Shown piece by piece: positions 1 to 64,000 of a stretch of DNA of 64,000 nt. Made by a program: the position numbers and the translations under genes. The stretch's first letter is position 1, and each line of letters begins with the position of its first letter. The DNA comes from an archaeon GW2011_AR5 (GTDB taxonomy: Archaea > Aenigmatarchaeota > Aenigmatarchaeia > GW2011-AR5). The notes under the pieces were generated by a model. The model was not told where the DNA came from. It saw only the letters and a program-made list of their open reading frames with translations, and made no database searches. Location of the stretch: contig JWKQ01000001.1 in NCBI GenBank assembly GCA_000806115.1, positions 304,915 to 368,914 on the forward strand. Direction: 5' to 3'.

Positions 1-3000
1 CAGGTCAAGGCATCTGCAAGCACGCTTGATGCATTCCCGAATGGCACGTCCAAGACGACATTCCTGGCGGCGCAGCCCCTTGTTATAAAGTTCACTGCGA
101 GTAACGCGTCGGGTTCTGTTACAGTTAACTCAGTCAGCACTTATACCATAAGGGATGAGAACGGCGACGACAAGACTGCTCTGTTCGGCACGGGCGTGAA
201 TTTCACCTCGGGCGGAGCCGGCTATATCAATCTGAGCACGCCTAACAGGGGCGGAGACTACAGAATAAAGGGGAGGATAAACACCAGCGCCGGAATGGCA
301 GATGCTGAGGGTTCCATATTCGTGGATGTTCTTGACATCGAGGCAAAACCCGCCAGCATAGGCGGAGGTGGTGGAGGTCCCGGCGGGTTCATGCCTTTCG
401 GCGGCCCGGGTTTCATGTTTGCTTTCAGGCCAAATGATACTATAGCCCTGAATGTCACTGTCAACACTGCAAGCGAGAAACAGGAAGGCGACGAGTTCAT
501 GGGGAGCTTCGGCGGCGCTTCCGGCTCGGGCACGTCAGGCGGAATCGGACTCTTCGGAATAGGCGGCGGCTCGGCTGTCCAGGGAGCCCAGGTCCAGGTT
601 GTGAAGGTTATCAACATCAACACCGACGAGGACATGACATCATCTGTTTCAGGAACGCTTTCATGTGTGACAGCAACAGACGGCAAGTGCACAGTCAAGC
701 TGCAGCCGACCACAAACGGCAACAACTGGACAGGCGGCTTTTATGTGGTGTTCCTTAACGCTTCAACCAACAACAACCAGTCTGACAACGGGCAGGGATT
801 CTTCGAAGTGAGAAGATATTTCGTTGACGTGCGCACCACATCGGCAGTCACCGACAACGCGAGCTCGCTTGGATTTGCCAGCTTCAGCAGCTGGAACATA
901 GGGCCGAACGACAACGTCAACGTGACAGTGTCAATAAGAGAACCGGGGACGTGGAATACCATATCCTCGACGTTCAACGTAACCGTCCTTGGCATGTATT
1001 ACGGCGGCAAGATCGGTGAATTCATATTCCCACCCAAGCTCATCGATGGCACGACCAAGAGCTACCTCACCAGCCAGGCAGGCAGCGTAATAATAAATGC
1101 GCCAAGCGGCGGCTGGAAGTCAGGCTTCTATGAAGTAAAGGTCTCCGTCAATACGACCGGCCAGGTGGACAGCGGACAGGGCTTCATGATGTCTCGCATA
1201 TACGAAGGGTTCGGGATGCCCGTCAATCCGACGACACTGCAGCAGGACTTCACCTCACAGTCGTCTGAGAACGTCACCCTGAGGATAAGCGTCTACGACG
1301 TCCAGCAGCACAGACCCGCAGCCAACCTCACAGTTACCAAGAACAAGATAATGTCTTTTTCATCGTTCCCGCCTTCCGACCTGTCGAGCTACGACAAGAA
1401 CGTCACGCAGGGCACAACCGACGCGAACGGAGTTGTGCTAATGACACTGCCGGTGCCTACAGGCGGCTGGCCGAAGGGTAGCTATCTTGCAGTCTTTGAT
1501 GTTACGAACGGCTCAGCAACAGACAGCGTCGAGGGATTCTTCCAGGTAAAGAATTTCTTTGCTGAACTCAGCAGTGGTAAGTGGTCGTTCGCGGCAAACG
1601 AATCTGTCGCCTTCAACGTAACGATTTCCTCTGACCCTTCGTGGATGAGAAACATGTTTGGAGGCTGCCCGGCAGGCGATCCCGGATGCACCGGAGGTGG
1701 AGGAGGGGGAGGTGGACCTGGTCCTGGTTCTGGCGGCAGCGGAGGCGGAGGATTTGCCGAACCAAACAATTTGGTTGTGGACTATGGCACTCCTAACAGC
1801 ATAGACGGTGACAGCATACCTGATTTGGTTGTCACAGCCAATCCGGACGGCACTGTCAATCTGACGCTTGCAGGAAACCTGACCCTTGGTAACTTGTCCG
1901 GCGACACTGTAGGCGGAGGCGGCGAACTTTCAACGAGAAACCTTTCCGTTTCCAGAACAGTATGGTGCAGCGGCAGCGGCTGCTCCAGCAGCGCAACCAA
2001 CGCACCCAGCTGGTTTGAGAGCGTTTCCTGCTCAGGGCAGCTCAACCAGAGCGATTTCAACTACAGAAACATAACTGTCAACTTTAGCGGCCCTGCCATA
2101 GCTTGCGTACAGACATCCAGGAACCTTACATACAAAGTGGGCGCCGGGCCAAGCACCGCCTCGAATTTCACGCTTCAATATATTCAGGAAGTTGCGGGCT
2201 CGATAGGCGGCTCGAGCGGAGTGAGCGTCAGCAACAGCAGCGGGCTGTCTTACCTTAACGCGACTCTCAAGTCCATCAGGGTTTCGCGCGTTGACTTTGC
2301 TTCCGGTGAAACTGTGCTGACTCATGGCGTCAATTACAACGTTACCAGCGCGAACGGCGTTGTCGTGGGTGCAGGCAACATAACAATTCCCGGCATCGGC
2401 GGCATAAAGCTGAAGCCGATTGGCACATGGTCCAACGGATTCTACCGTGTGGTTGCCGATTTCAACAACAGCCAGGGTACTGAAACGGCACAAAGCGGAT
2501 TCCAGGTTGACACTTATATAGCAAACTGCTACAGGCTCGTTTACAGCTCGCTCCAGTCCAGCGGTGCACTTTCAATGATGTGCTACGTCAACAGTCCCAG
2601 CGGAGGTATATACCCCAACAGGGTTGACATAGCGGTTGAAAGAATCAAAAACACCGCAACGCAGACCGACATGGACACGTCCCTGTGGTCGTCAAGCGGG
2701 AACTATACGAGGTCTGATTCCAACGGCATTGGGGTACTTGTAAACCAGACGCTGCCGACAGGCTTTTATGAGGCGGTTATCAAGCTCAACGAGAGCACAG
2801 ACATCAAGAGGCAATCCGTCTGGTTCGACGTAAAAGACTTCGATGCGCAATTCTACACGTCCAAGTGGTCGTACTCTTCAAGCGAAACAGTGTCCCTGAT
2901 TTCCAGGGGCACGCTGGACTCCCAGCAGGTCAGGGTCAACGTTTCGGGCACGCCGACAGTCTACAGGTACGACAAGGGAACGTGGGCGCAAAGCACAGTA

Positions 3001-4884
3001 TCCGGCGTCACAGTAACCACACAGATTGTAAACGTTTCTGAAATCAACAACTTCACCCTGATAAACCTGTCCAAATCAGGCGGCTGGGACGAGGGACAAT
3101 ACCAGGTTGTCCTCAACCTTACACGGATAAACGCAACCAACGCACCCCAGGGCGGCAACACAACGGTTTCCGCATGGTTCAACGTCGAGCTTTTCAATGT
3201 TTATGCTTATACGAGCCAGTGGTCTTACCATCCGAAGGACAACGTGACAGTAAATGTCTTTGTCGGGACTTCCGGAGGATACAACCAGCTTTATGGAAGC
3301 AGTGTTGACGTAAACGTAACGGAGGTAAAGAACACGGTTACAGGAGCTGTGCTGACGAAAAACACTCATTACACTGTCGTGGACAACACCACCGTTCCTT
3401 CCTCTTCAGGCACGCCCATTGCGAAAATCATTCCCGTGACTACGCTCCCCACAGGAAACTACAGGGCGACAATTAATGTAAAAGACTCGGTGAGCGGCAG
3501 GACAGTGAAAGCCGAGGCGTATTTCCAGGTCATCGCGTTCTACCTGTCTTCATGGGCTGACCCGTATGAGGTAGGAGCAGGCGAGAACGTTTCAATTTCC
3601 ATTTACACGTCGTCCCCGAGCGGCAGCGGCGTGAACGTGTCCGATGCGGTCATAACTTCGATGACATTTTGCAATGTCAATTATACATGCACAGCCAAGG
3701 CTCTTGCTTCTTTCAACTACACTTTCAACAAGGCGCCTTCGAAAATTGCCCTGAATACGACGGGCTTCGGAGAAGGATACTACAATGCCGTACTGACGGT
3801 AAATGATACGCAAAATTCGAATGCATCTTCCACAGCGTATTTCAGAGTCAAGTCTTTCGCAATGTCGGGCTTCATACCTTCAACAACGGGAAGCAGGAGC
3901 GGCTACGGCTACCAGATAAATGAAACGATGCCGCTAAATGTTACGGCAACTACCGGCGTCAACATAACCAATGCAACTTTCGCTTATTACGACTGTACGA
4001 GCTCGGGATGCACTTACAAGTCGTTCGTTGTCCAGATCGGCTACAATATGACAGCGAAGAACGCTGTGTTGAACCTGAGATCTGCTAACATAACGCCTGC
4101 GGCGCTTAACAACACATGGCCCGTCAACGAATATGCCTTCTACAGCGTCCTCGTCAAGGGTATCAAGGACGGAGCAGAGGCATCGTTCTACACATACGTT
4201 AATACTTACTTCCCGAGAGCCAGCGTGTCAGGACCTTCGTCAGTTTCCACAGGCGGCAGCATAGGCGCCAACATAACAACCTATGTTGAACCGCTCACCA
4301 GCCAGAACCTGTCCGGTGCCAATATAACAGTCACTGACGTCCTTCAGGACACGGGATTCAGTCTTACCTCGCTCAGTGGCTGGAATGTCTCTTCCAAGAT
4401 AACGAACTCATCCGGTATTGCTGAAATCAATGTGACACGGACATCTAACTGGCCTTCCGGCAACCTGAGGGTGAGATACAGCGTAGTTTACGGCAACGCA
4501 TCCACAAAGGCAGAATTCACGACAAGTGCGTCATCGCCGTCGCTCGGTGTGAGCAAGTCGCTGATAAACCGCACCGGCGGAACGGCGGCTAACGCAACGC
4601 TCGGAGAACAGTTCAATCTTTCAATTGTGCTGCAGAATACTCAGTCAAGCAACGCCGACGACACTGTTGTAACTCTTACTCTGCCGCTTATGTCCAACGG
4701 CACCGCAGCGACTAATCTCAGTGCACTGAGCCGGACCGTTAGCATCGCTGCTGGAAGCGTAGCCAACCTTAATTATACTTTCAACGCAGCCGGAGGGCGC
4801 GGCAACTACACAACCCAGATAAGCGTAACGCCTCCATCTCCATTCTTGTCCGTGGCGACGTCACATACGATAACAGTCAGCTGA
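1..4884 (+). CDS. Giant secreted surface/adhesin-like protein, 5' end cut by window
   Basis: The frame is open from base 1, so the N-terminus lies outside the window; a GTG at 196 is only an internal codon. About 1,630 residues are visible. The protein is very rich in Asn, Ser, Thr and Gly with dense N-x-S/T sequons, as in archaeal cell-envelope glycoproteins. At least seven Ig-like repeats of roughly 150-200 residues share the pattern G-x-W-x-x-G-x-Y followed by a strand ending F-x-V. Two glycine-rich linkers lie near 360-420 and 1695-1755. No membrane anchor is visible at the C-terminus, so attachment must be non-covalent or through another protein. The secreted PGF-pre-PGF gene follows after 25 bases. 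The role in adhesion or the S-layer is inferred. Confidence 0.8.
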   Translation, partial: QVKASASTLDAFPNGTSKTTFLAAQPLVIKFTASNASGSVTVNSVSTYTIRDENGDDKTALFGTGVNFTSGGAGYINLSTPNRGGDYRIKGRINTSAGMADAEGSIFVDVLDIEAKPASIGGGGGGPGGFMPFGGPGFMFAFRPNDTIALNVTVNTASEKQEGDEFMGSFGGASGSGTSGGIGLFGIGGGSAVQGAQVQVVKVININTDEDMTSSVSGTLSCVTATDGKCTVKLQPTTNGNNWTGGFYVVFLNASTNNNQSDNGQGFFEVRRYFVDVRTTSAVTDNASSLGFASFSSWNIGPNDNVNVTVSIREPGTWNTISSTFNVTVLGMYYGGKIGEFIFPPKLIDGTTKSYLTSQAGSVIINAPSGGWKSGFYEVKVSVNTTGQVDSGQGFMMSRIYEGFGMPVNPTTLQQDFTSQSSENVTLRISVYDVQQHRPAANLTVTKNKIMSFSSFPPSDLSSYDKNVTQGTTDANGVVLMTLPVPTGGWPKGSYLAVFDVTNGSATDSVEGFFQVKNFFAELSSGKWSFAANESVAFNVTISSDPSWMRNMFGGCPAGDPGCTGGGGGGGGPGPGSGGSGGGGFAEPNNLVVDYGTPNSIDGDSIPDLVVTANPDGTVNLTLAGNLTLGNLSGDTVGGGGELSTRNLSVSRTVWCSGSGCSSSATNAPSWFESVSCSGQLNQSDFNYRNITVNFSGPAIACVQTSRNLTYKVGAGPSTASNFTLQYIQEVAGSIGGSSGVSVSNSSGLSYLNATLKSIRVSRVDFASGETVLTHGVNYNVTSANGVVVGAGNITIPGIGGIKLKPIGTWSNGFYRVVADFNNSQGTETAQSGFQVDTYIANCYRLVYSSLQSSGALSMMCYVNSPSGGIYPNRVDIAVERIKNTATQTDMDTSLWSSSGNYTRSDSNGIGVLVNQTLPTGFYEAVIKLNESTDIKRQSVWFDVKDFDAQFYTSKWSYSSSETVSLISRGTLDSQQVRVNVSGTPTVYRYDKGTWAQSTVSGVTVTTQIVNVSEINNFTLINLSKSGGWDEGQYQVVLNLTRINATNAPQGGNTTVSAWFNVELFNVYAYTSQWSYHPKDNVTVNVFVGTSGGYNQLYGSSVDVNVTEVKNTVTGAVLTKNTHYTVVDNTTVPSSSGTPIAKIIPVTTLPTGNYRATINVKDSVSGRTVKAEAYFQVIAFYLSSWADPYEVGAGENVSISIYTSSPSGSGVNVSDAVITSMTFCNVNYTCTAKALASFNYTFNKAPSKIALNTTGFGEGYYNAVLTVNDTQNSNASSTAYFRVKSFAMSGFIPSTTGSRSGYGYQINETMPLNVTATTGVNITNATFAYYDCTSSGCTYKSFVVQIGYNMTAKNAVLNLRSANITPAALNNTWPVNEYAFYSVLVKGIKDGAEASFYTYVNTYFPRASVSGPSSVSTGGSIGANITTYVEPLTSQNLSGANITVTDVLQDTGFSLTSLSGWNVSSKITNSSGIAEINVTRTSNWPSGNLRVRYSVVYGNASTKAEFTTSASSPSLGVSKSLINRTGGTAANATLGEQFNLSIVLQNTQSSNADDTVVTLTLPLMSNGTAATNLSALSRTVSIAAGSVANLNYTFNAAGGRGNYTTQISVTPPSPFLSVATSHTITVS

Positions 4885-4909
4885 CCAAAAAACCCAGAGG
4901 AACAAAAAT

Positions 4910-6445
4910 ATGAAGAAATTAAAATGCCTGCCTTTGATGGCTTTCGTAGCAACATTACTTCTGCTCCCCATGACCGGGTTTGCGGCATGCAGTTCTGCGT
5001 GTAGCAGCGACCAGTACACGTGCAGTCTTACGACATCTACCATGGCAAAGAGCACAAGCGGGACGCTTACGGTGTCGGTGACGAACCAGCAGTCAAATTC
5101 GCAGTCAAGCGTTGCCACCACCCTTCAGGACTTGGGCTGGTTTACCGGCACGACAACAACTTCAACCATCTCCAGCATCAATGCCGGCGCATCAGCTTCT
5201 CTTGATTACAGCATAACACCAACAAGCGACGGAGCACAGGATGTCTGTGTAAGAATGGGCAGCACATGCACTGCAGACTGCGGGTCGATAACAATAACAT
5301 CGCCTGCGGCGCTCAGCATAACTTCGCTGACAACGGCGTCAAGCAGCATTTCTACCAGCGCAACCACAACTGCGTCCGCGAGCATATACAATTCCGGCAC
5401 TGAGACGGCGGGAAGCACAACAGGCGTTACTGCGACGCTGTCGAGCAGTAGCGGCTGCACGGTTTCTTCCGGGACAAAGACAGTCGGCACAATCTCGGGC
5501 AAGGAGACCAATTCACAGAGCTGGACGGTGACAGCGGGCTCTTCCGCCGCCACATGCACGCTGACTTTGTCTGTCAGCGGCACTGACGGAGGCTCCGACA
5601 GCACGACAACGACATTGACTGTGAGCGCTTCCTCGTCATCAAACAGCTCGTCAAGCAGCTCGAGCGGCGGCTCGGGCAGCAACAGCACTAGCAACGCCAC
5701 CAAGGAAACAAAGCTTTTCTCCACGTCAGCGGGAGTTAGCAAGCTTCTTACATTTACACAGACGACAACCGGCATCACTGACATAGAATTGAAAACGGTG
5801 ACTGCGAAAACAAGCATACAGGTTGTCGTGGATACGGCAAACAAGCCGTCGGGCGCGTCCAACCCGGCAGTTTCTGTCTACAAATACATGGAGATAACGT
5901 CAACTGCAGGCAACAGCGACTTCTCCATGATAAAGATAAAATTCAAGGTGCCGAAGAGCTGGGTAACATCGAACAGCGTGGACGCCTCAACAATTGCCCT
6001 TTACAGGTACGTTAACGGATGGAACAAGCTTACGACTGCCGAGGCATCTGCACCGGACGGTTTATATTATTATTTCGAGGCGACCTCGCCCGGATTCTCC
6101 ACGTTCGCAGTTGCGGCTGATAAAGGAAACGCGACCGTCCCGTCTGAAACGCCTTCGACACCCTCGACGCCGTCAACGCCTAGCACACCATCAACACTCG
6201 ACAACGAAACAGGCAGCTCACCGGAAACAGCTCCAAGCACGCCTTCAGTGCCCGGCGGTTCAACCGATTCCAACGTCATTGTCGGTATAGCTGTGCTCAT
6301 ACTGGCAATAGGGTTTGCAGCCGTGTATTATTTCTTCCTCAAGGGCGGCAAGTACAGGCACACGCCGCTCAGGGAAGTCTATTCTTCAAGCCCCAGAAAA
6401 AAGGAAGAAAAACCGAAATATGAATACAGGTCAGGCAGGAAATAA
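4910..6445 (+). CDS. Secreted PGF-pre-PGF domain protein with C-terminal membrane anchor
   Basis: The 511-residue protein begins with a lysine-containing signal peptide ending near FAACSS. Two Ser/Thr-rich CARDB/Ig-like regions follow, then an N-S-rich linker. Residues about 265-400 match the archaeal PGF-pre-PGF domain in pattern, including KIKFKVPKSWV, a conserved LYRYVNGWNKL segment and SPGFSTFAV. A Pro/Ser/Thr-rich stalk, one transmembrane helix near residues 460-480 and a basic cytoplasmic tail complete it. The same domain and anchor layout occurs in the subtilase at 57293. It probably forms an envelope complex with the giant protein 25 bases upstream. The start ATG follows a gaggaac ribosome-binding site. 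Confidence 0.8.
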   Translation: MKKLKCLPLMAFVATLLLLPMTGFAACSSACSSDQYTCSLTTSTMAKSTSGTLTVSVTNQQSNSQSSVATTLQDLGWFTGTTTTSTISSINAGASASLDYSITPTSDGAQDVCVRMGSTCTADCGSITITSPAALSITSLTTASSSISTSATTTASASIYNSGTETAGSTTGVTATLSSSSGCTVSSGTKTVGTISGKETNSQSWTVTAGSSAATCTLTLSVSGTDGGSDSTTTTLTVSASSSSNSSSSSSSGGSGSNSTSNATKETKLFSTSAGVSKLLTFTQTTTGITDIELKTVTAKTSIQVVVDTANKPSGASNPAVSVYKYMEITSTAGNSDFSMIKIKFKVPKSWVTSNSVDASTIALYRYVNGWNKLTTAEASAPDGLYYYFEATSPGFSTFAVAADKGNATVPSETPSTPSTPSTPSTPSTLDNETGSSPETAPSTPSVPGGSTDSNVIVGIAVLILAIGFAAVYYFFLKGGKYRHTPLREVYSSSPRKKEEKPKYEYRSGRK

Positions 6446-6520
6446 TACACTCTTTTTCTAATGTACCGGGAGCGCACATGCTCTTTTTGGCAGGAAACTA
6501 AAAGCGCGAAGGAGTTTATC

Positions 6521-6584
6521 TAAGAATGCATTGAACACTGACTTCAGGAATCAGATGAAACCCAATGCATTCTGGATACTATGT
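6521..6584. repeat. Palindromic repeat family D, copy 1
   Basis: An 11-bp perfect stem (AGAATGCATTG at 6523 and CAATGCATTCT at 6563) encloses about 29 bases and is followed by TGGATACTATG. The same arms and the same trailing sequence recur at 12198-12262 with a different loop. Each arm is itself nearly palindromic (AATGCATT). It lies in a 265-base gap after the PGF-pre-PGF gene. Confidence 0.75.
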
Positions 6585-6603
6585 TTCCATAATACACTGG
6601 GCT

Positions 6604-6661
6604 TTACGAGGAGAATCAAAGATTCTCCTGTACAGGTAAAGCTTTGCTTTACCTTGTAGCC
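6604..6661 (-). repeat. Double-hairpin repeat family C, copy 1
   Basis: Two adjacent perfect 9-bp hairpins, AGGAGAATC/GATTCTCCT (6609-6629) and AGGTAAAGC/GCTTTACCT (6634-6654), share the linker TGTACA and are flanked by TTACG and TTGTAG. Read on the minus strand, the order CTACAA, hairpin, TGTACA, hairpin, CGTA matches the copy at 13084, although most stem bases differ. The pairing is kept while the sequence changes. Confidence 0.8.
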
Positions 6662-6710
6662 TAGAGATATTAGAAACATATTATTTAAGCGCTGCAACCA
6701 AAGAAAAATA

Positions 6711-8180
6711 ATGTTCATCCTGTACAACACGCTCGCGCGAAAAAAACAGGTATTCAAGCCCATTGGCAACACTGTTACCATGTATACATGCGGGCTCACC
6801 GTGTACGACTACGCTCACATCGGAAACCTGCGCTCGTTTCTCTTTGAGGACCTCCTGAAGAGAACCCTACTCCTCAACGGCTTCAAGGTGAAGCACGTTC
6901 AAAACTTTACGGACGTGGGGCATCTTGTCTCGGACAGTGACGAAGGCGAGGACAAGATGGAGGTCGGCGCAACAAGAGAGAAGAAAACAGCCTGGGAGAT
7001 AGCTGATTTTTACATAAACGCGTTCAAGGAGGACTTCAAGGCGCTCAGAATGAAGGAGCCTGACCATTGGGTAAGGGCAACCGACCACATCCGGGAAATG
7101 ATAGAACTCGTGAAGAAGATAGAGGAAAAAGGCTACACTTACCTTACGGAAGACGGGGTTTATTTCAACACGCTGCGGATGAAGGGCTACGGGAAGCTTG
7201 CAAGGCTCAAGGCAAAGGGGCTGAAAGCAGGCGCAAGGGTGGAGATGAAAGGAAAGCGCGCGCCGACTGACTTTGCCTTGTGGAAGTGCTCGCCGCTTGA
7301 CCGCAAACGCGACATGGAGTGGGCGTCGCCATGGTGCACGGGATTTCCTGGCTGGCACATAGAATGCAGTGCGATGGCAATCAAATATCTCGGGGAGACA
7401 ATAGACATACACTGCGGCGGCGTGGACCACATACCAGTGCATCATACGAATGAAATAGCCCAAAGCGAGACAGCCACCGGCAAGAAGTTTGCCAACTATT
7501 GGATGCACAACGAGTTCATGCTTGTTGACGGGAAGAAGATGTCAAAGTCCCTTGGAAACTTCTACACCCTCAAGGACATCACGTCCAAAGGTTTCCCGCC
7601 CACCGCGTTCCGATACTTGTGCCTTTCCGTTCATTACCGCAGCCAGATGAACTTTACCCTTGACTCGCTCAGGGATGCCGAGAATGCCGTGAAGTCTATC
7701 AACGACTTTGTCTTCAGGCTTGGACAGACAAGGCAGGAAAACGGCACGACGCATGAAATGCGTCATTCTATCCCAAGAAGCAAAAAAATAGAGTCCGCGC
7801 TCAAAAACGCAAAGGAGGATTTCATGAAATCCATCAATAACGACCTGGACACACCGAACGCGCTGGCGGCCCTGTTCAAACTGATGAAAACCGTTAACAA
7901 GGAGATTGATTCGGGGAAAGCCGACAGGAAGAGCGCTGACGCCGTGCGCGAGTTCTTCAACGACGTGAACGAAATTTTTGACATATTTGAAAAGGAAGAA
8001 AAACCCCTCACGCCCGAGGAGAAGAAGCTCATAGATTTGCGGGAATCGTTCCGTCACCAAAAAGATTTCAAGGCAGCCGACGAGATCCGCGAACAGCTAA
8101 AGGGAAAAGGCATAATACTTGAGGACACGCCCGAAGGAATCAGGTGGCGGAGAATCATGAAAGATGGAGCGAAGGTTTGA
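6711..8180 (+). CDS. cysS: Cysteinyl-tRNA synthetase
   Basis: This class I aminoacyl-tRNA synthetase (489 aa) charges tRNA-Cys with cysteine in the cytoplasm. The N-terminal zinc-site sequence [14 protein letters not shown] carries C27 and the HIGN signature at about 36-39. Further zinc and cysteine-recognition residues appear in [15 protein letters not shown] near 234. The KMSKS loop is near 277, followed by a helical anticodon-binding domain. Length is typical of the family. It is a lone gene between repeats and a convergent small gene whose end overlaps it by 26 bases. Confidence 0.97.
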
Positions 8181-8361
8181 ACCTTTCCCCCGACATGTGC
8201 TCAATCAGTCCGATCCTTATTTTCTCGCGTTCATAGCCCATTCTTTTTCCGGCGGCATACACATCAGGTATCTGCGGGGACGAACCGCCCTTCCTATAGC
8301 TCTCTATAAACTCCCTGACGAATGTTCTCGGTTCTTTCAAATAAACATGTTTTCTTGGCAT
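8155..8361 (-). CDS. Small orphan protein, 68 aa
   Basis: The protein is not recognised. It is charged and predicted mostly helical (REFIESYRKGG, GKRMGYEREKIRIGLIEH), without cysteines or membrane segments. It converges on cysS and overlaps its last 26 bases. A TATA-like TATTTAAAC lies about 45 bases upstream of its ATG, between this gene and the divergent aminotransferase. The coding call rests on a clean ATG start, balanced composition and the promoter; it could still be chance. Confidence 0.5.
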   Translation of the reverse strand: MPRKHVYLKEPRTFVREFIESYRKGGSSPQIPDVYAAGKRMGYEREKIRIGLIEHMSGERFKPSLHLS

Positions 8362-8440
8362 CGGCTAGAATTTTTCTCAAACCTTCTTAAGCAGGATTTT
8401 TTACCGCCTGTTTAAATATGTCAGATGCTTAGCTTTTTTA

Positions 8441-9559
8441 ATGCACATCAATTATTCACTGAAAACAAGAGCCGGCGGGAGAAGAACAGAGCAATTCAGA
8501 CCAACAGATGCAATTCCTTTCGGAAAATTAAGGTCCGATCACATGTTCCTGATGGACTATGCCGACGGAGAATGGTCCCATGCCAGGATTGTCCCTTACG
8601 GATCTTTGCATAATCTTATGCCGGGCGCAATATGCCTCCATTACGGGCAAGGAATATTCGAAGGACTGAAAGCTCACAAGCACCCAGATGGAGAATTGTA
8701 CACTTTCAGGGCTGACCAGAACGCGTCCAGGCTGAACAGGTCCGCTGACATAATGTGCATGCCTCATGTCCCGGAAGATGCTTTTCTAGAGTCAATTGAT
8801 GCCCTTCTAGACATTGACAGGCTGTGGTATCCAGAACAAGAGGAAGCTTCCATGTATGTAAGGCCCTGTATGATAGGAACTGAGGATTCAATTGGCGTTC
8901 ATCCAAGCGCGAAATACACTTTTTGCTTATTTCTTTCTCCAAGCGGTCCATATTATCCTGGAGGCTTCACAAAACCTATCGATCTTCTGATAAGCAAAAA
9001 GTTCCACAGAGCAGCCCCGGGTGGCACGGGCTCTGCAAAGGCAGCCGGAAACTACGGCGGCTCCCTTCGCGCAGGAAAATTTGCTGAAAACCTCCACTGC
9101 AAGCAGGTATTGTATCTTGACGTTTATAACGAACATGTTGAAGAAGCAGGCGCGATGAACCATTTTCATGTGACAAAAGACGGGAAAATAGTCATACCGG
9201 AATTCACAGATACGATACTGCGCTCTATTACTGCTATGTCTTTGTTGGAGACTGAAAAAGGACGCGTATGTCAAGAACCTGTTCCGATTCAGGCTTTCAT
9301 TGACGATGTGCGCGACGGAAGAATAACTGAGGCAGGCGGATGCGGAACTGCGGCAGTCATAACAGCCGTAGGCAGCTATCATTTTGACGACTGCACGCCG
9401 CCATTGCGAATCGGCAATGGGGAAATTGGTCCCGTGACAAGAGAGATGTATGAAAAACTTACTGCAATTCAGACAGGAAGAGCTGAAGCCCCATCGGGGT
9501 GGCTTCGGAAGGTGCAGAGAAGAAGCCCTGCGCACCCTTTGCAAGTGTCGGTTTCTTAA
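8441..9559 (+). CDS. ilvE: Branched-chain amino-acid aminotransferase (class IV PLP enzyme)
   Basis: The enzyme transfers the amino group between branched-chain 2-oxo acids and glutamate, the last step of Ile, Leu and Val synthesis, using PLP. The 372-residue protein has the fold-type IV signatures: GQGIFEGLKAHK near 68-79, MYVRPCMIGTED, the catalytic lysine in TGSAKAAGNYGGS near 200, and TEAGGCGTAAVI in the cofactor phosphate region. It resembles the BCAT group II branch in length. The C-terminal 15-20 residues, after the ATQ-containing last helix, look like an extension. No other branched-chain biosynthesis gene is in the window, so it may act mainly in degradation or salvage. Confidence 0.93.
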   Translation: MHINYSLKTRAGGRRTEQFRPTDAIPFGKLRSDHMFLMDYADGEWSHARIVPYGSLHNLMPGAICLHYGQGIFEGLKAHKHPDGELYTFRADQNASRLNRSADIMCMPHVPEDAFLESIDALLDIDRLWYPEQEEASMYVRPCMIGTEDSIGVHPSAKYTFCLFLSPSGPYYPGGFTKPIDLLISKKFHRAAPGGTGSAKAAGNYGGSLRAGKFAENLHCKQVLYLDVYNEHVEEAGAMNHFHVTKDGKIVIPEFTDTILRSITAMSLLETEKGRVCQEPVPIQAFIDDVRDGRITEAGGCGTAAVITAVGSYHFDDCTPPLRIGNGEIGPVTREMYEKLTAIQTGRAEAPSGWLRKVQRRSPAHPLQVSVS

Positions 9560-9583
9560 GCCCTGTAAGATTAATAAATATTC

Positions 9584-9880
9584 ATGCCCGAGCGCTCAAG
9601 AAACAAGCCCGAGTGGCAGATAAGGATTGCAAAGGAACGGATAGACATACTGTTCAGCGAGGCTGTAAAGACAAAAGATACACATCTCCGGAAACGCTAC
9701 ATGAGACTTGCAAAGAAAATAGGCATGCGGTACAACGTGCGGCTGGGCGAAAAGAAAAGACTTTTCTGCAGTCACTGCTTCCACTACTTTGGCGCCGAAG
9801 CGAAGCGCAGGCTGAAGAACGGAAAAATAGTCATTGCATGTCCCGGGTGCAAGCGCATTGCGCGGCAGGTTTATAAATAA
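9584..9880 (+). CDS. rnp4: RNase P protein component 4 (Rpp21/Rpr2 family)
   Basis: This archaeal RNase P subunit binds the specificity side of the RNA with its partner Rpp29 and helps mature tRNA 5' ends. The 98-residue protein has an N-terminal two-helix region (residues 8-45) and a C-terminal zinc ribbon with C62, C65, C86 and C89, the layout of Rpp21. It starts 24 bases after ilvE, so the two may be cotranscribed. Confidence 0.9.
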   Translation: MPERSRNKPEWQIRIAKERIDILFSEAVKTKDTHLRKRYMRLAKKIGMRYNVRLGEKKRLFCSHCFHYFGAEAKRRLKNGKIVIACPGCKRIARQVYK

Positions 9881-10085
9881 TAAGAAATGACGAAGCCACA
9901 ACTACACTAACCCGACATTAACAGGAAAAACAACGCAGTCAATCAAGGTTCTATAATATTTTTACAATTTTAAGTTTTTTGTCCTTCGTAACAGGACTCG
10001 TTTCCGCGCCTGTTACTTGTGTTTACATAAATATAGACATATATCAGTGTATGAATATATAAAGTTTGTTAACATTAATGTTTAC

Positions 10086-10229
10086 ATGGTAAGTACAGAA
10101 AAACCAAAGACAATAACTATTACATTAGGTGACAGGAAAGAAGGGAGATATAAGAGTTTTGTTGTTTATGGAGAAACACTGGAAGATTTAGAAAAGAAGA
10201 TTAAAAAATCTCTAAAAGAATTAGAATAA
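10086..10229 (+). CDS. Small AT-rich-island protein, 47 aa
   Basis: The protein is not recognised. It has two likely beta strands (TITITLGDR, YKSFVVYGE) followed by an amphipathic lysine-rich helix, a shape seen in small DNA-binding or antitoxin proteins. The ATG at 10086 is preferred over an in-frame upstream start because the upstream residues look non-coding. Codon use is AT-rich, like the Fic gene 86 bases downstream. The motif TGTTTACAT occurs at 10018 and again next to the start at 10079, which could be an operator. Pairing with Fic as an antitoxin is only inference. Confidence 0.5.
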   Translation: MVSTEKPKTITITLGDRKEGRYKSFVVYGETLEDLEKKIKKSLKELE

Positions 10230-10288
10230 GAAAATCCTTATTCTAAAAGAAACATAAATATTAGAATAAGAAAATCCTTATTCTAAAA
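10221..10288. repeat. Tandem pair of identical hairpins before fic
   Basis: Two identical 28-base units (10221-10248 and 10261-10288), 40 bases apart, each fold as TTAGAATAAG, AAAAT loop, CCTTATTCTAA. The first overlaps the stop codon of the 47-aa gene; the second ends 27 bases before the fic ATG. They could terminate, attenuate or bind a regulator. Confidence 0.8.
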
Positions 10289-10315
10289 TGGTATGATGTT
10301 ATTGAGTGTGTGACA

Positions 10316-11494
10316 ATGAACATTAAGCGCTTCAAAAATCCAAGTGGAAAGCTAGTGGATAGTAAAGATGTTTACAATGGAGAGTGTTATCATTGCTTTA
10401 TTCCAAATTCCTTGCCGCCTACAAAATTAGAAAATTTCGACAGGTCTTTGGTGGCTTTACTATCGGAAGCTGATACTAATTTTAATCGACTTGTAGGTAT
10501 GGGCGAACAATTACCAAATCCTTACATATTGCTTCATTCGTACATTAAAAAAGAGGCTGTATTGAGTTCCAAAATAGAAGGCACTCAGGCATCTTTAACT
10601 GACTTATTCCTTTACGAATTGGAGAAAAATAAATCAAAAGATGATAGACTTGGGCTAAAAGAAATATCTAATTATGTAATTGCTACAGAACGTGCCATGA
10701 AACATATTAGGAAAAAGAGGAAAATATCTCTAGTATTGATTAAGCATATTCATAAGATATTACTTACAGGAGTTAGAGGCGAAGATAAAAATCCTGGCAC
10801 TTTTCGCGTAACCCAAAATGCTATTGTACCTTACAAGAATTGTCCATTAGATGAAATTAGACTTATACCACCACCGCCAAAATATGTGAATAATTTAATG
10901 CTCAATTTACAATCGTTTATTGATAATCCACCAAAAGATATTCCCATCTTAATTCAAGCAGCAATTATTCACTATCAATTTGAAACTATACACCCATTTA
11001 ACGATGGAAATGGAAGAATAGGAAGATTACTAATTCCACTTTATTTGTGCGAAAAAGGTAATATTCGTCATGCTCTTATTTATCTGAGCGCATTCTTTGA
11101 AAAATACGATAAGGAATATAGAGAACGTCTTTTACAAGTTAGCCAGAATAGCGATTGGAATAGATGGTTCAAGTATTTTTTAACTGCAATTTCAGAACAA
11201 TCAAAAGCATCGATGCAAAGTGTTGAAAATTTAATTAGGTTAAAAAGGAGCTACGATACTACATTAAGGAGAACTAAGGCAAGTAAGAACGTTGAAAGAG
11301 TTATGGAATCTCTTTTTGTAAATCCATACACAACTCCTAATAACATTATGACATATTTGAATGTTAGTTATCAAACAGCCGTTAATGTCATAAATACACT
11401 AGCAAAACTGGAAATAATTAAAAAATATGATGAAAGAAAGAGAAATAAGGTGTATATTGCACCCAGAATATTGAAAATTATAGATAATGCTTAA
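10316..11494 (+). CDS. Fic-domain protein with inhibitory motif and C-terminal winged helix
   Basis: Fic enzymes usually transfer AMP from ATP to a hydroxyl side chain of a target protein. The core motif HPFNDGNGRIGR begins at about H226. An N-terminal S-x-x-x-E-G motif (SSKIEGT, E near 88) matches the self-inhibitory helix of the class with the antitoxin segment in the same chain. The N-terminal DUF4172-like region and a C-terminal winged-helix segment (TPNNIMTYLNVSYQTAV) resemble the common Fic/HTH architecture. ATG at 10316 is preferred to GTG at 10310. The gene is strikingly AT-rich beside GC-balanced ribosomal genes, a sign of transfer. Confidence 0.9.
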   Translation: MNIKRFKNPSGKLVDSKDVYNGECYHCFIPNSLPPTKLENFDRSLVALLSEADTNFNRLVGMGEQLPNPYILLHSYIKKEAVLSSKIEGTQASLTDLFLYELEKNKSKDDRLGLKEISNYVIATERAMKHIRKKRKISLVLIKHIHKILLTGVRGEDKNPGTFRVTQNAIVPYKNCPLDEIRLIPPPPKYVNNLMLNLQSFIDNPPKDIPILIQAAIIHYQFETIHPFNDGNGRIGRLLIPLYLCEKGNIRHALIYLSAFFEKYDKEYRERLLQVSQNSDWNRWFKYFLTAISEQSKASMQSVENLIRLKRSYDTTLRRTKASKNVERVMESLFVNPYTTPNNIMTYLNVSYQTAVNVINTLAKLEIIKKYDERKRNKVYIAPRILKIIDNA

Positions 11495-11621
11495 ATTCTG
11501 TAATGACATTTTAAAGCCCTTTGTTTTACAACCTTTCTAAGGCCCGTAAATGTTATAATACCAGATTCAGGTCATGCTTGAAAGGTTTATAAGTGTAGTT
11601 TTCCAATGAAATTTGATACTT

Positions 11622-12026
11622 ATGGTTTCGGCAAGAGAAGCAGACCAGCAGAAGCTTGTAACAAAGATGTCTGTCCAGATAAAGGACCATGTTCAGATGC
11701 CTGAATGGGCAAAATTCGTCAAGACAGGCATGTCCCGCGAAAGGCAGCCGGAACAGGCAGACTGGTATTACCTGCGCTCTGCCAGCGTGCTCCGTAAGAT
11801 ATACAACGACGGGCCTGTTGGTGTTGAAAAACTTCGCAGCTATTACGGCGGACTGCACCGAAGAGGACACAAACCGGCGAGGTTCGCGAAGGGCGGCGGA
11901 AAGCTGCTTCGTACCATACTCCAGCAGCTCGAGACGGCAGGATATGTGACAAAGGAAAAGAAGGGACGCCTGATAACGCCGAAGGGGCAGAAATTCGTTG
12001 ACGGCGCTGCAAAACTTACAAAATAA
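11622..12026 (+). CDS. rps19e: Ribosomal protein S19e
   Basis: This small-subunit protein, shared by archaea and eukaryotes, takes part in late 30S maturation. The 134-residue chain carries the family hallmarks PEWAKFVKTGMSRERQP and WYYLRSASVLRKIY near 30-65, then YYGGLHRRGHKPARF and a C-terminal winged-helix end (GRLITPKGQKFVD). ATG at 11622 is chosen over TTG at 11613. It opens the translation block that continues through PDCD5, L39e and L31e, an order common in archaea. Confidence 0.96.
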   Translation: MVSAREADQQKLVTKMSVQIKDHVQMPEWAKFVKTGMSRERQPEQADWYYLRSASVLRKIYNDGPVGVEKLRSYYGGLHRRGHKPARFAKGGGKLLRTILQQLETAGYVTKEKKGRLITPKGQKFVDGAAKLTK

Positions 12027-12084
12027 TTTTTTCTCAGAATGTTTTGATAATTTGTCCATGCCTAGAAAATAACATGAGGGGATT

Positions 12085-12270
12085 ATGATAAAGGTTCGGG
12101 ATATACTGTCAAGATATGAAAGCGCCAGAGTATCCTACCAGGGCGGAACGACACCAGAAAGCGCCCATACATATGGTTCAGAAGAATTTTTTATCCGAGA
12201 ATGCATTGAAAACTGTCGCATGAATGCGGAAGTTGAAACTCAATGCATTCTGGATGCTATGCTCTCATGA
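12085..12270 (+). CDS. Possible small ORF carrying repeat D in its 3' half
   Basis: The protein is not recognised. A 61-residue frame starts with a plausible coding N-terminus (MIKVRDILSRYESARV) and a ggggatt leader, but its second half is made of the family D palindrome at 12198-12262. It is either a gene truncated by the repeat or a chance frame. It lies between S19e and PDCD5. Confidence 0.3.
   Translation: MIKVRDILSRYESARVSYQGGTTPESAHTYGSEEFFIRECIENCRMNAEVETQCILDAMLS
12198..12262. repeat. Palindromic repeat family D, copy 2
   Basis: The arms AGAATGCATTG (12198) and CAATGCATTCT (12241) and the trailing TGGATGCTATG match the copy at 6521. The loop differs and contains its own small hairpin CGCAT/ATGCG. 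The copies are about 5.7 kb apart in the same orientation. Confidence 0.75.
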
Positions 12271-12273
12271 AAC

Positions 12274-12297
12274 CCGCACCTTTAGGTGCGGGATATT
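12274..12297. repeat. GC-rich hairpin after repeat D
   Basis: CCCGCACC, TTTA loop region, GGTGCGGG forms a strong 8-bp stem within aaACCCGCACC. It resembles subterminal hairpins of IS200/IS605-type elements and could be a solo end. It lies 12 bases after repeat D and 148 bases before the PDCD5 gene. Confidence 0.5.
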
Positions 12298-12444
12298 AGG
12301 AGCATTTCATAACTGCCGGTTCAAACCTGAATGATTTTACAAAAGGGTATTCGGAACATCTAAAAATCGGCGTTTCAAGATTCGGCAATCCGCCGGTTGC
12401 GAAAAGGCTTTTTATAGACAATAACAGAGCTAAGAAATGATAAC

Positions 12445-12777
12445 ATGGCTTCAGAAGAAGAAATCAAGAAACGACTGCAGCAGAGAATGCAGGCGCAGAT
12501 GCAGTCCTCCATGCAGGAGCAGGCACAGTCGCAGGCACAGCAGCAGCAAATGGAAGAGATGCTGAAAACTGTCATGAGCCAGATTCTTGACAGGAAGGCA
12601 CAGGAAAGACTTTCCAACCTGAAGCTTGTGAAGCCGGAGCTTGCAATGCAGCTCGGTGTTTATCTTGCCCAGCTCTTCCAGTCGGGACAGCTGCGCGAGC
12701 GCATAACAGACGAACAGCTAGTGACTATACTTCGCAAGCTGACGGAAAAGCGGGAAACCAAGATACGGAGAAAATAA
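12445..12777 (+). CDS. PDCD5/TFAR19-family DNA-binding protein
   Basis: The small helical protein (110 aa) belongs to a family found in archaea and eukaryotes that binds nucleic acid; its exact archaeal role is unsettled. The N-terminal half is an unusually Gln/Met-rich helix (residues 10-42). The conserved core is QILDRKAQERLSNLKLVKPE followed by a helix bundle ending in ITDEQLVTILRKL and a basic tail. Its position between S19e and L39e is the standard archaeal neighbourhood. Confidence 0.92.
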   Translation: MASEEEIKKRLQQRMQAQMQSSMQEQAQSQAQQQQMEEMLKTVMSQILDRKAQERLSNLKLVKPELAMQLGVYLAQLFQSGQLRERITDEQLVTILRKLTEKRETKIRRK

Positions 12778-12891
12778 AACCAGAGTCGCTAAAACAAACA
12801 CTTTAATACCTAACCGTCCAAGATAACAAAGGTATCAATCCATGGCGGCTTTCTCAGGAAGAAACCTGCACCAAAGAAATGTGAATTGAAT

Positions 12892-13056
12892 ATGGCATCA
12901 AGAAAACCACTTGGGAAAAAAATAAAGCTCATCGCCTGTCGCACGCAGAGCGCGCCGCGCTGGGCTGACATCAAGAAATTCTCGCTGAAAAGGGCCAGGA
13001 CCCGCAGGATACGCGTCACTACGAAGCACTGGAGACGCGGCAGAAACAAGGTGTAA
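12892..13056 (+). CDS. rpl39e: Ribosomal protein L39e
   Basis: This 54-residue, strongly basic large-subunit protein lines the exit tunnel. It is nearly the full family length (about 50) and carries RKPLGKKIKL near the start, then APRWADIK and a C-terminal KHWRRGRNKV. The ATG at 12892 fits the family start. A short frame from 12842 precedes it and is probably leader. The stop is followed at once by the pyrimidine/purine-arm module, then L31e. Confidence 0.95.
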   Translation: MASRKPLGKKIKLIACRTQSAPRWADIKKFSLKRARTRRIRVTTKHWRRGRNKV

Positions 13057-13158
13057 CCCTTTTCTTTTGGGAAAAGAAAAGCCCTACAAGGTTAAGCTTG
13101 CTTAACCTGTACAGGTGAAATGAAATTTCACCTCGTACTGGAAAAGAAAAATATTATA
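13057..13158 (+). terminator. 3' module: pyrimidine arm, purine arm, repeat C2, second purine arm
   Basis: Directly after the L39e stop, CCCTTTTCTTTT pairs with AAAAGAAAAG (13072-13081). Next comes a family C double hairpin (13084-13138: AGGTTAAGC/GCTTAACCT and AGGTGAAAT/ATTTCACCT joined by TGTACA). A second purine arm GGAAAAGAAAA runs into ATATTATA just before the L31e gene. The pyrimidine arm could pair with either purine arm. It probably acts as a terminator or attenuator; ATATTATA also sits where a TATA box for L31e would be. Confidence 0.7.
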
Positions 13159-13172
13159 AAAGGTGAAAAGTA

Positions 13173-13604
13173 ATGGCAGAAGAAAAGATATTTACAATCC
13201 CGCTGAGGGAGGCGTACAAGAAGGCGGAAGAGAAGAGAGTGCCTTACGCCGCGCGACTTGTAAGGAGCTACCTGCAGACGCACATGAAATCGGACAACGT
13301 AAAGCTGGGAAACAAACTTAATGAACAGCTGTGGAACCGCAGCATCTCGCGCCCGCCGAGGCAGATACGTGTAAAGGCGTTCAAGGAAGACGGCGTAGTG
13401 AAAGCCGAGCTTATGGGATATGATTATGTTGACTTCAAGGCAGCGCCGAAAAAAGAGCGCAAAGACATGAAGGAAAAGCTCATGGAAAGGCTCGGGCCAA
13501 AGGCTCTCAAGAACGAGGAAGAGGAGCAGAAAGTCGAATCTGCCGGAAAGGCGCCCGAAAAAGCGAAGCCGGTGGAAAGGCACGAAGTCGGCGAGAACGC
13601 TTAA
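13173..13604 (+). CDS. rpl31e: Ribosomal protein L31e with extended acidic/basic tail
   Basis: This 50S protein sits by the tunnel exit. Residues 1-85 match L31e: FTIPLREAYKKAEEKRVPYAA near 6-26, LGNKLNEQLWNRSI and PPRQIRVKAFKEDG. The family is usually 80-95 residues; here a charged Lys/Glu-rich tail of about 50 residues (from about 90) is added. Typical archaeal neighbours are L39e before and aIF6 after; here aIF6 is 1.6 kb away, separated by VapBC, a DUF120 gene and repeat A. L18a/LX, often next to aIF6, is not in this window. Confidence 0.95.
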   Translation: MAEEKIFTIPLREAYKKAEEKRVPYAARLVRSYLQTHMKSDNVKLGNKLNEQLWNRSISRPPRQIRVKAFKEDGVVKAELMGYDYVDFKAAPKKERKDMKEKLMERLGPKALKNEEEEQKVESAGKAPEKAKPVERHEVGENA

Positions 13605-13997
13605 TTACAGAATTATTTTTTTAAGTTCTTCTATTTCATTGAATTGTTTGTCTACAGTGACCAGCGTCAAGTTATTTTCTATTGCATGACTCGCTATCAA
13701 AAGATCAGCCAGAGAGAAAGAATTTCCTTTTTTGTCGTAATTATGCTTGAGGTCGCTTAATATGTGAGCCGTTTCTTTCGTCGTATGAATGCACTGGAAT
13801 TTGTTGAGAAATATCAGTGCGCTTTCCTTGTTCTTTGGTGATTTCGCTTCCAGTCCGTGATAGAATTCAAAATAACTCATGAATGGTATCACAGCAGGCG
13901 CCGAATCCTTTTTTGTTATCTCAGAAATGCGTCTCATGACAGCTTTATCTTTTTTTTCCAAACGTATCAGAATGGATGTGTCAAAAGCAAGCGTCAT
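13605..13997 (-). CDS. vapC: PIN-domain ribonuclease toxin (VapC type)
   Basis: PIN toxins cleave structured RNA such as initiator tRNA with a metal-binding acidic cluster. The expected residues are present: D6 in AFDTS, E44 in SYFEF, D98 in LADLLIA and D116. The length (130 aa) is normal. Its ATG overlaps the antitoxin stop in an ATGA junction, so the pair is translationally coupled. It sits tail-to-tail with L31e and is AT-richer than its neighbours, pointing to insertion into the ribosomal block. Confidence 0.9.
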   Translation of the reverse strand: MTLAFDTSILIRLEKKDKAVMRRISEITKKDSAPAVIPFMSYFEFYHGLEAKSPKNKESALIFLNKFQCIHTTKETAHILSDLKHNYDKKGNSFSLADLLIASHAIENNLTLVTVDKQFNEIEELKKIIL

Positions 13998-14233
13998 CTG
14001 AATCCTTTCTCCTTCCTAAGTTTTTTTACGAAAGACTCCATTTCGTCGGCTTCTTTGTCGCTTAGTATTTTTTCCCCATGAAGTATATCGTCCCAGAATC
14101 GTCTGTTCCTTTCTTCGTAATCATCAGTGATTTTTTTGATGATCTTTCCCATGGTTGCGTCATGTTCTGCGGAAAGCATCTTCAGTTTCCTCCACGTTTC
14201 TTCGTCAACATCCTTTATTGTTTTTGTAGCCAT
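13994..14233 (-). CDS. vapB: Antitoxin partner of the PIN toxin
   Basis: This 79-residue protein starts with a ribbon-helix-helix-like segment (TKTIKDVDEETWRKLKMLSA) followed by a charged helical region that would wrap the toxin. ATG at 14233 is chosen because the frame further upstream overlaps the opposite DUF120 gene and looks non-coding. GTATTATAGTAAT upstream provides a TATA-like element, and autoregulation by the complex is the family norm. It ends with an ATGA overlap into the toxin gene. Confidence 0.85.
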   Translation of the reverse strand: MATKTIKDVDEETWRKLKMLSAEHDATMGKIIKKITDDYEERNRRFWDDILHGEKILSDKEADEMESFVKKLRKEKGFR

Positions 14234-14317
14234 ATGGGTATTATAGTAATACAAGTATTTAAGTATTACTTTTGTGAAAATCATGATTCTTAACCCTTGA
14301 TTTCCAAGTATATTCCA

Positions 14318-14902
14318 ATGCGCGTCAGGGGAGAGGTGTTCTCTGGCGCACTTCGCGGGACCCCTCTCATAGAAAAATACTACCCGAGACTCGTCGGCCT
14401 GGTCGGGTTTCGGCCGTTCAAGGGAACCATGGACGTGAAGCTTGAACGAAGTATCGATATCAGGCCGTTTAGTTCTAAGACTATGGAACATGTGCTGACC
14501 AACGGCAGGAAAATAATAACGGCGCACCTGGCGCATGTGAGGATACGAAAATTCTCGGCTGTTTACCAGATAATGGAGCTGCGCACAAAACAGAAGGAAA
14601 TGATCGAGCACGCCAAAAAGATGGAGGATTCCGCGGAGCGCTTTTCAATAAAAACCTCCCACGAGATTGACGAGCCTTTCTACGACTGCTGGGCAATGCA
14701 GTTCATGAACGGCATATACGGCAAAGACATCGTGGAGCTGATTGCGCCGGAAATGATAAAGGAAAAACTGGAGCTCGGCGACAACGACACCGTTGAAATA
14801 GAATTCACAGAAATAAAGGAGCCTCATACAAACAGGCTGCCGGAGCCCGGGGGCATAAAGGAGTCCTCTGAATCGTCCCCCGCAAACCGCGGCAATGTCT
14901 GA
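14318..14902 (+). CDS. DUF120 protein, CTP-dependent riboflavin kinase family, paralogue 1
   Basis: Archaeal RibK phosphorylates riboflavin to FMN using CTP rather than ATP. The family core is present: RGEVFSGALRGTPLIEKYY, then GFRPFKGTMDVKLE near 33-46, and a C-terminal beta section ending in DNDTVEIEFTEIKE. A middle segment (residues 80-120) is longer than in single-domain RibK. A hydrophilic tail of about 25 residues follows. ATG at 14318 starts the conserved strand. A second paralogue lies at 16007, so one of the two may have another substrate. Confidence 0.75.
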   Translation: MRVRGEVFSGALRGTPLIEKYYPRLVGLVGFRPFKGTMDVKLERSIDIRPFSSKTMEHVLTNGRKIITAHLAHVRIRKFSAVYQIMELRTKQKEMIEHAKKMEDSAERFSIKTSHEIDEPFYDCWAMQFMNGIYGKDIVELIAPEMIKEKLELGDNDTVEIEFTEIKEPHTNRLPEPGGIKESSESSPANRGNV

Positions 14903-14921
14903 ATTCTAGGATTCAATATCA

Positions 14922-15200
14922 ATGAAACTTAGCGGAAATAGGATTGCTCTAGTCGCAACAGTAATTATGCTATTTGCTCTTCTGCCGAGCTATGCAATGT
15001 CTAACGTATCCTGTGATACTGATCTTGAAGACGCCCCAAACTACCGCCTTCAGGCGGTATGTATTAAGGGCGTCTTCGGGATCCCATCTTCCAACAAACC
15101 CACGACTTCAGTCGTGGGTATACAAGGAAGATGTGATTTCAATATATATTCTGTGGCAAGCTATTGCGCTTCAAATTCTGACATGAATTTCTCTATTTAA
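14922..15200 (+). pseudogene. Secreted-protein gene interrupted by repeat A1
   Basis: The frame begins with a clear signal peptide (RIALVATVIMLFALLPSYA), predicted cleavage near residue 26, followed by a few residues including a Cys. From residue about 33 it is translated from the double-hairpin element A1 (15018-15141), then 20 residues of plausible original sequence follow before the stop. It looks like a short secreted protein broken by, or extended through, the insertion. The original function is unknown. Confidence 0.45.
15018..15141. mobile_element. Double-hairpin element family A, copy 1 (IS200/IS605-like non-autonomous element)
   Basis: The unit starts ACTGATCTTGAA. The outer stem is GAAGACGCCC/GGGCGTCTTC (15027-15075) and encloses TACCGCCT/AGGCGGTA. 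After GGGATCC comes the second outer stem CATCTTCC/GGAAGATG (15085-15133), enclosing CCCACGACT/AGTCGTGGG. A second copy at 48142 keeps all four stems with paired base changes. The CCCACGACT hairpin is typical of IS200/IS605 ends, so a transposase-less derivative is the best guess. Confidence 0.75.
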
Positions 15201-15224
15201 GTCATTTTATCAAAAAGATGATTC

Positions 15225-15887
15225 ATGCAAAACATACTCAGGACGAACTTCGACGGCGACCCCAACATCGGGCTGTACGGCTTCGCATCGGACAGCTACT
15301 GCTTCACCGGCGCCGGCAGGTACGTAACAAAGCTGAAGGACACCCTTAAAGTGCCCGTGCACGTCGTTCACTTCCTCAATATGGACCTTGCCAAGATATT
15401 CTGCGCCGGAAATTCAAGCGGCGTTGCGGTGCCGAAGATAATAGATGATTTTGACAGGGAAGAAACCGAAAAGCTCAGGGAGCACACAAGGGTGATTTCA
15501 ATCGACACGAACTACTCATCGCTCGGCAACCTCATACTCATGAATAACAACGGAATCGTGCTGTCCCCGCTGCTCAAAAAGCACAGGAAACAGCTGGAAA
15601 GCTTTTTTGGCGTGCCCTGCGAGATTTCAAAGATAGCGGGCATGAGCATAGTGGGCAGCCTCGGCTTCGCCACAAACAAGGGATGCCTGCTGCACCCGAA
15701 AGTTCGCGAAAAGGAGAAGCGGATGATAGAAAAAATCCTTCAGGTTGACGCGGACATAACAACGGTGAATTTCGGCTCGCCGTACCCCGGAGCCGGACTC
15801 ATCGCCAACAGCAACGGCTTTGCAGTTTCCGAAGTCACCAGCGGACCCGAACTCGGGCGCGTGACCGACGTTCTTGGATTTCTTTAG
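15225..15887 (+). CDS. eif6: Translation initiation factor aIF6
   Basis: aIF6 binds L23/L24e on the 50S subunit and blocks premature joining to 30S. The 220-residue protein shows the pentein-fold repeats, including NIGLYGFASDSYCFTG near 14-29, GNLILMNNNGIVLSPL near 102-117 and NSNGFAVSEVTSGPELGRV near the end. Length is normal. A TATA-like CTATTTAAG lies about 30 bases upstream. It is followed by repeat B1 and the second DUF120 gene. Confidence 0.97.
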   Translation: MQNILRTNFDGDPNIGLYGFASDSYCFTGAGRYVTKLKDTLKVPVHVVHFLNMDLAKIFCAGNSSGVAVPKIIDDFDREETEKLREHTRVISIDTNYSSLGNLILMNNNGIVLSPLLKKHRKQLESFFGVPCEISKIAGMSIVGSLGFATNKGCLLHPKVREKEKRMIEKILQVDADITTVNFGSPYPGAGLIANSNGFAVSEVTSGPELGRVTDVLGFL

Positions 15888-15895
15888 AATGAGGT

Positions 15896-15980
15896 ATTGA
15901 GAACTTTGATTAAGCCTTTGGTTGTCAAAGTTCACAATAAGGACTTTGTACGAAAGACATATTATTCAAAGTCCTCTATT
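15896..15980. repeat. Double-hairpin repeat family B, copy 1
   Basis: Hairpin 1 is AACTTTGA/TCAAAGTT (15902-15932) and hairpin 2 is AGGACTTTG/CAAAGTCCT (15940-15975). The centre CACAATAAGG can extend hairpin 1 (ATTG with CAAT) or hairpin 2 (AATA with TATT, one C bulged). The element contains GACATATTATTC in the second loop. A near-identical copy lies at 53850. Confidence 0.85.
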
Positions 15981-16006
15981 TATTTCAGGAAGCCTGAATA
16001 TAATCA

Positions 16007-16567
16007 ATGATTCTTGAAGGCAAGGTATTTTCAGGCGTGAACCGCGGGAAAGAGCTCATCAAAAAATACGAGCCGAGAATCATAGGCATACTTGGCTTGC
16101 GCCCTTTTCCCGGCACGCTGAACGTGAAGATGGAACGGGAGACTGACGTAAAAAGCCATTCAACAAAGACAATAGATTTTCTACTCACGGACGGGAAGAG
16201 GAAAATCGATGCTTATCTCGCTCCCGTTGCCATGAAACCTTCCCAGAAAACCCTGAGGGGCGTGCTGATAGAAGGGGACGAGACCGTTTCCACTTACAAA
16301 TGGAAGGGCAAGGACGCGTTTTCCCTGAGAAAATCGGGAAAGATTGCAACATGGGACATAATACGAAGCGACGCAGACCGCGAACTTATCGAATACCTGA
16401 AAAACCGCAAAGAGAATGCGCAAAAGCCTGAATGCAAGGGCTGGGCAATCCAGTTCGTTTCAGGCCCGCACAATTACGCGCACCTTGAAATCATTTCCGG
16501 CGTTAACATAAAAGAGAGCCTGAAAATAAAAGACGATGACAAGATTCGTATAGAATTTTTGGCGTGA
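16007..16567 (+). CDS. DUF120 protein, CTP-dependent riboflavin kinase family, paralogue 2
   Basis: Like the gene at 14318, this 186-residue protein has the RibK core: EGKVFSGVNRGKELIKKYEPR, then GLRPFPGTLNVKMERETD near 30-47, and a C-terminal KIKDDDKIRIEFLA strand matching the LkdGDxIxI end of RibK. An insert of about 60 residues separates the two halves. This copy keeps G-T-L-N-V-K more exactly than paralogue 1, so it is the better candidate for the true riboflavin kinase. It is followed directly by the Nudix gene, possibly cotranscribed. Confidence 0.78.
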   Translation: MILEGKVFSGVNRGKELIKKYEPRIIGILGLRPFPGTLNVKMERETDVKSHSTKTIDFLLTDGKRKIDAYLAPVAMKPSQKTLRGVLIEGDETVSTYKWKGKDAFSLRKSGKIATWDIIRSDADRELIEYLKNRKENAQKPECKGWAIQFVSGPHNYAHLEIISGVNIKESLKIKDDDKIRIEFLA

Positions 16568-16572
16568 ACCGA

Positions 16573-17025
16573 ATGAAAAGACTGAACGACAGGGAGTGGA
16601 AGCGGCTCTGGAAAGCAAAGCCGACCGCCTCGTCAGACTGCGTTGTCGTCAGGGGAGACGAGGTGGCTCTTGTAAAAAGAGACACAAAACCGTTCAGGGG
16701 ATACTGGACGCTGCCCGGCGGACTGATGGACAACGGAGAGTCAATAGAACAAACCGCCCTGAGGGAAGTGAAGGAAGAAACCGGAATTAAAGGAAGAATA
16801 ATCAGTCTCATAGGCGTTTATTCCTCACCCGGCAGGGATCCAAGAGGCACTTCTCTGTCTGTCGCGTTCCTGATAAAATTTGTCAAGTTTGCAGGCAAGC
16901 CTGATCTGGAAAACTCTGAAGTAAGATTCTTTCCCATGAACAAGATTCCGAAGAAGCTTGGGTTCGACCATTTGTTGATTGTTAAAGATGCCTTACGGTG
17001 CTACAAGAAAATGAAGAATAAGTAG
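16573..17025 (+). CDS. Nudix hydrolase
   Basis: Nudix enzymes hydrolyse nucleoside diphosphates linked to another group. The Nudix box, beginning GGLMDNGESIEQ and ending REVKEETG, is complete near residues 49-71, so the metal-binding glutamates are present. The preceding KPFRGYWTLPGG is typical of the ADP-ribose/ADP-sugar and NADH-related branches, but the substrate cannot be told from sequence. ATG at 16573 is preferred; a GTG at 16564 overlapping the upstream stop is possible. It may serve the riboflavin/FMN neighbour or simply housecleaning. Confidence 0.9.
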   Translation: MKRLNDREWKRLWKAKPTASSDCVVVRGDEVALVKRDTKPFRGYWTLPGGLMDNGESIEQTALREVKEETGIKGRIISLIGVYSSPGRDPRGTSLSVAFLIKFVKFAGKPDLENSEVRFFPMNKIPKKLGFDHLLIVKDALRCYKKMKNK

Positions 17026-17112
17026 TTTTCTTGCGCACAGTGCTGTTATCCAAGCCCGTTTTTCCATTTAGATAACATTAAAGCTCTTGCGGAAAAGTAA
17101 GAAGAGATAATC

Positions 17113-17568
17113 ATGCCAAAACCAGCAAAGGAAAAAAAGTCCGCCTCAAAGAAGCAGGACAGGCAGGAACTCCAGGAGAAGTACCTGGAACTGCAGGTTC
17201 TCAAGCAGCAGATATCCAATTATGTCGAGCAGAAGCAGGCTGTTGACGCGAAAATCAACGAGCTCAACGCCAGCATAGAGGCGCTTAAGGCGCTGCCGAA
17301 CGTCAAGAAAGGCGAGGAGATGTGGTCCTCCCTGGGCAGCGGCACGTTCGTAAGGAGCGACATAAAGGACGTGGAAAAGGTTCTCGTGGCAATAGGCGCC
17401 GGCGTGGTAACGAAGGAAACGCTGCCAAAAGCGATAGAAATACTCGAATCACGCGTGAAGGAGTTCAGCGACATCAACGATGAAATCATAAGGCAGGCAA
17501 ACACCATGGTTGAGCGGATAAACCAGCTTGAGCCTGAAGTCGAGGAGTTCGCCGAACAGGAAAATTAG
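17113..17568 (+). CDS. pfdA: Prefoldin subunit alpha
   Basis: Prefoldin is a jellyfish-shaped hexameric chaperone that passes unfolded proteins to the thermosome. The 151-residue protein has two long coiled coils (residues 15-65 and 105-148) joined by beta hairpins around SLGSGTFVRSDIKDVEKVLVAI, the alpha-subunit signature. A lysine-rich N-terminal extension precedes the coil. Its place just before ftsY is the usual archaeal arrangement, here with an orphan gene on the other strand between them. Confidence 0.93.
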   Translation: MPKPAKEKKSASKKQDRQELQEKYLELQVLKQQISNYVEQKQAVDAKINELNASIEALKALPNVKKGEEMWSSLGSGTFVRSDIKDVEKVLVAIGAGVVTKETLPKAIEILESRVKEFSDINDEIIRQANTMVERINQLEPEVEEFAEQEN

Positions 17569-17924
17569 GCAGTTGCCGGTATGTTCATGTCATAGTAGTT
17601 TATGTGGAACCTGTCGTATTTGCACCTGCTGCAGAAAAATCCCCCGCCGGCTTCCCTGTCGTATTCTGTTGTGATTTTATCCCATACATCCCTGCTGAGC
17701 TGAACATAAATTTTTGTGCTTCTCCTCAATCCCGCATTCGGCGGCCAGCACTGCATATGGAACCCGGATTCTTCCATGAAACCTCTTTTTTCAACATTTT
17801 TCACGACCCTTAGAAACAGGCGGGGCTTCTTGTACTGGCCAATTGTGCATTCGTGACGGACGTTTTCCCTGTCGTTAGAGCCAGCTACGACGCTCAAGCC
17901 GGTCGCGCCGATGTAAGCTCTCAT
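17565..17924 (-). CDS. Orphan small protein with CxxC, 119 aa
   Basis: The protein is not recognised. It contains beta-prone sections (KPRLFLRVVKNVEKRG, TKIYVQLSRDVWDKI) and a CSRC pair near residue 97 that could bind metal or form a disulfide. It lies between prefoldin and ftsY on the opposite strand and overlaps the prefoldin stop by 4 bases. Codon use resembles the host genes, which supports coding. Confidence 0.6.
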   Translation of the reverse strand: MRAYIGATGLSVVAGSNDRENVRHECTIGQYKKPRLFLRVVKNVEKRGFMEESGFHMQCWPPNAGLRRSTKIYVQLSRDVWDKITTEYDREAGGGFFCSRCKYDRFHINYYDMNIPATA

Positions 17925-17992
17925 GAAAAAAATATCGCAGGTGCTTTCTTATAGGAATAAAAACCCCGAATACAATCTACTAAGTGATAATC

Positions 17993-19318
17993 ATGTTTGG
18001 TTCTCTAAAGAAAAAACTCCAGGAAGCTGTCGAAAAGGTTTCGAAGTCCATAAAGGACGAGCCGAAACCGCAGGAAATGCCTGCATACGTCGAGGAACCC
18101 CGTGTACGAACGGATACGGAAAAGCCCAAAGAAGGGCTTCCTGAACCGGAGCTAGCCGCAGACGAAATGCACGAACAGCAAAAAATGGAAAAGCCAAAGG
18201 AGACTGCGGAGGCGATAGAGACGCCTATAAAACATACCGCAAGAGCCGCATCTGAAACCAAAACCGAACCTGAAGAATCCCGAGCCGCCGTTCAAAGCCT
18301 TGATAAAATAATAGAGGAGACAAAACCGGATTTCGAATCCCAGATACAGAAGAAAATCGAGGAGCTCGAGGATCTCAGGGAAAAGGTTGCAGAGGAAAAA
18401 CTGCCTGCCGAAATCGCCGAGAGCAGGGTGGAGACGGAGCAAATAGTCCGCGAGGAGAAGCGCTCGCTGCTTGGGAAGATAACAGAGAAAAAGCTCACCG
18501 AAGGCGAGATAGAGAAGATACTCAGGGAGATTAGCATCGCGCTGCTGGAAAACGACGTCGCGGTGGAGGTTGCCGAGAGGATATCAGACGACGTGAAGCG
18601 GGAACTTGCAGGCGCCGTCGTGAAACGCGGGCGCGTAGAGGATACGATAAATGATGCGCTGAGGCACGCGATGCTCGGCGTGATGAAGCAGGAAGAAATT
18701 GACATTGACGAACGGATAAGGAACAAGGACGGGCCTTTCACGATAATGATGGTGGGATTCAACGGAACCGGCAAAACAACCACGCTCGCCAAGCTTGCGC
18801 ACAGGCTGAAAGAATACAATCCCATACTAGCGGCGGCAGACACGTTCCGCGCGGCGAGCATAGAACAGCTCGAGGAGCACGGAAAGAGGCTCGGGCTCCG
18901 CGTTGTCAAGCACACTTACGGCGCGGATTCGGCTGCTGTAATATTCGATGCAAAAAAGCACGCGGCTGCCGCGGGCAGCAGGCTCGTGCTTGCGGACACC
19001 GCCGGCAGGAGCCACAGCAACGTCAACCTGATGGACGAGCTGAAAAAAGTGGCGCGGGTGAACAATCCAGACCTGAAAATCCTTGTCCTTGACTCGGTAA
19101 CCGGCAACGACATATACGACCAGTGCAACCTCTTCAATGAGGCGGTAGGAGTAGACGCGATAATACTCACGAAGGCGGACGTCTATGAGAAAGGCGGCGC
19201 GGCGCTCAGCGCAGCGTACACGCTCAAGAAGCCTATATTATTTATCGGAACTGGTCAGGAATACGACGATTTGAAAGAATTCAAGCCTGACGAGATCGTG
19301 AAGAATCTTCTTGGATGA
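17993..19318 (+). CDS. ftsY: Signal recognition particle receptor FtsY
   Basis: FtsY is the membrane-associated GTPase that receives SRP-ribosome complexes. The 441-residue protein has a charged, Glu/Lys-rich A domain (residues 1-140), then the N helical bundle and the G domain with GFNGTGKTT near 254, DTFRAASIEQLEEH, DTAGRSHSN and TKADVYEKGGAAL. ATG at 17993 follows a likely short leader; GTG at 17984 would add three residues. SRP54 is encoded 1.6 kb downstream. Confidence 0.97.
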   Translation: MFGSLKKKLQEAVEKVSKSIKDEPKPQEMPAYVEEPRVRTDTEKPKEGLPEPELAADEMHEQQKMEKPKETAEAIETPIKHTARAASETKTEPEESRAAVQSLDKIIEETKPDFESQIQKKIEELEDLREKVAEEKLPAEIAESRVETEQIVREEKRSLLGKITEKKLTEGEIEKILREISIALLENDVAVEVAERISDDVKRELAGAVVKRGRVEDTINDALRHAMLGVMKQEEIDIDERIRNKDGPFTIMMVGFNGTGKTTTLAKLAHRLKEYNPILAAADTFRAASIEQLEEHGKRLGLRVVKHTYGADSAAVIFDAKKHAAAAGSRLVLADTAGRSHSNVNLMDELKKVARVNNPDLKILVLDSVTGNDIYDQCNLFNEAVGVDAIILTKADVYEKGGAALSAAYTLKKPILFIGTGQEYDDLKEFKPDEIVKNLLG

Positions 19319-19337
19319 ATTCAAATTCCTCGGGCTC

Positions 19338-19808
19338 CTACCGGGCATTAAGTCCCGCGGCATTGAGTTGTGAAGCGTATTCATGGTAGTTGTCCCAAGC
19401 GATCGCGTCGTTGATCACCACTGACTTCAATTTTTTCCTGAAAATTCTTGACAGATAAAGCCCGAGTGCCGTGCTTATAAAATCAGACGAACTGTCCAAG
19501 CCGCTGTACCATGCATATGCAAAAGGCATGATGACTGCAATCAATGCGGGGGGCGCGTAATCTGACAGACTTGGCATACTGACATGCGTTTCTGAAAGCG
19601 CTCTCATGGTTCTTGCGCTAAAAACAGTCTTGTCAACAGCCCTGTAACTGTCGGTAAAATAGAAGTCAAAAGAATGAAGCTCATTGTCCGCGTACCTCTC
19701 TACTACATGGAGAACGTGTTTTCCCTGCCGTTCAAGCTCCCCGGTGATGCTTTGCTTTTTCCATTCCGCCTGGCGACGTGACTCAAATTCTTGCACAAAA
19801 TCACCCAA
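19338..19808 (-). CDS. Orphan protein, 156 aa, possible membrane-associated segment
   Basis: The protein is not recognised. The N-terminal half is polar, with strands around HVLHVVERYADNELHSFDFY. Residues about 95-115 (APPALIAVIMPFAYAWYSGL) are hydrophobic enough to be a membrane or amphipathic helix, and a second helix ISTALGLYLSRIFRKKLKSV is amphipathic. It converges on ftsY with a 19-base gap. Codon use looks native. Confidence 0.55.
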   Translation of the reverse strand: MGDFVQEFESRRQAEWKKQSITGELERQGKHVLHVVERYADNELHSFDFYFTDSYRAVDKTVFSARTMRALSETHVSMPSLSDYAPPALIAVIMPFAYAWYSGLDSSSDFISTALGLYLSRIFRKKLKSVVINDAIAWDNYHEYASQLNAAGLNAR

Positions 19809-19841
19809 AACCGGCGCAGTTATTCAAAAAATAGAATAAAT

Positions 19842-19985
19842 TTATTCTGCCGCTTCTTCAACAAGGCGTCTGACAGCATCACGAACAGCTTCGCTCCTGT
19901 TGGGATAAACCCCTTTCTTGACGAGAGTCTCGATGTTCCTTATCTGCTTGTCTGTCAGCCTTATCTGCACTGTTTCCATTACCAT
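19842..19985 (-). CDS. Ribbon-helix-helix regulator/antitoxin-like protein, 47 aa
   Basis: The small protein begins with a beta strand (METVQIRLTDKQIRNIETL) and continues with two helices (YPNRSEAVRDAVRRLVEEA), the CopG/ParD-type ribbon-helix-helix fold that binds operators as a dimer. The ATG at 19985 has a good gaggtg ribosome-binding site. No toxin-like gene is adjacent; the 156-aa orphan downstream is the only candidate partner. The divergent region 19986-20162 holds ACAGTAGTACTAC-type symmetry and a TTTAAAAAGC box, suitable for an operator-promoter. Confidence 0.75.
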   Translation of the reverse strand: MVMETVQIRLTDKQIRNIETLVKKGVYPNRSEAVRDAVRRLVEEAAE

Positions 19986-20162
19986 TTTTCGCACCTCATT
20001 TTGTTCTAACAACAAAGTATTAATTGTCGTACGCGACGTGCATTACCCTTGTTGCACGTGGAGCGTTCAATCACTTAACAGTAGTACTACAAACGAAGCC
20101 TTTAAAAAGCTTTTAACTACGCTGCAGTCACGAAAATTTAAACAGTAAACCCTATTATTTTT

Positions 20163-20930
20163 ATGAAAGTCCTGAAAATGCATACTGACGGCCTCGGAAC
20201 CCGAACCCTGCATTACTCTCCGGGGCTTGCGAGAGTCGTCGACCGCCTGCCGGACGGCTACCATTATGCGGGCGATTTTTACGACGCTGTTAAGGCGGTT
20301 TGCTGCATGGAAAACGGGGTATCACTCACGGATTCAGACGAGGAGCACCACATATATCTTCAGGAAAGCCGGGGCGCCGGCAGCCTCCGGGAAGCCGAGG
20401 CTCTGGGGGATTATTTGTGCGCCGGAGGATGGTACGCATTCGGCGTGACGCGGACCGCATTGCGATTCTCCCGTGCGGATTTGATGAAGCCCTATCAAAC
20501 CGGGGACGAGATACCTGTGGAAATCATAGTGACGGAAATTCCGGAAGACGTCAGAAGACAGATAGCCGATCCCAAATTCACGCGCGACAATTTCAGGGAT
20601 GTCGTAGGCAGGATAAACAGGAAAGTTGCGGAAAGGACAATAAAATATGCAAGGGGAGAGGTAATAGCCGAGGTCGACCGGCTCGGCATTTGGACGGAGA
20701 TAATGCCCGGAACCGCGCATGAAGAGCCGTACGCCCTGCACGCGTGGCTGAGGGAGGGCCTCAGCATCTCGAAAGATCCGATTTCCGGCGAATATGACGT
20801 CGTTGTCGGGCGCAGGCATCGCACGCATCGGATGTACCCGGACAAAAAATGCCTCAGCATCGATGCTACATCCAGGCGAACACATTCGGAATTATGGGTT
20901 GGCTTTCGTCCTGTGATTCGCTCCGTATAA
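20163..20930 (+). CDS. Orphan protein, 255 aa
   Basis: The protein is not recognised. It is soluble, mixed alpha/beta, with no signal peptide or membrane helix. Conserved-looking elements include EEHHIYLQESRGAGSLREAE near 60-80, which has an acidic-histidine cluster, and an Arg/His-rich stretch VVGRRHRTHRMYPDKK near 215-230 that could contact nucleic acid or phosphate. Its start lies 178 bases from a divergent RHH gene, so that regulator may control it. It precedes SRP54 by 28 bases. Codon use is native. Confidence 0.65.
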   Translation: MKVLKMHTDGLGTRTLHYSPGLARVVDRLPDGYHYAGDFYDAVKAVCCMENGVSLTDSDEEHHIYLQESRGAGSLREAEALGDYLCAGGWYAFGVTRTALRFSRADLMKPYQTGDEIPVEIIVTEIPEDVRRQIADPKFTRDNFRDVVGRINRKVAERTIKYARGEVIAEVDRLGIWTEIMPGTAHEEPYALHAWLREGLSISKDPISGEYDVVVGRRHRTHRMYPDKKCLSIDATSRRTHSELWVGFRPVIRSV

Positions 20931-20958
20931 TTCCGAATAAATATCTTCTCCTTCAATT

Positions 20959-22275
20959 ATGCGCATGCTAGGAGCACTTTCCAATAAACTGCGCGACGCG
21001 ATGGACAAGCTCACGGGAAAAGGAAACATCGACAAGGCTGCCATTGACGACCTTACAAGGGATATACAGCGCGCCATGCTCAGCGCGGACGTAGATGTTG
21101 CCTTAGTCCTGGAACTGACTGAGCGCATCCGCAAGCGCGCGTCCGGCGAACTTCCCCCGGGGCTCACAAGAAAGGAGCACATCGTCAAGGTTGTATACGA
21201 GGAACTGACGGATATAATGGGGAAAGCCAAGTCGATAATTGAACTGAAGCCCAAGAAGATACTCCTGTGCGGACTCTACGGCTCCGGAAAAACCAGCACA
21301 GCCGCGAAGCTCGCTAGATTCTACCAGAAGAAAGGGCTCAAGCCGTTCCTTATATGCTGCGACACCGTGAGACCTGCCGCATACGAACAGCTGGAACAGC
21401 TGGCAAAGAAGATAGACGTGCCGTTCTACGGGGAGAAGGGCGAGAAAGACCCTTCCCGCGTGCTGAAGAACGCGCTAAAGAAAGCCGGCGGGGACGTGAT
21501 AATTGTCGACTCTTCGGGGAGGAACGCGCTTGACAGCGGGCTTATAGACGAGATAAAGGACATCAACAAGATCCTCGGCGCTGACGAGAGAATACTTGTC
21601 ATACCTTCAGACATAGGACAGGCGGCGAAGCAGCAGGCAACCGCTTTCCACGAGGCTCTCGGAATAAGCGACGTGATAGTCACAAAGCTTGACGCGACGG
21701 CGAAGGGCGGCGGCGCGCTCACCGCGTGCTACCTGACAGGAGCCCGTGTTAAATTCATCGGCGTGGGCGAGACGCCGGAAGACCTCCAGCAATATGATCC
21801 GGAAAAATTCGTCTCGCGCCTGATAGGGTTCGCGGATTTGGAGACGCTGCTGGAAAAAGCAAGGAGTGTAGTGGACGAAAAATCGGCAAAGAACATCATG
21901 AAGGGCGACTTCACAATGGACGATTTTCTGATGCAGCTGGAGTCCATAAACAAGATGGGCTCGATGTCGCAGATACTTGACATGGCGGGACTCGGGAAGA
22001 CCGTGGCAAAGAAGGGCAACGTCAACGAGCAGGAAGCGAAGATGAAAAAATGGAAGTTCGCCATACAGTCAATGACGCGCGCCGAGCGCAGCGACCCTGA
22101 AATGATAAATTCGTCGCGGGTGAGGCGGATTGCGGCGGGCTCGGGACTGAAAGAAAGCGACGTGCGCGAGCTGCTCGCGAACTACTCCAAGATAAAGAAG
22201 ATGATGAAGCAGTTCTCGCCCGGCAAGATGAAGCGCGGCGGATTCGGCGCGCTCTTCAAGCAGTTCGGGATGTAG
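20959..22275 (+). CDS. srp54: Signal recognition particle protein SRP54
   Basis: SRP54 is the GTPase that binds signal sequences and 7S RNA. The 438-residue protein has the N domain, the G domain with CGLYGSGKTSTAAKLA near 104, DTVRPAAYEQLEQL, TKLDATAKGGGAL, and the Met-rich M domain from about 300 (MGSMSQILDMAGLG, RRIAAGSG, KMMKQFSPGKM). The G3 element reads DSSGRN near 183 instead of the usual DTAGRH. FtsY keeps DTAGR. The 7S RNA gene was not found in the window. Confidence 0.97.
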   Translation: MRMLGALSNKLRDAMDKLTGKGNIDKAAIDDLTRDIQRAMLSADVDVALVLELTERIRKRASGELPPGLTRKEHIVKVVYEELTDIMGKAKSIIELKPKKILLCGLYGSGKTSTAAKLARFYQKKGLKPFLICCDTVRPAAYEQLEQLAKKIDVPFYGEKGEKDPSRVLKNALKKAGGDVIIVDSSGRNALDSGLIDEIKDINKILGADERILVIPSDIGQAAKQQATAFHEALGISDVIVTKLDATAKGGGALTACYLTGARVKFIGVGETPEDLQQYDPEKFVSRLIGFADLETLLEKARSVVDEKSAKNIMKGDFTMDDFLMQLESINKMGSMSQILDMAGLGKTVAKKGNVNEQEAKMKKWKFAIQSMTRAERSDPEMINSSRVRRIAAGSGLKESDVRELLANYSKIKKMMKQFSPGKMKRGGFGALFKQFGM

Positions 22276-22316
22276 CAACGGTGGCTTCTTTTAAGCTTTT
22301 TCATTACTATAAGGTT

Positions 22317-23649
22317 GTGAGTTAATACGACAAAAAAATCCCATACCACCAGAGACGTTGCTGCAGTCGTTCCAATAGGCGGCGACGGAACGAGGTTCTA
22401 CCCGGCAAGCCTTGACACAAGGAAGCATCTGATTTACATTGCGAACCACCCCGTTCTGGGCGCATCTCTTCACCACTGGATATACGAAGGCGTCAGGGAC
22501 ATAGTTTTCGGCGCAACCGGCTATGAGAACAGGGTCCAGACCAAGCGATTCTTCGGCGGCGGCGGAAGATATTCAAAACTCTCCGCAGACGTGACGCTGT
22601 CTTTTTGCAACTATGACGACCGCGAGTTCCTGAAAAAAGGCAGCGCAGATGTCTTCATGTGGGCAATTGATGAATACGCGGAAATGATGGGTGAGAGGGA
22701 TATACTTCTGATAAACGGTGACAACCTGTCAACCACGAACCTTGACGAGTTCTACCAGGCGCATCATGAGAGGAATGCAATAATGACACTTGGCGTCAAG
22801 GGTTTCAACATCAACGACCCGAGAATACGCCAGCTCGGAACAGTTGTGTTCGACGGGCAGAGGAGGATAACTGATTTTGCAGAAAAGGCTGAGACACCCA
22901 TATCAAAATACGTGAACACTGCGATATGCCTTTTCTCTCCCAAGATACGCGACTTATTGAAGTCTCATGATTTTCGCAAGATGCTGGAAGAAAGGCGCGC
23001 AGGCGGAAGGCTTGACGTCGGCGGACATCTGCTCCCTGCGCTTGTAGAGCATCAGGCTCCCGCATATGCCCACGTTCTCACAGGTCCATGGGCGGACATA
23101 GGAACACCCGACAGCTTCACAGAAACTACGAGCGATATACTGCACGGTAAATATCCCAACCTCAGGTATCCTGATCATCATCATGCAGGCAATTCACAAG
23201 TACACAGCGAAACATTTTCAAGAATAAGGGGTAAGAATGTTGCGTTTGAGGGATATTCAATTGTTGACCGCCAGACAAGATTCGGAGAATGTGTTAGGGT
23301 GAAGGATTCCGTGGTGGGAGAAAACGTCGTCATCGGGGACAATGTTGCCATAGATGACACAACTACGCTATTTCCGTTCTCGCGCGTTGATGACGGCGCC
23401 GAGCTCAGACAGGCAATAGTAGGCAGCTATACGACGATTGGCAGGGATTGCGTCATCGAGCCCGGCGCATTCCTTGGCGACAACCTTCACCTGCCTCAGG
23501 GAACAGTCATAACTGCGGACATGAGAGTGGCAGGCAATCACCACAGGAAAAAAGTAGAGGACGCCAGAATAAATGAAAAACCTATGTACCAGATTGTTGC
23601 AGATTTCGACTTTGACGCTTTCGGCTTCAAGGAAGTCCCCAGCGAGTAA
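22317..23649 (+). CDS. Sugar-phosphate nucleotidyltransferase with left-handed beta-helix tail; start region out of frame
   Basis: Family members join a nucleoside triphosphate to a sugar-1-phosphate for surface-glycan precursors. The N-terminal VVPIGGDGTRFYPASLDTRK is the nucleotide-binding signature. A hexapeptide-repeat C-terminus (GENVVIGDNVAIDD, GSYTTIGRDCVIEPGAFLG) suggests a trimerising or acyltransferase-like beta helix. In the coding frame the first codon after the stop at 22318-22320 is GTT, and no ATG, GTG or TTG precedes the signature. A GTG at 22317 would fit if one T of gagttaat were absent, giving M-S-N-T-T-K-K. The gene may carry a frameshift, or the sequence an error. The sugar is unknown. 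Confidence 0.8.
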
Positions 23650-23682
23650 ATGTTTTTAAGAATTCCGCACAATCAGTAGCCT

Positions 23683-24009
23683 ATGATATCATATCAGGAT
23701 TTTGACAAGGTGGACATACGCGTCGGCAAAATAATAAGCGTTGAGAACTTCCCGGAGGCAAAAAAACCGGCGTACAAGCTCACAATCGACATGGGGCCTC
23801 TTGGCTTGAAGCGCAGCAGCGCGCAGATTTCTCACTACAGCAAAGAAGAGCTGCCGGGCAAACTTGTGCTTTGCGTCGTAAACTTCCCGCCGAAGCAGGT
23901 TGCAAACTTCGTCTCGGAAGTCCTCACGCTCGGCGTCCCGGACGAGAAAGGCAGATGGACGCTCATTCAGCCCGACTCTGATGTGCCGCCGGGCGGGCGG
24001 ATGGCGTAG
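23683..24009 (+). CDS. csaA: tRNA-binding domain protein, CsaA-like
   Basis: The 108-residue protein is a single EMAP/CsaA-type OB-fold tRNA-binding domain, as at the C-terminus of many MetRS enzymes. Signatures are DFDKVDIRVGKIISVENFPEAKKP near 6-29, SSAQISHYS and the VVNFPPKQVANFVSEVLTLG segment. It may act in trans for an aminoacyl-tRNA synthetase or as a chaperone-like protein; which is not clear from sequence. It follows the nucleotidyltransferase by 33 bases. Its 3' end overlaps an opposite-strand orphan by 47 bases. Confidence 0.9.
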   Translation: MISYQDFDKVDIRVGKIISVENFPEAKKPAYKLTIDMGPLGLKRSSAQISHYSKEELPGKLVLCVVNFPPKQVANFVSEVLTLGVPDEKGRWTLIQPDSDVPPGGRMA

Positions 24010-24304
24010 ATGCTTTGATCCTGCGGATTCTATAGCTTACCGATACGTTTCTCATTTCAAACGGTCCGAATCTGTATACTCTTTCAGAGGTCATAGTTTC
24101 AAGCGAACCGTCCGGATTTGTTCTTGCGTCGAAAACGAACGGCATCAGGAGGAACCTAATGTCTTTTGTAGGTACGCCTGTGATCTCGCCGAGCAGCCTG
24201 TCGCTGTAGTAGTGCCTATCAGGCGAATAAGAAACAAGCCTTGAGATTGCCGCATCCTGTATCCTGAATGCCCCGAACAGCGTATAATGCGACACCACCA
24301 TCAT
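23963..24304 (-). CDS. Orphan small protein, 113 aa
   Basis: The protein is not recognised. It is mixed alpha/beta with a beta-rich middle (IRFLLMPFVFDARTN, FEMRNVSVSYRIRRI). A TTTATAAG box lies about 20-25 bases upstream of its ATG at 24304, the spacing of a leaderless archaeal promoter, and this is the best evidence that it is real. Its last 47 bases overlap the end of csaA. Confidence 0.55.
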   Translation of the reverse strand: MMVVSHYTLFGAFRIQDAAISRLVSYSPDRHYYSDRLLGEITGVPTKDIRFLLMPFVFDARTNPDGSLETMTSERVYRFGPFEMRNVSVSYRIRRIKASTPSARPAAHQSRAE

Positions 24305-24484
24305 AAAATTTTCAAGTTAACGCTTATAAACTCTTTGCGACAATACAGGGATAGAAAAAATGCTCAATGACGCTTCAGTTCGTCAGGGAGCGACTTTCTG
24401 CGACGCCATCCCATTGCGGAGCATCGCACACTCGAATTGCAAACCGCATACTTGCGATCGTTGTTTTCGAAAAAGGTGATAAAA

Positions 24485-25198
24485 ATGGAAATACAGCCTC
24501 CAATGAAACAAATGGGTTACGACCGAGCTATAGTTGTGTTCTCTCCAGAGGGGAGAATGTACCAGGTGGAATACGCGAGGAAAGCGGTTGAAAAAGCATC
24601 CACCGTGGTGGGCGCCACGTTTACAAATGGAGTCGTGCTTACGGCAGCGCGCTCTATCCAGAAGCTTCTCGTGCCGGAAAGCGTCGAGAAAATATCCAAG
24701 GTGGACGACCACATCGGCATAGCGTCATGCGGAATCCTTGCAGACAGCAGGATTCTTGTTGATTACGCAAGGGTCAAGAGTCAGGTGAACCGCATCACTT
24801 ACAGCGAACCGATAGAGATATCCGCGCTGGTAAAGGACATCTGCGACAGGAAGCAAAGATTTACGCAGATGGGCGGCATAAGGCCGTACGGTGTCACGCT
24901 CCTGGTTGCGGGAATGGACGGAACGCCTCATTTATATGAGACAGATCCGTCCGGCACCATGCGCGAGTGGAGGGCACACGCAGTTGGCAGGGGCAGCAAG
25001 GACGCGAGGAAAGTCCTCATGGAAGAATACAAAGACGGGCTGACAAAGGAAAAAGCCACCGAACTCGCGCTCAAGGCATTAAAGTCAGGAGAAAAGAAGC
25101 TGACGCTCCGCTCTGTCGAGGTCGGGTTTGTCGAGAACGGCAAGTTCAAGCTGATGGACAAGAACGAGCTGAAAGAGGTTATGAAGAAGTTCATTTAA
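24485..25198 (+). CDS. psmA: Proteasome subunit alpha
   Basis: Alpha subunits form the outer rings and the gate of the 20S proteasome and dock the ATPase. The 237-residue protein has the N-terminal gate and YDRAIVVFSPEGRMYQVEYARKA signature (residues 12-34), then IGIASCGILADSRILVDYAR and GGIRPYGVTLLVAG. ATG at 24485 follows AAAAAGGTGAT, a good ribosome-binding site. No beta subunit or PAN gene is in the window. The stop is followed at once by the 3' module at 25199. Confidence 0.97.
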   Translation: MEIQPPMKQMGYDRAIVVFSPEGRMYQVEYARKAVEKASTVVGATFTNGVVLTAARSIQKLLVPESVEKISKVDDHIGIASCGILADSRILVDYARVKSQVNRITYSEPIEISALVKDICDRKQRFTQMGGIRPYGVTLLVAGMDGTPHLYETDPSGTMREWRAHAVGRGSKDARKVLMEEYKDGLTKEKATELALKALKSGEKKLTLRSVEVGFVENGKFKLMDKNELKEVMKKFI

Positions 25199-25249
25199 CC
25201 CTTTTTCTTTGAAAAAGAAAAAGCGCTACCGGAAAAAGAAAATATTATT
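25199..25249 (+). terminator. 3' module without inserted repeat
   Basis: CCCTTTTTCTTT directly after the psmA stop can pair with AAAAAGAAAAAG (25212-25223) or with GGAAAAAGAAAA (25231-25242), which runs into ATATTATT. The spacer GCGCTACCGG corresponds to the place where repeat C2 sits in the L39e module. U-rich RNA here should terminate psmA transcripts. Confidence 0.65.
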
Positions 25250-25307
25250 GGGCGGCTCGCTGGCGCTTCGCTCTTTCTTTAAGAACTTTTTTATTTTATC
25301 TTTGAGA

Positions 25308-25631
25308 ATGCCTGAAGAAGTAGCGATCCAAATGACGCTCGTAGAGAACGGACTTGGGCAAAGGGCTGTTCCTATTTATTTTGCCTCCTTTCACGTCCCG
25401 CTAGAATTATATAACGACGACGCTGCCAACAGGGGAGCTTTTTCACGAATGAGTGACGCACAAAACGCCGACGTTGAAAGCTCTTTCGTTTACCACTTTA
25501 CTGACAAGAACTACGGCAGAGAAGTCTTCTACGTATCGTCACCTGATGAGTTGCATACTGCCAGCATTGCAGGCGCGATTCTCCAAGGATTCGGCGTTGA
25601 GCATAGGATTGCGCCAAAAACTGCTCACTGA
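25308..25631 (+). CDS. Orphan small protein, 107 aa
   Basis: The protein is not recognised. It is acidic to neutral, soluble, with beta-prone segments (AIQMTLVENGLGQ, VPIYFASFHVPLEL, REVFYVSSPDELH) and a C-terminal helix. ATG at 25308 is chosen because the upstream in-frame sequence is the lysine-coding terminator region and should not be coding. A TTATTTTATC box lies about 15-20 bases before the ATG, suggesting leaderless transcription. Confidence 0.55.
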   Translation: MPEEVAIQMTLVENGLGQRAVPIYFASFHVPLELYNDDAANRGAFSRMSDAQNADVESSFVYHFTDKNYGREVFYVSSPDELHTASIAGAILQGFGVEHRIAPKTAH

Positions 25632-25689
25632 TGTTCAACCTTGCCTTTGACCTTCATTAAACCTTGTTTTTTATTTTGGCTAAATCCAT

Positions 25690-26388
25690 TTAGACTTTTT
25701 GCGCTACAAAGAAATCACGCTTATAATAGCTGTCATCAGGCAGCCTGAATTCATGTTCCCTGTACCCAAGAGCTTCAAAGCTCCTTTGACTTGGAGAAAA
25801 ATCTGAAGGTAAATCCTCACAATTGTTGCTGCATGCGAAAAAAACACCGTCGGGCTTGAGGACTTTCAGCATTTCTCGTCCTACGTACTGGATGAACCTT
25901 GCCTTGTCTTCCCGGCGCATTGAAACCGCAGGTTCTTCGTGATATGATGTTCCAAAAGGGTGAGCCCGACAAAACTGTCCGCCTTCCTGTGGGTTTGGAT
26001 ACATAAATTGAATATAAATCACATCGGCGCTATTTTCAGGGAGATACGCCGCTATATTTTCCCATTTATCTTGCAAAAACCTGACTCCGCTTTTCTCAAT
26101 CACATGCCTTGGCGGCGTCATTGTATGATCAATAGCTGTAGTTCTTACACCTTTCGAACCCATGTATGAAAGGGCTGCTATCCCATATATGCCTGTTCCA
26201 ACTTCAACTACTTGCGCGCCTCTTGGTTCAACAAATGTGGAAAGGAATGAAATTACCGGAGCGTAAAATCCTATTGGAAGCCACGGATTATCAGACTGCC
26301 AGTCAAGATACCTGTTCATTTTCAGGAAACATTCTATTTCATGTTCATAGTGCTCCCTGGTTTCCCGATCGAGACCTAGCGTTTTCAT
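25690..26388 (-). CDS. SAM-dependent methyltransferase-like protein, 232 aa
   Basis: The Rossmann-type motif I reads VVEVGTGIYGIAALSYMG near 60-77. Motif IV-like NSADVIYIQFMYPNPQ follows, and LKPDGVFFACSNN matches motif VI. The D/N-P-P-Y catalytic motif of DNA methylases is absent; MYPNPQ is its positional equivalent. The substrate cannot be inferred. It is transcribed away from the restriction island at 26496, sharing a 107-base divergent promoter region with AT-rich sequence. Confidence 0.75.
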   Translation of the reverse strand: MKTLGLDRETREHYEHEIECFLKMNRYLDWQSDNPWLPIGFYAPVISFLSTFVEPRGAQVVEVGTGIYGIAALSYMGSKGVRTTAIDHTMTPPRHVIEKSGVRFLQDKWENIAAYLPENSADVIYIQFMYPNPQEGGQFCRAHPFGTSYHEEPAVSMRREDKARFIQYVGREMLKVLKPDGVFFACSNNCEDLPSDFSPSQRSFEALGYREHEFRLPDDSYYKRDFFVAQKV

Positions 26389-26495
26389 GGCTTTGTTTAA
26401 AAAGTAGCTCTTGTTTAATAAGTAGGAAAAGTGTTTAAAAAGTCAGTTGTAGGTTATCGATTCTAATTTTTAAAGGCTATATACAATCTGTCAAT

Positions 26496-27995
26496 ATGGT
26501 CACAAAGGATGAGGCAAAAAAGGAAATTAGGCGTTTAGTTGAACTATATCTTAAGGATAAGGAAAAGTGGCAAAGAATAAAGGAAACCGAAACCCGTTCT
26601 AAATTCATAGACCAGATGTTAAAGGCGTTGGGATGGGATTTTGATTCTTTAGATGAAGTCCAGATGGAAGAAAGTGTATCTAATGAGTCAACAAAAAAGA
26701 GGGCAGATTATACTTTCAGACTTAATGGAGTTATTCGACTTATAGTAGAAGCAAAGGCAATCAGAGAAGATTTATCGAAGAAAGACTACATAGACCAAGC
26801 GATTGGTTACGCTTACAATAAATCATGTTCGTGGGCTGTTCTAACGCATTTTGAAGGCATAAAGATTTTCTTTGTAGATGAGGAAGGTGTACCATTTAGA
26901 GACATTGTTTTAGACGATATTAGCAGATTTGACGAGAACTTTGATAATTTATGGCTCATTTCAAGAGAGAGTTTTGTATCAAATACCATAGATAAAAAAG
27001 CCGAAGACGAGGGCAGGAAAAAGAGAAAAATAAGAATAGATGAGCAACTTTTTCAAGACTTGAATGTCTGGAGAGGACATCTATACAAGGATATTAAAGC
27101 GAATCATGGCACAAAGTATAAAGATGAAGAAATAGAGGAAATTGTCCAGAAAATCATAGACCGACTTATTTTCATACGTAAGATTGAAGACTTGCAAATA
27201 ACAGAACCAATATTGAAAAGTTTGGTAAGGCAAAACAGACCAAATACTTACAAGGAATTAAAGCTCATTTTCAAAAAATTCAACGAAGATTACAACAGCA
27301 AACTATTTGGCGAATCAGAAAAAGACGAACATGAAGCAGATAAAATAGAAGTCGGAAATAAGGCAATCTCACAAGTCATTGAAGGGATGTATAAGCCGTC
27401 TGGAAGAACAGTAGAATACAATTTTGCCGTTATTGATGCTGATATTTTGGGTAACATTTATGAGAGGTATCTTGGTTACATTCTGAAAAAACATAAGATA
27501 GTAGAAGGTCAAGCACACAGAAAAGAGCAAGGAATTTACTATACGCCAACCTATATTGTTAATTACATTGTAAAGAATACATTGGGCGAATTGCTTAAAG
27601 ACAAGAAATTAAATCCAGAAAAAATTAGAATTTTAGACCCTGCTTGTGGTTCTGGTTCATTTTTGATTAAGTCGTTTGATTATCTGAATAATTATTGGAC
27701 AAAGAAAGAAGGCAAAATAGCTCAAACTACGCTGGACTTGGAAGCTGGTATTACATTCACAAGAAAGGCACAGATTGTGAAAGAAAACATATTTGGCGTA
27801 GATTTAGATTCAAAGGCTGTGGAAATTGCACAGTTGAATCTTTTGCTTAAACTTGCTGAAAAAAAGCATAGGCTTCCTACATTAAGAAATAATATCAAAA
27901 TTGGCAATAGCTTGATAGATGATGAGAAAATCTCAAACAAGGCTTTTAAATGGGAAAGCGAATTCAAAGAAATTATAGCGGGGGGGGGGCTTTGA
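26496..27995 (+). CDS. Type IIG-like restriction-modification enzyme, N-terminal part (nuclease and SAM-binding motif)
   Basis: These enzymes combine a nuclease, an adenine methyltransferase and a specificity domain in one chain. Here the N-terminal HsdR_N-like nuclease shows D71 and E85-A-K87, the PD-(D/E)xK pattern. The helical connector is followed by methyltransferase motif I, ILDPACGSGSFLI, near 378. The frame ends in A-G-G-G-L-stop because of ten G at 27980-27989. With nine G it would read straight into the NPPW motif and continue to 29250, giving about 917 residues. As it stands, the chain lacks catalytic motif IV. The gene is AT-rich and lies at the head of a mobile island. Confidence 0.88.
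   Translation: MVTKDEAKKEIRRLVELYLKDKEKWQRIKETETRSKFIDQMLKALGWDFDSLDEVQMEESVSNESTKKRADYTFRLNGVIRLIVEAKAIREDLSKKDYIDQAIGYAYNKSCSWAVLTHFEGIKIFFVDEEGVPFRDIVLDDISRFDENFDNLWLISRESFVSNTIDKKAEDEGRKKRKIRIDEQLFQDLNVWRGHLYKDIKANHGTKYKDEEIEEIVQKIIDRLIFIRKIEDLQITEPILKSLVRQNRPNTYKELKLIFKKFNEDYNSKLFGESEKDEHEADKIEVGNKAISQVIEGMYKPSGRTVEYNFAVIDADILGNIYERYLGYILKKHKIVEGQAHRKEQGIYYTPTYIVNYIVKNTLGELLKDKKLNPEKIRILDPACGSGSFLIKSFDYLNNYWTKKEGKIAQTTLDLEAGITFTRKAQIVKENIFGVDLDSKAVEIAQLNLLLKLAEKKHRLPTLRNNIKIGNSLIDDEKISNKAFKWESEFKEIIAGGGL
27980..27989 (+). repeat. Poly-G tract of ten in the restriction-modification gene
   Basis: Ten consecutive G stand in an otherwise AT-rich gene, between motif I and motif IV. Nine or twelve G would keep both halves in one frame; ten does not. 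Such tracts slip in replication and act as on/off switches in bacterial type IIG genes. A base-calling error is the alternative. Confidence 0.8.
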
Positions 27996-29250
27996 TGTCG
28001 TTATTGGTAATCCTCCTTGGAGTGCAAAGATATCCTCTGACCTCAATAAAACATTAGCTAAAAAGTATGGAATAAGCGAAAAAAACATCAATATATGTGC
28101 ATTGTTCGTTTTGGAGGCTCTAAAGAAAGTTAAACCAAATGGCTATTTTGGATTTCTTTTGCCAAAAGTTTTGATTAAAAACGGAGCATACTATCACGTT
28201 AGAAAGGAGATTTTAGAAAACTACAAAATAAAACAGATAATTGATTTTGGTCAATTCCCTGAAGTTGCTTCTGATGCAATAGGATTAATTATTAAGAAGA
28301 CAAAAGACAAATCTGAAACAGATATATTTTTGTTTGAAGATAATTCAATTAAAAAAGAAAATACAATAAATCAAGATATCTTTACCAAAAGCCAATCTCT
28401 TGTTTTTTCGTTAGGTATTAATTCAAATATACAGAAAATCATTGACAAGATAAAAAATAACACAAAAGCACTTGGAGAGATTTTTGAAATTAAAAGAGGT
28501 ATAGAATTGGGTCAAAAAGCCCTAATAATAGAATGTAATAAATGTGGAACTTACAATGAAGCGCAAACAAAATATTATGGGTCTATAGAAAAGAAATGTA
28601 AAAAGTGTAAAAATAAGCTTGTAATTACAGAGCAAAATACAATACAAATCAGCTCAGATAAAAAGGACAATAAATACACACAAGAATGCATTTCGGGGAA
28701 TCAACTTAAAAGATATTCAATAGTGGATTCATACTTCATCAGAGCAGGACTGAAAGGTATAGATTACAAAGAAGAGGCTTTTAATTGTCCAAAGATTTTG
28801 ATAAAGAGAATTTCAACAAAAATTGAAGGAACATTTATAGATAAGAAACTCTTGGCATTTAATACTGTATATTCTATTTACAACAAAAACTTCAAAAGGA
28901 ATTATTTACTTTATACGTTAGGTATATTGAATTCTAAACTAATACATTTCTTTTATGAACACTCATACAACGTAGGCATGAACTTAACAACACAAGTAAC
29001 TATAGACTTCTTGTCAAAAATTCCAATAATGACTGTTACAGAGTCTCAACAACAAAATTTAATTAATCTTGTAGGAAAAAATATTTTGTTACAAGAGCAA
29101 TTAAATCAAATTAGGGACAAAGACACAGATGAAAAGAAGAATTTAGAACAAAAAACTATGGAAGTAAGTAAGGAAATAGACAATATAGTGTATGCCATTT
29201 ATAAAATAACAAATGAAGAAAAAAATATAATAGAAGATAGTTTGAAGTGA
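27988..29250 (+). CDS. Type IIG-like restriction-modification enzyme, C-terminal part (NPPW and target recognition)
   Basis: Read from GGC at 27988, this frame begins GFDVVIGNPPWSAKI, the adenine-methylase catalytic motif IV, so it belongs to the upstream gene. FGFLLPKVLIKN and FGQFPEVASDAIGLII are typical of Eco57I/TaqI-type enzymes. The specificity region carries a zinc-ribbon insert with CNKCG near 28537 and CKKCKNK near 28597, then the TaqI-C-like section KILIKRIST and GILNSKLIHFFY and a C-terminal coiled coil. No good start codon exists before 28102 (TTG). Separate translation would lack function, which supports the frameshift view. Confidence 0.85.
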   Translation, partial: GFDVVIGNPPWSAKISSDLNKTLAKKYGISEKNINICALFVLEALKKVKPNGYFGFLLPKVLIKNGAYYHVRKEILENYKIKQIIDFGQFPEVASDAIGLIIKKTKDKSETDIFLFEDNSIKKENTINQDIFTKSQSLVFSLGINSNIQKIIDKIKNNTKALGEIFEIKRGIELGQKALIIECNKCGTYNEAQTKYYGSIEKKCKKCKNKLVITEQNTIQISSDKKDNKYTQECISGNQLKRYSIVDSYFIRAGLKGIDYKEEAFNCPKILIKRISTKIEGTFIDKKLLAFNTVYSIYNKNFKRNYLLYTLGILNSKLIHFFYEHSYNVGMNLTTQVTIDFLSKIPIMTVTESQQQNLINLVGKNILLQEQLNQIRDKDTDEKKNLEQKTMEVSKEIDNIVYAIYKITNEEKNIIEDSLK

Positions 29251-29255
29251 TATTC

Positions 29256-29450
29256 ATGGGAAGAGCGAGAATGTATGCAAAAACAAGAGAAAAATATATA
29301 CGCAAAATGTCTGATAAATCCTTAATTGAAAAGCAATATCAAGAAGTTCCTAACAAGAATATAACAACTTCTGAAGTGATTTGTAAAAAATGCGGATTCA
29401 AAGCAAGATATAAATTCTTCAGATGTCCAGAATGTAATGAGCCTCAATAG
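29256..29450 (+). CDS. Small zinc-ribbon protein, 64 aa
   Basis: The basic N-terminus (GRARMYAKTREKYIRKM) is followed by a four-cysteine ribbon, CKKCG and CPECN near the end. Its start is within 6 bases of the restriction gene's stop, so the two are likely cotranscribed. It may assist the enzyme or bind nucleic acid independently. The nearby specificity domain has a similar CxxC insert, which could hint at a shared origin. Confidence 0.65.
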   Translation: MGRARMYAKTREKYIRKMSDKSLIEKQYQEVPNKNITTSEVICKKCGFKARYKFFRCPECNEPQ

Positions 29451-29452
29451 AA

Positions 29453-30271
29453 CTATTCATTTACATCATCGGATTCTTTGCTTTCAGGATGGTGTTTCTT
29501 TTTTTCTGTTTCTGGTCTATGCTTTTCTGGGGACTCAAGAGATAGTTTTTTCATAACTCTATTGACCAGTCCAATTAATTCATCTTTTTGTCCTTTTTTT
29601 TCTAAAATAAATTCTGAAAGAAGCTTTAATGATTCATCATTTGTGGCATTTAGTTTTTCCGCTACTGTTTCGGCTAATGTTTCTATCTCATTATGCGAAG
29701 CTGGATGAAGGGCATATTTTAATTGAAATAAATGTAGTGCAATATCTTTCGATGGTTCTATTATTGGTTTATCATGATACGTTACTTTTCCTTGCGTTTT
29801 TATAATTTGTAGACCTTCAAAATATCTTTTTGTAGCCTCTTTTGAATTGACGCCTTTGAAGTGTTTTTTGACGTAATTTTGAATAACGCTTTCCGTTACA
29901 TTTCTATTTCCAAAATGCGTATGTAATTCTTTAAACATAGAGTTTGATATAAACATTTCTTTTAAAGATTCTGAATTATTAACTGCTACGCCTTTTCCAA
30001 TATTTGTTAATATCCATTCTCCAGAATCGGTCTTTTCAACCAATTTATAAGCATCTCTAAGGGCATTTAAAATTCTGACAACTTTCTTTTCATGAAATCC
30101 TGTATATTGAACAATATCATCAAAAGACATATCACTACCCTGTGCCTCTTTCCAGAATTTCTTTGCGTAATCTAATGCCTGTGTAAATGTAGTAAAAGGT
30201 AACTTATTCTTAGTGCCTTTTGGTCTCCCTGTTTTTCTTTTTTTCTCTTTAACTTTTTGTTTATCTTTCAT
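29453..30271 (-). CDS. AT-hook and HTH-like protein of the restriction island, 272 aa
   Basis: The protein is not assigned to a family. The N-terminus has a Lys-rich AT-hook-like GRPKGTKNK near 15-23. Residues 28-100 look like a winged-helix (FDDIVQYTGFHEKKVVRILNAL, then a GEWILTNIGKGVAV wing). The C-terminal third is helical and ends in a His/Lys/Glu-rich tail. Its stop lies 2 bases from the zinc-ribbon stop. A regulator or DNA-binding accessory of the restriction system is plausible but inferred. Base composition is AT-rich like the rest of the island. Confidence 0.7.
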   Translation of the reverse strand: MKDKQKVKEKKRKTGRPKGTKNKLPFTTFTQALDYAKKFWKEAQGSDMSFDDIVQYTGFHEKKVVRILNALRDAYKLVEKTDSGEWILTNIGKGVAVNNSESLKEMFISNSMFKELHTHFGNRNVTESVIQNYVKKHFKGVNSKEATKRYFEGLQIIKTQGKVTYHDKPIIEPSKDIALHLFQLKYALHPASHNEIETLAETVAEKLNATNDESLKLLSEFILEKKGQKDELIGLVNRVMKKLSLESPEKHRPETEKKKHHPESKESDDVNE

Positions 30272-30440
30272 ATCAATTCTTTATTATAGTAGAGTTTTTA
30301 AACGTATCGTTGCCATCTTCATTCATGGGAAATCTATAGAGTTCCATATAGCAAAATGGAAGTAAATACTATTCCCATATATTCACATGGGAATTGAGAA
30401 AGGCTTAAAAAGACTTGTGTCATATATTTAGAAGTAGAAA

Positions 30441-30600
30441 ATGAGGGTGGCGTTACCCGCAACCTACACGAGTTCCCAAGAAGTTGATATCAGCAGGCTA
30501 CAACCTGCACGACAACCGATAGGATGGCTTGAGGTGACTGTGAATAGGAAGCCGCCACCTGATTCTACTATTATTATACTCACAAAATTATTAATTCTTT
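30441..30600 (+). pseudogene. tnpB: Probable remnant of the tnpB 3' end
   Basis: The frame from 30441 translates to a segment (LPATYTSSQEVDIS, then WLEVTVNRKPPPDS) that resembles the variable C-terminal tail of archaeal TnpB proteins. The DNA segment GGAAGCCGCCACCTG also recalls the sequence preceding IS605 right ends. GGGTGGCG at 30445 and CGCCACC near 30554 could pair, as in the RNA guide region of TnpB loci. No catalytic part of TnpB remains. The region 30272-30440 holds only AT-rich promoter-like sequence. Confidence 0.3.
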
Positions 30601-30601
30601 C

Positions 30602-30781
30602 TCAGGCTGATGAAGGCTGTTTTCCCTTAGCCGTTTTAAGCTCTTTTCTGAGCAGATTTTCAAGCATATCAGATATGTCCATGTCCTTGTCAATGCAGTA
30701 TTTCTTTACCTCTTTCCATAAGTCTGGGTTAATTTTGATGCTTGTGGTCTTCCTGACTACTTTTGTCTTTTCTTCTGTCAT
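30602..30781 (-). CDS. Ribbon-helix-helix-like protein, 59 aa
   Basis: A strand (VVRKTTSIKINPDLWKEVKK) is followed by helices ISDMLENLLRKELKTA, the usual ribbon-helix-helix layout for a small operator-binding dimer or antitoxin. Its start at 30781 faces the transposase promoter region, where TATTATAG and TAATAC repeats occur, so it may repress the transposase or its own gene. No toxin is adjacent. Confidence 0.7.
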   Translation of the reverse strand: MTEEKTKVVRKTTSIKINPDLWKEVKKYCIDKDMDISDMLENLLRKELKTAKGKQPSSA

Positions 30782-30819
30782 ATATCAGTATTATAGTATT
30801 ATAGCTTTAAATACTTTTG

Positions 30820-32117
30820 CAGGGACATATAGTATTACATAATACAATAATACTTATGAAGGTGATAAACGTGAAACAAGAAAATGAAATAAGGAAACAG
30901 AAGGGCTTGGAAATACTACAAACGTGCCGAATAATGCACAGAGATAAAGGCGGATATGTAGTCCCTTCGCAAAGTGGTAGCGGAGCTTATATAGTCCAAT
31001 ACAAAGACTTCAAGCCTGTCTGTGAATGTCCTGACTTTGAGAAGCATGGAACTTTAGGAATTAAATGCAAACATATCTGGGCTGTTGAACTCACGATAAA
31101 TAAGCAGAAAAACCCTGACGGCTCAACGACAATAACAAAGTCAGTAAGAGTGACATATGGTCAGGATTGGTCTTCTTACAATCAAGCCCAGACCAATGAA
31201 AAGCACTTATTTCAAAGATTCCTTTATGATTTGTGCGGAGAAGTAAGAAATCCTGTTCATACATTTGGAAGACCTTCTCTGCCTTTAGCTGATATGGTTT
31301 TTGCCTCTGCTTTGAAAGTCTATACGACCTTTTCATGCAGACGCTTTGTTTCGGATATGAGAGAAGCGAAAGAAAACAACCTCATAGACAAGGTATGCAG
31401 TTATTCAAGCGTAAGCAATTACATGCGGAACGAAGAATTAACGCCTGTTCTTTTAGACCTCATAGAGAAGTCAGCAAAGCCATTGAAAGCCATAGAAACA
31501 GATTTTGCCATAGACAGCTCTGGATTCGGAACTTCAAGATTTGACAGATGGTTTTCCTTCAAGTATGGTAAAAATCTTGAAAGCCGAATATGGATTAAGG
31601 CTCATATAATAAATGGCGTGAAGACGCATATAATTTCTGGAATAAAGATAACAGAAGCATATTCGCATGACAGCAAAGAGTTCATAGAACTTGTAGATAA
31701 AACAGCAAAAACTTTCCAGATAAACGAAGTTTCAGCCGACAAAGCCTATTCTTCAAGAGCCAACATAGAAGCCGTGGAAAGCGTAGGCGGGACAGCCTTT
31801 ATCCCGTTCAAATCAAACACAAGCGGAAAGCAGAGAGGCTCTATGCTCTGGAAGAAAATGTATCACTACTTCATGTATAACAAGGAAGACTTCTTACAGC
31901 ATTACCACAAAAGAAGTAATGCCGAAACAGTCTTTCACATGATAAAGGCAAAATTTGGAGATTTCGTAAGAAGCAAAGAGTGGACTGCACAGGTAAACGA
32001 AGTTCTTTTGAAAGTGCTTTGTCATAACGTCTGTGTAGTCATACAGGAAACTTACGAACTTGGAATACAGCCAAATTTCTGTTTAGAAAGTAAGGAGAGT
32101 GTTTAATATGTCAGCAT
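30820..32117 (+). mobile_element. Insertion sequence with one DDE transposase (ends approximate)
   Basis: The transposase gene is flanked by GGACATATAG near 30823 and, inverted, by TAATATGTCA near 32105-32114, which could be short imperfect terminal repeats. No target duplication was identified with certainty. The small frame at 32131 begins immediately beyond the right end and may be a truncated gene. Confidence 0.5.
30856..32106 (+). CDS. DDE transposase with N-terminal SWIM zinc finger
   Basis: The 416-residue protein has a SWIM motif CECPDFEKHG...CKH near residues 57-73 (C-x-C, then C-x-H), seen in some archaeal and bacterial transposases. The RNase H-like core follows, with the first D in AIDSSGFG near 216, the second D in VSADKAYSS near 294 and the E in RSNAETVFHMIKAKF near 355, fitting the IS4/IS5 superfamily. 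The start at 30856 is chosen because the sequence upstream is AT-rich promoter. The reading frame is intact, so the element may be active. Confidence 0.88.
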   Translation: MKVINVKQENEIRKQKGLEILQTCRIMHRDKGGYVVPSQSGSGAYIVQYKDFKPVCECPDFEKHGTLGIKCKHIWAVELTINKQKNPDGSTTITKSVRVTYGQDWSSYNQAQTNEKHLFQRFLYDLCGEVRNPVHTFGRPSLPLADMVFASALKVYTTFSCRRFVSDMREAKENNLIDKVCSYSSVSNYMRNEELTPVLLDLIEKSAKPLKAIETDFAIDSSGFGTSRFDRWFSFKYGKNLESRIWIKAHIINGVKTHIISGIKITEAYSHDSKEFIELVDKTAKTFQINEVSADKAYSSRANIEAVESVGGTAFIPFKSNTSGKQRGSMLWKKMYHYFMYNKEDFLQHYHKRSNAETVFHMIKAKFGDFVRSKEWTAQVNEVLLKVLCHNVCVVIQETYELGIQPNFCLESKESV

Positions 32118-32130
32118 GAAAATTGATTAT

Positions 32131-32232
32131 TTAAACAAAGCTCGTTTTCATTGCATCTTCATATGCCTTTTCACGAATATCCCTGGGAATTTCGTCTTCC
32201 CAATATCCGGGCACATGCGGGATATCTTTCAT
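32131..32232 (-). CDS. Short protein ending at the IS border, 33 aa, perhaps truncated
   Basis: The sequence MKDIPHVPGYWEDEIPRDIR continues with a helix and a stop 14 bases outside the presumed IS end. A TTTTAAAGAC box lies upstream of its ATG. It is not recognised. The coding-like composition suggests a real gene, possibly shortened when the IS inserted. Confidence 0.35.
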   Translation of the reverse strand: MKDIPHVPGYWEDEIPRDIREKAYEDAMKTSFV

Positions 32233-32261
32233 CTTTAGAGAATAGAAACTGTCTTTAAAAG

Positions 32262-32696
32262 TCAGATTTTCCGCAATATCTCAACCATCTTGACCGCAGC
32301 CTCGACGGCAGCGGCGCCGCAGTCCAGCCTTTTGAGGGCCTGTTCCTCCGTGGCGCCCGGTCCTATTATTCCCATGCCTACCGGCTTGCTGTACTGCAGC
32401 TCGAGCTTTTTGAGGGCTTTGCTCACTACCAGCCCCATCTGCTCGCCGTGGAGCGTTTCGCCCTTCTCTATGAAGCCTGACACTGCAACGCAATCAACAT
32501 CGGCACGCCCGAGAAGCTTCTTCACGACAACCGGCGCCTCGTAGCTTCCCGGAACCTCGACAACCTCTGCGATGTCAGCGTCCAGCTCCTCGGCTTTCTC
32601 TCTCACCCTCGCGAGCATTTCCTCTGCTATCTGCCTGTGGAACTTACCAATCACAATTGCGATGCGAATTTTTTGCATATCCATGTCAAATACCAT
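32262..32696 (-). CDS. ribH: 6,7-dimethyl-8-ribityllumazine synthase
   Basis: RibH condenses 3,4-dihydroxybutanone phosphate with the ribityl-pyrimidine to make lumazine, the substrate of riboflavin synthase. The 144-residue protein has IGKFHRQIAEEMLARV, the substrate loop EVPGSYEAPVVVKKLL near 46-61, VAVSGFIEKGETLHGEQ near 70-86 (catalytic His) and PVGMGIIGPGATEEQA. Length is normal for the archaeal icosahedral form. Start M1 or M5/M7 are all possible. Riboflavin synthase lies about 9 kb away at 41363 and the DUF120 proteins at 14-16 kb. Confidence 0.95.
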   Translation of the reverse strand: MVFDMDMQKIRIAIVIGKFHRQIAEEMLARVREKAEELDADIAEVVEVPGSYEAPVVVKKLLGRADVDCVAVSGFIEKGETLHGEQMGLVVSKALKKLELQYSKPVGMGIIGPGATEEQALKRLDCGAAAVEAAVKMVEILRKI

Positions 32697-32755
32697 ACTT
32701 TATCATGATATAGACGTATTTATCCCTTCATGACCGAAGAATATTCGGTGCAGAC

Positions 32756-33706
32756 GTGGAAGTTATATTCTTCATTCTTACGCTGGTCGGACTCGCCCTT
32801 TTCGAGATAGTAAGCAGCATCGACAATGCCGTGATAAATGCCGATGTGCTCTCCACGATGTCCAAGAGGGCTCGGCGATGGTTCCTTCTCTGGGGAATAC
32901 TTTTCGCCGTTTTCGTGGTGCGCGGGCTTCTGCCGTTCATTATAGTCTACTCGCTCAACCCGTCGCTCGGCTTCTGGGGCGTCATCAACGCGACAATAAG
33001 CGGCGACACAGCCGTGATACAGGCTATAGAAGCGTCAGCCCCGCCGCTCCTTGTTGGTGGAGGCGTTTTCCTGATTTTCCTTTTCTTCCACTGGATTTTC
33101 ATGGAGCCGAAGAACTACGGGCTTTTCGGCGAAAGTTACATACACAAGAGGGGCGTATGGTTCTACGCAATCGTCTCCATAATACTTTCAGTAATTATCT
33201 GGCTTTCGATTCATGTCAACCCGACAATGGCTTTCGGCGCGGCAATGGGTTCCACCGCTTTTTTCATCACTCACGGCTTCAAGCAGAATGCAGAACAGAA
33301 AGAAAAGGAAATGCTGTCAAAGGAAAGCCACATGAGCGACTGGGCGAAGATAGCATACCTCGAGGTCATTGACACCACATTCTCCATAGACGGCGTGCTC
33401 GGCGCGTTCGCGTTCACGCTGTTCGTTCCGCTCATACTGCTGGGCAACGGCGTAGGGGCGGTTGTGGTGCGGCAAATCACCGTGAGCAACATCGAGAACG
33501 TCAAGAAGTACAAGTACCTGAAGAACGGCGCGATGTACTCCGTTGCTTTCCTCGGCATCATAATGGTGCTTGACGCGTTCGGCGCGCACATCCCGTCGTA
33601 CGTGTCGCCAATAATTACAGTCCTGATAATTGCATACTTCTTCCTTAAGTCAAAGAGGGCGCTTGCTATCGAGAACAAGGTGCGGATCGTGACAATCAAG
33701 AAATAG
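32756..33706 (+). CDS. TerC/DUF475-family integral membrane protein
   Basis: The 316-residue protein has about eight membrane helices. The family motif EIVSSIDNAVINADVLSTM near 17-35 and its internal repeat EVIDTTFSIDGVLGAFAF near 202-219 carry the conserved acidic residues of the LysE/TerC superfamily, thought to move metal ions. GTG is the start, 59 bases from the divergent ribH. Manganese efflux for metalation of exported proteins is the best-known role of relatives; here it is inferred. Confidence 0.88.
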   Translation: MEVIFFILTLVGLALFEIVSSIDNAVINADVLSTMSKRARRWFLLWGILFAVFVVRGLLPFIIVYSLNPSLGFWGVINATISGDTAVIQAIEASAPPLLVGGGVFLIFLFFHWIFMEPKNYGLFGESYIHKRGVWFYAIVSIILSVIIWLSIHVNPTMAFGAAMGSTAFFITHGFKQNAEQKEKEMLSKESHMSDWAKIAYLEVIDTTFSIDGVLGAFAFTLFVPLILLGNGVGAVVVRQITVSNIENVKKYKYLKNGAMYSVAFLGIIMVLDAFGAHIPSYVSPIITVLIIAYFFLKSKRALAIENKVRIVTIKK

Positions 33707-34003
33707 TTACAGCACTTTCCTCATTATCTCTATCGTATGGCTGCAGAGGCTGATTACCCTTATAGTGCGGAAGGATATGTCACCTTCCCTGTGCTCATAC
33801 AAACCCGGATTTTCCGAGCACACTGCACGCATCGCAGCTTCTGCTTCTGTCCTGGCTTTGTACGACGGCAGCAGCCCCGGACTGTCAAAGGTTGTCCCAT
33901 TTGGATATACGAAAGCCTCGTGCTCCGGTCTCTGTTCCCTGCCGTCTACTACCCTGCAGACGCTCTGCTGAACGTAAAAGCCGGGCTCCAATTCATGCTT
34001 CAT
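33707..34003 (-). CDS. Orphan small protein, 98 aa
   Basis: The protein is not recognised. It is polar, with strands FYVQQSVCRVVDGRE and ISFRTIRVISLC around a helical centre (RTEAEAAMRAVCSEN). Its stop abuts the TerC-like stop. A TTATTTAAG-like AT box lies upstream near 34020-34030. Codon use looks native. Confidence 0.55.
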   Translation of the reverse strand: MKHELEPGFYVQQSVCRVVDGREQRPEHEAFVYPNGTTFDSPGLLPSYKARTEAEAAMRAVCSENPGLYEHREGDISFRTIRVISLCSHTIEIMRKVL

Positions 34004-34135
34004 CAGGAAAAAATGCGCTGAGATTATTTAAGATTGATTTTCGCTTAAATACTTTCCCCTCCAAATTTGCAGTAATACAACTGTTCAATGCACGATACGA
34101 TTACTTGCAGAGGACAGTATTTACAAGGTGAACAG

Positions 34136-34828
34136 ATGGTTACAGTCGATGAGGCGATTATCGCCAAACTGGGAAAAGACGGAAAACATTTCGAGATTCT
34201 GGTTGATTCTGACATAGCTTACGACCTGAAGGAAGGCAAAACTGTTTCTGTTTCAAGAATGCTTGCCGTCAATGAAGTGTTTGTAGACGCAAAGAAAGCA
34301 AACCGCGCCGCGCCGTCGGACGTCCAGAAGGCTTTCGGCACAAATGACATTGAAAAAATAGCCGTGGAAATGGTCAGGCACGGAGAAATACAGCTGACTA
34401 CTGAATTCAGAAGGCGCAAGATAGAGGAAAAGAAGAAGCAGATTGCCGCGTTCATAAGCAAGAACGCAATCAACCCGCAAACCAAGCTGCCCCACCCGCC
34501 CGAGCGCGTGATGGCGGCGATGGAACAGGCTCATATTTCCATAGACCCTTTCAAGCCCACAGACCAGCAGGTCGAGGACGTGATAAAGGCGGTGAAGACG
34601 GTGATGCCGATTTCTGTTGAAGAGACATCGCTGACGGTGGAGATCCCCGCAAAGCACAGCGCCCGCGCTTACGGAGTGCTGAAGGAATTCGGGATGCAGC
34701 AGGAGAAGTGGCTGTCTGACGGAAGCCTTGTGGCGAAGATAACCATACCGGCGGGCGCAAGGGAGAGCGTGTTCAGGCGGCTGGGCGCGGCGACTGAAGG
34801 AAGCGCGAAGATAGAAGAGGGAAAATAA
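34136..34828 (+). CDS. sdo1: Ribosome maturation protein SBDS
   Basis: SBDS with EF2-like partners releases IF6 from pre-50S particles in eukaryotes; the archaeal protein is the orthologue. The 230-residue chain has the N-terminal FYSH domain (FEILVDSDIAYDLKEGK, VFVDAKKANRA), a central helical bundle with EFRRRKIEEKKKQI and the C-terminal ferredoxin-like domain. The ATG at 34136 starts the family N-terminus. It leads the exosome operon, the conserved archaeal order, and complements aIF6 encoded at 15225. Confidence 0.96.
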   Translation: MVTVDEAIIAKLGKDGKHFEILVDSDIAYDLKEGKTVSVSRMLAVNEVFVDAKKANRAAPSDVQKAFGTNDIEKIAVEMVRHGEIQLTTEFRRRKIEEKKKQIAAFISKNAINPQTKLPHPPERVMAAMEQAHISIDPFKPTDQQVEDVIKAVKTVMPISVEETSLTVEIPAKHSARAYGVLKEFGMQQEKWLSDGSLVAKITIPAGARESVFRRLGAATEGSAKIEEGK

Positions 34829-34854
34829 TATTTACAAAATTGGAGTGATAAAAC

Positions 34855-34912
34855 ATGAGAAACAAAATAAATTTTGTTTGTATATCGAAAACAAAAAACG
34901 CGGGTGTTTTCA
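34855..34912 (+). promoter_or_regulatory. Two hairpins between SBDS and rrp4
   Basis: AAACAAAAT/ATTTTGTTT (34860-34879) is followed by GTATATC and then GAAAACA paired with TGTTTTC, which ends one base before the rrp4 ATG. The second hairpin would mask the leader of rrp4 and may tune its translation. Confidence 0.55.
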
Positions 34913-35656
34913 ATGAGTGAAAGAAAACTTGCGATACCGGGCGATTTCCTCGGCGAGGGACGCGCCGGACACGGGGCGTACGAGGAAGACTCGAAGGTGT
35001 TTTCCTGCTGCATAGGACTTGCAGAGGAGAAGAACGGGATGCATTTCGTAATCCCGCTCAGCGGAATATACAACCCGAAGCGCGGCGACGGAGTCATAGG
35101 CAAGATTGAGGATGTCGCTTTTTCAAGATGGATTGTCGACGTCAACTCGCCTTATGAGGCTGTTTTGCCGCTGGCGGAGGCTACCGAGGAGTTCATAGAT
35201 TTGACGAAGAATGACATGACGAAATACTTCAATTTTGGCGACCTTATATTCGTCGAGATTTCTTCCGTCTCGCAGACCAAGAACGTCCAGCTTTCCATGA
35301 GGAACAGGAAATGCCGAAAACTTCGCGGAGGCAGGCTGATCAAGGTCACCCCGGCGAAAGTGCCGCGCATCATAGGAAAAGCGGGCTCGATGGTCGAGAT
35401 GGTGAAGCAGATGACCAACACGCAGATAGTGGTCGGACAGAACGGCATAGTCTGGGTAAAGGGCGACCACGAGGACATCGCCATGGACGTAATCTCGATG
35501 ATAGAAAGAAAATCGCATGTTCACGGGCTCACCGACCATGTGCGGGCTTACCTGGAGGATAAGATGAAGGACGCCCCGAAGGTTGAAAGGAGAAAATACC
35601 AAGAAGACGAAGAGGAAGAGCATTTTGACGAAGGCGGCGGCGAATTCCAGCCATAA
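34913..35656 (+). CDS. rrp4: Exosome RNA-binding subunit Rrp4
   Basis: Rrp4 caps the archaeal exosome and guides RNA to the Rrp41-Rrp42 ring. The 247-residue protein has the N-terminal domain (IPGDFLGEGRAGHGAYEE), an S1 domain (residues about 55-125) and a KH domain with the GRLIKVTPAKVPRIIGKAG loop near 140-158. It ends in an acidic Glu-rich tail. The ATG at 34913 follows the hairpin region; the next gene begins 17 bases downstream. Confidence 0.96.
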   Translation: MSERKLAIPGDFLGEGRAGHGAYEEDSKVFSCCIGLAEEKNGMHFVIPLSGIYNPKRGDGVIGKIEDVAFSRWIVDVNSPYEAVLPLAEATEEFIDLTKNDMTKYFNFGDLIFVEISSVSQTKNVQLSMRNRKCRKLRGGRLIKVTPAKVPRIIGKAGSMVEMVKQMTNTQIVVGQNGIVWVKGDHEDIAMDVISMIERKSHVHGLTDHVRAYLEDKMKDAPKVERRKYQEDEEEEHFDEGGGEFQP

Positions 35657-35673
35657 TTACAGGAGATGAAAAA

Positions 35674-36384
35674 ATGGAACTAATAACAAACGGAATAAGA
35701 ATTGACGGGCGCAAACTAGACGAACTGAGACCGATATACGCAGCCGTGGGCGTCCTGAAGAATGCCAACGGCTCTGCAATGTTCAAGCTCGGGAACACGA
35801 CAGCAATAGCCGGCGTTTTCGGGCCAAGAAAGGTCTTCCCGAAGCACCAGGAAGAGGCTGAAAGGGCAATAATACGAACCAAGTACAACATGGCGCCTTT
35901 CGCAACAACCGAACGCAACAGGCCCGGCACGAACAGGCGAAGCACGGAAATATCCATGGTAACCAGGCAGGCTCTCAGGCCGCTGCTGTTCCTGGACGAA
36001 TTTCCGAAGACGGCAATAGACGTGCACATAGAGGTTCTCCAGGCTGACGCGTCAACCAGATGCGTCGGAATCAACGCGGCGGCGCTGGCGCTGGCTGATG
36101 CCGGCATACCGATGCGCGACCTCGTATCTAGCTGTTCTGCAGGAAAAGTCGGCGAAAACGTCGTCCTTGACGTGGCAGGAAAAGAGGACACCGAAGGCGA
36201 GCTTGACCTTCCGATAGCCTACTACCCGAAGAAGAAGCAGATAACGCTTCTTCAGATGGACGGGGTTACCGACAGCAAAGAGGTAAAGGAAATCATAAAA
36301 CTTGCCATGAAGGGCTGCGAAAAAATATACGAGGAGCAAAAACGTGCCCTCAGAAACAAGTACAAGCTCGAGGAGGGCGAATAA
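35674..36384 (+). CDS. rrp41: Exosome catalytic subunit Rrp41
   Basis: Rrp41 is the phosphorolytic RNase PH-like active subunit. The 236-residue protein shows IRIDGRKLDELRPIYA near 8-23, the RNA/phosphate-binding RPGTNRRSTEISMVTRQAL near 83-101, and the acidic active-site region LQMDGVTDS near 193-201, with the conserved aspartates including those around SSCSAGKV. Length is normal. A GCAAGA/TCTTG hairpin follows its stop. Confidence 0.97.
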   Translation: MELITNGIRIDGRKLDELRPIYAAVGVLKNANGSAMFKLGNTTAIAGVFGPRKVFPKHQEEAERAIIRTKYNMAPFATTERNRPGTNRRSTEISMVTRQALRPLLFLDEFPKTAIDVHIEVLQADASTRCVGINAAALALADAGIPMRDLVSSCSAGKVGENVVLDVAGKEDTEGELDLPIAYYPKKKQITLLQMDGVTDSKEVKEIIKLAMKGCEKIYEEQKRALRNKYKLEEGE

Positions 36385-36385
36385 T

Positions 36386-36437
36386 ATGAAGCAAGAAAAT
36401 CTTGAAATAGCTTCTTTCGAAAACCGGAGGTTTTCAA
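36386..36437 (+). promoter_or_regulatory. Double hairpin with sequestered ribosome-binding site before rrp42
   Basis: GAAGC (36388) pairs with GCTTC (36410) around CAAGA/TCTTG. A second hairpin, GAAAACC, GGA, GGTTTTC (36419-36435), contains the GGAGG ribosome-binding site of rrp42 in its loop and 3' arm. It may throttle rrp42 translation. Confidence 0.6.
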
Positions 36438-36438
36438 A

Positions 36439-37224
36439 ATGATAGAAATAGACCCATTATTGGTAAGAGAAGTGATAGAAGGCGGAAAGCGCGTGGATTC
36501 GCGGCAGCATGATCAATACAGGGAAATCAGCGTTGAAACTAACGTTGTTCCCTCCGCCGAAGGCTCGGCAAGAGTGCGCCTTGGCGACACCGAAGTGCTC
36601 GCAGGCGTCAAGATTGACGTAGGCACGCCCTTTGGAGACACTCCCGACGAGGGCGTTCTCATGGTGGGCACGGAATTCGTGCCTCTCGCTTCGCCGGAAT
36701 TCGAGAGCGGACCTCCGGGCGAGGAAGCCATAGAAGTGGCACGGGTGGTTGACCGCGCAATTCGCGAGTCGAAATCCATAGACGTGAAGAAGCTTTGCAT
36801 CACGCCAAAGGAAAAGGTGTGGATGGTGTACGTGGACATAGACGTGCTGGACGACCACGGCAACCTTATCGATGCGTGCTCGCTGGCTGCTCTGGCTGCG
36901 CTCATGACGTCGAAGCTGCCTGTGCTTGATGAGGACGGACGCGTAGACCACGACAAGAAAGGCACTGAGCCGCTTCCCATTGAGGGCAAGCCGATTTGCA
37001 CGACTTTCGTCAAGATAGGCGACCAGATAATAGCCGACCCTTCGCTGTCGGAAATCCGCGCGATGGACGCGAGGCTGACTGTCGGAACGTTCGAGAAGGC
37101 CGGGCAAGTAAAGCTTTGCTCGATGCAGAAGGGCGGGACGGCAGGCATGACGCTCGACGAGATTGACAGAATAATCCATCTTGCCGAGCAGAAGGGCGCA
37201 GAGCTGAGAAAGCACATCAAGTAG
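36439..37224 (+). CDS. rrp42: Exosome non-catalytic subunit Rrp42
   Basis: Rrp42 is the inactive RNase PH partner that completes the hexameric ring. The 261-residue protein has KRVDSRQHDQYREISVETN near 17-35, GEEAIEVARVVDRAIRESKSID near 94-115 and LDEIDRIIHLAEQKG at the end. The arginines of the phosphate site found in Rrp41 are missing, as expected. It is the last gene of the SBDS-rrp4-rrp41-rrp42 operon; a pyrimidine-rich CCCTTTCACC with TTTCTTTCTTTTTT after the stop suggests termination. L37Ae, often next in other archaea, is absent. Confidence 0.97.
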   Translation: MIEIDPLLVREVIEGGKRVDSRQHDQYREISVETNVVPSAEGSARVRLGDTEVLAGVKIDVGTPFGDTPDEGVLMVGTEFVPLASPEFESGPPGEEAIEVARVVDRAIRESKSIDVKKLCITPKEKVWMVYVDIDVLDDHGNLIDACSLAALAALMTSKLPVLDEDGRVDHDKKGTEPLPIEGKPICTTFVKIGDQIIADPSLSEIRAMDARLTVGTFEKAGQVKLCSMQKGGTAGMTLDEIDRIIHLAEQKGAELRKHIK

Positions 37225-37324
37225 CCCTTTCACCTATTTCTTTCTTTTTTATCATCTATTTTCCAGAATATACTGGGTTAATAAACGGTACAACCTAATA
37301 AGGCTGCCGCCCTAAGAGACAGCC

Positions 37325-38500
37325 ATGAGAGTTTTCATGGCGGGAACGGGCGCCGTCGCTTCTGTAATGCTGCGTTTTCTGGCCAGGGAGCGCTATATTG
37401 ACGAGATTATATGCGCCTCCAACAGGCCCCAGGAGGCAAAATTCCTCCCAAAAAGCGCCAAAATAAAGGTAAGGGCGGTCAACCTTGCAAACAGGCGCGA
37501 GATACTGGAACACGCGAAGGGTGCAGAGTGCATAATAAACGCGAGCCTGCCTGATTTCAACGAGGCGCTGATGGAAGCCGCCCTGAAAATTGGCTCGAAC
37601 TACCAGGATCTCTGCTCCTTCCTTTATGACCTGAAAACCACGGAGCAGCTCAGGTTCCACAAGAGGTTCGCGAAGAAAGGGCTTGTGGGCATGATAAACA
37701 CGGGCGTGTCGCCTGGCGTCACGAACGTCCTTGTTGCGAATGCCGCCGACAGGCTGGATTCCGTGTCTGAAGTAAAAATACGGGTTTTCGAGGACCAGCA
37801 GTCGGAAGAGATACTGTTCTCATGGTCGCCCCATGTAATAATAAACGAGGCGATATCCCCGCCGCTCGTGTACCGCAACAGGAAGCTGGCTTTCGAGAAG
37901 CCGTTCGGGGCTGTCGAAACCTACGAGTTTCCCAAGCCGATAGGCAAGAGAAAGGTTGTTGCGCTTTATGGCGACGAGGTGTCAACATTGTGCACGAACA
38001 TAGGAGCGAGGAACATAAACTACAAGGCGGCAGGCTCGGACATCGAGGTGCTGAAGGCATTCTACAAGCTCGGGATGTTCAAAACCGAATACGTCAGGGT
38101 GAAGAAGAAAAAAGTGGTGCCTGCCGACGTTTTTCAGAAGCTGGCGCCGGCAATTCCCGACCCGACAATGATGATCAAGCTTCTCAAGGAAGGCACCATA
38201 GAGAACGCCGTGCTTGCGTGCTCCACCGAAGTGAGCGGCAGGAAGGACGGCAGGAAAGTGAGCATAAGGAGCAGCATAGTCTACCCGACAATAAGGCAGA
38301 TATCGAAGGAGTTTCCGGGCGCCACCTACGTGTCATATCCCACCGCAATATCAGCATTTGCGTTCTACAAGTCAATGCACCTTGTCGACAGCAACGGAGT
38401 TTTTGCCCCTGAATCGCTGTCAAAATCCGTGAGAGAGAACATCCTGCAGGAACTGAAGAATGCCAGGATAAACGTACTGAACAGCCTTAGAAAAGGCTAG
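37325..38500 (+). CDS. Saccharopine dehydrogenase-like NAD(P)-dependent enzyme
   Basis: The 391-residue protein begins with a nucleotide-binding Rossmann motif, VFMAGTGAVASVMLRFLA, followed by strand and helix repeats (INASLPDFNEALMEAAL). GLVGMINTGVSPGVTNVLVAN near 121-141 is typical of the saccharopine dehydrogenase/LYS9 family. In microbes relatives act in lysine, spermidine or related amino-acid chemistry, or as unknown oxidoreductases. The substrate cannot be set from sequence. It converges on the antiporter gene with a one-base gap. Confidence 0.82.
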   Translation: MRVFMAGTGAVASVMLRFLARERYIDEIICASNRPQEAKFLPKSAKIKVRAVNLANRREILEHAKGAECIINASLPDFNEALMEAALKIGSNYQDLCSFLYDLKTTEQLRFHKRFAKKGLVGMINTGVSPGVTNVLVANAADRLDSVSEVKIRVFEDQQSEEILFSWSPHVIINEAISPPLVYRNRKLAFEKPFGAVETYEFPKPIGKRKVVALYGDEVSTLCTNIGARNINYKAAGSDIEVLKAFYKLGMFKTEYVRVKKKKVVPADVFQKLAPAIPDPTMMIKLLKEGTIENAVLACSTEVSGRKDGRKVSIRSSIVYPTIRQISKEFPGATYVSYPTAISAFAFYKSMHLVDSNGVFAPESLSKSVRENILQELKNARINVLNSLRKG

Positions 38501-38501
38501 A

Positions 38502-39722
38502 CTACTTTTTTGCGGCAAGCGACACTGCCTTCTTTTCGTTTCTATACGGCAGAGACGTTTGCCTTTGTGCACGCAAGGAGTTTCGCTCCCTGCCGTACAA
38601 TATGTTAAGCATGAACGGCGTGGCAATTGTCGTAAGGAATGCCATGAAAACTATCGCCGAATAGACACTGTTTGTTATCACGCCAAGCGTTATGCCGTAC
38701 AAGCCTATGATGAGAGCAACTTCTCCGCGCGGCATCATTCCCACGCCGACTATCTTTGCGTCGCCCGACGAGAAGCCGAGCCTCTTCGCAACGTACCCGC
38801 AGCCGATTATTTTTGACAGCGCAGCCACGACAGTCAGCGCTATTATGAAGGGCCAGACGGCGAGGGCGTCGGACAGGCTGACTATTATTCCCAGCGAAAC
38901 GAAGAATATCGACGTGAAGATTGCCTCAAGATACTCCGTGCCGGCGTAAAACAGTTTCACGTTCCTGCTGCGCGCCAGCGACACGCCCGCGAGGAACGCG
39001 CCGACTATTGCCGACAAGCCGATGTACTCTGCAATAAAGCTGTAGGCGAAAGCCAGTCCCATTGCGAGCATGAATGTTGTCTTGGGAGAATGAACTCCTA
39101 TTACATGATAATCGAAGAAATCGACAAGGCGGGACAGCAGCTTGTCTCCCACAAGTATTGCCACAATCACGAAGACAAGCGCCTTTATCACAGTCAGCGC
39201 CACGCCTGCAACCTGCAAGCCTCCCGGCACAGAAGCAACCACCGACAGCACTATCAAGCCTAATATGTCGTCTATGACAGCCGCGCCGATGATGAGTTTC
39301 GCGGTTTCGCTGTTGATTTTGCCGAGCTCCTTCAATACCGCGGCGGTTATGCCTATGCTTGTTGCCGAGATTGCCGCGGCGATGAAAAGAGACGACACTG
39401 AATCGAGGCCGAATGCCAGCGCGGTGAGATAACCTGCAACAAAAGGCACGGCAACGCCGGCGAGCGCGACCTGGAACGCTTTTCTTGTATAAATCTCGCG
39501 AAAATTGGATTCCAGCCCCACCAGGAAAAGCAGTATTATGCCGCCGATTTGGGCGAGTATGGAAACGTCCGCATAATCAACAAGGGAGAATACGCTCGGC
39601 CCGATGGCGATGCCGACGATTATGAGCCCGATGCTCACGGGCTGCCTGATGCTGCGGGAGAAAAGGTAGCCGACAAGCGCGGCAAACAGCACTATGGAAA
39701 GTTCGAACCAGATGAGTTCCAT
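38502..39722 (-). CDS. CPA2-family cation/proton antiporter
   Basis: The 406-residue protein has about 12-13 membrane helices. The family features QIGGIILLFLVGLESNF near 58-74 and the ion-binding pair in AAVIDDILGLIVLS near 146-160 are present. There is no C-terminal TrkA-N regulatory domain; the protein ends in a basic tail. It should exchange Na+ or K+ for protons. It is flanked by a convergent enzyme and a small orphan on the same strand. Confidence 0.9.
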   Translation of the reverse strand: MELIWFELSIVLFAALVGYLFSRSIRQPVSIGLIIVGIAIGPSVFSLVDYADVSILAQIGGIILLFLVGLESNFREIYTRKAFQVALAGVAVPFVAGYLTALAFGLDSVSSLFIAAAISATSIGITAAVLKELGKINSETAKLIIGAAVIDDILGLIVLSVVASVPGGLQVAGVALTVIKALVFVIVAILVGDKLLSRLVDFFDYHVIGVHSPKTTFMLAMGLAFAYSFIAEYIGLSAIVGAFLAGVSLARSRNVKLFYAGTEYLEAIFTSIFFVSLGIIVSLSDALAVWPFIIALTVVAALSKIIGCGYVAKRLGFSSGDAKIVGVGMMPRGEVALIIGLYGITLGVITNSVYSAIVFMAFLTTIATPFMLNILYGRERNSLRAQRQTSLPYRNEKKAVSLAAKK

Positions 39723-39731
39723 AAACAGGAA

Positions 39732-40004
39732 TTATTCTTTGGGTGCATAAAAAGATGCCGCATCCGGATAGTCAGGCGACGCCTCTATGTCGTATCTCAA
39801 ATCTTTTGCCTTGCGTCCAATGAAATCCCTGAATTCCGGAAGATGCTTCTCGTCTCCAAGCTCGAAGTCAAAATTGATGTGTCTTCTGTCGTGTATCACA
39901 TGCGTATGACGGCCGTATTTGTTGTGTTGAAAAGAATGAACAAGGTGTGTGACGCGGTTAGAGTCGTTCTCCGCCCTTCTCAAAGTTAACCTGTATATCG
40001 GCAT
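39732..40004 (-). CDS. Orphan His-rich small protein, 90 aa
   Basis: The protein is not recognised. It is rich in His and Arg in its middle (VTHLVHSFQHNKYGRHTHVIHDRR), which may bind metal or nucleic acid, with strands YRLTLRRAEND and HINFDFELGD. It lies between the antiporter and TFS on the same strand, so the three could share a transcript. Codon use is native. Confidence 0.55.
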   Translation of the reverse strand: MPIYRLTLRRAENDSNRVTHLVHSFQHNKYGRHTHVIHDRRHINFDFELGDEKHLPEFRDFIGRKAKDLRYDIEASPDYPDAASFYAPKE

Positions 40005-40024
40005 GAATAGAAATTATCATGACT

Positions 40025-40324
40025 TTACTTATATTCGCGCCAGGTGTGCTTGCATTTTACGCACTTGAAGAACTGGGTTGGCGGTTCATCAGCAGAGCGC
40101 GTCTGGATTAGCCAGTAGTACGCCTCCTTTCCGCCGCACTTCTTGCATTCCTTCGTCGTCGTCGGGAGGTCGGGCGTGTTGTCCTCTATGACAGCCATGC
40201 CTTCTTTCTCGGATTTTGTGGTTATCTTTATGTTAACCTTGCTAGAGCTCTTCTTTCCGCATTTCCTGCAGACAGAACCCGAAGAAGACGGCACGAGCAG
40301 CCCGCCGCATTCGCAAAATTGCAT
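40025..40324 (-). CDS. tfs: Transcription factor S (TFIIS-like cleavage factor)
   Basis: TFS stimulates RNA cleavage by backtracked archaeal RNA polymerase. The 99-residue protein has the N-terminal zinc ribbon (FCECGG, CRKCGK) and the C-terminal ribbon (CKKCGGKEAYYW, CVKCKHTWREY). The invariant acidic loop TRSADEPPTQFFKC carries the catalytic D-E near 79-80. ATG at 40324 is chosen; upstream sequence in frame overlaps dph2 and is not TFS-like. A second TFS-like gene lies at 48393. Confidence 0.95.
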   Translation of the reverse strand: MQFCECGGLLVPSSSGSVCRKCGKKSSSKVNIKITTKSEKEGMAVIEDNTPDLPTTTKECKKCGGKEAYYWLIQTRSADEPPTQFFKCVKCKHTWREYK

Positions 40325-40375
40325 CTCAAACAATTGCAAAGTTAAGCTTAAAAGGATAGGCGCGTTCCATCTGTA

Positions 40376-41266
40376 ATGCAAATCGAACAACTTGTTGCAG
40401 AAATAAAGAAATCGGGCGCAAAGAAAGTTATGGTGCAGCTGCCGATGGGACTGAGGACAAGGACTGCAGAGATGGCGGGTGCGCTTGAAAAAGAAAACAT
40501 ATCTGCGATTTTCTCGCTCAACCCGTGCTACGGTGCGTGCGACACGGCTGACGAGGAGGCAAAGCAGGCGGGCTGCGAGCTGCTGATACACGTCGGGCAC
40601 AGCAAGTTCTACAGAAACTTCGACACGGCGGTTCCGGTTATATATTTTCCGTGGACTTCTGAAATCGCCTTCGGCAGCATAGATTTCTCGCCGATGAAAG
40701 AGAAACGAATCGGGCTGCTTACGACTATACAACACCTTTCCGCGCTCTCAGGCGTGAAAGAAATGCTTGAGAAGGAAGGAAAAGAGGCTGTCATTGGCGG
40801 GCAGGTTCTCGGATGCTGGTTTGCGAACGCGGACAAGATAGCGGACCGCGTGGACGCGTTCCTGTACGTCGGCTCGGGAAGATTTCACCCGCTTGGCATA
40901 GGAAACCGGAAGATTTATGCGCTTGACATAGAAACGATGAAGGTTGAGGAAGTTGATACGATGCACCTCGAAAAGAGGAGGTATGCGAACATCTACAATG
41001 CAAAGGATGCAAAAACTTTTGCAATACTTGTGACAACGAAGAAGGGGCAGAACAACCTCCTCGGCGCGGCGGAAACAGTCAGGGAAAGGCTCGAACAGGC
41101 GGGAAAGAGAGCCTTCGTCGTTGTGATGAACGAGATTAACGACGCGGCGCTGACGGGAATAAAGGCGGACGCTTTCATCAATACAGCCTGCCCGAGAATC
41201 GTAGAAGACAGCTTTTCAAAGCCGATAATAAACGTGGAAGACGTCGAGAAGATTTTTGAGTGCTAA
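40376..41266 (+). CDS. dph2: Diphthamide biosynthesis protein Dph2
   Basis: Dph2 is the radical-SAM-like [4Fe-4S] enzyme that moves the 3-amino-3-carboxypropyl group from SAM to a histidine of elongation factor 2. The 296-residue protein has NPCYGACD near 49-56, LGCW with C147 and TACPRI with C272; C55, C147 and C272 fit the cluster ligands. The length is a little short of common archaeal Dph2 (about 330). It is divergent from tfs and followed at its stop by the 3' module at 41267. Confidence 0.93.
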   Translation: MQIEQLVAEIKKSGAKKVMVQLPMGLRTRTAEMAGALEKENISAIFSLNPCYGACDTADEEAKQAGCELLIHVGHSKFYRNFDTAVPVIYFPWTSEIAFGSIDFSPMKEKRIGLLTTIQHLSALSGVKEMLEKEGKEAVIGGQVLGCWFANADKIADRVDAFLYVGSGRFHPLGIGNRKIYALDIETMKVEEVDTMHLEKRRYANIYNAKDAKTFAILVTTKKGQNNLLGAAETVRERLEQAGKRAFVVVMNEINDAALTGIKADAFINTACPRIVEDSFSKPIINVEDVEKIFEC

Positions 41267-41320
41267 CCGATTTTTTTCTTTCGAAAAGAAAAAACTAGGT
41301 ATTCAAAAAAGAAACATATT
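41267..41320 (+). terminator. 3' module after dph2
   Basis: A pyrimidine arm (TTTTTTTCTTT at 41271) can pair with AAAAGAAAAAA (41284) or with AAAAAAGAAAC (41304), which runs into ATATTAC. The stop codon of dph2 is directly upstream. ATATTAC and a later TTAAAGTTTATCC could serve the ribE promoter. Confidence 0.6.
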
Positions 41321-41362
41321 ACAAATATAGATATTCTTAAAGTTTATCCCTCTACTTCTTCT

Positions 41363-41962
41363 ATGTTTTCAGGAATCGTGCAGGCGTGCGTGTCCATAAC
41401 AAAGATTGAGAAGAAGAAAGGATTGTCAAGGATGACTCTTGACATTGGCAGCCTGGCAAAAGGCGTCAGGAAAGGCACCAGCGTATCCGTGGCGGGCGTC
41501 TGCCTCACTGCAGTCGAAGTGAGCGGCAAAAAGATTTCTTTTGAACTCATGAACGAGACACTTGACAGGACTACTCTTGGTGCAGCAAGGGAGGGAAATA
41601 GAGTCAACGTTGAACGCTCCGTGCGCCTGGGTGACGAGATTGGCGGGCACATAGTATCCGGACACGTCGACGGTACGGCTGCAATCACCAAGATAGAAAA
41701 GCCGGAGAACAACCACATAATCACTTTCGAGTGTCCCGACTTACTGGGCTACATATTTCCCAAAGGGTTCATAGCGCTTGACGGCACCAGCCTTACGGTG
41801 GTTGACGTTAACAGGAAAACAGGCACGTTCACGGTGCATTTCATACCAGAGACGCTGAAAGTCACAACATTCGGCTCCAGGAAAGAAGGAGACAGGGTCA
41901 ACGTGGAAGTTGACAGGATGACTATGGCTGTCGTTGAGACGATTCGCGCTACCCAAAAGTGA
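41363..41962 (+). CDS. ribE: Riboflavin synthase, alpha-chain type
   Basis: This enzyme dismutates two lumazine molecules to riboflavin and the pyrimidine precursor. The 199-residue protein has two lumazine-binding barrels: MFSGIVQACVSI at the start, VAGVCLTAVEVS, and GDEIGGHIVSGHVDGTA near 93-109; second barrel IALDGTSLTVVDV near 139-151. This is the bacterial/eukaryotic type; many archaea instead use a RibH-related riboflavin synthase. Its 3' end overlaps the opposite-strand TlpA-like gene by 14 bases. Confidence 0.95.
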   Translation: MFSGIVQACVSITKIEKKKGLSRMTLDIGSLAKGVRKGTSVSVAGVCLTAVEVSGKKISFELMNETLDRTTLGAAREGNRVNVERSVRLGDEIGGHIVSGHVDGTAAITKIEKPENNHIITFECPDLLGYIFPKGFIALDGTSLTVVDVNRKTGTFTVHFIPETLKVTTFGSRKEGDRVNVEVDRMTMAVVETIRATQK

Positions 41963-42949
41963 ACGTGTAAAGCTCGAAGCCCGGTTCCGCGTCTATCTCC
42001 AGCGTGTGCACCTCATAATCGTTTCCTTCCGCTATGTTGTACAGGCGGTGGCTGCTTATACTTCCGCTGCCGTCTTTCACATCCACGCCATTCGAAGGCA
42101 CTCCGTCAACAAACACGTCTATAGTGGAATTACCCCCCGCTACAATGTTCACATTCTTTGCCTTGTAAACTAAGAAAAGGCGCGACGGGCCGTATGCTAC
42201 CATTCTGTCCTGTTCGTTCTTCCATACTCCCGACAGGTAGATTGTGTTTGCCCGGGTTATATTTGCTATCCTGTAGTTCACCACGTTGCCCGGCTGGAAG
42301 CCTTCGGGATTTCCGAGAGGGGCGCGCGCGAACAGGTAGCCGAGATAAAGCTCCGGAGTTCCGATGCCTGAAAAGTCAACGGATGAAACGTTCGACATTT
42401 CCCTTGAGACACCAAGCAGCGACTGGATTGCTTTCTCCGTTTCCTCGTAGCTGCCCTCGCCGATATGGTCGTATCTTATGTTTCCTTCCCTGTCAATGAG
42501 ATATTTCCTCGGCCAGTAGAGGTTTCCAAAAGCTTTCCATGTTTCGCGGTCATTATCCTGCGCTATCGCGTACTTCAAGCCATATTTTTCCACGGCCGAT
42601 TTCACGTTATTGTAATCCTTCTCAAATTCAAACTCGGGCGTGTGCACCCCTATTATAACAAGTTCGGGATACTTCTCGTGCCATTCCTCAAGGTATGGCA
42701 GTGTGCGAATGCAATTTATGCAGCTGTATGTCCAAAAATCAATCAAAACCACTTTGCCTCTCTGGCTAGATATGTTCGTGGGCACGGAATTTATCCATCC
42801 TGAAATGCCGGCGAGCTCGGGCGCGGCGCCAAGATTCTGCAGGGTTGAATTCACCTGATTGACTGCGGGAACAGCTACGAACAGGCTGGCAGTATGACGA
42901 TGAACGCTATTATCCCGAATACGACGAGTTCAACCTTGATGCAAATCAA
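41949..42949 (-). CDS. TlpA/DipZ-like thioredoxin lipoprotein, frame break in signal sequence
   Basis: The main chain from about 42870 to 41949 has a thioredoxin fold with FWTYSCINCIRTLPYLEEW (redox C-x-x-C) and a C-terminal beta domain of about 140 residues (residues from ELYLGYLFARAPLG), as in DipZ-type proteins. The main frame has no good start: the first is GTG 42854, after the export signal. In another frame a TTG at 42949, overlapping the ccdA stop as TTGA, starts a lipoprotein signal (IIAFIVILPACS) that ends in TAG at 42875. One missing base near 42875 would join them. It should exchange electrons with CcdA outside the membrane. Confidence 0.75.
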
Positions 42950-43665
42950 TCCTTTTTCACTTCATTAGCAGTGGTTCCTGCCATGTAAGAGAAGAATGCC
43001 GGCAGAAGCGGCAGTATGCACGGCGAAACAAACGTGACTATCCCGGCAATGAAGGCGATGAAGAAGTTAAGCTGCCCGGCAACCATCACGCTTTCGCTGC
43101 CAACAAGGAAGCTCGCAAGAATTCCTATGTAGTTGAACAAAACCAGCGCGCCTATTGCCATGAGCAGCAACCCGCCTATGATATTGAAGTACTTCAGGAA
43201 TCTTCCGGACTTTTCGAGGAAGCCGGATATGCGGCTTGTAAATAACCCCGCAATCAGGAAAGGAACGCCGATGCCGAGCGAGTATGCAAAGAGCAGTATG
43301 AAGCCGAGCCCGGGCGAGACTGCCGCGAGCGTGTATATCGCGCCCAGGATGGCGCCCACGCAGGGAGTCCAGCCGATTGCAAAAGCGACGCCGAAGACAA
43401 AGGAGGATATGTAGCTGCTGCTGAATCTCCTCACTTTTATCTTGTGCTCGCGCGCAAAGAAAGGTATGCTGTACTTGAGCGAGGCTATCAGCAGGAGCCC
43501 GAACAGCAGTATTATCACGCCGCCCGCAGAGCGGAGTATGTTCACAGCGTCGAACGCAACGCCTGAAAGAAGAGTCTGCAGGAGCACACCAACAAGCGAA
43601 AACACGAGAGTGAACCCTATTACGAACGCCACTGAATTAAGAAATATTGTTGTTCTCCTGTTCAC
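42946..43665 (-). CDS. ccdA: CcdA-type thiol-disulfide membrane transporter, circularly permuted order
   Basis: CcdA passes electrons from cytoplasmic thioredoxin to extracytoplasmic partners. The 239-residue protein has about six helices. The cysteine of GWTPCVGA is C102 and that of TFVSPCILPLLPAFF is C216. In ordinary CcdA the SPCxLP helix is first; here it is last. Placing the C-terminal helix in front of MNRRTTIFLNSVAFVIG restores the usual order. GTG follows gaggga. The gene lies in an operon between a thioredoxin lipoprotein and the TlpA-like gene. Confidence 0.85.
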   Translation of the reverse strand: MNRRTTIFLNSVAFVIGFTLVFSLVGVLLQTLLSGVAFDAVNILRSAGGVIILLFGLLLIASLKYSIPFFAREHKIKVRRFSSSYISSFVFGVAFAIGWTPCVGAILGAIYTLAAVSPGLGFILLFAYSLGIGVPFLIAGLFTSRISGFLEKSGRFLKYFNIIGGLLLMAIGALVLFNYIGILASFLVGSESVMVAGQLNFFIAFIAGIVTFVSPCILPLLPAFFSYMAGTTANEVKKD

Positions 43666-43674
43666 TGAAATCCC

Positions 43675-44211
43675 TCACGGCATGCTCAATGCCTTGTTAA
43701 TCTCGAACAGGTAGCGGTTCTTGTTCCAGGACTCCGTTGACTTCAGCTGCACCTGCCCGTTCTTTACAATCACTTTTGTGTGCTGGTACGGCACGCCGAA
43801 TAACCTTGCCATTTCAACCTCGTTTGAGTCTGTCTGGTCGTCATTGAAATTCACCCTGAATGCAATCGCACGGGCGTCATTAACCTCGCTAAACGCAGAG
43901 TACATCTCAGGCACCTCCGCGCGGCACACGGGACACCAGTTTGCGTAGAAATACAGCAGTATTATCTTATTGGAGCCGGCTGCTGCCTGGTAATCGTTCA
44001 TGTTGAATTCAATCACCGGCGAGACTGAACCTGCAAGCACCGTTCCTGAATAGCCGCTTTCCAGGATGTCAGGCCGGCTTGCACCTGTAGCGACATTAGC
44101 GCTCTGGTTGGTATAGTCGTTCCGGACCGTTTCATTGGACTGATTGGCAGTCTGCATTGACGCGCATCCTGATATCAACACAACAAGAAAAAGCGCTGCC
44201 GCAAGCTTCAT
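43675..44211 (-). CDS. Thioredoxin-fold lipoprotein
   Basis: A lipobox LISGCAS places the lipidated Cys near 16. An Asn/Thr-rich linker is followed by the thioredoxin domain with YANWCPVCRAEVPEMYSAF, redox C93 and C96. The domain ends in VIVKNGQVQLKSTESW. It should be anchored outside the cell and reduce or oxidise envelope proteins with CcdA, whose gene starts 9 bases after its stop. The operon order is thioredoxin, CcdA, TlpA-like. Confidence 0.9.
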   Translation of the reverse strand: MKLAAALFLVVLISGCASMQTANQSNETVRNDYTNQSANVATGASRPDILESGYSGTVLAGSVSPVIEFNMNDYQAAAGSNKIILLYFYANWCPVCRAEVPEMYSAFSEVNDARAIAFRVNFNDDQTDSNEVEMARLFGVPYQHTKVIVKNGQVQLKSTESWNKNRYLFEINKALSMP

Positions 44212-44262
44212 GCTAAAATCTGGCTACAACTGTATTAAAGCCTTTCTGTGCAAATTAATCGA

Positions 44263-44526
44263 ATGAAAATCGAAGTTCTTGAAAACGAGAAGGACAAGCT
44301 GAAAGTTGAAATCCACGACAATGTAACGCTCGTGGGCGTGATTAACGAGAACCTGTGGCAGCAGAAGGTTGACGCGGCGGCATTCAAGCTGGATCATCCT
44401 TACCTGTCCAAGCCTGTGCTGATGGTGAGATCAAAGAACCCAAAGAAGTCGCTGATTGACGCCACCGAGCAGGTTGTTGTGGACGTAAAGGACCTTCGCA
44501 AGAAGTTCCAGGCAGAGTTAAAATAG
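44263..44526 (+). CDS. rpoL: DNA-directed RNA polymerase subunit L (Rpb11-like)
   Basis: RpoL pairs with RpoD to start assembly of the archaeal RNA polymerase. The 87-residue protein has the strand MKIEVLENEKDKLKVEI, then VTLVGVINENLWQQKVDAAAFKLDHPYLSKP (usually H-T-L-x-N), and a C-terminal helix with VVVDVKDLRKKF. The ATG at 44263 starts the family N-terminus; an upstream alternative adds five residues. It diverges from the redox operon and precedes the signal peptidase gene. Confidence 0.93.
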   Translation: MKIEVLENEKDKLKVEIHDNVTLVGVINENLWQQKVDAAAFKLDHPYLSKPVLMVRSKNPKKSLIDATEQVVVDVKDLRKKFQAELK

Positions 44527-44609
44527 ATTTTTTCTGAATCCTTCCCCTGAAATCTTTAATTATTGCACAAGTCAACACTTAGGATAGACGTTGTTTTTGC
44601 GGTGAATAA

Positions 44610-45161
44610 ATGCCAAAGAAGAAAAAAAGCTTCAGACGCGAAGTAATAGAGGTGATAGCCGCGTTCTTCATAGCGTGGCTTGCCTACCAGGTTATTTCAG
44701 CCGTCGCGGGCACGCCGCTCCCGATTGTATCCGTGGTTTCCGACTCAATGTATCACGGGCCGAACAACTACGGAACGATGTGCGGCACAACGCCCGGCGC
44801 GGTGAGCGGATTTGAAGACTACTGGAGCATATGCGGCGGCTATTATGACAACATCGGCATAACCGGCGACGAGTTCAGGCGATTCACAAATCCAAACGGG
44901 CTCTCGCGGGGAGACCTGCTTTTCGTGATGAGACCTGACAATCCAAGAACAGGAGACATACTGATTTACAGAAAATCCGGCTCGGATTTCACAATAGTCC
45001 ACAGACTGATCGAGACTAACGACGGCTTCTACATAACAAAAGGCGACAACAACAACGTTGCCGATCCGCCCGTTGCAAAGAACTACGTGGTAGGAAAAGT
45101 GGTGTTCGCGGTGCCAATCCTCGGCTATCCGCGGCTTCTGCTGCATCTGATTGGAATCTAG
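44610..45161 (+). CDS. Signal peptidase I, Ser-His (SEC11-like) type
   Basis: It removes signal peptides from exported proteins. A basic N-terminus and one membrane helix (residues 11-33) precede the nucleophile in SVVSDSMYHG (S46). A His in FTIVHRLIE near 131 and the TKGDNN motif near 144-149 follow, consistent with the archaeal Ser/His form. The insert with three Cys between about 54 and 82 is unusual and could form a disulfide. Large surface proteins elsewhere in the window are likely substrates. Confidence 0.93.
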   Translation: MPKKKKSFRREVIEVIAAFFIAWLAYQVISAVAGTPLPIVSVVSDSMYHGPNNYGTMCGTTPGAVSGFEDYWSICGGYYDNIGITGDEFRRFTNPNGLSRGDLLFVMRPDNPRTGDILIYRKSGSDFTIVHRLIETNDGFYITKGDNNNVADPPVAKNYVVGKVVFAVPILGYPRLLLHLIGI

Positions 45162-45208
45162 CTTTATAAAAACCGGTTATATTTTCAGCTCAAATTCGGA
45201 CAGTTGCC

Positions 45209-45676
45209 TTATTGGGGAGGCGCGTCCTCCAATGGCATTTCTCTGCGTTCATGCAGATTCTGTAAAATCTCATCCGCGGTCAGCATGGTGAATGTGTCGG
45301 CAATGAGGAGTCTGAAATCATCCGGAGATATATACCCTCTCCTAATTGCTTCCTCAGCGGCTTCCCCCACCTGAAGAATTCCGTTTGTCAGTGCACTCTC
45401 CTTTACAGCCAATACTTTACGCTGATAAATATTTCTTTTATTGAGGCGATCGCCTGACCTGTATGTGTAGGAAGTCACATCCCTGCCTATGCCGGTGAGG
45501 TACGCACCTATTATGTTTGCCGGGCCTACACCTGCCGGATATATGCCGTATATAGCTATGCCTATTTCCGGACTTGCATAAGCCCTTAATTTTTCCAGAT
45601 TTTCGGGGCGCTTGATTGACATCAGCGCGTCCGCTCTTGCTTTTGCAATAGGATCTAACATGGGCATTTCATTCAC
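45209..45676 (-). CDS. Orphan protein in HTH operon, 155 aa, PRTase-like hints
   Basis: The protein is not firmly recognised. The section VLAVKESALTNGILQVGEAAEEAIRRG near 98-124 resembles a phosphoribosyltransferase PRPP loop, with the usual acidic pair replaced, and the preceding GIAIYGIYPAGVGPANIIGAYL fits a Rossmann-like strand-loop. It is therefore possibly an inactive PRTase-fold protein. It overlaps the upstream gene by 8 bases, so the two are coupled. Confidence 0.6.
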   Translation of the reverse strand: MNEMPMLDPIAKARADALMSIKRPENLEKLRAYASPEIGIAIYGIYPAGVGPANIIGAYLTGIGRDVTSYTYRSGDRLNKRNIYQRKVLAVKESALTNGILQVGEAAEEAIRRGYISPDDFRLLIADTFTMLTADEILQNLHERREMPLEDAPPQ

Positions 45677-46397
45677 CGCTTGCTATCTCTTCAATAAGAT
45701 TTTCATCCGTTGTTGCCGGCCGTCTTTGTGGTACTCTCGATGCTTTTAACATTCTTAAGCCTAATTTCCGGCCGATTTTTGCAAGATAGCCTGCACTTTC
45801 CGGCCCGATTTCACGATCACCGACCGGATACTCTATCTCGGTGTCCGGTTCATGCTCACTTATCTGCTCAAGCATACCGAGTTCTTGGAGGTCCAGAAAT
45901 GTGGCGGGTGTTATGCTTCTTGCATGATTCCTGACACCGACGTATCTCTTAAACTGCCGCCTGGCTGCAAAGTTTGATAATCCCAGTGTATCGCCTTCTG
46001 TTGTTATCAGATAAACAATTGCATGTCCTTTTCCCGGAATTCGCATGTTAGCCATTCCATATAAGATTCCTATTGGTCCGCTTATTGCACTCCTTCCGGT
46101 GTGAATTGCCGTATTTTCTACAGCTATGAAAGCATCAACCTGGTTGCCGCCGTTATAATGCCTAAGACCCCTGATAGGCCTGAATTCTCCAAATTTTCTG
46201 TCATGCCTGTCATCCATGCCTACGCCGCTGGAAGTGAGTCTGAAGCTGGGTTCTGTATATTTATGCAAGGCTTCAATAAATTTGTTCATCTCTCTTTGTC
46301 CGCTATAATCTATCCCAAAAAGATGGACTGTTTGACCTTTAAAATACTCGTTCACTTCAAAAGACAGGTTTTTCATTTGATACGAATTATTTTTCAT
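45669..46397 (-). CDS. Orphan protein in HTH operon, 242 aa
   Basis: The protein is not recognised. It is soluble, mixed alpha/beta (FKGQTVHLFGIDYSGQREMN, GGNQVDAFIAVENTAIHTG, HAIVYLITTEGDTLGL). ATG at 46397 is used; a GTG at 46406 would overlap the HTH gene stop as GTGA. The C-terminus is basic then acidic. It is the middle gene of a three-gene operon with the HTH regulator upstream and the PRTase-like orphan downstream. Confidence 0.65.
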   Translation of the reverse strand: MKNNSYQMKNLSFEVNEYFKGQTVHLFGIDYSGQREMNKFIEALHKYTEPSFRLTSSGVGMDDRHDRKFGEFRPIRGLRHYNGGNQVDAFIAVENTAIHTGRSAISGPIGILYGMANMRIPGKGHAIVYLITTEGDTLGLSNFAARRQFKRYVGVRNHARSITPATFLDLQELGMLEQISEHEPDTEIEYPVGDREIGPESAGYLAKIGRKLGLRMLKASRVPQRRPATTDENLIEEIASGE

Positions 46398-46402
46398 ACA
46401 GT

Positions 46403-47326
46403 TCACTCTAAAAATCTTATATCATCTATTATTCCATCGCCGTCCTTATCCAGGCCTTCCACAATTTTTGTTATTGAGCTTCCGTTTTCTTGCAGCTTAT
46501 TCGTATATTGCGTAATTGCTATCACCGATGCCTGAACACCCCTAATTCCTATCCCGGAAATTATGAGTATTTTCTTGTTTTTATTCCATGGATTCTCGCA
46601 TTTGATGACAATTCCTGTGCGCGGGGCGTCGTATGCCGAACCTGTTGCATTAGAAACAATTTCATAACCCTTTTCGTAATCAAAGTAAACGGGGAGTTTT
46701 GGATTTATTTTGTCTATTATAGTATTCACTTTTGGCTCCCCGAATAGAATAAGGTTCTCCTTCAACTCGCTCGTATCGATGTTTGTATCAAATTTATAAC
46801 TTATAAGACTCTTATCGTTAACGAATTTTCCCATCAAAAAAATGAGGTCTATGATGTGTGCTCCATCCCGGGCTCCCATATCGAATTTTCCGTGAGGATA
46901 CGGGTCGCCGACTATTATTTTTGCATTTAGCTTTCCATCAACTACAAACGGTTTCAGAAATTCTTCGATTTTTGGATCTTTTATGTGATTCAATAAATTA
47001 GCATCATATCCTTCGTCATACAGCTTTGTGGCGATGACAGGCGAAACAAGCTGAAATATCTTCGCCGTCATGCCATAGCGTTGTTCAGTGCCGTTCAGCT
47101 TCACTATGCCCGCAGCCTTCATTTTCCTGAGGTGATAATAGATTTTCTGCTCGTTTTCCTTGAGACGCTTGGATACGTCCATTGCGCACAGCGGCTGCTT
47201 TGCCAGCTCGCGTATTATCCTGACTGCAAGGTCGCTTGAGAATATACCCAGATGGCGCGGGTTAAGCAGCAGGGAGTCGTAAACCCTCTGCTTGTTCTCT
47301 ATGTTTTCCACGAAAACTGTTTTCAT
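46403..47326 (-). CDS. ArsR-type HTH protein with S-layer-like C-terminal domain
   Basis: Residues about 25-95 form a winged helix (VRIIRELAKQPLCAMDVSKRL, then KIYYHLRKMKAAGIVKLNG). The rest resembles the archaeal S-layer-family domain: LILFGEPKVNTIIDKINPKLP and TGIVIKCENPWNKNKKILIISG. This fusion of a DNA-binding and a surface-type domain without signal peptide suggests an intracellular sensor of some ligand or envelope component. The ATG at 47326 starts the coherent chain. It begins a three-gene operon and probably controls it. Confidence 0.75.
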   Translation of the reverse strand: MKTVFVENIENKQRVYDSLLLNPRHLGIFSSDLAVRIIRELAKQPLCAMDVSKRLKENEQKIYYHLRKMKAAGIVKLNGTEQRYGMTAKIFQLVSPVIATKLYDEGYDANLLNHIKDPKIEEFLKPFVVDGKLNAKIIVGDPYPHGKFDMGARDGAHIIDLIFLMGKFVNDKSLISYKFDTNIDTSELKENLILFGEPKVNTIIDKINPKLPVYFDYEKGYEIVSNATGSAYDAPRTGIVIKCENPWNKNKKILIISGIGIRGVQASVIAITQYTNKLQENGSSITKIVEGLDKDGDGIIDDIRFLE

Positions 47327-47613
47327 GCGCTCACACCCTAAATTGCGAGGCGTCATTCAAACGCCTTCCCTTTACAGAAGCTCCACTTTTCCCTGAAGGA
47401 CTATAATGCTGCAAACTTCTTAAAGTCTATTTTGATTGAATTTTTAATATAACGAAAATAACCTCAATAATACTTATAAACAAAATCGAAACCCTCGCTG
47501 TTTTTTGGCTCATTTTCAACGGAATTTTGCAAAGTTCCTTATAAGGTTTGTTTCTTCTAGAGTACTCAACCGGCGGAAACCGCTTCGGAGAACCTGCTTC
47601 CGGGTGAGCGCCC

Positions 47614-47814
47614 ATGGAGAACGAAAAATTCAGCGAAATGCTAAGGAATGCGAGGCTTATGAGGACAACTGATTCCAATTTTGCCGTTGAAAAACTGATA
47701 GATTTCAACGAACTGGACGACGAGCAGAAATCTCAGGTGGAAAAGGAGTTCAAAAAGAAGATATGGATGGAGAACTCGCTTTTCTACAATTATTACGAGA
47801 ACGATTCATTTTGA
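47614..47814 (+). CDS. Small acidic helical protein, 66 aa
   Basis: The protein is not recognised. It is charged and helical (FSEMLRNARLMRT, LDDEQKSQVEKEFKKKIWMEN) with an aromatic C-terminus. It starts a run of very small genes after the HTH operon, divergent from that operon. The 287-base gap before it holds AT-rich promoter-like sequence (CTTATAAAC near 47472, CTTATAAGG near 47541) and a GGCGG/CCGCT hairpin near 47572. Confidence 0.65.
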   Translation: MENEKFSEMLRNARLMRTTDSNFAVEKLIDFNELDDEQKSQVEKEFKKKIWMENSLFYNYYENDSF

Positions 47815-47881
47815 GCCGGCTGAGCGAAAGAAAAAATTTCATTGGCTGAACAGAAAGAAAAATATAACGGGGTGAAATTGA

Positions 47882-47974
47882 ATGAAACATGGAACATGTC
47901 CAGAGTGCGGGTCGGAGAAGTTTTCAAAAGTTAGCAACCGATCGTACTGCAACGGATGTGGCTACTACGAATAA
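47882..47974 (+). CDS. Mini zinc-ribbon protein, 30 aa
   Basis: Four cysteines in C-x-x-C (TCPECGS) and C-x-x-C (YCNGCGY) spacing, 14 residues apart, make a classic zinc ribbon in only 30 residues. It is followed 13 bases later by another Cys-rich gene. The function is unknown; such ribbons often bind ribosomes or RNA polymerase. Confidence 0.65.
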   Translation: MKHGTCPECGSEKFSKVSNRSYCNGCGYYE

Positions 47975-47987
47975 GGGCGTGACAGAA

Positions 47988-48146
47988 ATGACGACTACTC
48001 ATACGAAGGCGCCGGAGTGCTGCGGGCAGCAGATGACTGTCAGGACTGACATGGGAAAATTTTTGGAGGTTTTCTGCGAAGCCTGCAAGGATTCGATATA
48101 CGTAAAGAAGCAGGACACAACCAAGCCGCAGATGATTGACGACTGA
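47988..48146 (+). CDS. Small Cys-rich protein, 52 aa
   Basis: ECCGQQ and FCEACKDS provide paired cysteines in a ribbon-like spacing. ATG at 47988 has an upstream gacagaa leader. The stop TGA at 48144-48146 lies inside the conserved left border of element A2, so the C-terminus may have been altered by the insertion. It is probably cotranscribed with the 30-aa ribbon gene. Confidence 0.6.
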   Translation: MTTTHTKAPECCGQQMTVRTDMGKFLEVFCEACKDSIYVKKQDTTKPQMIDD

Positions 48147-48265
48147 TCTTGAATGCGCCCCAAAATACCGTCTTTAGTCAGTATGTATTAAGGGCGCATT
48201 CGGGATCCCATCTTCCCTACAAACCCACGACTGAAGTCGTGGGTATATCGGAAGATGTGATTTTC
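48142..48265. mobile_element. Double-hairpin element family A, copy 2
   Basis: It shares ACTGATCTTGAA, GGGATCCCATCTTCC and GGAAGATGTGATTT with A1. The first stem is GAATGCGCCC/GGGCGCATTC, differing from A1 in two paired positions, and the last is CCCACGACT/AGTCGTGGG with loop GA instead of TC. The inner stem of the first half is weaker here. Orientation is the same as A1. Confidence 0.75.
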
Positions 48266-48392
48266 ATAACCCGATAAAAATCTATTAAAAGATGATTTCA
48301 CATGAATATTGAGAACTTTGCATACAACGGTTACAAAATTTGCAATTTGCACGAACCAAAGATTCAATACACCATAATCAGGAGCTGAACGA

Positions 48393-48809
48393 ATGGCAAA
48401 GAAAAAACTGCAAAAGAAAACAAAAAACCCCCGGAAGAAAGCAAACAGCCAGGAAAAGTTCAGAAGCGAGAAGAAGCAAAAGTCGTCCATCGAGTTCTGC
48501 GAGAAATGCGGCTCCATAATGGTTCCAATAAAGAAGGGAAAAACCTCGTATGTCAAGTGCAGGCACTGCGGGAAGGAAATGAAGAAAGAAATGAAGGGCA
48601 TGAAGATAGTCGAGGAGAAAATCAACCACAAAGGCGTGGTGGTTATTGAGAAAGATACGACTCTGCTCCCGCTGACTGACAAGGAATGCCCGAAATGCGA
48701 GTACGGCAGGGCATACTGGTGGATGCAGCAGACCAGGAGCGCGGATGAGCCGCCGACCCAGTTCTTCCGCTGCGAGAAATGCAAGCATACCTGGCGCGAA
48801 TACAAGTGA
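48393..48809 (+). CDS. TFS-like transcription factor with basic N-terminal extension
   Basis: The C-terminal ribbon (CPKCEYGRAYWWMQQTRSADEPPTQFFRC, with catalytic D-E) is nearly that of the TFS at 40025, so cleavage activity is expected. The N-terminal ribbon has CEKCGS and CRHCGK. A 30-residue Lys/Arg tail precedes it and is absent from the other copy. Several archaea keep a second TFS that inhibits or modifies polymerase; which role applies here is unknown. The stop is followed by the 3' module with repeat C3. Confidence 0.9.
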   Translation: MAKKKLQKKTKNPRKKANSQEKFRSEKKQKSSIEFCEKCGSIMVPIKKGKTSYVKCRHCGKEMKKEMKGMKIVEEKINHKGVVVIEKDTTLLPLTDKECPKCEYGRAYWWMQQTRSADEPPTQFFRCEKCKHTWREYK

Positions 48810-48944
48810 GCCTTTCTTCTTGTTCTTGGACGGACTGGCGTCCTATCATATAGACAAGAAGAAATCCTCACAAGCAAGAGCTTTGCTCTTGCTGTGCAGC
48901 ATTTCGAACGAAATGCTTGCAAGGGAAAGAAGAAAAATATTATT
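48810..48944 (+). terminator. 3' module with inserted repeat C3 between convergent genes
   Basis: After the TFS-like stop, CCTTTCTTCTT can pair with ACAAGAAGAAA (48854) or with GGGAAAGAAGAAA (48922), which runs into ATATTATTG. Between the purine arms lies a family C double hairpin (48869-48922): AGCAAGAGC/GCTCTTGCT and AGCATTTCG/CGAAATGCT around TGTGCA. The convergent basic-protein gene ends at 48940, so the module may terminate both. Confidence 0.7.
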
Positions 48945-49167
48945 GCCTTCGCTTTTTCTTCGTTTTTCTGACAGGTTTCTTCGCTTTCCTTGCTCTTTTC
49001 TTATTTTTCAGCTCGCTTCGGAAGCCCTCAATGAATGCGCCGCTGAACGCTCCCGCTTCCTTTGCAGTCATCTGGGCTGTTTCGATGATTTCCCGCGTGG
49101 TTTTGCCCATCGCTCTTCCCATGTCCGTCCCTGTTTTTCTTGAATTCCTTCTTGTCATAGGCATCAT
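48940..49167 (-). CDS. Small basic protein with Lys/Arg-rich tail, 75 aa
   Basis: The protein is not recognised. A helical, Ala/Gly/Thr-rich centre (TTREIIETAQMTAKEAGAFSGAFIEG) is followed by a 25-residue Lys/Arg tail (ELKNKKRARKAKK...), suited to nucleic-acid or membrane binding. Three nearby ATG codons (49167, 49164, 49158) could start it. It shares a divergent promoter region with the acetyltransferase. Confidence 0.65.
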   Translation of the reverse strand: MMPMTRRNSRKTGTDMGRAMGKTTREIIETAQMTAKEAGAFSGAFIEGFRSELKNKKRARKAKKPVRKTKKKRRQ

Positions 49168-49223
49168 CAGATAATATGTATGCGCTGGAAAGATACTTAA
49201 TTGCTGGAATCTAATATTTATGA

Positions 49224-49712
49224 ATGAGGTTGAGACTGGAAAAACTTTCGCGTAAGAACAAGACACAAATAATAAAAATTTCCCTGCTTTGCTTCGGAAA
49301 AGCTTACACAAATAAGGAAGTTAACAAATGGCTTGAAATAAGACTTGGCAAGCGCTACGAATCAATAGACGATGTTCTGGAATATTTCTTGGTGTTCAGC
49401 GAAAAAAAGGTGGTTGGAATAACAGGATTTTACAGAATTAAAGGTGAATCCACTTTCTGGCTTGGCTATTTTGCCGTTGTCAAGCAGGCACGCAGGAGAG
49501 GCTTGGGTTCTATGATGCTTCAGCAAACTCTCGCCAGAGCAAAATCTCTCGGATGTGAAAAATTCGGAGTCTGGACAACAAGCAAGCGCGCATCAGAATT
49601 CTACAGAAAAAACGAATTCAACAAGGGTAAAAAAGAGAGAACCATTGTAGCTGACGGAAAAGTCACCTACAGGTATCCCAAGGATTCTGTTTTCTATTAC
49701 AAGAATATTTAA
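49224..49712 (+). CDS. GNAT-family N-acetyltransferase
   Basis: The acetyl-CoA-binding motif A, with KQARRRGLGSMMLQQTLARA, is near residues 87-106. Motif B follows with VWTTSKRASEFYRKNEF. The 162-residue length is normal. The substrate cannot be inferred; the N-terminal half (FGKAYTNKEVNKWLEIRLGK) differs from RimI types. Its stop overlaps the helicase stop on the other strand by 4 bases. Confidence 0.88.
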   Translation: MRLRLEKLSRKNKTQIIKISLLCFGKAYTNKEVNKWLEIRLGKRYESIDDVLEYFLVFSEKKVVGITGFYRIKGESTFWLGYFAVVKQARRRGLGSMMLQQTLARAKSLGCEKFGVWTTSKRASEFYRKNEFNKGKKERTIVADGKVTYRYPKDSVFYYKNI

Positions 49713-50908
49713 TACCGTCTTCGAGGCGGACCCCTGCCGTAGCCACTTCTTTGCGGGCGCCTGAAGCCGCCTCTTTCCTGCCTTTGGGCGCGCAGCGGTA
49801 TGAATTTCGGCGTGAAACCCTCGGGCGTTAGTTTTTCTATTTCAAACCTTCCGAAGATTTTCCTGAACGGCTCATGGTCGTGGCTCGCGAGAAGCGAGAT
49901 TGCTTTTCCTTCTTTTCCAATGCGGGCGGTTCTCCCTATCCTGTGCGTGTATTCGTCGACAGTTTTGGGGATGTCAAAATTGAAAACGTGGCTGACGTTC
50001 TTTATGTCCAGGCCCCGCGCAGCCACGTCCGTCGCCACAAGTATGTGAGGGCGCCCGCGATGGAAACCTTCCAAAACATTGGTGCGGCGGCTTTGAGTCA
50101 GGCCCCCGTGGATTGCCTTTGCCTCTACCCCGTTCTGCTCAAGATGGTTCGCCACTATGTCAGTTGTCGTCCTTGTCGAGCAGAATATTATCGCAAGGCT
50201 CGGTTTTTCCTTTTCAATCAGGTGGAGCATCAGCGACACCTTGTACTCGCTCTTCACATCGTAATATACCTGCTTCAGCTTGTGCTTCTCCACATGCCTC
50301 TGCGCCATTATTTTCACCGGTTCGTTCATGTACCGCTTCGCTATGTACATAATTTCGTCCGGCATCGTGGCAGAAAACAGCATCGTCTGGCGCCTTTTCG
50401 GGAGCGCGTGTATGATGTCCTTGATGTCGTCGATGAACCCCATGTCCAGCATGCGGTCCGCCTCGTCAAGAACAAGCATCTTCAGCCCGGCAAAGTTTAT
50501 AGTGCCGCGTCTCATGTGGTCGAGTATCCTGCCCGGCGTGCCTATTACAATCTCTGCTGTCCTGAGGTCGCGGATCTGCGGCTCGATTGAAACCCCGCCA
50601 AACACCTCACAGACGCGGATTTTCCTGTATTTTGACAGCTTCCTGAACTCGGTGGATATCTGATTCGCGAGTTCGCGGGTTGGTGCAAGCACAAGTGCCT
50701 GTACCCCTTTCCCGTGCTGCATGTACTGTATGATAGGAATTGCAAACACGACTGTCTTGCCGGAGCCCGTCATGGACATGGCTATAATGTCCTTGCCAAG
50801 CAGCGCCGGCGGCAGCGCTTTCTGCTGTATTTCCGTGGGCTCGCTGAACTTCATGTCCCTTATAGCTTCCAATATCTCCTTGTCTATTTTCATTTCTTCA
50901 AAACTCAT
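49709..50908 (-). CDS. DEAD-box RNA helicase
   Basis: All motifs are present: Q motif [11 protein letters not shown] near 23-33, [39 protein letters not shown], and in the second RecA domain [20 protein letters not shown] and HRIGRTAR. The C-terminus is a short RGG/RRP-rich tail ([16 protein letters not shown]) for RNA binding. The ATG at 50908 starts the family N-terminus; frames upstream are leader. It should act in ribosome assembly or RNA decay, as most archaeal relatives. Confidence 0.95.
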
Positions 50909-50921
50909 TCTATGCACCTCT

Positions 50922-51113
50922 ATGGCAAAATGGAGAACCAGCAATGCCGAACCTTTGGAATGGCAGAAAGAACAACAAACACCAGCGCTTGTGCGCTGCG
51001 ACAATTCTTCTTTCAATGCGGGTGCTCCGCTTATAGTATACAACCGTTTTACGCCTGTATCTGTATTATCTATAAATGTGAGCTTTAAAAATGCGAAACC
51101 CTTAGACGTATAG
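50922..51113 (+). CDS. Possible small protein, 63 aa
   Basis: The protein is not recognised. The frame MAKWRTSNAEPLEWQKEQ continues with strand-like LIVYNRFTPVSVLSINVSF. It fills the 205-base divergent region between the helicase and the pseudo-GTPase and ends one base before the next ATG. It overlaps the sites where promoters for both neighbours should be, including TTTAAAAATGC near 51084, so it may be chance. Confidence 0.25.
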   Translation: MAKWRTSNAEPLEWQKEQQTPALVRCDNSSFNAGAPLIVYNRFTPVSVLSINVSFKNAKPLDV

Positions 51114-51114
51114 T

Positions 51115-52026
51115 ATGCTTCATATGACCGTAGGAATCTTTGGCAACAATGAGCCCGCGCAAGCGCTGCTCAAAAAGCTCGGCAAGTCGGGCACAGTCAA
51201 CGACCTTGCCATTTACAACCACGGAAGCTCCGAAGGGGTTTTCACTTATGTTTCGCCCAATTCCGACAAGATACAGACGCTTCTCCAGGCTCTCAACATG
51301 GCTGAAATCCCTGCAATAGTGATAAGCGAGATAACGGCGGCCCTCGGCGAACAACTGATAGCCATAAGCGAATTCGGGTTCGAAACCGGCTTCATGATAC
51401 TTGACGGGACGTCACGCGAACAAATCATGCCGCTTGTGAAGGACACGTGCATCGAGAAATTCGCGATAGTGAAGGACGGCACGGAACTTGTGGAACAGCT
51501 GAAGAAGCTTAGCCTGAAAAGAGGCGACAGCCCGCTGGTTCAGATTGACAACTATTTCAACGTCAAGAGCGTCGGAACGGTGATACTTGGCATAATGAAA
51601 TCCGGCTCGCTGAAGAAATACGACAAAGTAATGATACAGCCGCTTGAAAAGGAAGTCATGATAAAGGGCATACAGTCCCAGGACAAGGACTTCGAACAGA
51701 CGGAGCCCGGCATGCGGGTGGGACTGAACCTGAAGGGCATAGAAGCCGACGAACTCAGGCGCGGATATGTGATAGGCGGCCTGGACAAGTCGAAAACCTT
51801 CAGGCTGAACCTGCAAAAGAGCAGATACTCGAAAGAGCAACTCAGGGAGAACGACACGGTTTTCCTCTCGGCAGGGCTCCAGGTTGCCGCCGCAAGGGTC
51901 AAAAAAACAAATCCGCTGGAACTTGAATGCGAGCAGCCGCTGTGCTATTCCCGCGACACGAAATTCCTCGTTGCGACAACCAAGCAGGCTCCGCCGCGCA
52001 TAATCGGGCACGCAACATTGCTTTAG
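51115..52026 (+). CDS. Translation-GTPase-like protein lacking GTPase motifs
   Basis: The 303-residue protein has an EF-Tu/SelB-type arrangement: a Rossmann-like N-terminal domain (TVGIFGNNEPAQALLKKLG) in which the P-loop GxxxxGK[ST] is replaced, then domain 2 (PLVQIDNYFNVKSVGTVILGIMKSGSLKKYDKV and EPGMRVGLNLKGI) and a domain 3-like barrel. No DxxG or NKxD is visible, so it should not hydrolyse GTP. Archaeal EF-Tu/SelB-like pseudo-GTPases of this kind exist but are poorly characterised. Binding of tRNA or ribosome is inferred. Confidence 0.8.
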   Translation: MLHMTVGIFGNNEPAQALLKKLGKSGTVNDLAIYNHGSSEGVFTYVSPNSDKIQTLLQALNMAEIPAIVISEITAALGEQLIAISEFGFETGFMILDGTSREQIMPLVKDTCIEKFAIVKDGTELVEQLKKLSLKRGDSPLVQIDNYFNVKSVGTVILGIMKSGSLKKYDKVMIQPLEKEVMIKGIQSQDKDFEQTEPGMRVGLNLKGIEADELRRGYVIGGLDKSKTFRLNLQKSRYSKEQLRENDTVFLSAGLQVAAARVKKTNPLELECEQPLCYSRDTKFLVATTKQAPPRIIGHATLL

Positions 52027-52039
52027 AAAATTCCGCCGC

Positions 52040-52906
52040 TCAGAGCGACTTCTCAAGCCCTTCCTCAAACGAAATTGGGTTCACGCCGAGTTCTCTTATC
52101 ATTGGGGTTACGTCCTCTATCCTGTCCTGCGCGATGCCGAGAATCACCGTTTGTGTAAGCTTTGGGTTCTTCTTCAGCTTCATCGCTTTCGCCGCAAGAA
52201 GCAGTAACCATACCGGCAAATGAACTTTTCGCTTGCTGATTCCAAGCTTTGCCATTATCATGTCAACCATGCGGTTGAACTCTATCGGTTCGCGGCTCGC
52301 AACCACGTAGGTTTTGCCTATTGCTTTCTCAGACAGCGCGCGAAAAAAAACCCTACAGACATCGTCAATATGCACCGGCTGGCGCCTGTATGCGCCGTCT
52401 CCCGGAATTGGAATCATTTTGCCGCCCCTTATGACATTAACAAGCGTGTTGAAGCCCCTGCCGTCTTTGCCGTAAATGAAATCCGGCTTTAGTATGGTCA
52501 CGTCAAGCCCTGACTGCGCGAAAATCTCGTCAGCCATGGCTTTTGTAGTTCCGTAATCGCTCTTCCTTTCTGCAAGCGTCGCCACGGTGCTTGCAACGAC
52601 AATGCGCCTCACCCCGTTTGACTTGCATGCGGCAACAAGATTTTTCGCGCCGCTTACGTGAACGTCGTAGTTCTCCCTGTACGTGGAGGCGCCGAACGCG
52701 GCAACAAGATGTATAACAGCTTCGACGCCTTTTGTCGCCTCCAGAAGGGAGCCGGGATCGGTTATATCACCCTCAACCAGCTCGCACCCTTCCAAGCCTG
52801 CCGTGTCGCTTGATTTCCTCACAAGGCACCTCACGTTGCTCCTTGGGTTAAGGCGTCTAACGAGATTTCTTCCGACGAAGCCGCTTGCTCCGGTAATCAG
52901 TATCAT
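52040..52906 (-). CDS. NAD-dependent epimerase/dehydratase-like (extended SDR)
   Basis: The N-terminal TGASGFVGRNLVRRL is the NAD(P)-binding motif, and the active-site YGTTKAMADE (Y-x-x-x-K) is near 118-127, preceded by VASTVA with the catalytic Ser/Thr. The 288-residue length suits sugar-nucleotide or hydroxysteroid-type extended SDRs. A C-terminal helical section is basic. Substrate unknown; sugar-nucleotide chemistry would match the nucleotidyltransferase at 22317. The ATG is 24 bases from an AT-rich promoter-like stretch. Confidence 0.85.
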   Translation of the reverse strand: MILITGASGFVGRNLVRRLNPRSNVRCLVRKSSDTAGLEGCELVEGDITDPGSLLEATKGVEAVIHLVAAFGASTYRENYDVHVSGAKNLVAACKSNGVRRIVVASTVATLAERKSDYGTTKAMADEIFAQSGLDVTILKPDFIYGKDGRGFNTLVNVIRGGKMIPIPGDGAYRRQPVHIDDVCRVFFRALSEKAIGKTYVVASREPIEFNRMVDMIMAKLGISKRKVHLPVWLLLLAAKAMKLKKNPKLTQTVILGIAQDRIEDVTPMIRELGVNPISFEEGLEKSL

Positions 52907-52936
52907 GCTACTGGTTAGTTATCTAATATTCTTATA

Positions 52937-53021
52937 GTGAACCCAAAAAATATGTGCATGCTGGGTTCACAGATAGCTCACAAGGAAGTATATATATCCA
53001 GATTGTTTCCTTGTAGAGCTA
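52937..53021. repeat. Double hairpin between SDR gene and small orphan
   Basis: Hairpin 1 is GTGAACCC/GGGTTCAC (52937-52970). Hairpin 2 is TAGCTC-ACAAGGAA paired with TTCCTTGT-A-GAGCTA (52974-53021), with one bulged A. The bulge inside a two-part stem is the same design as repeat families B and C, although the sequence differs. Confidence 0.6.
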
Positions 53022-53052
53022 TAAAATCTTGGACGACAGCTACGCCTGACAT

Positions 53053-53325
53053 TCACTTGAGAAAGTCCGCCCGCCCGAACCCGTAACTCAGCTGCCATGT
53101 GTCTCCTGATTCCCTGACATCGAACCAGAACGCATTTGCATCGCCATGGCAGGCAGACTCCTACTTCTTTCGTATAAGCCTTAATGCCTCTTCCCTTTCA
53201 GGCTCTCTTTCTAAAGTATCCCTGTAGTTCATGACAAGCCTGTAATTTATCATCGGGGCGCTGTCTGAGGCGCGAAACCTGCACCCGGAACAGAATACGA
53301 CTTCAGATAGGTGGTCAAAACCCAT
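53053..53325 (-). CDS. Small orphan gene with an in-frame amber codon
   Basis: From ATG at 53325 the frame codes 54 residues with a CSGC pair (VVFCSGCRFRASDS) and helix REEALRLIRKK, then TAG at 53161-53163. The same frame continues without any stop for 35 codons (SACHGDANAFWFDVRESGDT, LSYGFGRADFLK) to TGA at 53053. The downstream part has coding-like composition but no start codon. Either the gene is broken by a nonsense mutation, or TAG is read through; no pylT or pylS is visible. Confidence 0.55.
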
Positions 53326-53524
53326 GATAACTAATGGATGCTAGAAATAAAAGAGTCTGTGCAAAGCGCAGCGCCATGCCGTCCAATAACGCATGTAATG
53401 CGGCGTGGAAGTCCCTGATTTTTCCTTGCCTTATATTTAAAAATTCTCGATGCCTCCAGGACCAGTATTGCTTAAATTCCGGGAAAGCAAACTCTACTTA
53501 TCAATCAAAAAGAGGTGTGAGAAC

Positions 53525-53638
53525 ATGGCGAAGAAAAAAGCAAAAGCTAAACCCAAGACAAAAGTTTCAAAGCCCAAGGCAAAGGGCATGTGCTCCTGCG
53601 GCTCCGGAATGAAGTCTTCTGACTGCTGCGGATGCTGA
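53525..53638 (+). CDS. Small Lys-rich Cys-rich (SEC-C-like) protein, 37 aa
   Basis: A Lys/Ala-rich N-terminus (AKKKAKAKPKTKVSKPKAKG) precedes CSCGSGMKSSDCCGC, which resembles the short zinc-binding SEC-C motif (CxCGSGxK...CC). AGAGGTGTGAGAAC is a good ribosome-binding site. Its design resembles the tiny MAAKKKKKK peptide at 55343. Function unknown; RNA or ribosome binding is plausible. Confidence 0.65.
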   Translation: MAKKKAKAKPKTKVSKPKAKGMCSCGSGMKSSDCCGC

Positions 53639-53710
53639 ACTGAACCAAAAGGTTCATTAGCACTGAGACATTTTTTCCTTTTTAATAAATTACACAGGCT
53701 CTACTTAGAT

Positions 53711-53836
53711 ATGACGGAATTGTTCTGCCCGTTCTGCAAGAAGCCGGTGAAACGCGATTACGAGGCTACTGCCGGATGCGAGAATTGCGCCGAAGACTGG
53801 CGTGTTAACGAACAGGTTGACCATCAGGCTGGTTAA
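53711..53836 (+). CDS. Mini zinc-ribbon protein, 41 aa
   Basis: FCPFCKK and GCENCAE provide four cysteines with ribbon spacing. The rest is acidic. It is followed at 53850 by repeat B2 and is one of five Cys-rich proteins of 30-82 aa within 6.3 kb. Function unknown. Confidence 0.65.
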   Translation: MTELFCPFCKKPVKRDYEATAGCENCAEDWRVNEQVDHQAG

Positions 53837-53849
53837 TCGAGAGATGCCT

Positions 53850-53934
53850 ATTGAGAACTTTGATTGACCATTTTACTATCAAAGTTCACAATAAGGACTT
53901 TGTACAAAAGACATATTATTCAAAGTCCTCTATT
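53850..53934. repeat. Double-hairpin repeat family B, copy 2
   Basis: It is nearly identical to B1: AACTTTGA/TCAAAGTT, centre CACAATAAGG, AGGACTTTG/CAAAGTCCT and GACATATTATTC. The first loop differs completely, while both stems are unchanged. Its right end supplies the TAG stop of the 82-aa gene on the minus strand (53930-53932). Confidence 0.85.
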
Positions 53935-54178
53935 CCTGCTCTTCATTGTCCTGCTCGGAAAGCTTTTCTTCTTCCGTGACAAGATCCGGCTCGCTTTTTG
54001 TGACAACCTCGACTGTCATGCCCTCGCCTTCGGGGCTTTTTGCCACAAGGTATTCGGTGCCGCACGTCTCGCAGGAAACAGGGCGCGGCTCGCTCTGCAC
54101 TTTCTCCACCTTTATGCGCTCGTTGCACTCGACGCAGCGAAAGGCGTTATCGTCAGTCTCAAAGGAATAGTTTTGCAT
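53930..54178 (-). CDS. Small zinc-ribbon protein with acidic tail, 82 aa
   Basis: FRCVECNER and VSCETCGTEY form a four-Cys ribbon (residues about 14-40), followed by a strand and a Glu-rich tail of about 25 residues. It resembles the general archaeal zinc-ribbon proteins of unknown function. Its stop lies in repeat B2, so the acidic tail's end may have been reset by the insertion. TTATATATAAG upstream near 54198 is a TATA candidate. Confidence 0.7.
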   Translation of the reverse strand: MQNYSFETDDNAFRCVECNERIKVEKVQSEPRPVSCETCGTEYLVAKSPEGEGMTVEVVTKSEPDLVTEEEKLSEQDNEEQE

Positions 54179-54245
54179 TATAGTAATTGCCTGGAAATCT
54201 TATATATAAGTGGGGTACGAGAAAAGTTTTCGGCACGGCGCAGAA

Positions 54246-54482
54246 CTACCAATCCGGTCCGTCCCTAGAAGTTTCAGGAGGTCGCTGTCTGTTCCTTTCA
54301 AGAACTTGCTGGAAGACCCAGCTGTCCTGGCGCCCTGTCAATTCCCTGCCATTGACATAAGCCTTGAAATCGATTCCGCCATCGCTGCTTCTTATTTCAT
54401 AACTTACAAAAAACTTGCGGCCCCTGTAAGGCTCGTCTACCCTGCTGTCGCTGGGAAAGTGAATATCTATCCATTCCATCAA
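54246..54482 (-). CDS. Orphan small protein, 78 aa
   Basis: The protein is not recognised. Strands MMEWIDIHFPSD, KFFVSYEIRSSD and IDFKAYVNGREL suggest a small beta sheet, with a charged C-terminus. An ATATAAGC-type box lies just upstream of its ATG (near 54508-54515). It diverges from alaX with a 60-base gap, so both promoters lie there. Confidence 0.6.
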   Translation of the reverse strand: MMEWIDIHFPSDSRVDEPYRGRKFFVSYEIRSSDGGIDFKAYVNGRELTGRQDSWVFQQVLERNRQRPPETSRDGPDW

Positions 54483-54542
54483 AAATCTATGGCAGGAATG
54501 CTAAAAAGCTTATATGGTTCTTAAAAAACTTCGCTACAAGAT

Positions 54543-55256
54543 ATGCTGATGACAGAAGCGCTCTACATGACGGACAGCTACCTGAAGGAATTTGACGCCA
54601 AAGTGATAGAAGTCGAAGGCGACTCGGTAATACTTGACAGGACCGCTTTCTACCCCCAGGGCGGCGGGGTGCTTTGCGACACAGGCGCGCTTGAAAAAGA
54701 CGGGAAGAGCACAGAGGTCGTTGAAGTAACAAAATCGGCCGGACGCATACTGCATAAAGCACCGAACCACGCTCTTTCAGTCGGCGACAGCGTGTGCGGA
54801 AAGATAGACTGGGAGAGGCGCTACGCGCTCATGCGCAACCACACCAGCGCGCACCTCCTTTCATCCATTTTTTACACCCGGCTCGGCGTCCTTGTGACAG
54901 GAAACCAGATAGGAACGGAACAGAGCCGGATAGACTATTCGATGGAAACCATGGACATGGACGCGATAAACAAGGCGTTCGAAAATGCGAACGAGGAAAT
55001 CAAAAAGGACAAAGCCGTGAAAATCTATTCGCTTGCAAGGGAAGAGGCGATGAAGATACCGGGCGTGGTAAAGCTGGCGAACGCGCTCCCGCCAAGCGTT
55101 GACATGCTCCGCATAGTGGAGATAGACGGAGTGGATATACAGGCGGACGGCGGATGCCATGTAAGGAGCCTGAAGGAAATAGGAGAAATATGTTTTCTCA
55201 AGGCAGAGAACAAGGGAAAGAACAACAGGCGGATTTATTATACCCTTAGGAACTGA
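54543..55256 (+). CDS. alaX: Alanyl-tRNA editing protein AlaX
   Basis: AlaX hydrolyses Ser-tRNA-Ala (and Gly-tRNA-Ala), correcting mischarging. The 237-residue protein has the N-terminal FYPQGGGVLCDTG, the zinc-site MRNHTSAHLLSS with H100 and H104, and GGCHVRS with C205 and H206. The size fits the AlaX-M/L group. Several ATG codons near the start are possible (54543, 54549). It is transcribed alone. Confidence 0.94.
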   Translation: MLMTEALYMTDSYLKEFDAKVIEVEGDSVILDRTAFYPQGGGVLCDTGALEKDGKSTEVVEVTKSAGRILHKAPNHALSVGDSVCGKIDWERRYALMRNHTSAHLLSSIFYTRLGVLVTGNQIGTEQSRIDYSMETMDMDAINKAFENANEEIKKDKAVKIYSLAREEAMKIPGVVKLANALPPSVDMLRIVEIDGVDIQADGGCHVRSLKEIGEICFLKAENKGKNNRRIYYTLRN

Positions 55257-55342
55257 GCTGCAAAAGGAAGAAACCGCCCTTCTTAAGAAAATTTTTGATT
55301 AACAGAAGGGCAAATCATGTCAAATAAGGATGTGTTTAAGAA

Positions 55343-55372
55343 TTACTTCTTCTTCTTTTTCTTTGCTGCCAT
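55343..55372 (-). CDS. Nine-residue polylysine peptide ORF with strong promoter and RBS
   Basis: ATG at 55372 codes MAAKKKKKK and stops. In front stand GGAGGTG at ideal spacing and a TATA-like CTATATATAC about 25-30 bases further upstream. The surrounding 215-base gap between alaX and the DUF151 gene has no larger gene. Whether it is translated is untested. Confidence 0.4.
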   Translation of the reverse strand: MAAKKKKKK

Positions 55373-55471
55373 TTTTCACACCTCCGGTTTCTATAGTATA
55401 TATAGATGTTCCCTATTAATAAAGTTTTTTGACATAGTTCTACAAGAAAATAAAAATTTTTCGGCGATTCC

Positions 55472-55978
55472 ATGAAGAAAATCCACACAATTTTGCTCGT
55501 TTTTCTCGCATTTTTCATCGGCGTGAATGCCGGCGGATATTTCTACCAGCCTCCGTACATCCAGGAGATTTTCAGCGCGTCAAACTACGCGTCCACTGAA
55601 GGGCTTGTGGAGATAGAGGCAAGCATCAATTCAACAACCATACATCTGACGGGCGAATGCTATGAAATCACCTTCGACGTCACGCAGGACCAGGCTTACT
55701 CGATCGGGCGTGGGCTGGAGAAGTCTATTGGGGAACGTCCTCTTACCCATGACATAATGAAAGACATGCTTGACATTTTCGGAATCCAGGTGCTTCAGGT
55801 AAAGGTAGACAGGTACATCAGCGACATCTACTATGCCACCATAATATTGAACCAGGGTAACCGCATCCTTGAGCTGGACGCGCGTCCGAGCGACTCGATC
55901 GCGCTGGCTGCAAGAACCGGAAGCAAGCTCTACATCAAGCGGAACATACTCGAGATGAACGGGGACTATCTCTGTTAA
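55472..55978 (+). CDS. DUF151/bifunctional-nuclease-domain protein with membrane anchor
   Basis: An N-terminal signal anchor (ILLVFLAFFIGVNAGGYFY) precedes a DUF151 domain. The family hallmark DARPSDSIALAAR is near 136-148, with GRGLEKSIGERPLTHDIMKDML before it. Some relatives have nuclease activity, but the extracytoplasmic location here differs from theirs. The 168-residue length is normal plus anchor. The stop is followed by the 3' module at 55979. Confidence 0.85.
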   Translation: MKKIHTILLVFLAFFIGVNAGGYFYQPPYIQEIFSASNYASTEGLVEIEASINSTTIHLTGECYEITFDVTQDQAYSIGRGLEKSIGERPLTHDIMKDMLDIFGIQVLQVKVDRYISDIYYATIILNQGNRILELDARPSDSIALAARTGSKLYIKRNILEMNGDYLC

Positions 55979-56080
55979 GCCCCTTTCTTTTTGCGGAAGA
56001 CATGAAGTCTTCCGAGAAATCCAAGAAGCAAAGCTTCTTCGGATTTGAAAAAAGAAAGTCCCTTGGGTTCAAAGAAAGCA
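55979..56080 (+). terminator. 3' module enclosing two hairpins
   Basis: CCCTTTCTTTTT after the DUF151 stop pairs with AAAAAAGAAAG (56048). Enclosed are GGAAGAC/GTCTTCC and AAATCC-AAGAAGC paired with GCTTCTT-C-GGATTT (one bulged C). A second purine arm AAAGAAAGC runs into ATATTATG at 56079. Order and spacing match the modules after L39e, psmA, dph2 and the TFS-like gene. Confidence 0.65.
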
Positions 56081-56136
56081 TATTATGAAAGGCGGCTTGC
56101 TTGCGCAAGCTGAAAAACAAGAACGAAGGAATCAAC

Positions 56137-56883
56137 ATGGCAAAAACAATCAAGGTAAAGAAAAGCGAGATTGCATTCACTATAGCCGTCATGTTCCTTG
56201 TAGGCTTCATCGCAGGCATGCAGTTTGTGCCTCGCGAAGTCCAACTCAACCAGCCCAACCTTGATGGCGAGGTTGTTGTTAGCATGACGCTGCCGGCGGT
56301 TGACAATGAAGGAAGCGGAGTGGCAGGAATGCTGTACACGACGGTAAAGCCGGGTACGGGCAAGATACTTGTCGACACTAGCAGGGTGCTGAACTACATA
56401 GACACCCAGCTCTCTGCGCGCACAGCCGCAAAAGCCGCAAGCAACTATGCAAAGGTGGACTTGAACGGGCTTGACATAATCTACGTCATAAAGGTGAACG
56501 CATCAATCATCGAAGGGCCGTCTGCAGGCGCCTCGATGGCGCTGTCCGTGCTGCTTGCCCTCGAGAACAAAACCAGCGGCAACATAACCATCACGGGCAC
56601 AATCAGCCCCGACGGCACCATAGGCAAGGTGGGCTCAATACTCGAGAAGGGGCTTGCGGCAAAGGCCAACGGCGCAAGAACCTTCCTTGTGCCGAAAGGA
56701 CAGGCAACAGCGGAAAAAACCACAAGGAACACAACATGCAGCAGGCTCGGCAGCATGGACGTATGCAAAGTCAACTATCTGGCGGAAAACATCAACATAG
56801 AGTCATATCTTGGCATAGAAGTGCACGAAGTGGCGAACCTCGAAGAGGCGTACCGCTACTTCAACCAGAGCAGTTTGCCTTAA
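56137..56883 (+). CDS. Membrane-anchored Lon-type (S16) protease
   Basis: After an N-terminal membrane helix (EIAFTIAVMFLVGFIAGMQF) comes an S16 proteolytic domain with the Ser in EGPSAGASMALSVLLAL near 128 and the Lys in PDGTIGKVGSILEKGLAAK near 164, the Ser-Lys dyad. There is no AAA+ domain, so it probably works without ATP outside the membrane. The domain ends in VANLEEAYRYF. The ATG at 56137 precedes AKTIKVKK, a typical cytoplasmic positive start. Confidence 0.9.
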   Translation: MAKTIKVKKSEIAFTIAVMFLVGFIAGMQFVPREVQLNQPNLDGEVVVSMTLPAVDNEGSGVAGMLYTTVKPGTGKILVDTSRVLNYIDTQLSARTAAKAASNYAKVDLNGLDIIYVIKVNASIIEGPSAGASMALSVLLALENKTSGNITITGTISPDGTIGKVGSILEKGLAAKANGARTFLVPKGQATAEKTTRNTTCSRLGSMDVCKVNYLAENINIESYLGIEVHEVANLEEAYRYFNQSSLP

Positions 56884-56907
56884 ATATTTAGATTACAAGC
56901 CAAAAGA

Positions 56908-57255
56908 ATGCTGGAAGGAATTGAAGGCGTCAATGATTATGTCATTCAGTCAAGAAAGGTAAACGGCTATCAAATAACAAGACCTGTCAGGACAATCGGG
57001 TTCAGAATGGAAAGCTGGAATCCCGGGTTTCATCTTCAGTATGAATTCAGGGCGCTAGGGCAGTCAATGGGCGTTGTCGGCTGCGATTATGCAGACGCAG
57101 AACAGAAGTTATGCGATGCTTTGGTTGCCTTGTATTCAGACCTGACCAGAATAGATGACAGTCATGCCAGCGAAAAGCAGCGGATATTCAATTCAATAGG
57201 CAGAGCGGACCTAAGCACATTTATAATGCCTGTCTGCCTGCCTTCGCATCACTGA
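56908..57255 (+). CDS. Orphan small protein, 115 aa
   Basis: The protein is not recognised. Its N-terminal half is beta-rich (YVIQSRKVNGYQITRPVRTIGFR, GFHLQYEFRALGQ) and its C-terminal half helical (DYADAEQKLCDALVALYSDLTR). It follows the Lon-type protease by 24 bases and may be cotranscribed. A TTAAATATTTAG box sits before its ATG. Codon use is native. Confidence 0.6.
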   Translation: MLEGIEGVNDYVIQSRKVNGYQITRPVRTIGFRMESWNPGFHLQYEFRALGQSMGVVGCDYADAEQKLCDALVALYSDLTRIDDSHASEKQRIFNSIGRADLSTFIMPVCLPSHH

Positions 57256-57292
57256 CAGTATTTATTTCTATCGCGTCCTCTATATTAAAGAT

Positions 57293-60200
57293 ATGCGTCT
57301 ACTGCCTGGTATTGCCTTTCTAATTCTTCTAGCTGCCGCTGTCAATGCAGTTTCTATAGATTCCGGAGTGCTGACGGAGCTTCAGGACAGCAACGAAGTC
57401 TCCGTCATTGTCATGCTGGAAGAAGACGCAAGCCTTGCTGACGTGTTAATAGAAAAAGAACACGAGTTCGGCGAGATGAACGGGTTTTCAGGGACTGTTT
57501 CAAGGGAGAGCCTTGGAAACCTGCTTAACAACGTGGATGTTGCAGGCATCCAGCTCAACAAGCCCGTGAGCATACTCATGACACAGGGCGCGCCGCTAAT
57601 CAACGCAACGCAGGCGTGGGCGCTTACATTGAACGGGACAAACATAACAGGCAGGGGAGAAACAGTATGCGTAATCGACACGGGCATAGATTACAACCAT
57701 ACCTCGCTAGGCGGAAGCTGGGGCAGCCGGGTACTGAGCGGATACAACTACTGCGCCAACGACGCATGTTCCCAGGAAAGCGGCGACCCGTACGACAACC
57801 ACGGACACGGCACCCATGTCGCCGGCATAATCGCGTCTAACGACAGCACGAACCGCGGCATAGCACCTGACGCCAACCTGATTGCAATAAAGGCTCTCAA
57901 CAGCGCCGGGAGCGGAACAGACGATGACGTGATTGCAGGTATAAACTGGTGCATAGCAAACGCCACAGCCTACAACATCTCGGTTATCAGCATGAGCATC
58001 GGGAGCGGGTCTTCAACAGGCTACTGTGACAGCAGCGAGTCCGCATACAGCACAGCGATAAACTCTGCTGTTGCCAAGAACATCTCGGTTGTAATAGCTT
58101 CCGGGAACGACGCGAGCAATACCAGCATAAGCGTGCCGGGATGCATAGAAAACGCCACGACTGTCGGGGCGGTTTACGACGCGGACATCGGTGCTTATGG
58201 TTCAGATTCGACCACGTTCGCGGACAAGATTACTTATTACACCAACAGGAACAGCAGGCTTGACTTCCTCGCGCCCGGCTCGCGAATCACCTCAACACTG
58301 GCAACCGTCGAAGGAGGAGGGTTCGGGAACAAGCATGGCACGTCGATGGCAACACCAATGGTTTCAGGGGCGTTCGCACTACTTCACCAATACAAAAAGC
58401 TTGACAACGGCACCATACTCAACCCGAGCCAGATAGAGAACACATTCAGGCTTACGGGAGTGAACGTGAGCGACTCCCGCACCGGGCTGAATTTCACAAG
58501 AATAAGCGCATACGCAGCAATCCGCTCGATAGACACGTTCAGGCCTTTACTTACCATGCTTTCACCGCTCAATGCAACATACAATACTACGAACATCTCG
58601 CTAAGCTATTCTGCAAGCGACAACATAGCCATTGACGCATGCACGTTCACGAACACTACAGGCTCAACAGAAACGCTTTTCGGCTGCTCCAACACGACGT
58701 TCCTTGCGGCTGAAAACCAGCAAAACAACATAACGCTGTCAATAAATGACTCCAACGGAAACACCAACTCCAGCCAGATATTTTTCTTCGTTGACACTGC
58801 ACTGCCGCTGCTTTCCGTCTTCCAGCCCCAGAATGCGACATACAACACGACAAACATATCCCTCCAGTACGGCGCTTCCGACGGCAACAGCATTGACAGG
58901 TGCTGGTTCGTGAACATCACAGGCGCGAGCAGCTTCCTGAACAATCCGCGCGGAACATGTAACAACATAACATTTACCGCACAGCAGAATGCGCTGAACA
59001 ATATAACCGTTTACATGAACGACACGGGAGGAAGCCAGAATTCAACGCAGATATTCTTCACGGTCGACCTCAACATCCCCTCCCTTGCGGTGCAGGAGCC
59101 GAGGAACGCGTCATATACGGTTACCAACATAAGCGTAAACTACACGTCAAACGGTACAGCGTGCTGGCTGGTAAACACGACGGGCGATACAATAACACTT
59201 CCGGGATGCAGCAACGCCACCATACTTGCGGCGCCGGGCGCAAATAACATCACGATTGCGGCGAACAACTCCGCCGGAAACGTCAATTCTACCCGGATAT
59301 TCTTCACAGTGGACACAATATCACCTTTCGTGAATTTCACCGCGTCAACCGCCAACAATGAGACATTTGCTTCAACAAACGACATAATCATCAATGCAAC
59401 CTCTGACGAATTCCTTGACAAAGCCCTTCTCGAGTGGAACGGCGCCAACCTAACAATGAATAAGTCCGACTCGCTTGCCTGGTACAGTCACGCAAATCTC
59501 CCTGACGGCAATTATACGTTCAGAATTTTGTCCAACGACACGGCGGGAAACATCAACGTGACAGCGTTCAGGTGGGTGTACATCAACGCAACGCGCAATT
59601 TCACGTCTTTCGTCAACAGCATGAACACCTCCCTCAGCACAGGCAGCGTGACATTCGTACTGCTCAACACCAGCGGAACCGGCGACGCCTCGCAAGTGTT
59701 TGTGGACGTCAACTACACGTTCAGGTTCAATGCAAGCGGCATAATCGCCGAAATCGCCAACTTCTCATGGCTCGCCGCGAACACCTCAAACATCGTTAAC
59801 GTCACGAGAAACATAACGCTCGACAACATATCCGCCGCGTTCAATTCATCCGGAGGACTCCTGGACAACTATGTCTGGATAGACGTCAACAATTTCACGG
59901 ACAATTATACGCCGCGGGTTACGTTCACGGGGATGTTCAGACTGAATTACTACATCAACGGAACCAGGGAAAGCCCCGACACGCGCGTCATCAACGATAC
60001 CTGCAATAACGGCTTCTCCAATACACCGTGCTACTCGCTCTCCGGCAACACAACAATAATAGCCTTGTTATCATTCTCCGGCGCTGCTGTAGGCAACGAC
60101 ACGCAGCCGCCATCCATCTCCATATCATCACCAACAGGCACATATTCCGGCTCAAACGTCTCGCTAAACTACTCAGCCAGCGACAATGTGGGGCTTGACA

Positions 60201-61144
60201 AATGCTCCTTCAGCCTTAACGGAGCCGCGAATGTCACCCCGGAAAACTGCAGCAACACGACGTTCACAGCCGCATCAGGATCCAACACGCTCACGCTTTA
60301 TGCAAACGATACAAGCGGGAACTCCAACTCAACGTCCGTGACGTTCACATATAGCGCGCCAGCGCAGCAGACAAGCAGTAGCAGTGGAGGAGGTGGGGGA
60401 GGCGGCGGGGGAAGCACTACAACAATATCTTCGGTTTTCAAGAAATCCTGGGACGTAATAAGCGGCTCTGCAAGCTCCAATATCTCGATTAACTCGCTTG
60501 CCGTGAAGTCAATTGTCATCAATGTCAACTCCACTGCAAGAAGCGCCTCCATATCAATCTCGCCGGAAAAAACCGTTCCCGCGCCGCTTGAGAATGCATA
60601 CCAGTACTTCTCGGTCAATACAACAAACCTTGGCGCGCTGCAATCTGCAGAGATAAGATTCGCCGTCAACAAGTCGTGGGTTGACTTTAACGAATATGAC
60701 AAGGGCAAAGTTGCGCTTAACCGCTTCAGCAACGGATGGATGGCGCTGCCTACGCTGCTAATCGCGGAGAACTCGACGCACCTGGAATATGTTTCGACAA
60801 CCACCGGCTTCTCGTATTTCGCGGTAACAGGCGAACGCACTTCGCCTCCCGCCACGAACCAGACAGAACCGGAAGCTGAAGTGCCGGCATGCATACAGAT
60901 GATTCAGCCGGCAACAAAGGACGGCGTTTGCGTGAATTACCCGACGCCCTGCGACGTCCCGGAAGGCTGGACTAAAGTAAGCGAATGTCAATTTGAAACA
61001 AACCGGAATCAAACTACGAGGGATGTCGAGAGAAACGTCTCCTCTTCAATGCTGACGATTATCCTCACCTCAATACTGGCGGTGATACTCGTTATAGCCG
61101 CCTACAAGCTTTTCTTCAAGAAGAAGATGAAAAAGAGAATATAA
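57293..61144 (+). CDS. Giant subtilisin-like protease with Ig repeats and PGF-pre-PGF domain
   Basis: The protein (1,283 aa) has a signal peptide, an inhibitor-like propeptide and an S8 catalytic domain: VCVIDTGIDYNH (Asp near 128), DNHGHGTHVAGI (His near 172) and KHGTSMATPMVSG (Ser near 350). Then come several Ig-like repeats carrying N-A-T-Y-x-x-T-N-I-S. The PGF-pre-PGF domain (FAVNKSWVDFNEYDKGKVALNRFSNGW) starts near 1060, followed by a Gly-rich linker beforehand, one membrane helix (LTIILTSILAVILVIAAYKL) and a Lys-rich tail. It should act at the cell surface. Many N-x-S/T sequons suggest glycosylation. Confidence 0.93.
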   Translation: MRLLPGIAFLILLAAAVNAVSIDSGVLTELQDSNEVSVIVMLEEDASLADVLIEKEHEFGEMNGFSGTVSRESLGNLLNNVDVAGIQLNKPVSILMTQGAPLINATQAWALTLNGTNITGRGETVCVIDTGIDYNHTSLGGSWGSRVLSGYNYCANDACSQESGDPYDNHGHGTHVAGIIASNDSTNRGIAPDANLIAIKALNSAGSGTDDDVIAGINWCIANATAYNISVISMSIGSGSSTGYCDSSESAYSTAINSAVAKNISVVIASGNDASNTSISVPGCIENATTVGAVYDADIGAYGSDSTTFADKITYYTNRNSRLDFLAPGSRITSTLATVEGGGFGNKHGTSMATPMVSGAFALLHQYKKLDNGTILNPSQIENTFRLTGVNVSDSRTGLNFTRISAYAAIRSIDTFRPLLTMLSPLNATYNTTNISLSYSASDNIAIDACTFTNTTGSTETLFGCSNTTFLAAENQQNNITLSINDSNGNTNSSQIFFFVDTALPLLSVFQPQNATYNTTNISLQYGASDGNSIDRCWFVNITGASSFLNNPRGTCNNITFTAQQNALNNITVYMNDTGGSQNSTQIFFTVDLNIPSLAVQEPRNASYTVTNISVNYTSNGTACWLVNTTGDTITLPGCSNATILAAPGANNITIAANNSAGNVNSTRIFFTVDTISPFVNFTASTANNETFASTNDIIINATSDEFLDKALLEWNGANLTMNKSDSLAWYSHANLPDGNYTFRILSNDTAGNINVTAFRWVYINATRNFTSFVNSMNTSLSTGSVTFVLLNTSGTGDASQVFVDVNYTFRFNASGIIAEIANFSWLAANTSNIVNVTRNITLDNISAAFNSSGGLLDNYVWIDVNNFTDNYTPRVTFTGMFRLNYYINGTRESPDTRVINDTCNNGFSNTPCYSLSGNTTIIALLSFSGAAVGNDTQPPSISISSPTGTYSGSNVSLNYSASDNVGLDKCSFSLNGAANVTPENCSNTTFTAASGSNTLTLYANDTSGNSNSTSVTFTYSAPAQQTSSSSGGGGGGGGGSTTTISSVFKKSWDVISGSASSNISINSLAVKSIVINVNSTARSASISISPEKTVPAPLENAYQYFSVNTTNLGALQSAEIRFAVNKSWVDFNEYDKGKVALNRFSNGWMALPTLLIAENSTHLEYVSTTTGFSYFAVTGERTSPPATNQTEPEAEVPACIQMIQPATKDGVCVNYPTPCDVPEGWTKVSECQFETNRNQTTRDVERNVSSSMLTIILTSILAVILVIAAYKLFFKKKMKKRI

Positions 61145-61166
61145 TGATGAAAATTGATGTATAATT

Positions 61167-61934
61167 ATGAAAATTAACTACAGGAACAAATACTCTCAAG
61201 TTGCGGATTTATACGACTTGTACACTAATACGGATTTTGATATAAACTTCTGGATAAAAGAGTGCAGTAAAGATAAAGAAGTCCTGGAGCTTGCATGCGG
61301 CACCGGCAGAATAACCATACGCCTTGCAAAAGCGGGCATAAAAGTTACTGCAATAGACATTTCAAGAGAATTTATCAAAAAACTCAAAGCTAAATGCAAA
61401 AAAGAAAAATTAGGCATCAATATTCACGAAGCTGACATGAGAAGCTTTTCCCTTAAAAAGAAGTTTCCATTAATTATAATCCCGTTTCAATCGATTCAGG
61501 AACTGGTAGACCCCAAAGATCATGAAGCTACTTTCACCCATGTTTATAATCACCTCGATGATAAAGGGAGATTTATTGTCACTACGCATAATACAGATAT
61601 AGTTGATAAGAAAGCCCTGGGCGTGATAAAATTGATAACGGAATTTGTCAACCCAAGAACTAAAAATAAGATGAAATTCTTGATGTCAAGAAGCTTCAAC
61701 CCTAAAACGCATATTGGGACGGCACATCAAGTTTATGAAGAATATGATAAAAATAACCGCCTGATATCAAAGAAACTTTTCAAGAACTCCCATTATGTGT
61801 TTGAGGACAGGGAAATCGAGGCTCTGGCAAAGAAAACAGGGTTTAATGTCAGAAAAATTTACGGCGATTATTCGCATTCTAAACTTACTAAGAAAAGCCC
61901 GTTCAGGATATATGAATTTGTCAAGAAAGTATAG
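61167..61934 (+). CDS. SAM-dependent methyltransferase
   Basis: Motif I reads VLELACGTGRITIRLAKAG near 40-58, with VTAIDISREFIKKLK (motif II) and EADMRSFSLKKKFPLIIIPFQ. The 255-residue length fits class I methyltransferases of the generic type. The protein is Lys-rich and the gene AT-rich compared with both neighbours, a hint of later acquisition. Substrate unknown. Confidence 0.85.
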   Translation: MKINYRNKYSQVADLYDLYTNTDFDINFWIKECSKDKEVLELACGTGRITIRLAKAGIKVTAIDISREFIKKLKAKCKKEKLGINIHEADMRSFSLKKKFPLIIIPFQSIQELVDPKDHEATFTHVYNHLDDKGRFIVTTHNTDIVDKKALGVIKLITEFVNPRTKNKMKFLMSRSFNPKTHIGTAHQVYEEYDKNNRLISKKLFKNSHYVFEDREIEALAKKTGFNVRKIYGDYSHSKLTKKSPFRIYEFVKKV

Positions 61935-61943
61935 TCCGAGCTA

Positions 61944-62567
61944 TCACATCCACTCGTCTTCCCAGGCATTAAATTCCTCGTCTTTCAGCATGTTCTGCTT
62001 CTTTTCCCTTTTCTGCGCGGGTTCGCGCAGGGCAAGCCCGATAACTGCGCCGGCTGCGAGCCCCGCTATGTGCGCCGCGTTTGCCACGTTGGACGGAAAG
62101 AAAAGCCCTGCCATGTCGAGAAGGAGATAGAAGCCTGCGGCTGCTATCATCGGCATGGGCACGCCGTATGTCCACACAATCATCCTTGGACGTATGACTG
62201 CGAGCGCGCCAAGAATCCCGTATACCGCGCCGGATGCGCCAAGCGACGCCGGATACATGAACGCGGCGGCTGCGCTTGCTATTACGCCCGCCGTGAAGAA
62301 AATAACCAGGAATTTTTTCGAGCCTACAAACCTTTCCAGCATCAATCCGAACAAAACAAGCGCGAACATGTTGAAAATGAGGTGCGACGCGGAGCCGTGC
62401 AGGAAGATTGAGGTGAGAAGAGTCCATGGGCGTTCCGCGAGGAGCGACGAGTCCAGCAGGAACTCTTCCGTGAAGCCTGGAACCATTGACTGCACTGCAA
62501 ACAGAGCCACTGCTACCGCCGCTATAATCAGCGAATAGTATTTCATCCGAGGTTCCATGCATAACAT
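61944..62567 (-). CDS. Rhomboid-family intramembrane serine protease
   Basis: It has six membrane helices. The serine is in SLGASGAVYGILG (S112) and the histidine in VANAAHIAGLAAG (H166); the HGSASHLIFNMFAL loop helix near 58-71 carries the typical H-x-x-x-N. M1, M4 or M8 could be the start. The C-terminal tail is charged. Rhomboids cleave membrane-anchored substrates such as the single-pass surface proteins in this window, although no pairing can be shown. Confidence 0.92.
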   Translation of the reverse strand: MLCMEPRMKYYSLIIAAVAVALFAVQSMVPGFTEEFLLDSSLLAERPWTLLTSIFLHGSASHLIFNMFALVLFGLMLERFVGSKKFLVIFFTAGVIASAAAAFMYPASLGASGAVYGILGALAVIRPRMIVWTYGVPMPMIAAAGFYLLLDMAGLFFPSNVANAAHIAGLAAGAVIGLALREPAQKREKKQNMLKDEEFNAWEDEWM

Positions 62568-62651
62568 TCGGGGAAAAATCTTTAATAACAGGCTCCTGAC
62601 AAGACATTATTATCTACAACCATCATTGTGTTAGGGTATTACTATGATGAT

Positions 62652-62725
62652 TGGGGATACAAGGATACCACAAATAAGATGGTATCTTGTTATTGAAGAA
62701 TCTAAAAATAGGTGGTATCCTTAGT
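62652..62725 (+). promoter_or_regulatory. Repeated GGTATC motif before permease gene
   Basis: AAGGATACCAC (62661), GATGGTATCTTG (62680) and GTGGTATCCTT (62713) are copies of one half-site, the first and last in inverted orientation. The last ends 4 bases before the permease ATG. It could be an operator for a dimeric regulator or a stem covering the ribosome-binding site. Confidence 0.5.
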
Positions 62726-64000
62726 ATGGTTAACCTCAAGCGGGACCTTACGCTGTTTGACCTGATTTTTTACGGCGTCGGCATAATCCTCGGCGCGGGC
62801 ATTTACGTCCTTGTCGGCCATGCCGCGGCGGAAGCCGGCAACGCCGTGTGGATGTCTTTCGTGATAGCGGCAGTCATAGCATCGTTCACCGGACTGAGCT
62901 ATGCGGAACTCTCGTCGATGTACCCCAAGGACGCTGCGGAGTACACTTTTGTCAAAACCGCGTTCAAGGACACCACGGTAGGATTCGTAGTGGGCTGGCT
63001 GACATTCGTCATGACTATCATCGCCGGCGCCGCCGTGTCGCTCGGCTTCGGACAATACCTGAACAGCCTCACCGGAGTAGGCACGGTGACGGGAGCGGCG
63101 GGGCTGATAATACTGTTCGCCATTCTCAATTATACTGGAATCAAGATTTCATCCAGGATAAACATCGTCCTGACGTCGCTTACTGTTCTCGGGCTTCTGA
63201 TTATAATTGCAATCGGGCTGCCTCATATCGGTTCAGTCGACTATTTTGAAACCCCGACGGGATTCGTGGGAATATTCGGGGCTGCGGCGATAGTCTTCTT
63301 CGCCTATCTTGGCTTTGACGAGATTGTGAACGTTTCCGAGGAGGCAAAGAGCGCCAGGAAGAACGTACCAAAGGCGATAGTCATATCAGTCGTGATAACC
63401 ACCGTCATCTACATCCTTGTAGCGCTTTCCGCCGTAAGCGTGGTCCCGTGGCAGCAGCTGGGACAATCAGGAACGCCCATGGCGCTGGTGGCAGAACAGG
63501 GAGTCGGGGCTTTCGGCGGCATGATGCTTGGGATATTTGCCTTGTTTGCCACGGCAAGCACGGTGCTGATACTCATGATAGCCGCGTCAAGGATGCTTTT
63601 TGGAATGGCTGAGGACAAGGCTATGCCGAAAGCATTGCTAAAGGTTGGCAAGAGAAAAACGCCCTACGTCTGCATACTTCTGATAACAGCCGTCTCGCTC
63701 GTGTTTGTAATGTATACAGGGATAAAAGATATCGCGCTGCTTGTTGACTTCTCGGCGTTCTTCGTGTTTGCGATGATAAACCTTTCGGCACTGATTCTTC
63801 GGTTCACCCAGCCCAACATGAAGAGGCAGTTCAAGGTGCCGCTGAACATAGGACGGGTGCCGCTGCTCCCGCTGCTCGGTTTCCTTATATCATCGTACAT
63901 GATATTCAACTTCGCCATTTCCCTGATATGGTACGGGATAATGGTCATGGTTGCCGGCTATGTCTTCTACAAGTTCCAGGAAAGCGAAAATGGAAAACGT
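62726..64000 (+). CDS. Amino-acid permease (APC superfamily), runs off right edge
   Basis: From ATG at 62726 the frame is open to the window end (425 residues seen). It begins DLTLFDLIFYGVGIILGAGI, the first-helix signature of APC amino-acid transporters, followed by AEAGNAVWMSFVIAAV, YAELSSMYPKDAAEYTF and FFAYLGFDEIVNVSEEAK, and about 11 hydrophobic helices are visible. The C-terminus is missing. It transports amino acids or related cations; the substrate cannot be determined. The gene lacks a close ribosome-binding site except in the repeat region before it. Confidence 0.92.
   Translation, partial: MVNLKRDLTLFDLIFYGVGIILGAGIYVLVGHAAAEAGNAVWMSFVIAAVIASFTGLSYAELSSMYPKDAAEYTFVKTAFKDTTVGFVVGWLTFVMTIIAGAAVSLGFGQYLNSLTGVGTVTGAAGLIILFAILNYTGIKISSRINIVLTSLTVLGLLIIIAIGLPHIGSVDYFETPTGFVGIFGAAAIVFFAYLGFDEIVNVSEEAKSARKNVPKAIVISVVITTVIYILVALSAVSVVPWQQLGQSGTPMALVAEQGVGAFGGMMLGIFALFATASTVLILMIAASRMLFGMAEDKAMPKALLKVGKRKTPYVCILLITAVSLVFVMYTGIKDIALLVDFSAFFVFAMINLSALILRFTQPNMKRQFKVPLNIGRVPLLPLLGFLISSYMIFNFAISLIWYGIMVMVAGYVFYKFQESENGKR

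Follow-up and report, generated by a model that had tools for sequence, protein, structure and literature searches.

IS608 picks its target tetranucleotide by pairing with a guide adjacent to a hairpin, and an altered guide redirects insertion (PMC5934647). For REP elements, cleavage at a dinucleotide is proposed to be guided by a tetranucleotide that lies 5′ of the hairpin, and in one REP system changes to the guide bases shifted the cleavage site predictably (PMC8266576). Strain-specific insertions occur in Haloquadratum although nearly all of its IS200-type transposase genes are broken (PMC3119063), which provides a precedent for mobility where transposase genes are mostly broken. A literature search on palindromic repeats in Aenigmarchaeota, judged by titles and abstracts, gave no description of paired-hairpin elements of the kind treated here. 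Here we describe repeat C, a double hairpin of ~48–54 nt whose predicted guide logic resembles that of IS608 and REP elements in its working.

The window (the whole 64,000-nucleotide stretch of DNA analysed) belongs to a genome of 858 kb in three contigs (G000, 87.6% complete), which was compared at the window's synteny blocks with three congeners, G001–G003, where G001 corresponds to the public Candidatus Aenigmatarchaeota MAG JAGVVU01. A more distant relative, G011, is of a different genus in the same family. Searches, together with stretches of G000 and its relatives, yielded 60 non-redundant copies of repeat C, which are a sample and not a full-genome census. C-like hairpins are found in 10 of the 19 genomes of the family, covering 6 of its 10 genera, and a search of viral contigs and of phage and plasmid collections for repeat C gave no match.

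Three contigs of G001 (C15, C37 and C39; L160, L031 and L041) contain stretches 99.7–100% identical to G000, while the remaining G001 genes show ~20% DNA difference. C15 passes from near-identical to 77% inside one contig, indicating a chimeric assembly or recent exchange. The near-identical stretches, which represent either a cross-binned strain or recent exchange, were excluded as independent evidence. At this strain level, all three of the repeat C copies compared are still in place, and the element therefore does not move rapidly. Contigs L007 and L041, which are near-identical, differ by a 92-nt indel that was also considered and rejected, as it resembles coding sequence rather than a repeat.

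The copy C2 resides in the gap between the L39e and L31e genes (Table 1), of which the 56-residue L39e frame has no Pfam match. The gap reads TAACCC-TTTTCTTTT-GGG-AAAAGAAAAG-CCCTAC-(C2)-TGG-AAAAGAAAAATATTA, and comprises the TAA stop codon (13054–13056), a pyrimidine arm, a purine arm, the hinge holding C2, a mirror purine arm and ATATTA, an arrangement that we term the P module. The purine arms GGAAAAGAAAA flank C2 at 13070–13080 and 13140–13150 (two found, 0.14 expected by chance). The initial annotation had placed C2 between the purine arms with CTAC to its left, and the coordinates (13084–13138) bear this out. It had further suggested a TAC duplication or target; the flank is indeed repeated, but the unit is TA (sometimes CA), since different bases follow the right TA (T in 31 copies, G in 10, C in 7, A in 3) and the left ‘TAC’ takes its C from the element, which begins with that base. 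Folded as single-stranded DNA, C2 has a predicted energy of −15.3 kcal/mol (z = −7.1), with none of 200 shuffles equally stable.

Table 1. Coordinates of repeat C copies, P modules and adjoining genes in the window.
Feature	Position	Strand	Sequence or remark
Third in-window copy of repeat C	6607..6658	+	TA-CG-(hairpin)-GTAC-(hairpin)-TG-TA; adjoins palindromic repeat 6515-6606
L39e gene	12886-13056		Name from the initial annotation
P module directly after L39e (host of C2)	13054..13155	+	C-free orthologous module in G003
Pyrimidine arm Y	13059..13068	+	CTTTTCTTTT
Purine arm R	13072..13081	+	AAAAGAAAAG; pairs with Y
Left CTAC of C2	13084-13087		
Target TA, left copy	13085..13086	+	Lone TA of the empty site
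Element C2	13087..13137	+	51 nt relative to the empty site, second TA included; with both TA, 13085-13137
C2 hairpin 1	13089..13108	+	AGGTTAAGC TT GCTTAACCT
Central GTAC	13109..13112	+	Common to both inverted hairpin units; proposed guide
C2 hairpin 2	13113..13133	+	AGGTGAAAT GAA ATTTCACCT; TAC/GTA extension, 1-nt bulge
Right GTAC of C2	13135-13138		
Right TA copy	13136..13137	+	
Third arm R′	13140..13151	+	GGAAAAGAAAAA; match to R: mirror 10, direct 9
L31e gene	13173-13604		PF01198
P module 3′ of psmA	25196..25252	+	Hinge GCGCTACCGG (25224-25233), without C; orthologous place in four species
P module	~41266-41310		More P modules in relatives
P module after transcription factor S-like gene	48807..48945	+	CA-type hinge; holds C3
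Element C3, CA subfamily	48871..48921	+	CA-(hairpin)-GTGC-(hairpin)-TG-CA; with left CA, 48869-48921

Repeat C displays one order across the 60 copies, comprising YA, C, a purine (A in 49, G in 9), a hairpin, GTAC or GTGC, a second hairpin, a further base (T in 44, C in 12, A in 4), G, and YA. The central tetranucleotide is GTAC in 49 copies, GTGC in 10 and ATAC in one. A target flank is shared among the copies, with TA on both sides in 47 and CA on both sides in 7. Each unit is made up of a 9–10 bp stem with a 1-nt bulge and, mostly, a C–G-closed triloop. The right half has the reverse-complement layout of the left half, with the central tetranucleotide common to both, such that the left unit is TAC-R-hairpin-GTA and the right unit TAC-hairpin-Y-GTA; that is, two inversely oriented palindromic units. 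The bulged base is A or G in 58/60 left units and T or C in 56/60 right units, and the stems are kept by paired changes. Of the 120 loops, 96 have a length of 3 nt and 99 are C–G-closed, with GAA and TTC each present 20 times, an equality expected for a symmetric element readable on either strand. The C-GAA-G loop is a very stable DNA mini-loop, and its presence hints at a DNA rather than an RNA role. C3 has the geometry of C2 with different stems and CA/GTGC linkers. It had been described as another copy at the equivalent place in the 48.8 kb module; position and geometry agree with this, but C3 is a member of a CA sister subfamily with its own target dinucleotide.

That repeat C is mobile, as initially suggested, is largely right, given the orthologous empty sites at two loci. 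At the L39e/L31e gap, G003 has the orthologous module without C (CCCTACTGG), reading CCC-TA-CTGG versus CCC-TA-(CAAGG..GTAC..CCTCG)-TA-CTGG in G000, with G001 and G002 lacking the module; the three-way automatic alignment was poor here, and the comparison is of the sequences read directly. At C1:15.9 kb, G000 is filled with a near-identical C, and the G001 orthologue is empty (CCCTACTGTAAAAG). The C3 site corresponds to a C-free truncated module in G001, to no module in G003, and to a different module in G002. Relatives thus do not always carry the repeat at the same sites. G000 also has a T-element with C at C1:34.0 kb, where G003 and G002 have neither, and at C1:431 kb, where both are absent from G003, G002 and G001. 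The reverse case is seen at C1:28.5 kb, where the module is uninterrupted in G000 and the G003 hinge holds a different double hairpin.

In G011, a length of exactly 54 nt is all that separates two copies of one host element (ACACGA-TA-TGACTTCC versus ACACGA-TA-CGAGG..CCTTG-TA-TGACTTCC). The single TA of the G011 T-element hinge may be empty, filled by C, or occupied by an unrelated double hairpin. All cases read have one YA when empty and two when filled, a pattern for which an element-borne YA and a duplication are indistinguishable by sequence. The presence of C at many unrelated places requires gains, although the direction of change is unproven site by site because precise loss is possible, and a site that lost its copy by slippage between short repeats can look like an empty one. 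The psmA module had been offered as the empty counterpart of the L39e module. It is C-free, but we rejected it as an empty site: the comparison is paralogous only, and this module, which has a hinge sequence of its own, was already present in the ancestor of the four species.

Copies of repeat C are seen in the hinges of P modules, in the hinges and hairpin loops of T-elements, and in the loops of other repeats. A stem of at least 8 bp encloses 12 of 48 copies, compared with 82 of 3000 random TA sites (2.7%; p = 1e-8), with several of the 12 being related copies in G011. Placement in loops and hinges fits a single-stranded DNA target, and also fits a simple tolerance of insertions there. G011 has many T-element copies, and at one locus (L191) a T-element lies inside the hairpin loop of another.

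The host P module is itself unusual in its symmetry. Across 44 non-redundant modules from the four congeners, the third arm was compared with the second arm and with its mirror image: the mirror image is the better match in all 32 informative modules, the direct arm in none, and the remaining 12 are ties (sign test p = 5e-10). Arm matching is module-specific, scoring 392 versus 329 ± 5.6 for shuffled pairings (0/500 shuffles reach this value), and in the psmA module, kept in four species, all three arms have changed together. An intramolecular triple helix needs mirror symmetry, and on sequence grounds the three covarying arms have the geometry predicted for one. Such a helix would be of the purine-purine-pyrimidine kind on the sense strand, or would run pyrimidine-hinge-pyrimidine-loop-purine on the opposite strand, the order of the MALAT1 and PAN RNA triple helices. 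When triplexes are left out, RNA folding also lets arms 1 and 3 pair at L39e, a pairing that asymmetric modules disfavour as the general structure. In 29 of the 44 modules an open frame of at least 70 codons has its stop codon 2–8 nt ahead of the first arm, suggesting that the P module may act at 3′ ends, and it is a candidate structured 3′ end in archaea. Extra hairpins in the hinge, where C resides, would least disturb the putative triple-helix fold. P modules also come immediately after a 5′ fragment that resembles a tRNA (L127, near 2074, minus strand) and after a tRNA-looking sequence (L128, ~1959–2058); ARAGORN called no tRNA on either, and an intron-containing or split tRNA gene is possible.

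The central tetranucleotide and the flanking dinucleotide vary together. For the left flank, the combinations TA+GTAC, TA+GTGC, CA+GTAC and CA+GTGC occur 46, 0, 2 and 10 times (p = 1e-9), and for the right flank 48, 0, 1 and 7 times (p = 3e-8); as the copies are related, these p-values overstate independence. The stronger point is that one stem family (AGCAAGA../GCATTT..) occurs as TA/GTAC in a CCCTAC hinge (G003, L131) and as CA/GTGC in a CCTCA hinge (C3), each combination matching its hinge. Within G-T-R-C, the bases T2R3 complement the YA of the flank, as a guide of the IS608 or REP kind would, and this suggests that repeat C may find its targets by base pairing of its centre with the target dinucleotide. 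The complementarity could also arise by selection for a longer stem after insertion.

The multi-copy state, the fixed geometry, the orthologous and paralogous empty sites, the YA flanks, the centre/flank complementarity and the nesting are established. To account for them we favour, at about even odds (a probability near 0.5), repeat C as a non-autonomous mini-element of REP/BIME- or PATE-like character that is moved in trans by a Y1 (HUH) transposase. A Y1-type HUH transposase of the IS200/IS605 class, supplied in trans, would bind C folded as a single strand; the guide would be the tetranucleotide that precedes hairpin 2 on its 5′ side, pairing with the flanking YA on both sides; and C would be precisely excised and would then enter exposed single-stranded DNA again, just 3′ of a YA. 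Since the loops and hinges of resident hairpins are exposed single-stranded DNA, this would explain the nested placement. Y1 genes are found in 6/10 carrier genomes versus 1/9 non-carriers (p = 0.057; G007 counted on three stubs only), and were not detected in the carriers G000, G009, G011 and G015, of which G011 nevertheless has the most C matches. The Y1 proteins of relatives are of the IS200 type in all three tested, and the REP transposase model matched two of them at 24.9 bits (cut-off 80) and the other not at all. The ends of the Y1 genes at four loci of relatives carry no C-like hairpins, and a Y1 parent element with C-like ends was rejected on this basis. The three stubs of G007 (on C2, C3 and C4 of that genome) are short and match only the last 33 Y1 transposase positions; they are perhaps transposon deletion derivatives.

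Other explanations make different use of the same observations. Repeat C might need no transposase of its own to spread: near-identical host modules could pass it on by gene conversion or recombination, together with template switching driven by the hairpins, and the empty sites would arise by replication slippage at the short YA repeats. Hairpins between short repeats are prone to precise deletion, the G000 copies at window 13.1 kb and C1:15.9 kb are 97% identical across the whole 104-nt module and so beyond C, and Y1 and DDE_3 genes are both missing in four carrier genomes. However, C occupies unrelated frames (P hinge, T hinge, T hairpin loop and other repeats), and copying of modules does not predict the covariation of centre and target, leaving this route unlikely in our estimation. 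Lower still we place a MITE that targets TA and is moved by a DDE transposase of the IS630/Tc1-mariner type, with a true TA duplication and CAAGG/CCTTG terminal inverted repeats. The prevalence of TA flanks, the inverted ends and the lone TA of empty sites are all as such an element would have them, but the terminal repeat common to all copies is at most ~5 nt, a CA subfamily with a matching GTGC is unexpected, and DDE_3 (PF13358) is absent from 9/10 carriers, with only a partial match in G016; IS630 was rejected as the driver on account of that absence.

It is very improbable that repeat C is an immobile structural RNA of the 3′ untranslated region, such as a terminator or mRNA stabiliser, gained and lost under selection. 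Its position in P modules, in the hinge just 3′ of stop codons, and its paired stem changes suit an RNA, but C also occurs in contexts with no 3′-end module, the equal numbers of GAA and TTC loops indicate no strand preference, and an Rfam search of window positions 11000–17000 found no known RNA family. Returning to the preferred transposase-moved mini-element, a more specific form is held tentatively, at somewhat below even odds: a guide-directed single-stranded DNA element in symbiotic archaea, in which one palindromic tetranucleotide would guide two inverted hairpins, set TA or CA as the target, and colonise exposed loops of other structures, above all the hinge of the conserved gene-end P module with its triple-helix geometry.

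The window also holds other palindromic repeats and small genes, and the gene-dense genomes of ~0.9 Mb bear nested palindromic repeats after essential genes. A long double-palindrome repeat lies at 15018–15137 and 48142–48261, with ~20 or more related places in G001, whose copies have, at CCAA-CA-AACCC, a C-like double hairpin of the CA type. An 86-nt palindromic repeat (TATTGAGAACTTTGATT..CAAAGTCCTCTATT; 15895–15980 and 53849–53934, 91% identical) also occurs in relatives, but neither G001 nor G003 has it in the gap orthologous to that at 15.9 kb. Another (AGAATGCATTGAA..CAATGCATTCT) occurs at 6515–6606, where it adjoins a C copy, and at 12190–12284, and the 12.2-kb gap of G001 and G003 is free of it. 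Two overlapping small genes on the minus strand (13605–13997 and ~13994–14250) are PIN-toxin/antitoxin-like by eye; both are present in G001, and no orthologue was found in the syntenic stretches of G003 and G002.

Several known systems share part of this anatomy. The double-hairpin elements of fungal mitochondria likewise consist of two tandem hairpins and are reported to be mobile; they belong to a different domain of life, and we know of no YA or guide rule for them. MITEs of the IS630 type have the same change from one TA when empty to two when filled, but nine of the ten carriers of C are without an IS630-type transposase, and C has a CA-target subfamily. The SMR-A element of Haloquadratum is small and transposase-free, prefers the palindromes of other elements and has an unknown mode of movement (PMC3119063). 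Insertion into other elements' palindromes is seen for repeat C as well. SMR-A measures ~110 bp, twice the length of C, and has prominent inverted repeats but makes no target duplication, whereas C has a YA at either flank.

The terminal-only PATEs of Haloquadratum are ~52 bp and derived from IS605-type elements; like C, PATEs are archaeal, ~50 bp and palindromic, with strain-specific insertions and mobility where transposase genes are mostly broken (PMC3119063). They differ in having neither terminal inverted repeats nor a target duplication, whereas C consists of two inverted units and has its YA twice, and no parent transposon was found for it. The likeness to REP/BIME elements extends to small palindromes in inverted pairs, a single-base stem irregularity, a tetranucleotide immediately 5′ of the hairpin, and a dinucleotide to each side, which in REP elements is the cleavage site and in C a presumed one; in one tested REP system the choice of site depends on the guide (PMC8266576). 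In contrast, C has GTAC or GTGC and not GTAG, YA and not CT/CA, one central tetranucleotide used by both units where REP/BIME has a variable linker, and no REP-type transposase was found for it. Repeat C, lacking both GTAG and a REP transposase, is not a REP, but its presumed workings are like those of REP/BIME or PATE elements, and as a natural series of covarying presumed guide and target it makes the guide idea, drawn from engineered IS608 and one REP system, testable on natural variants.
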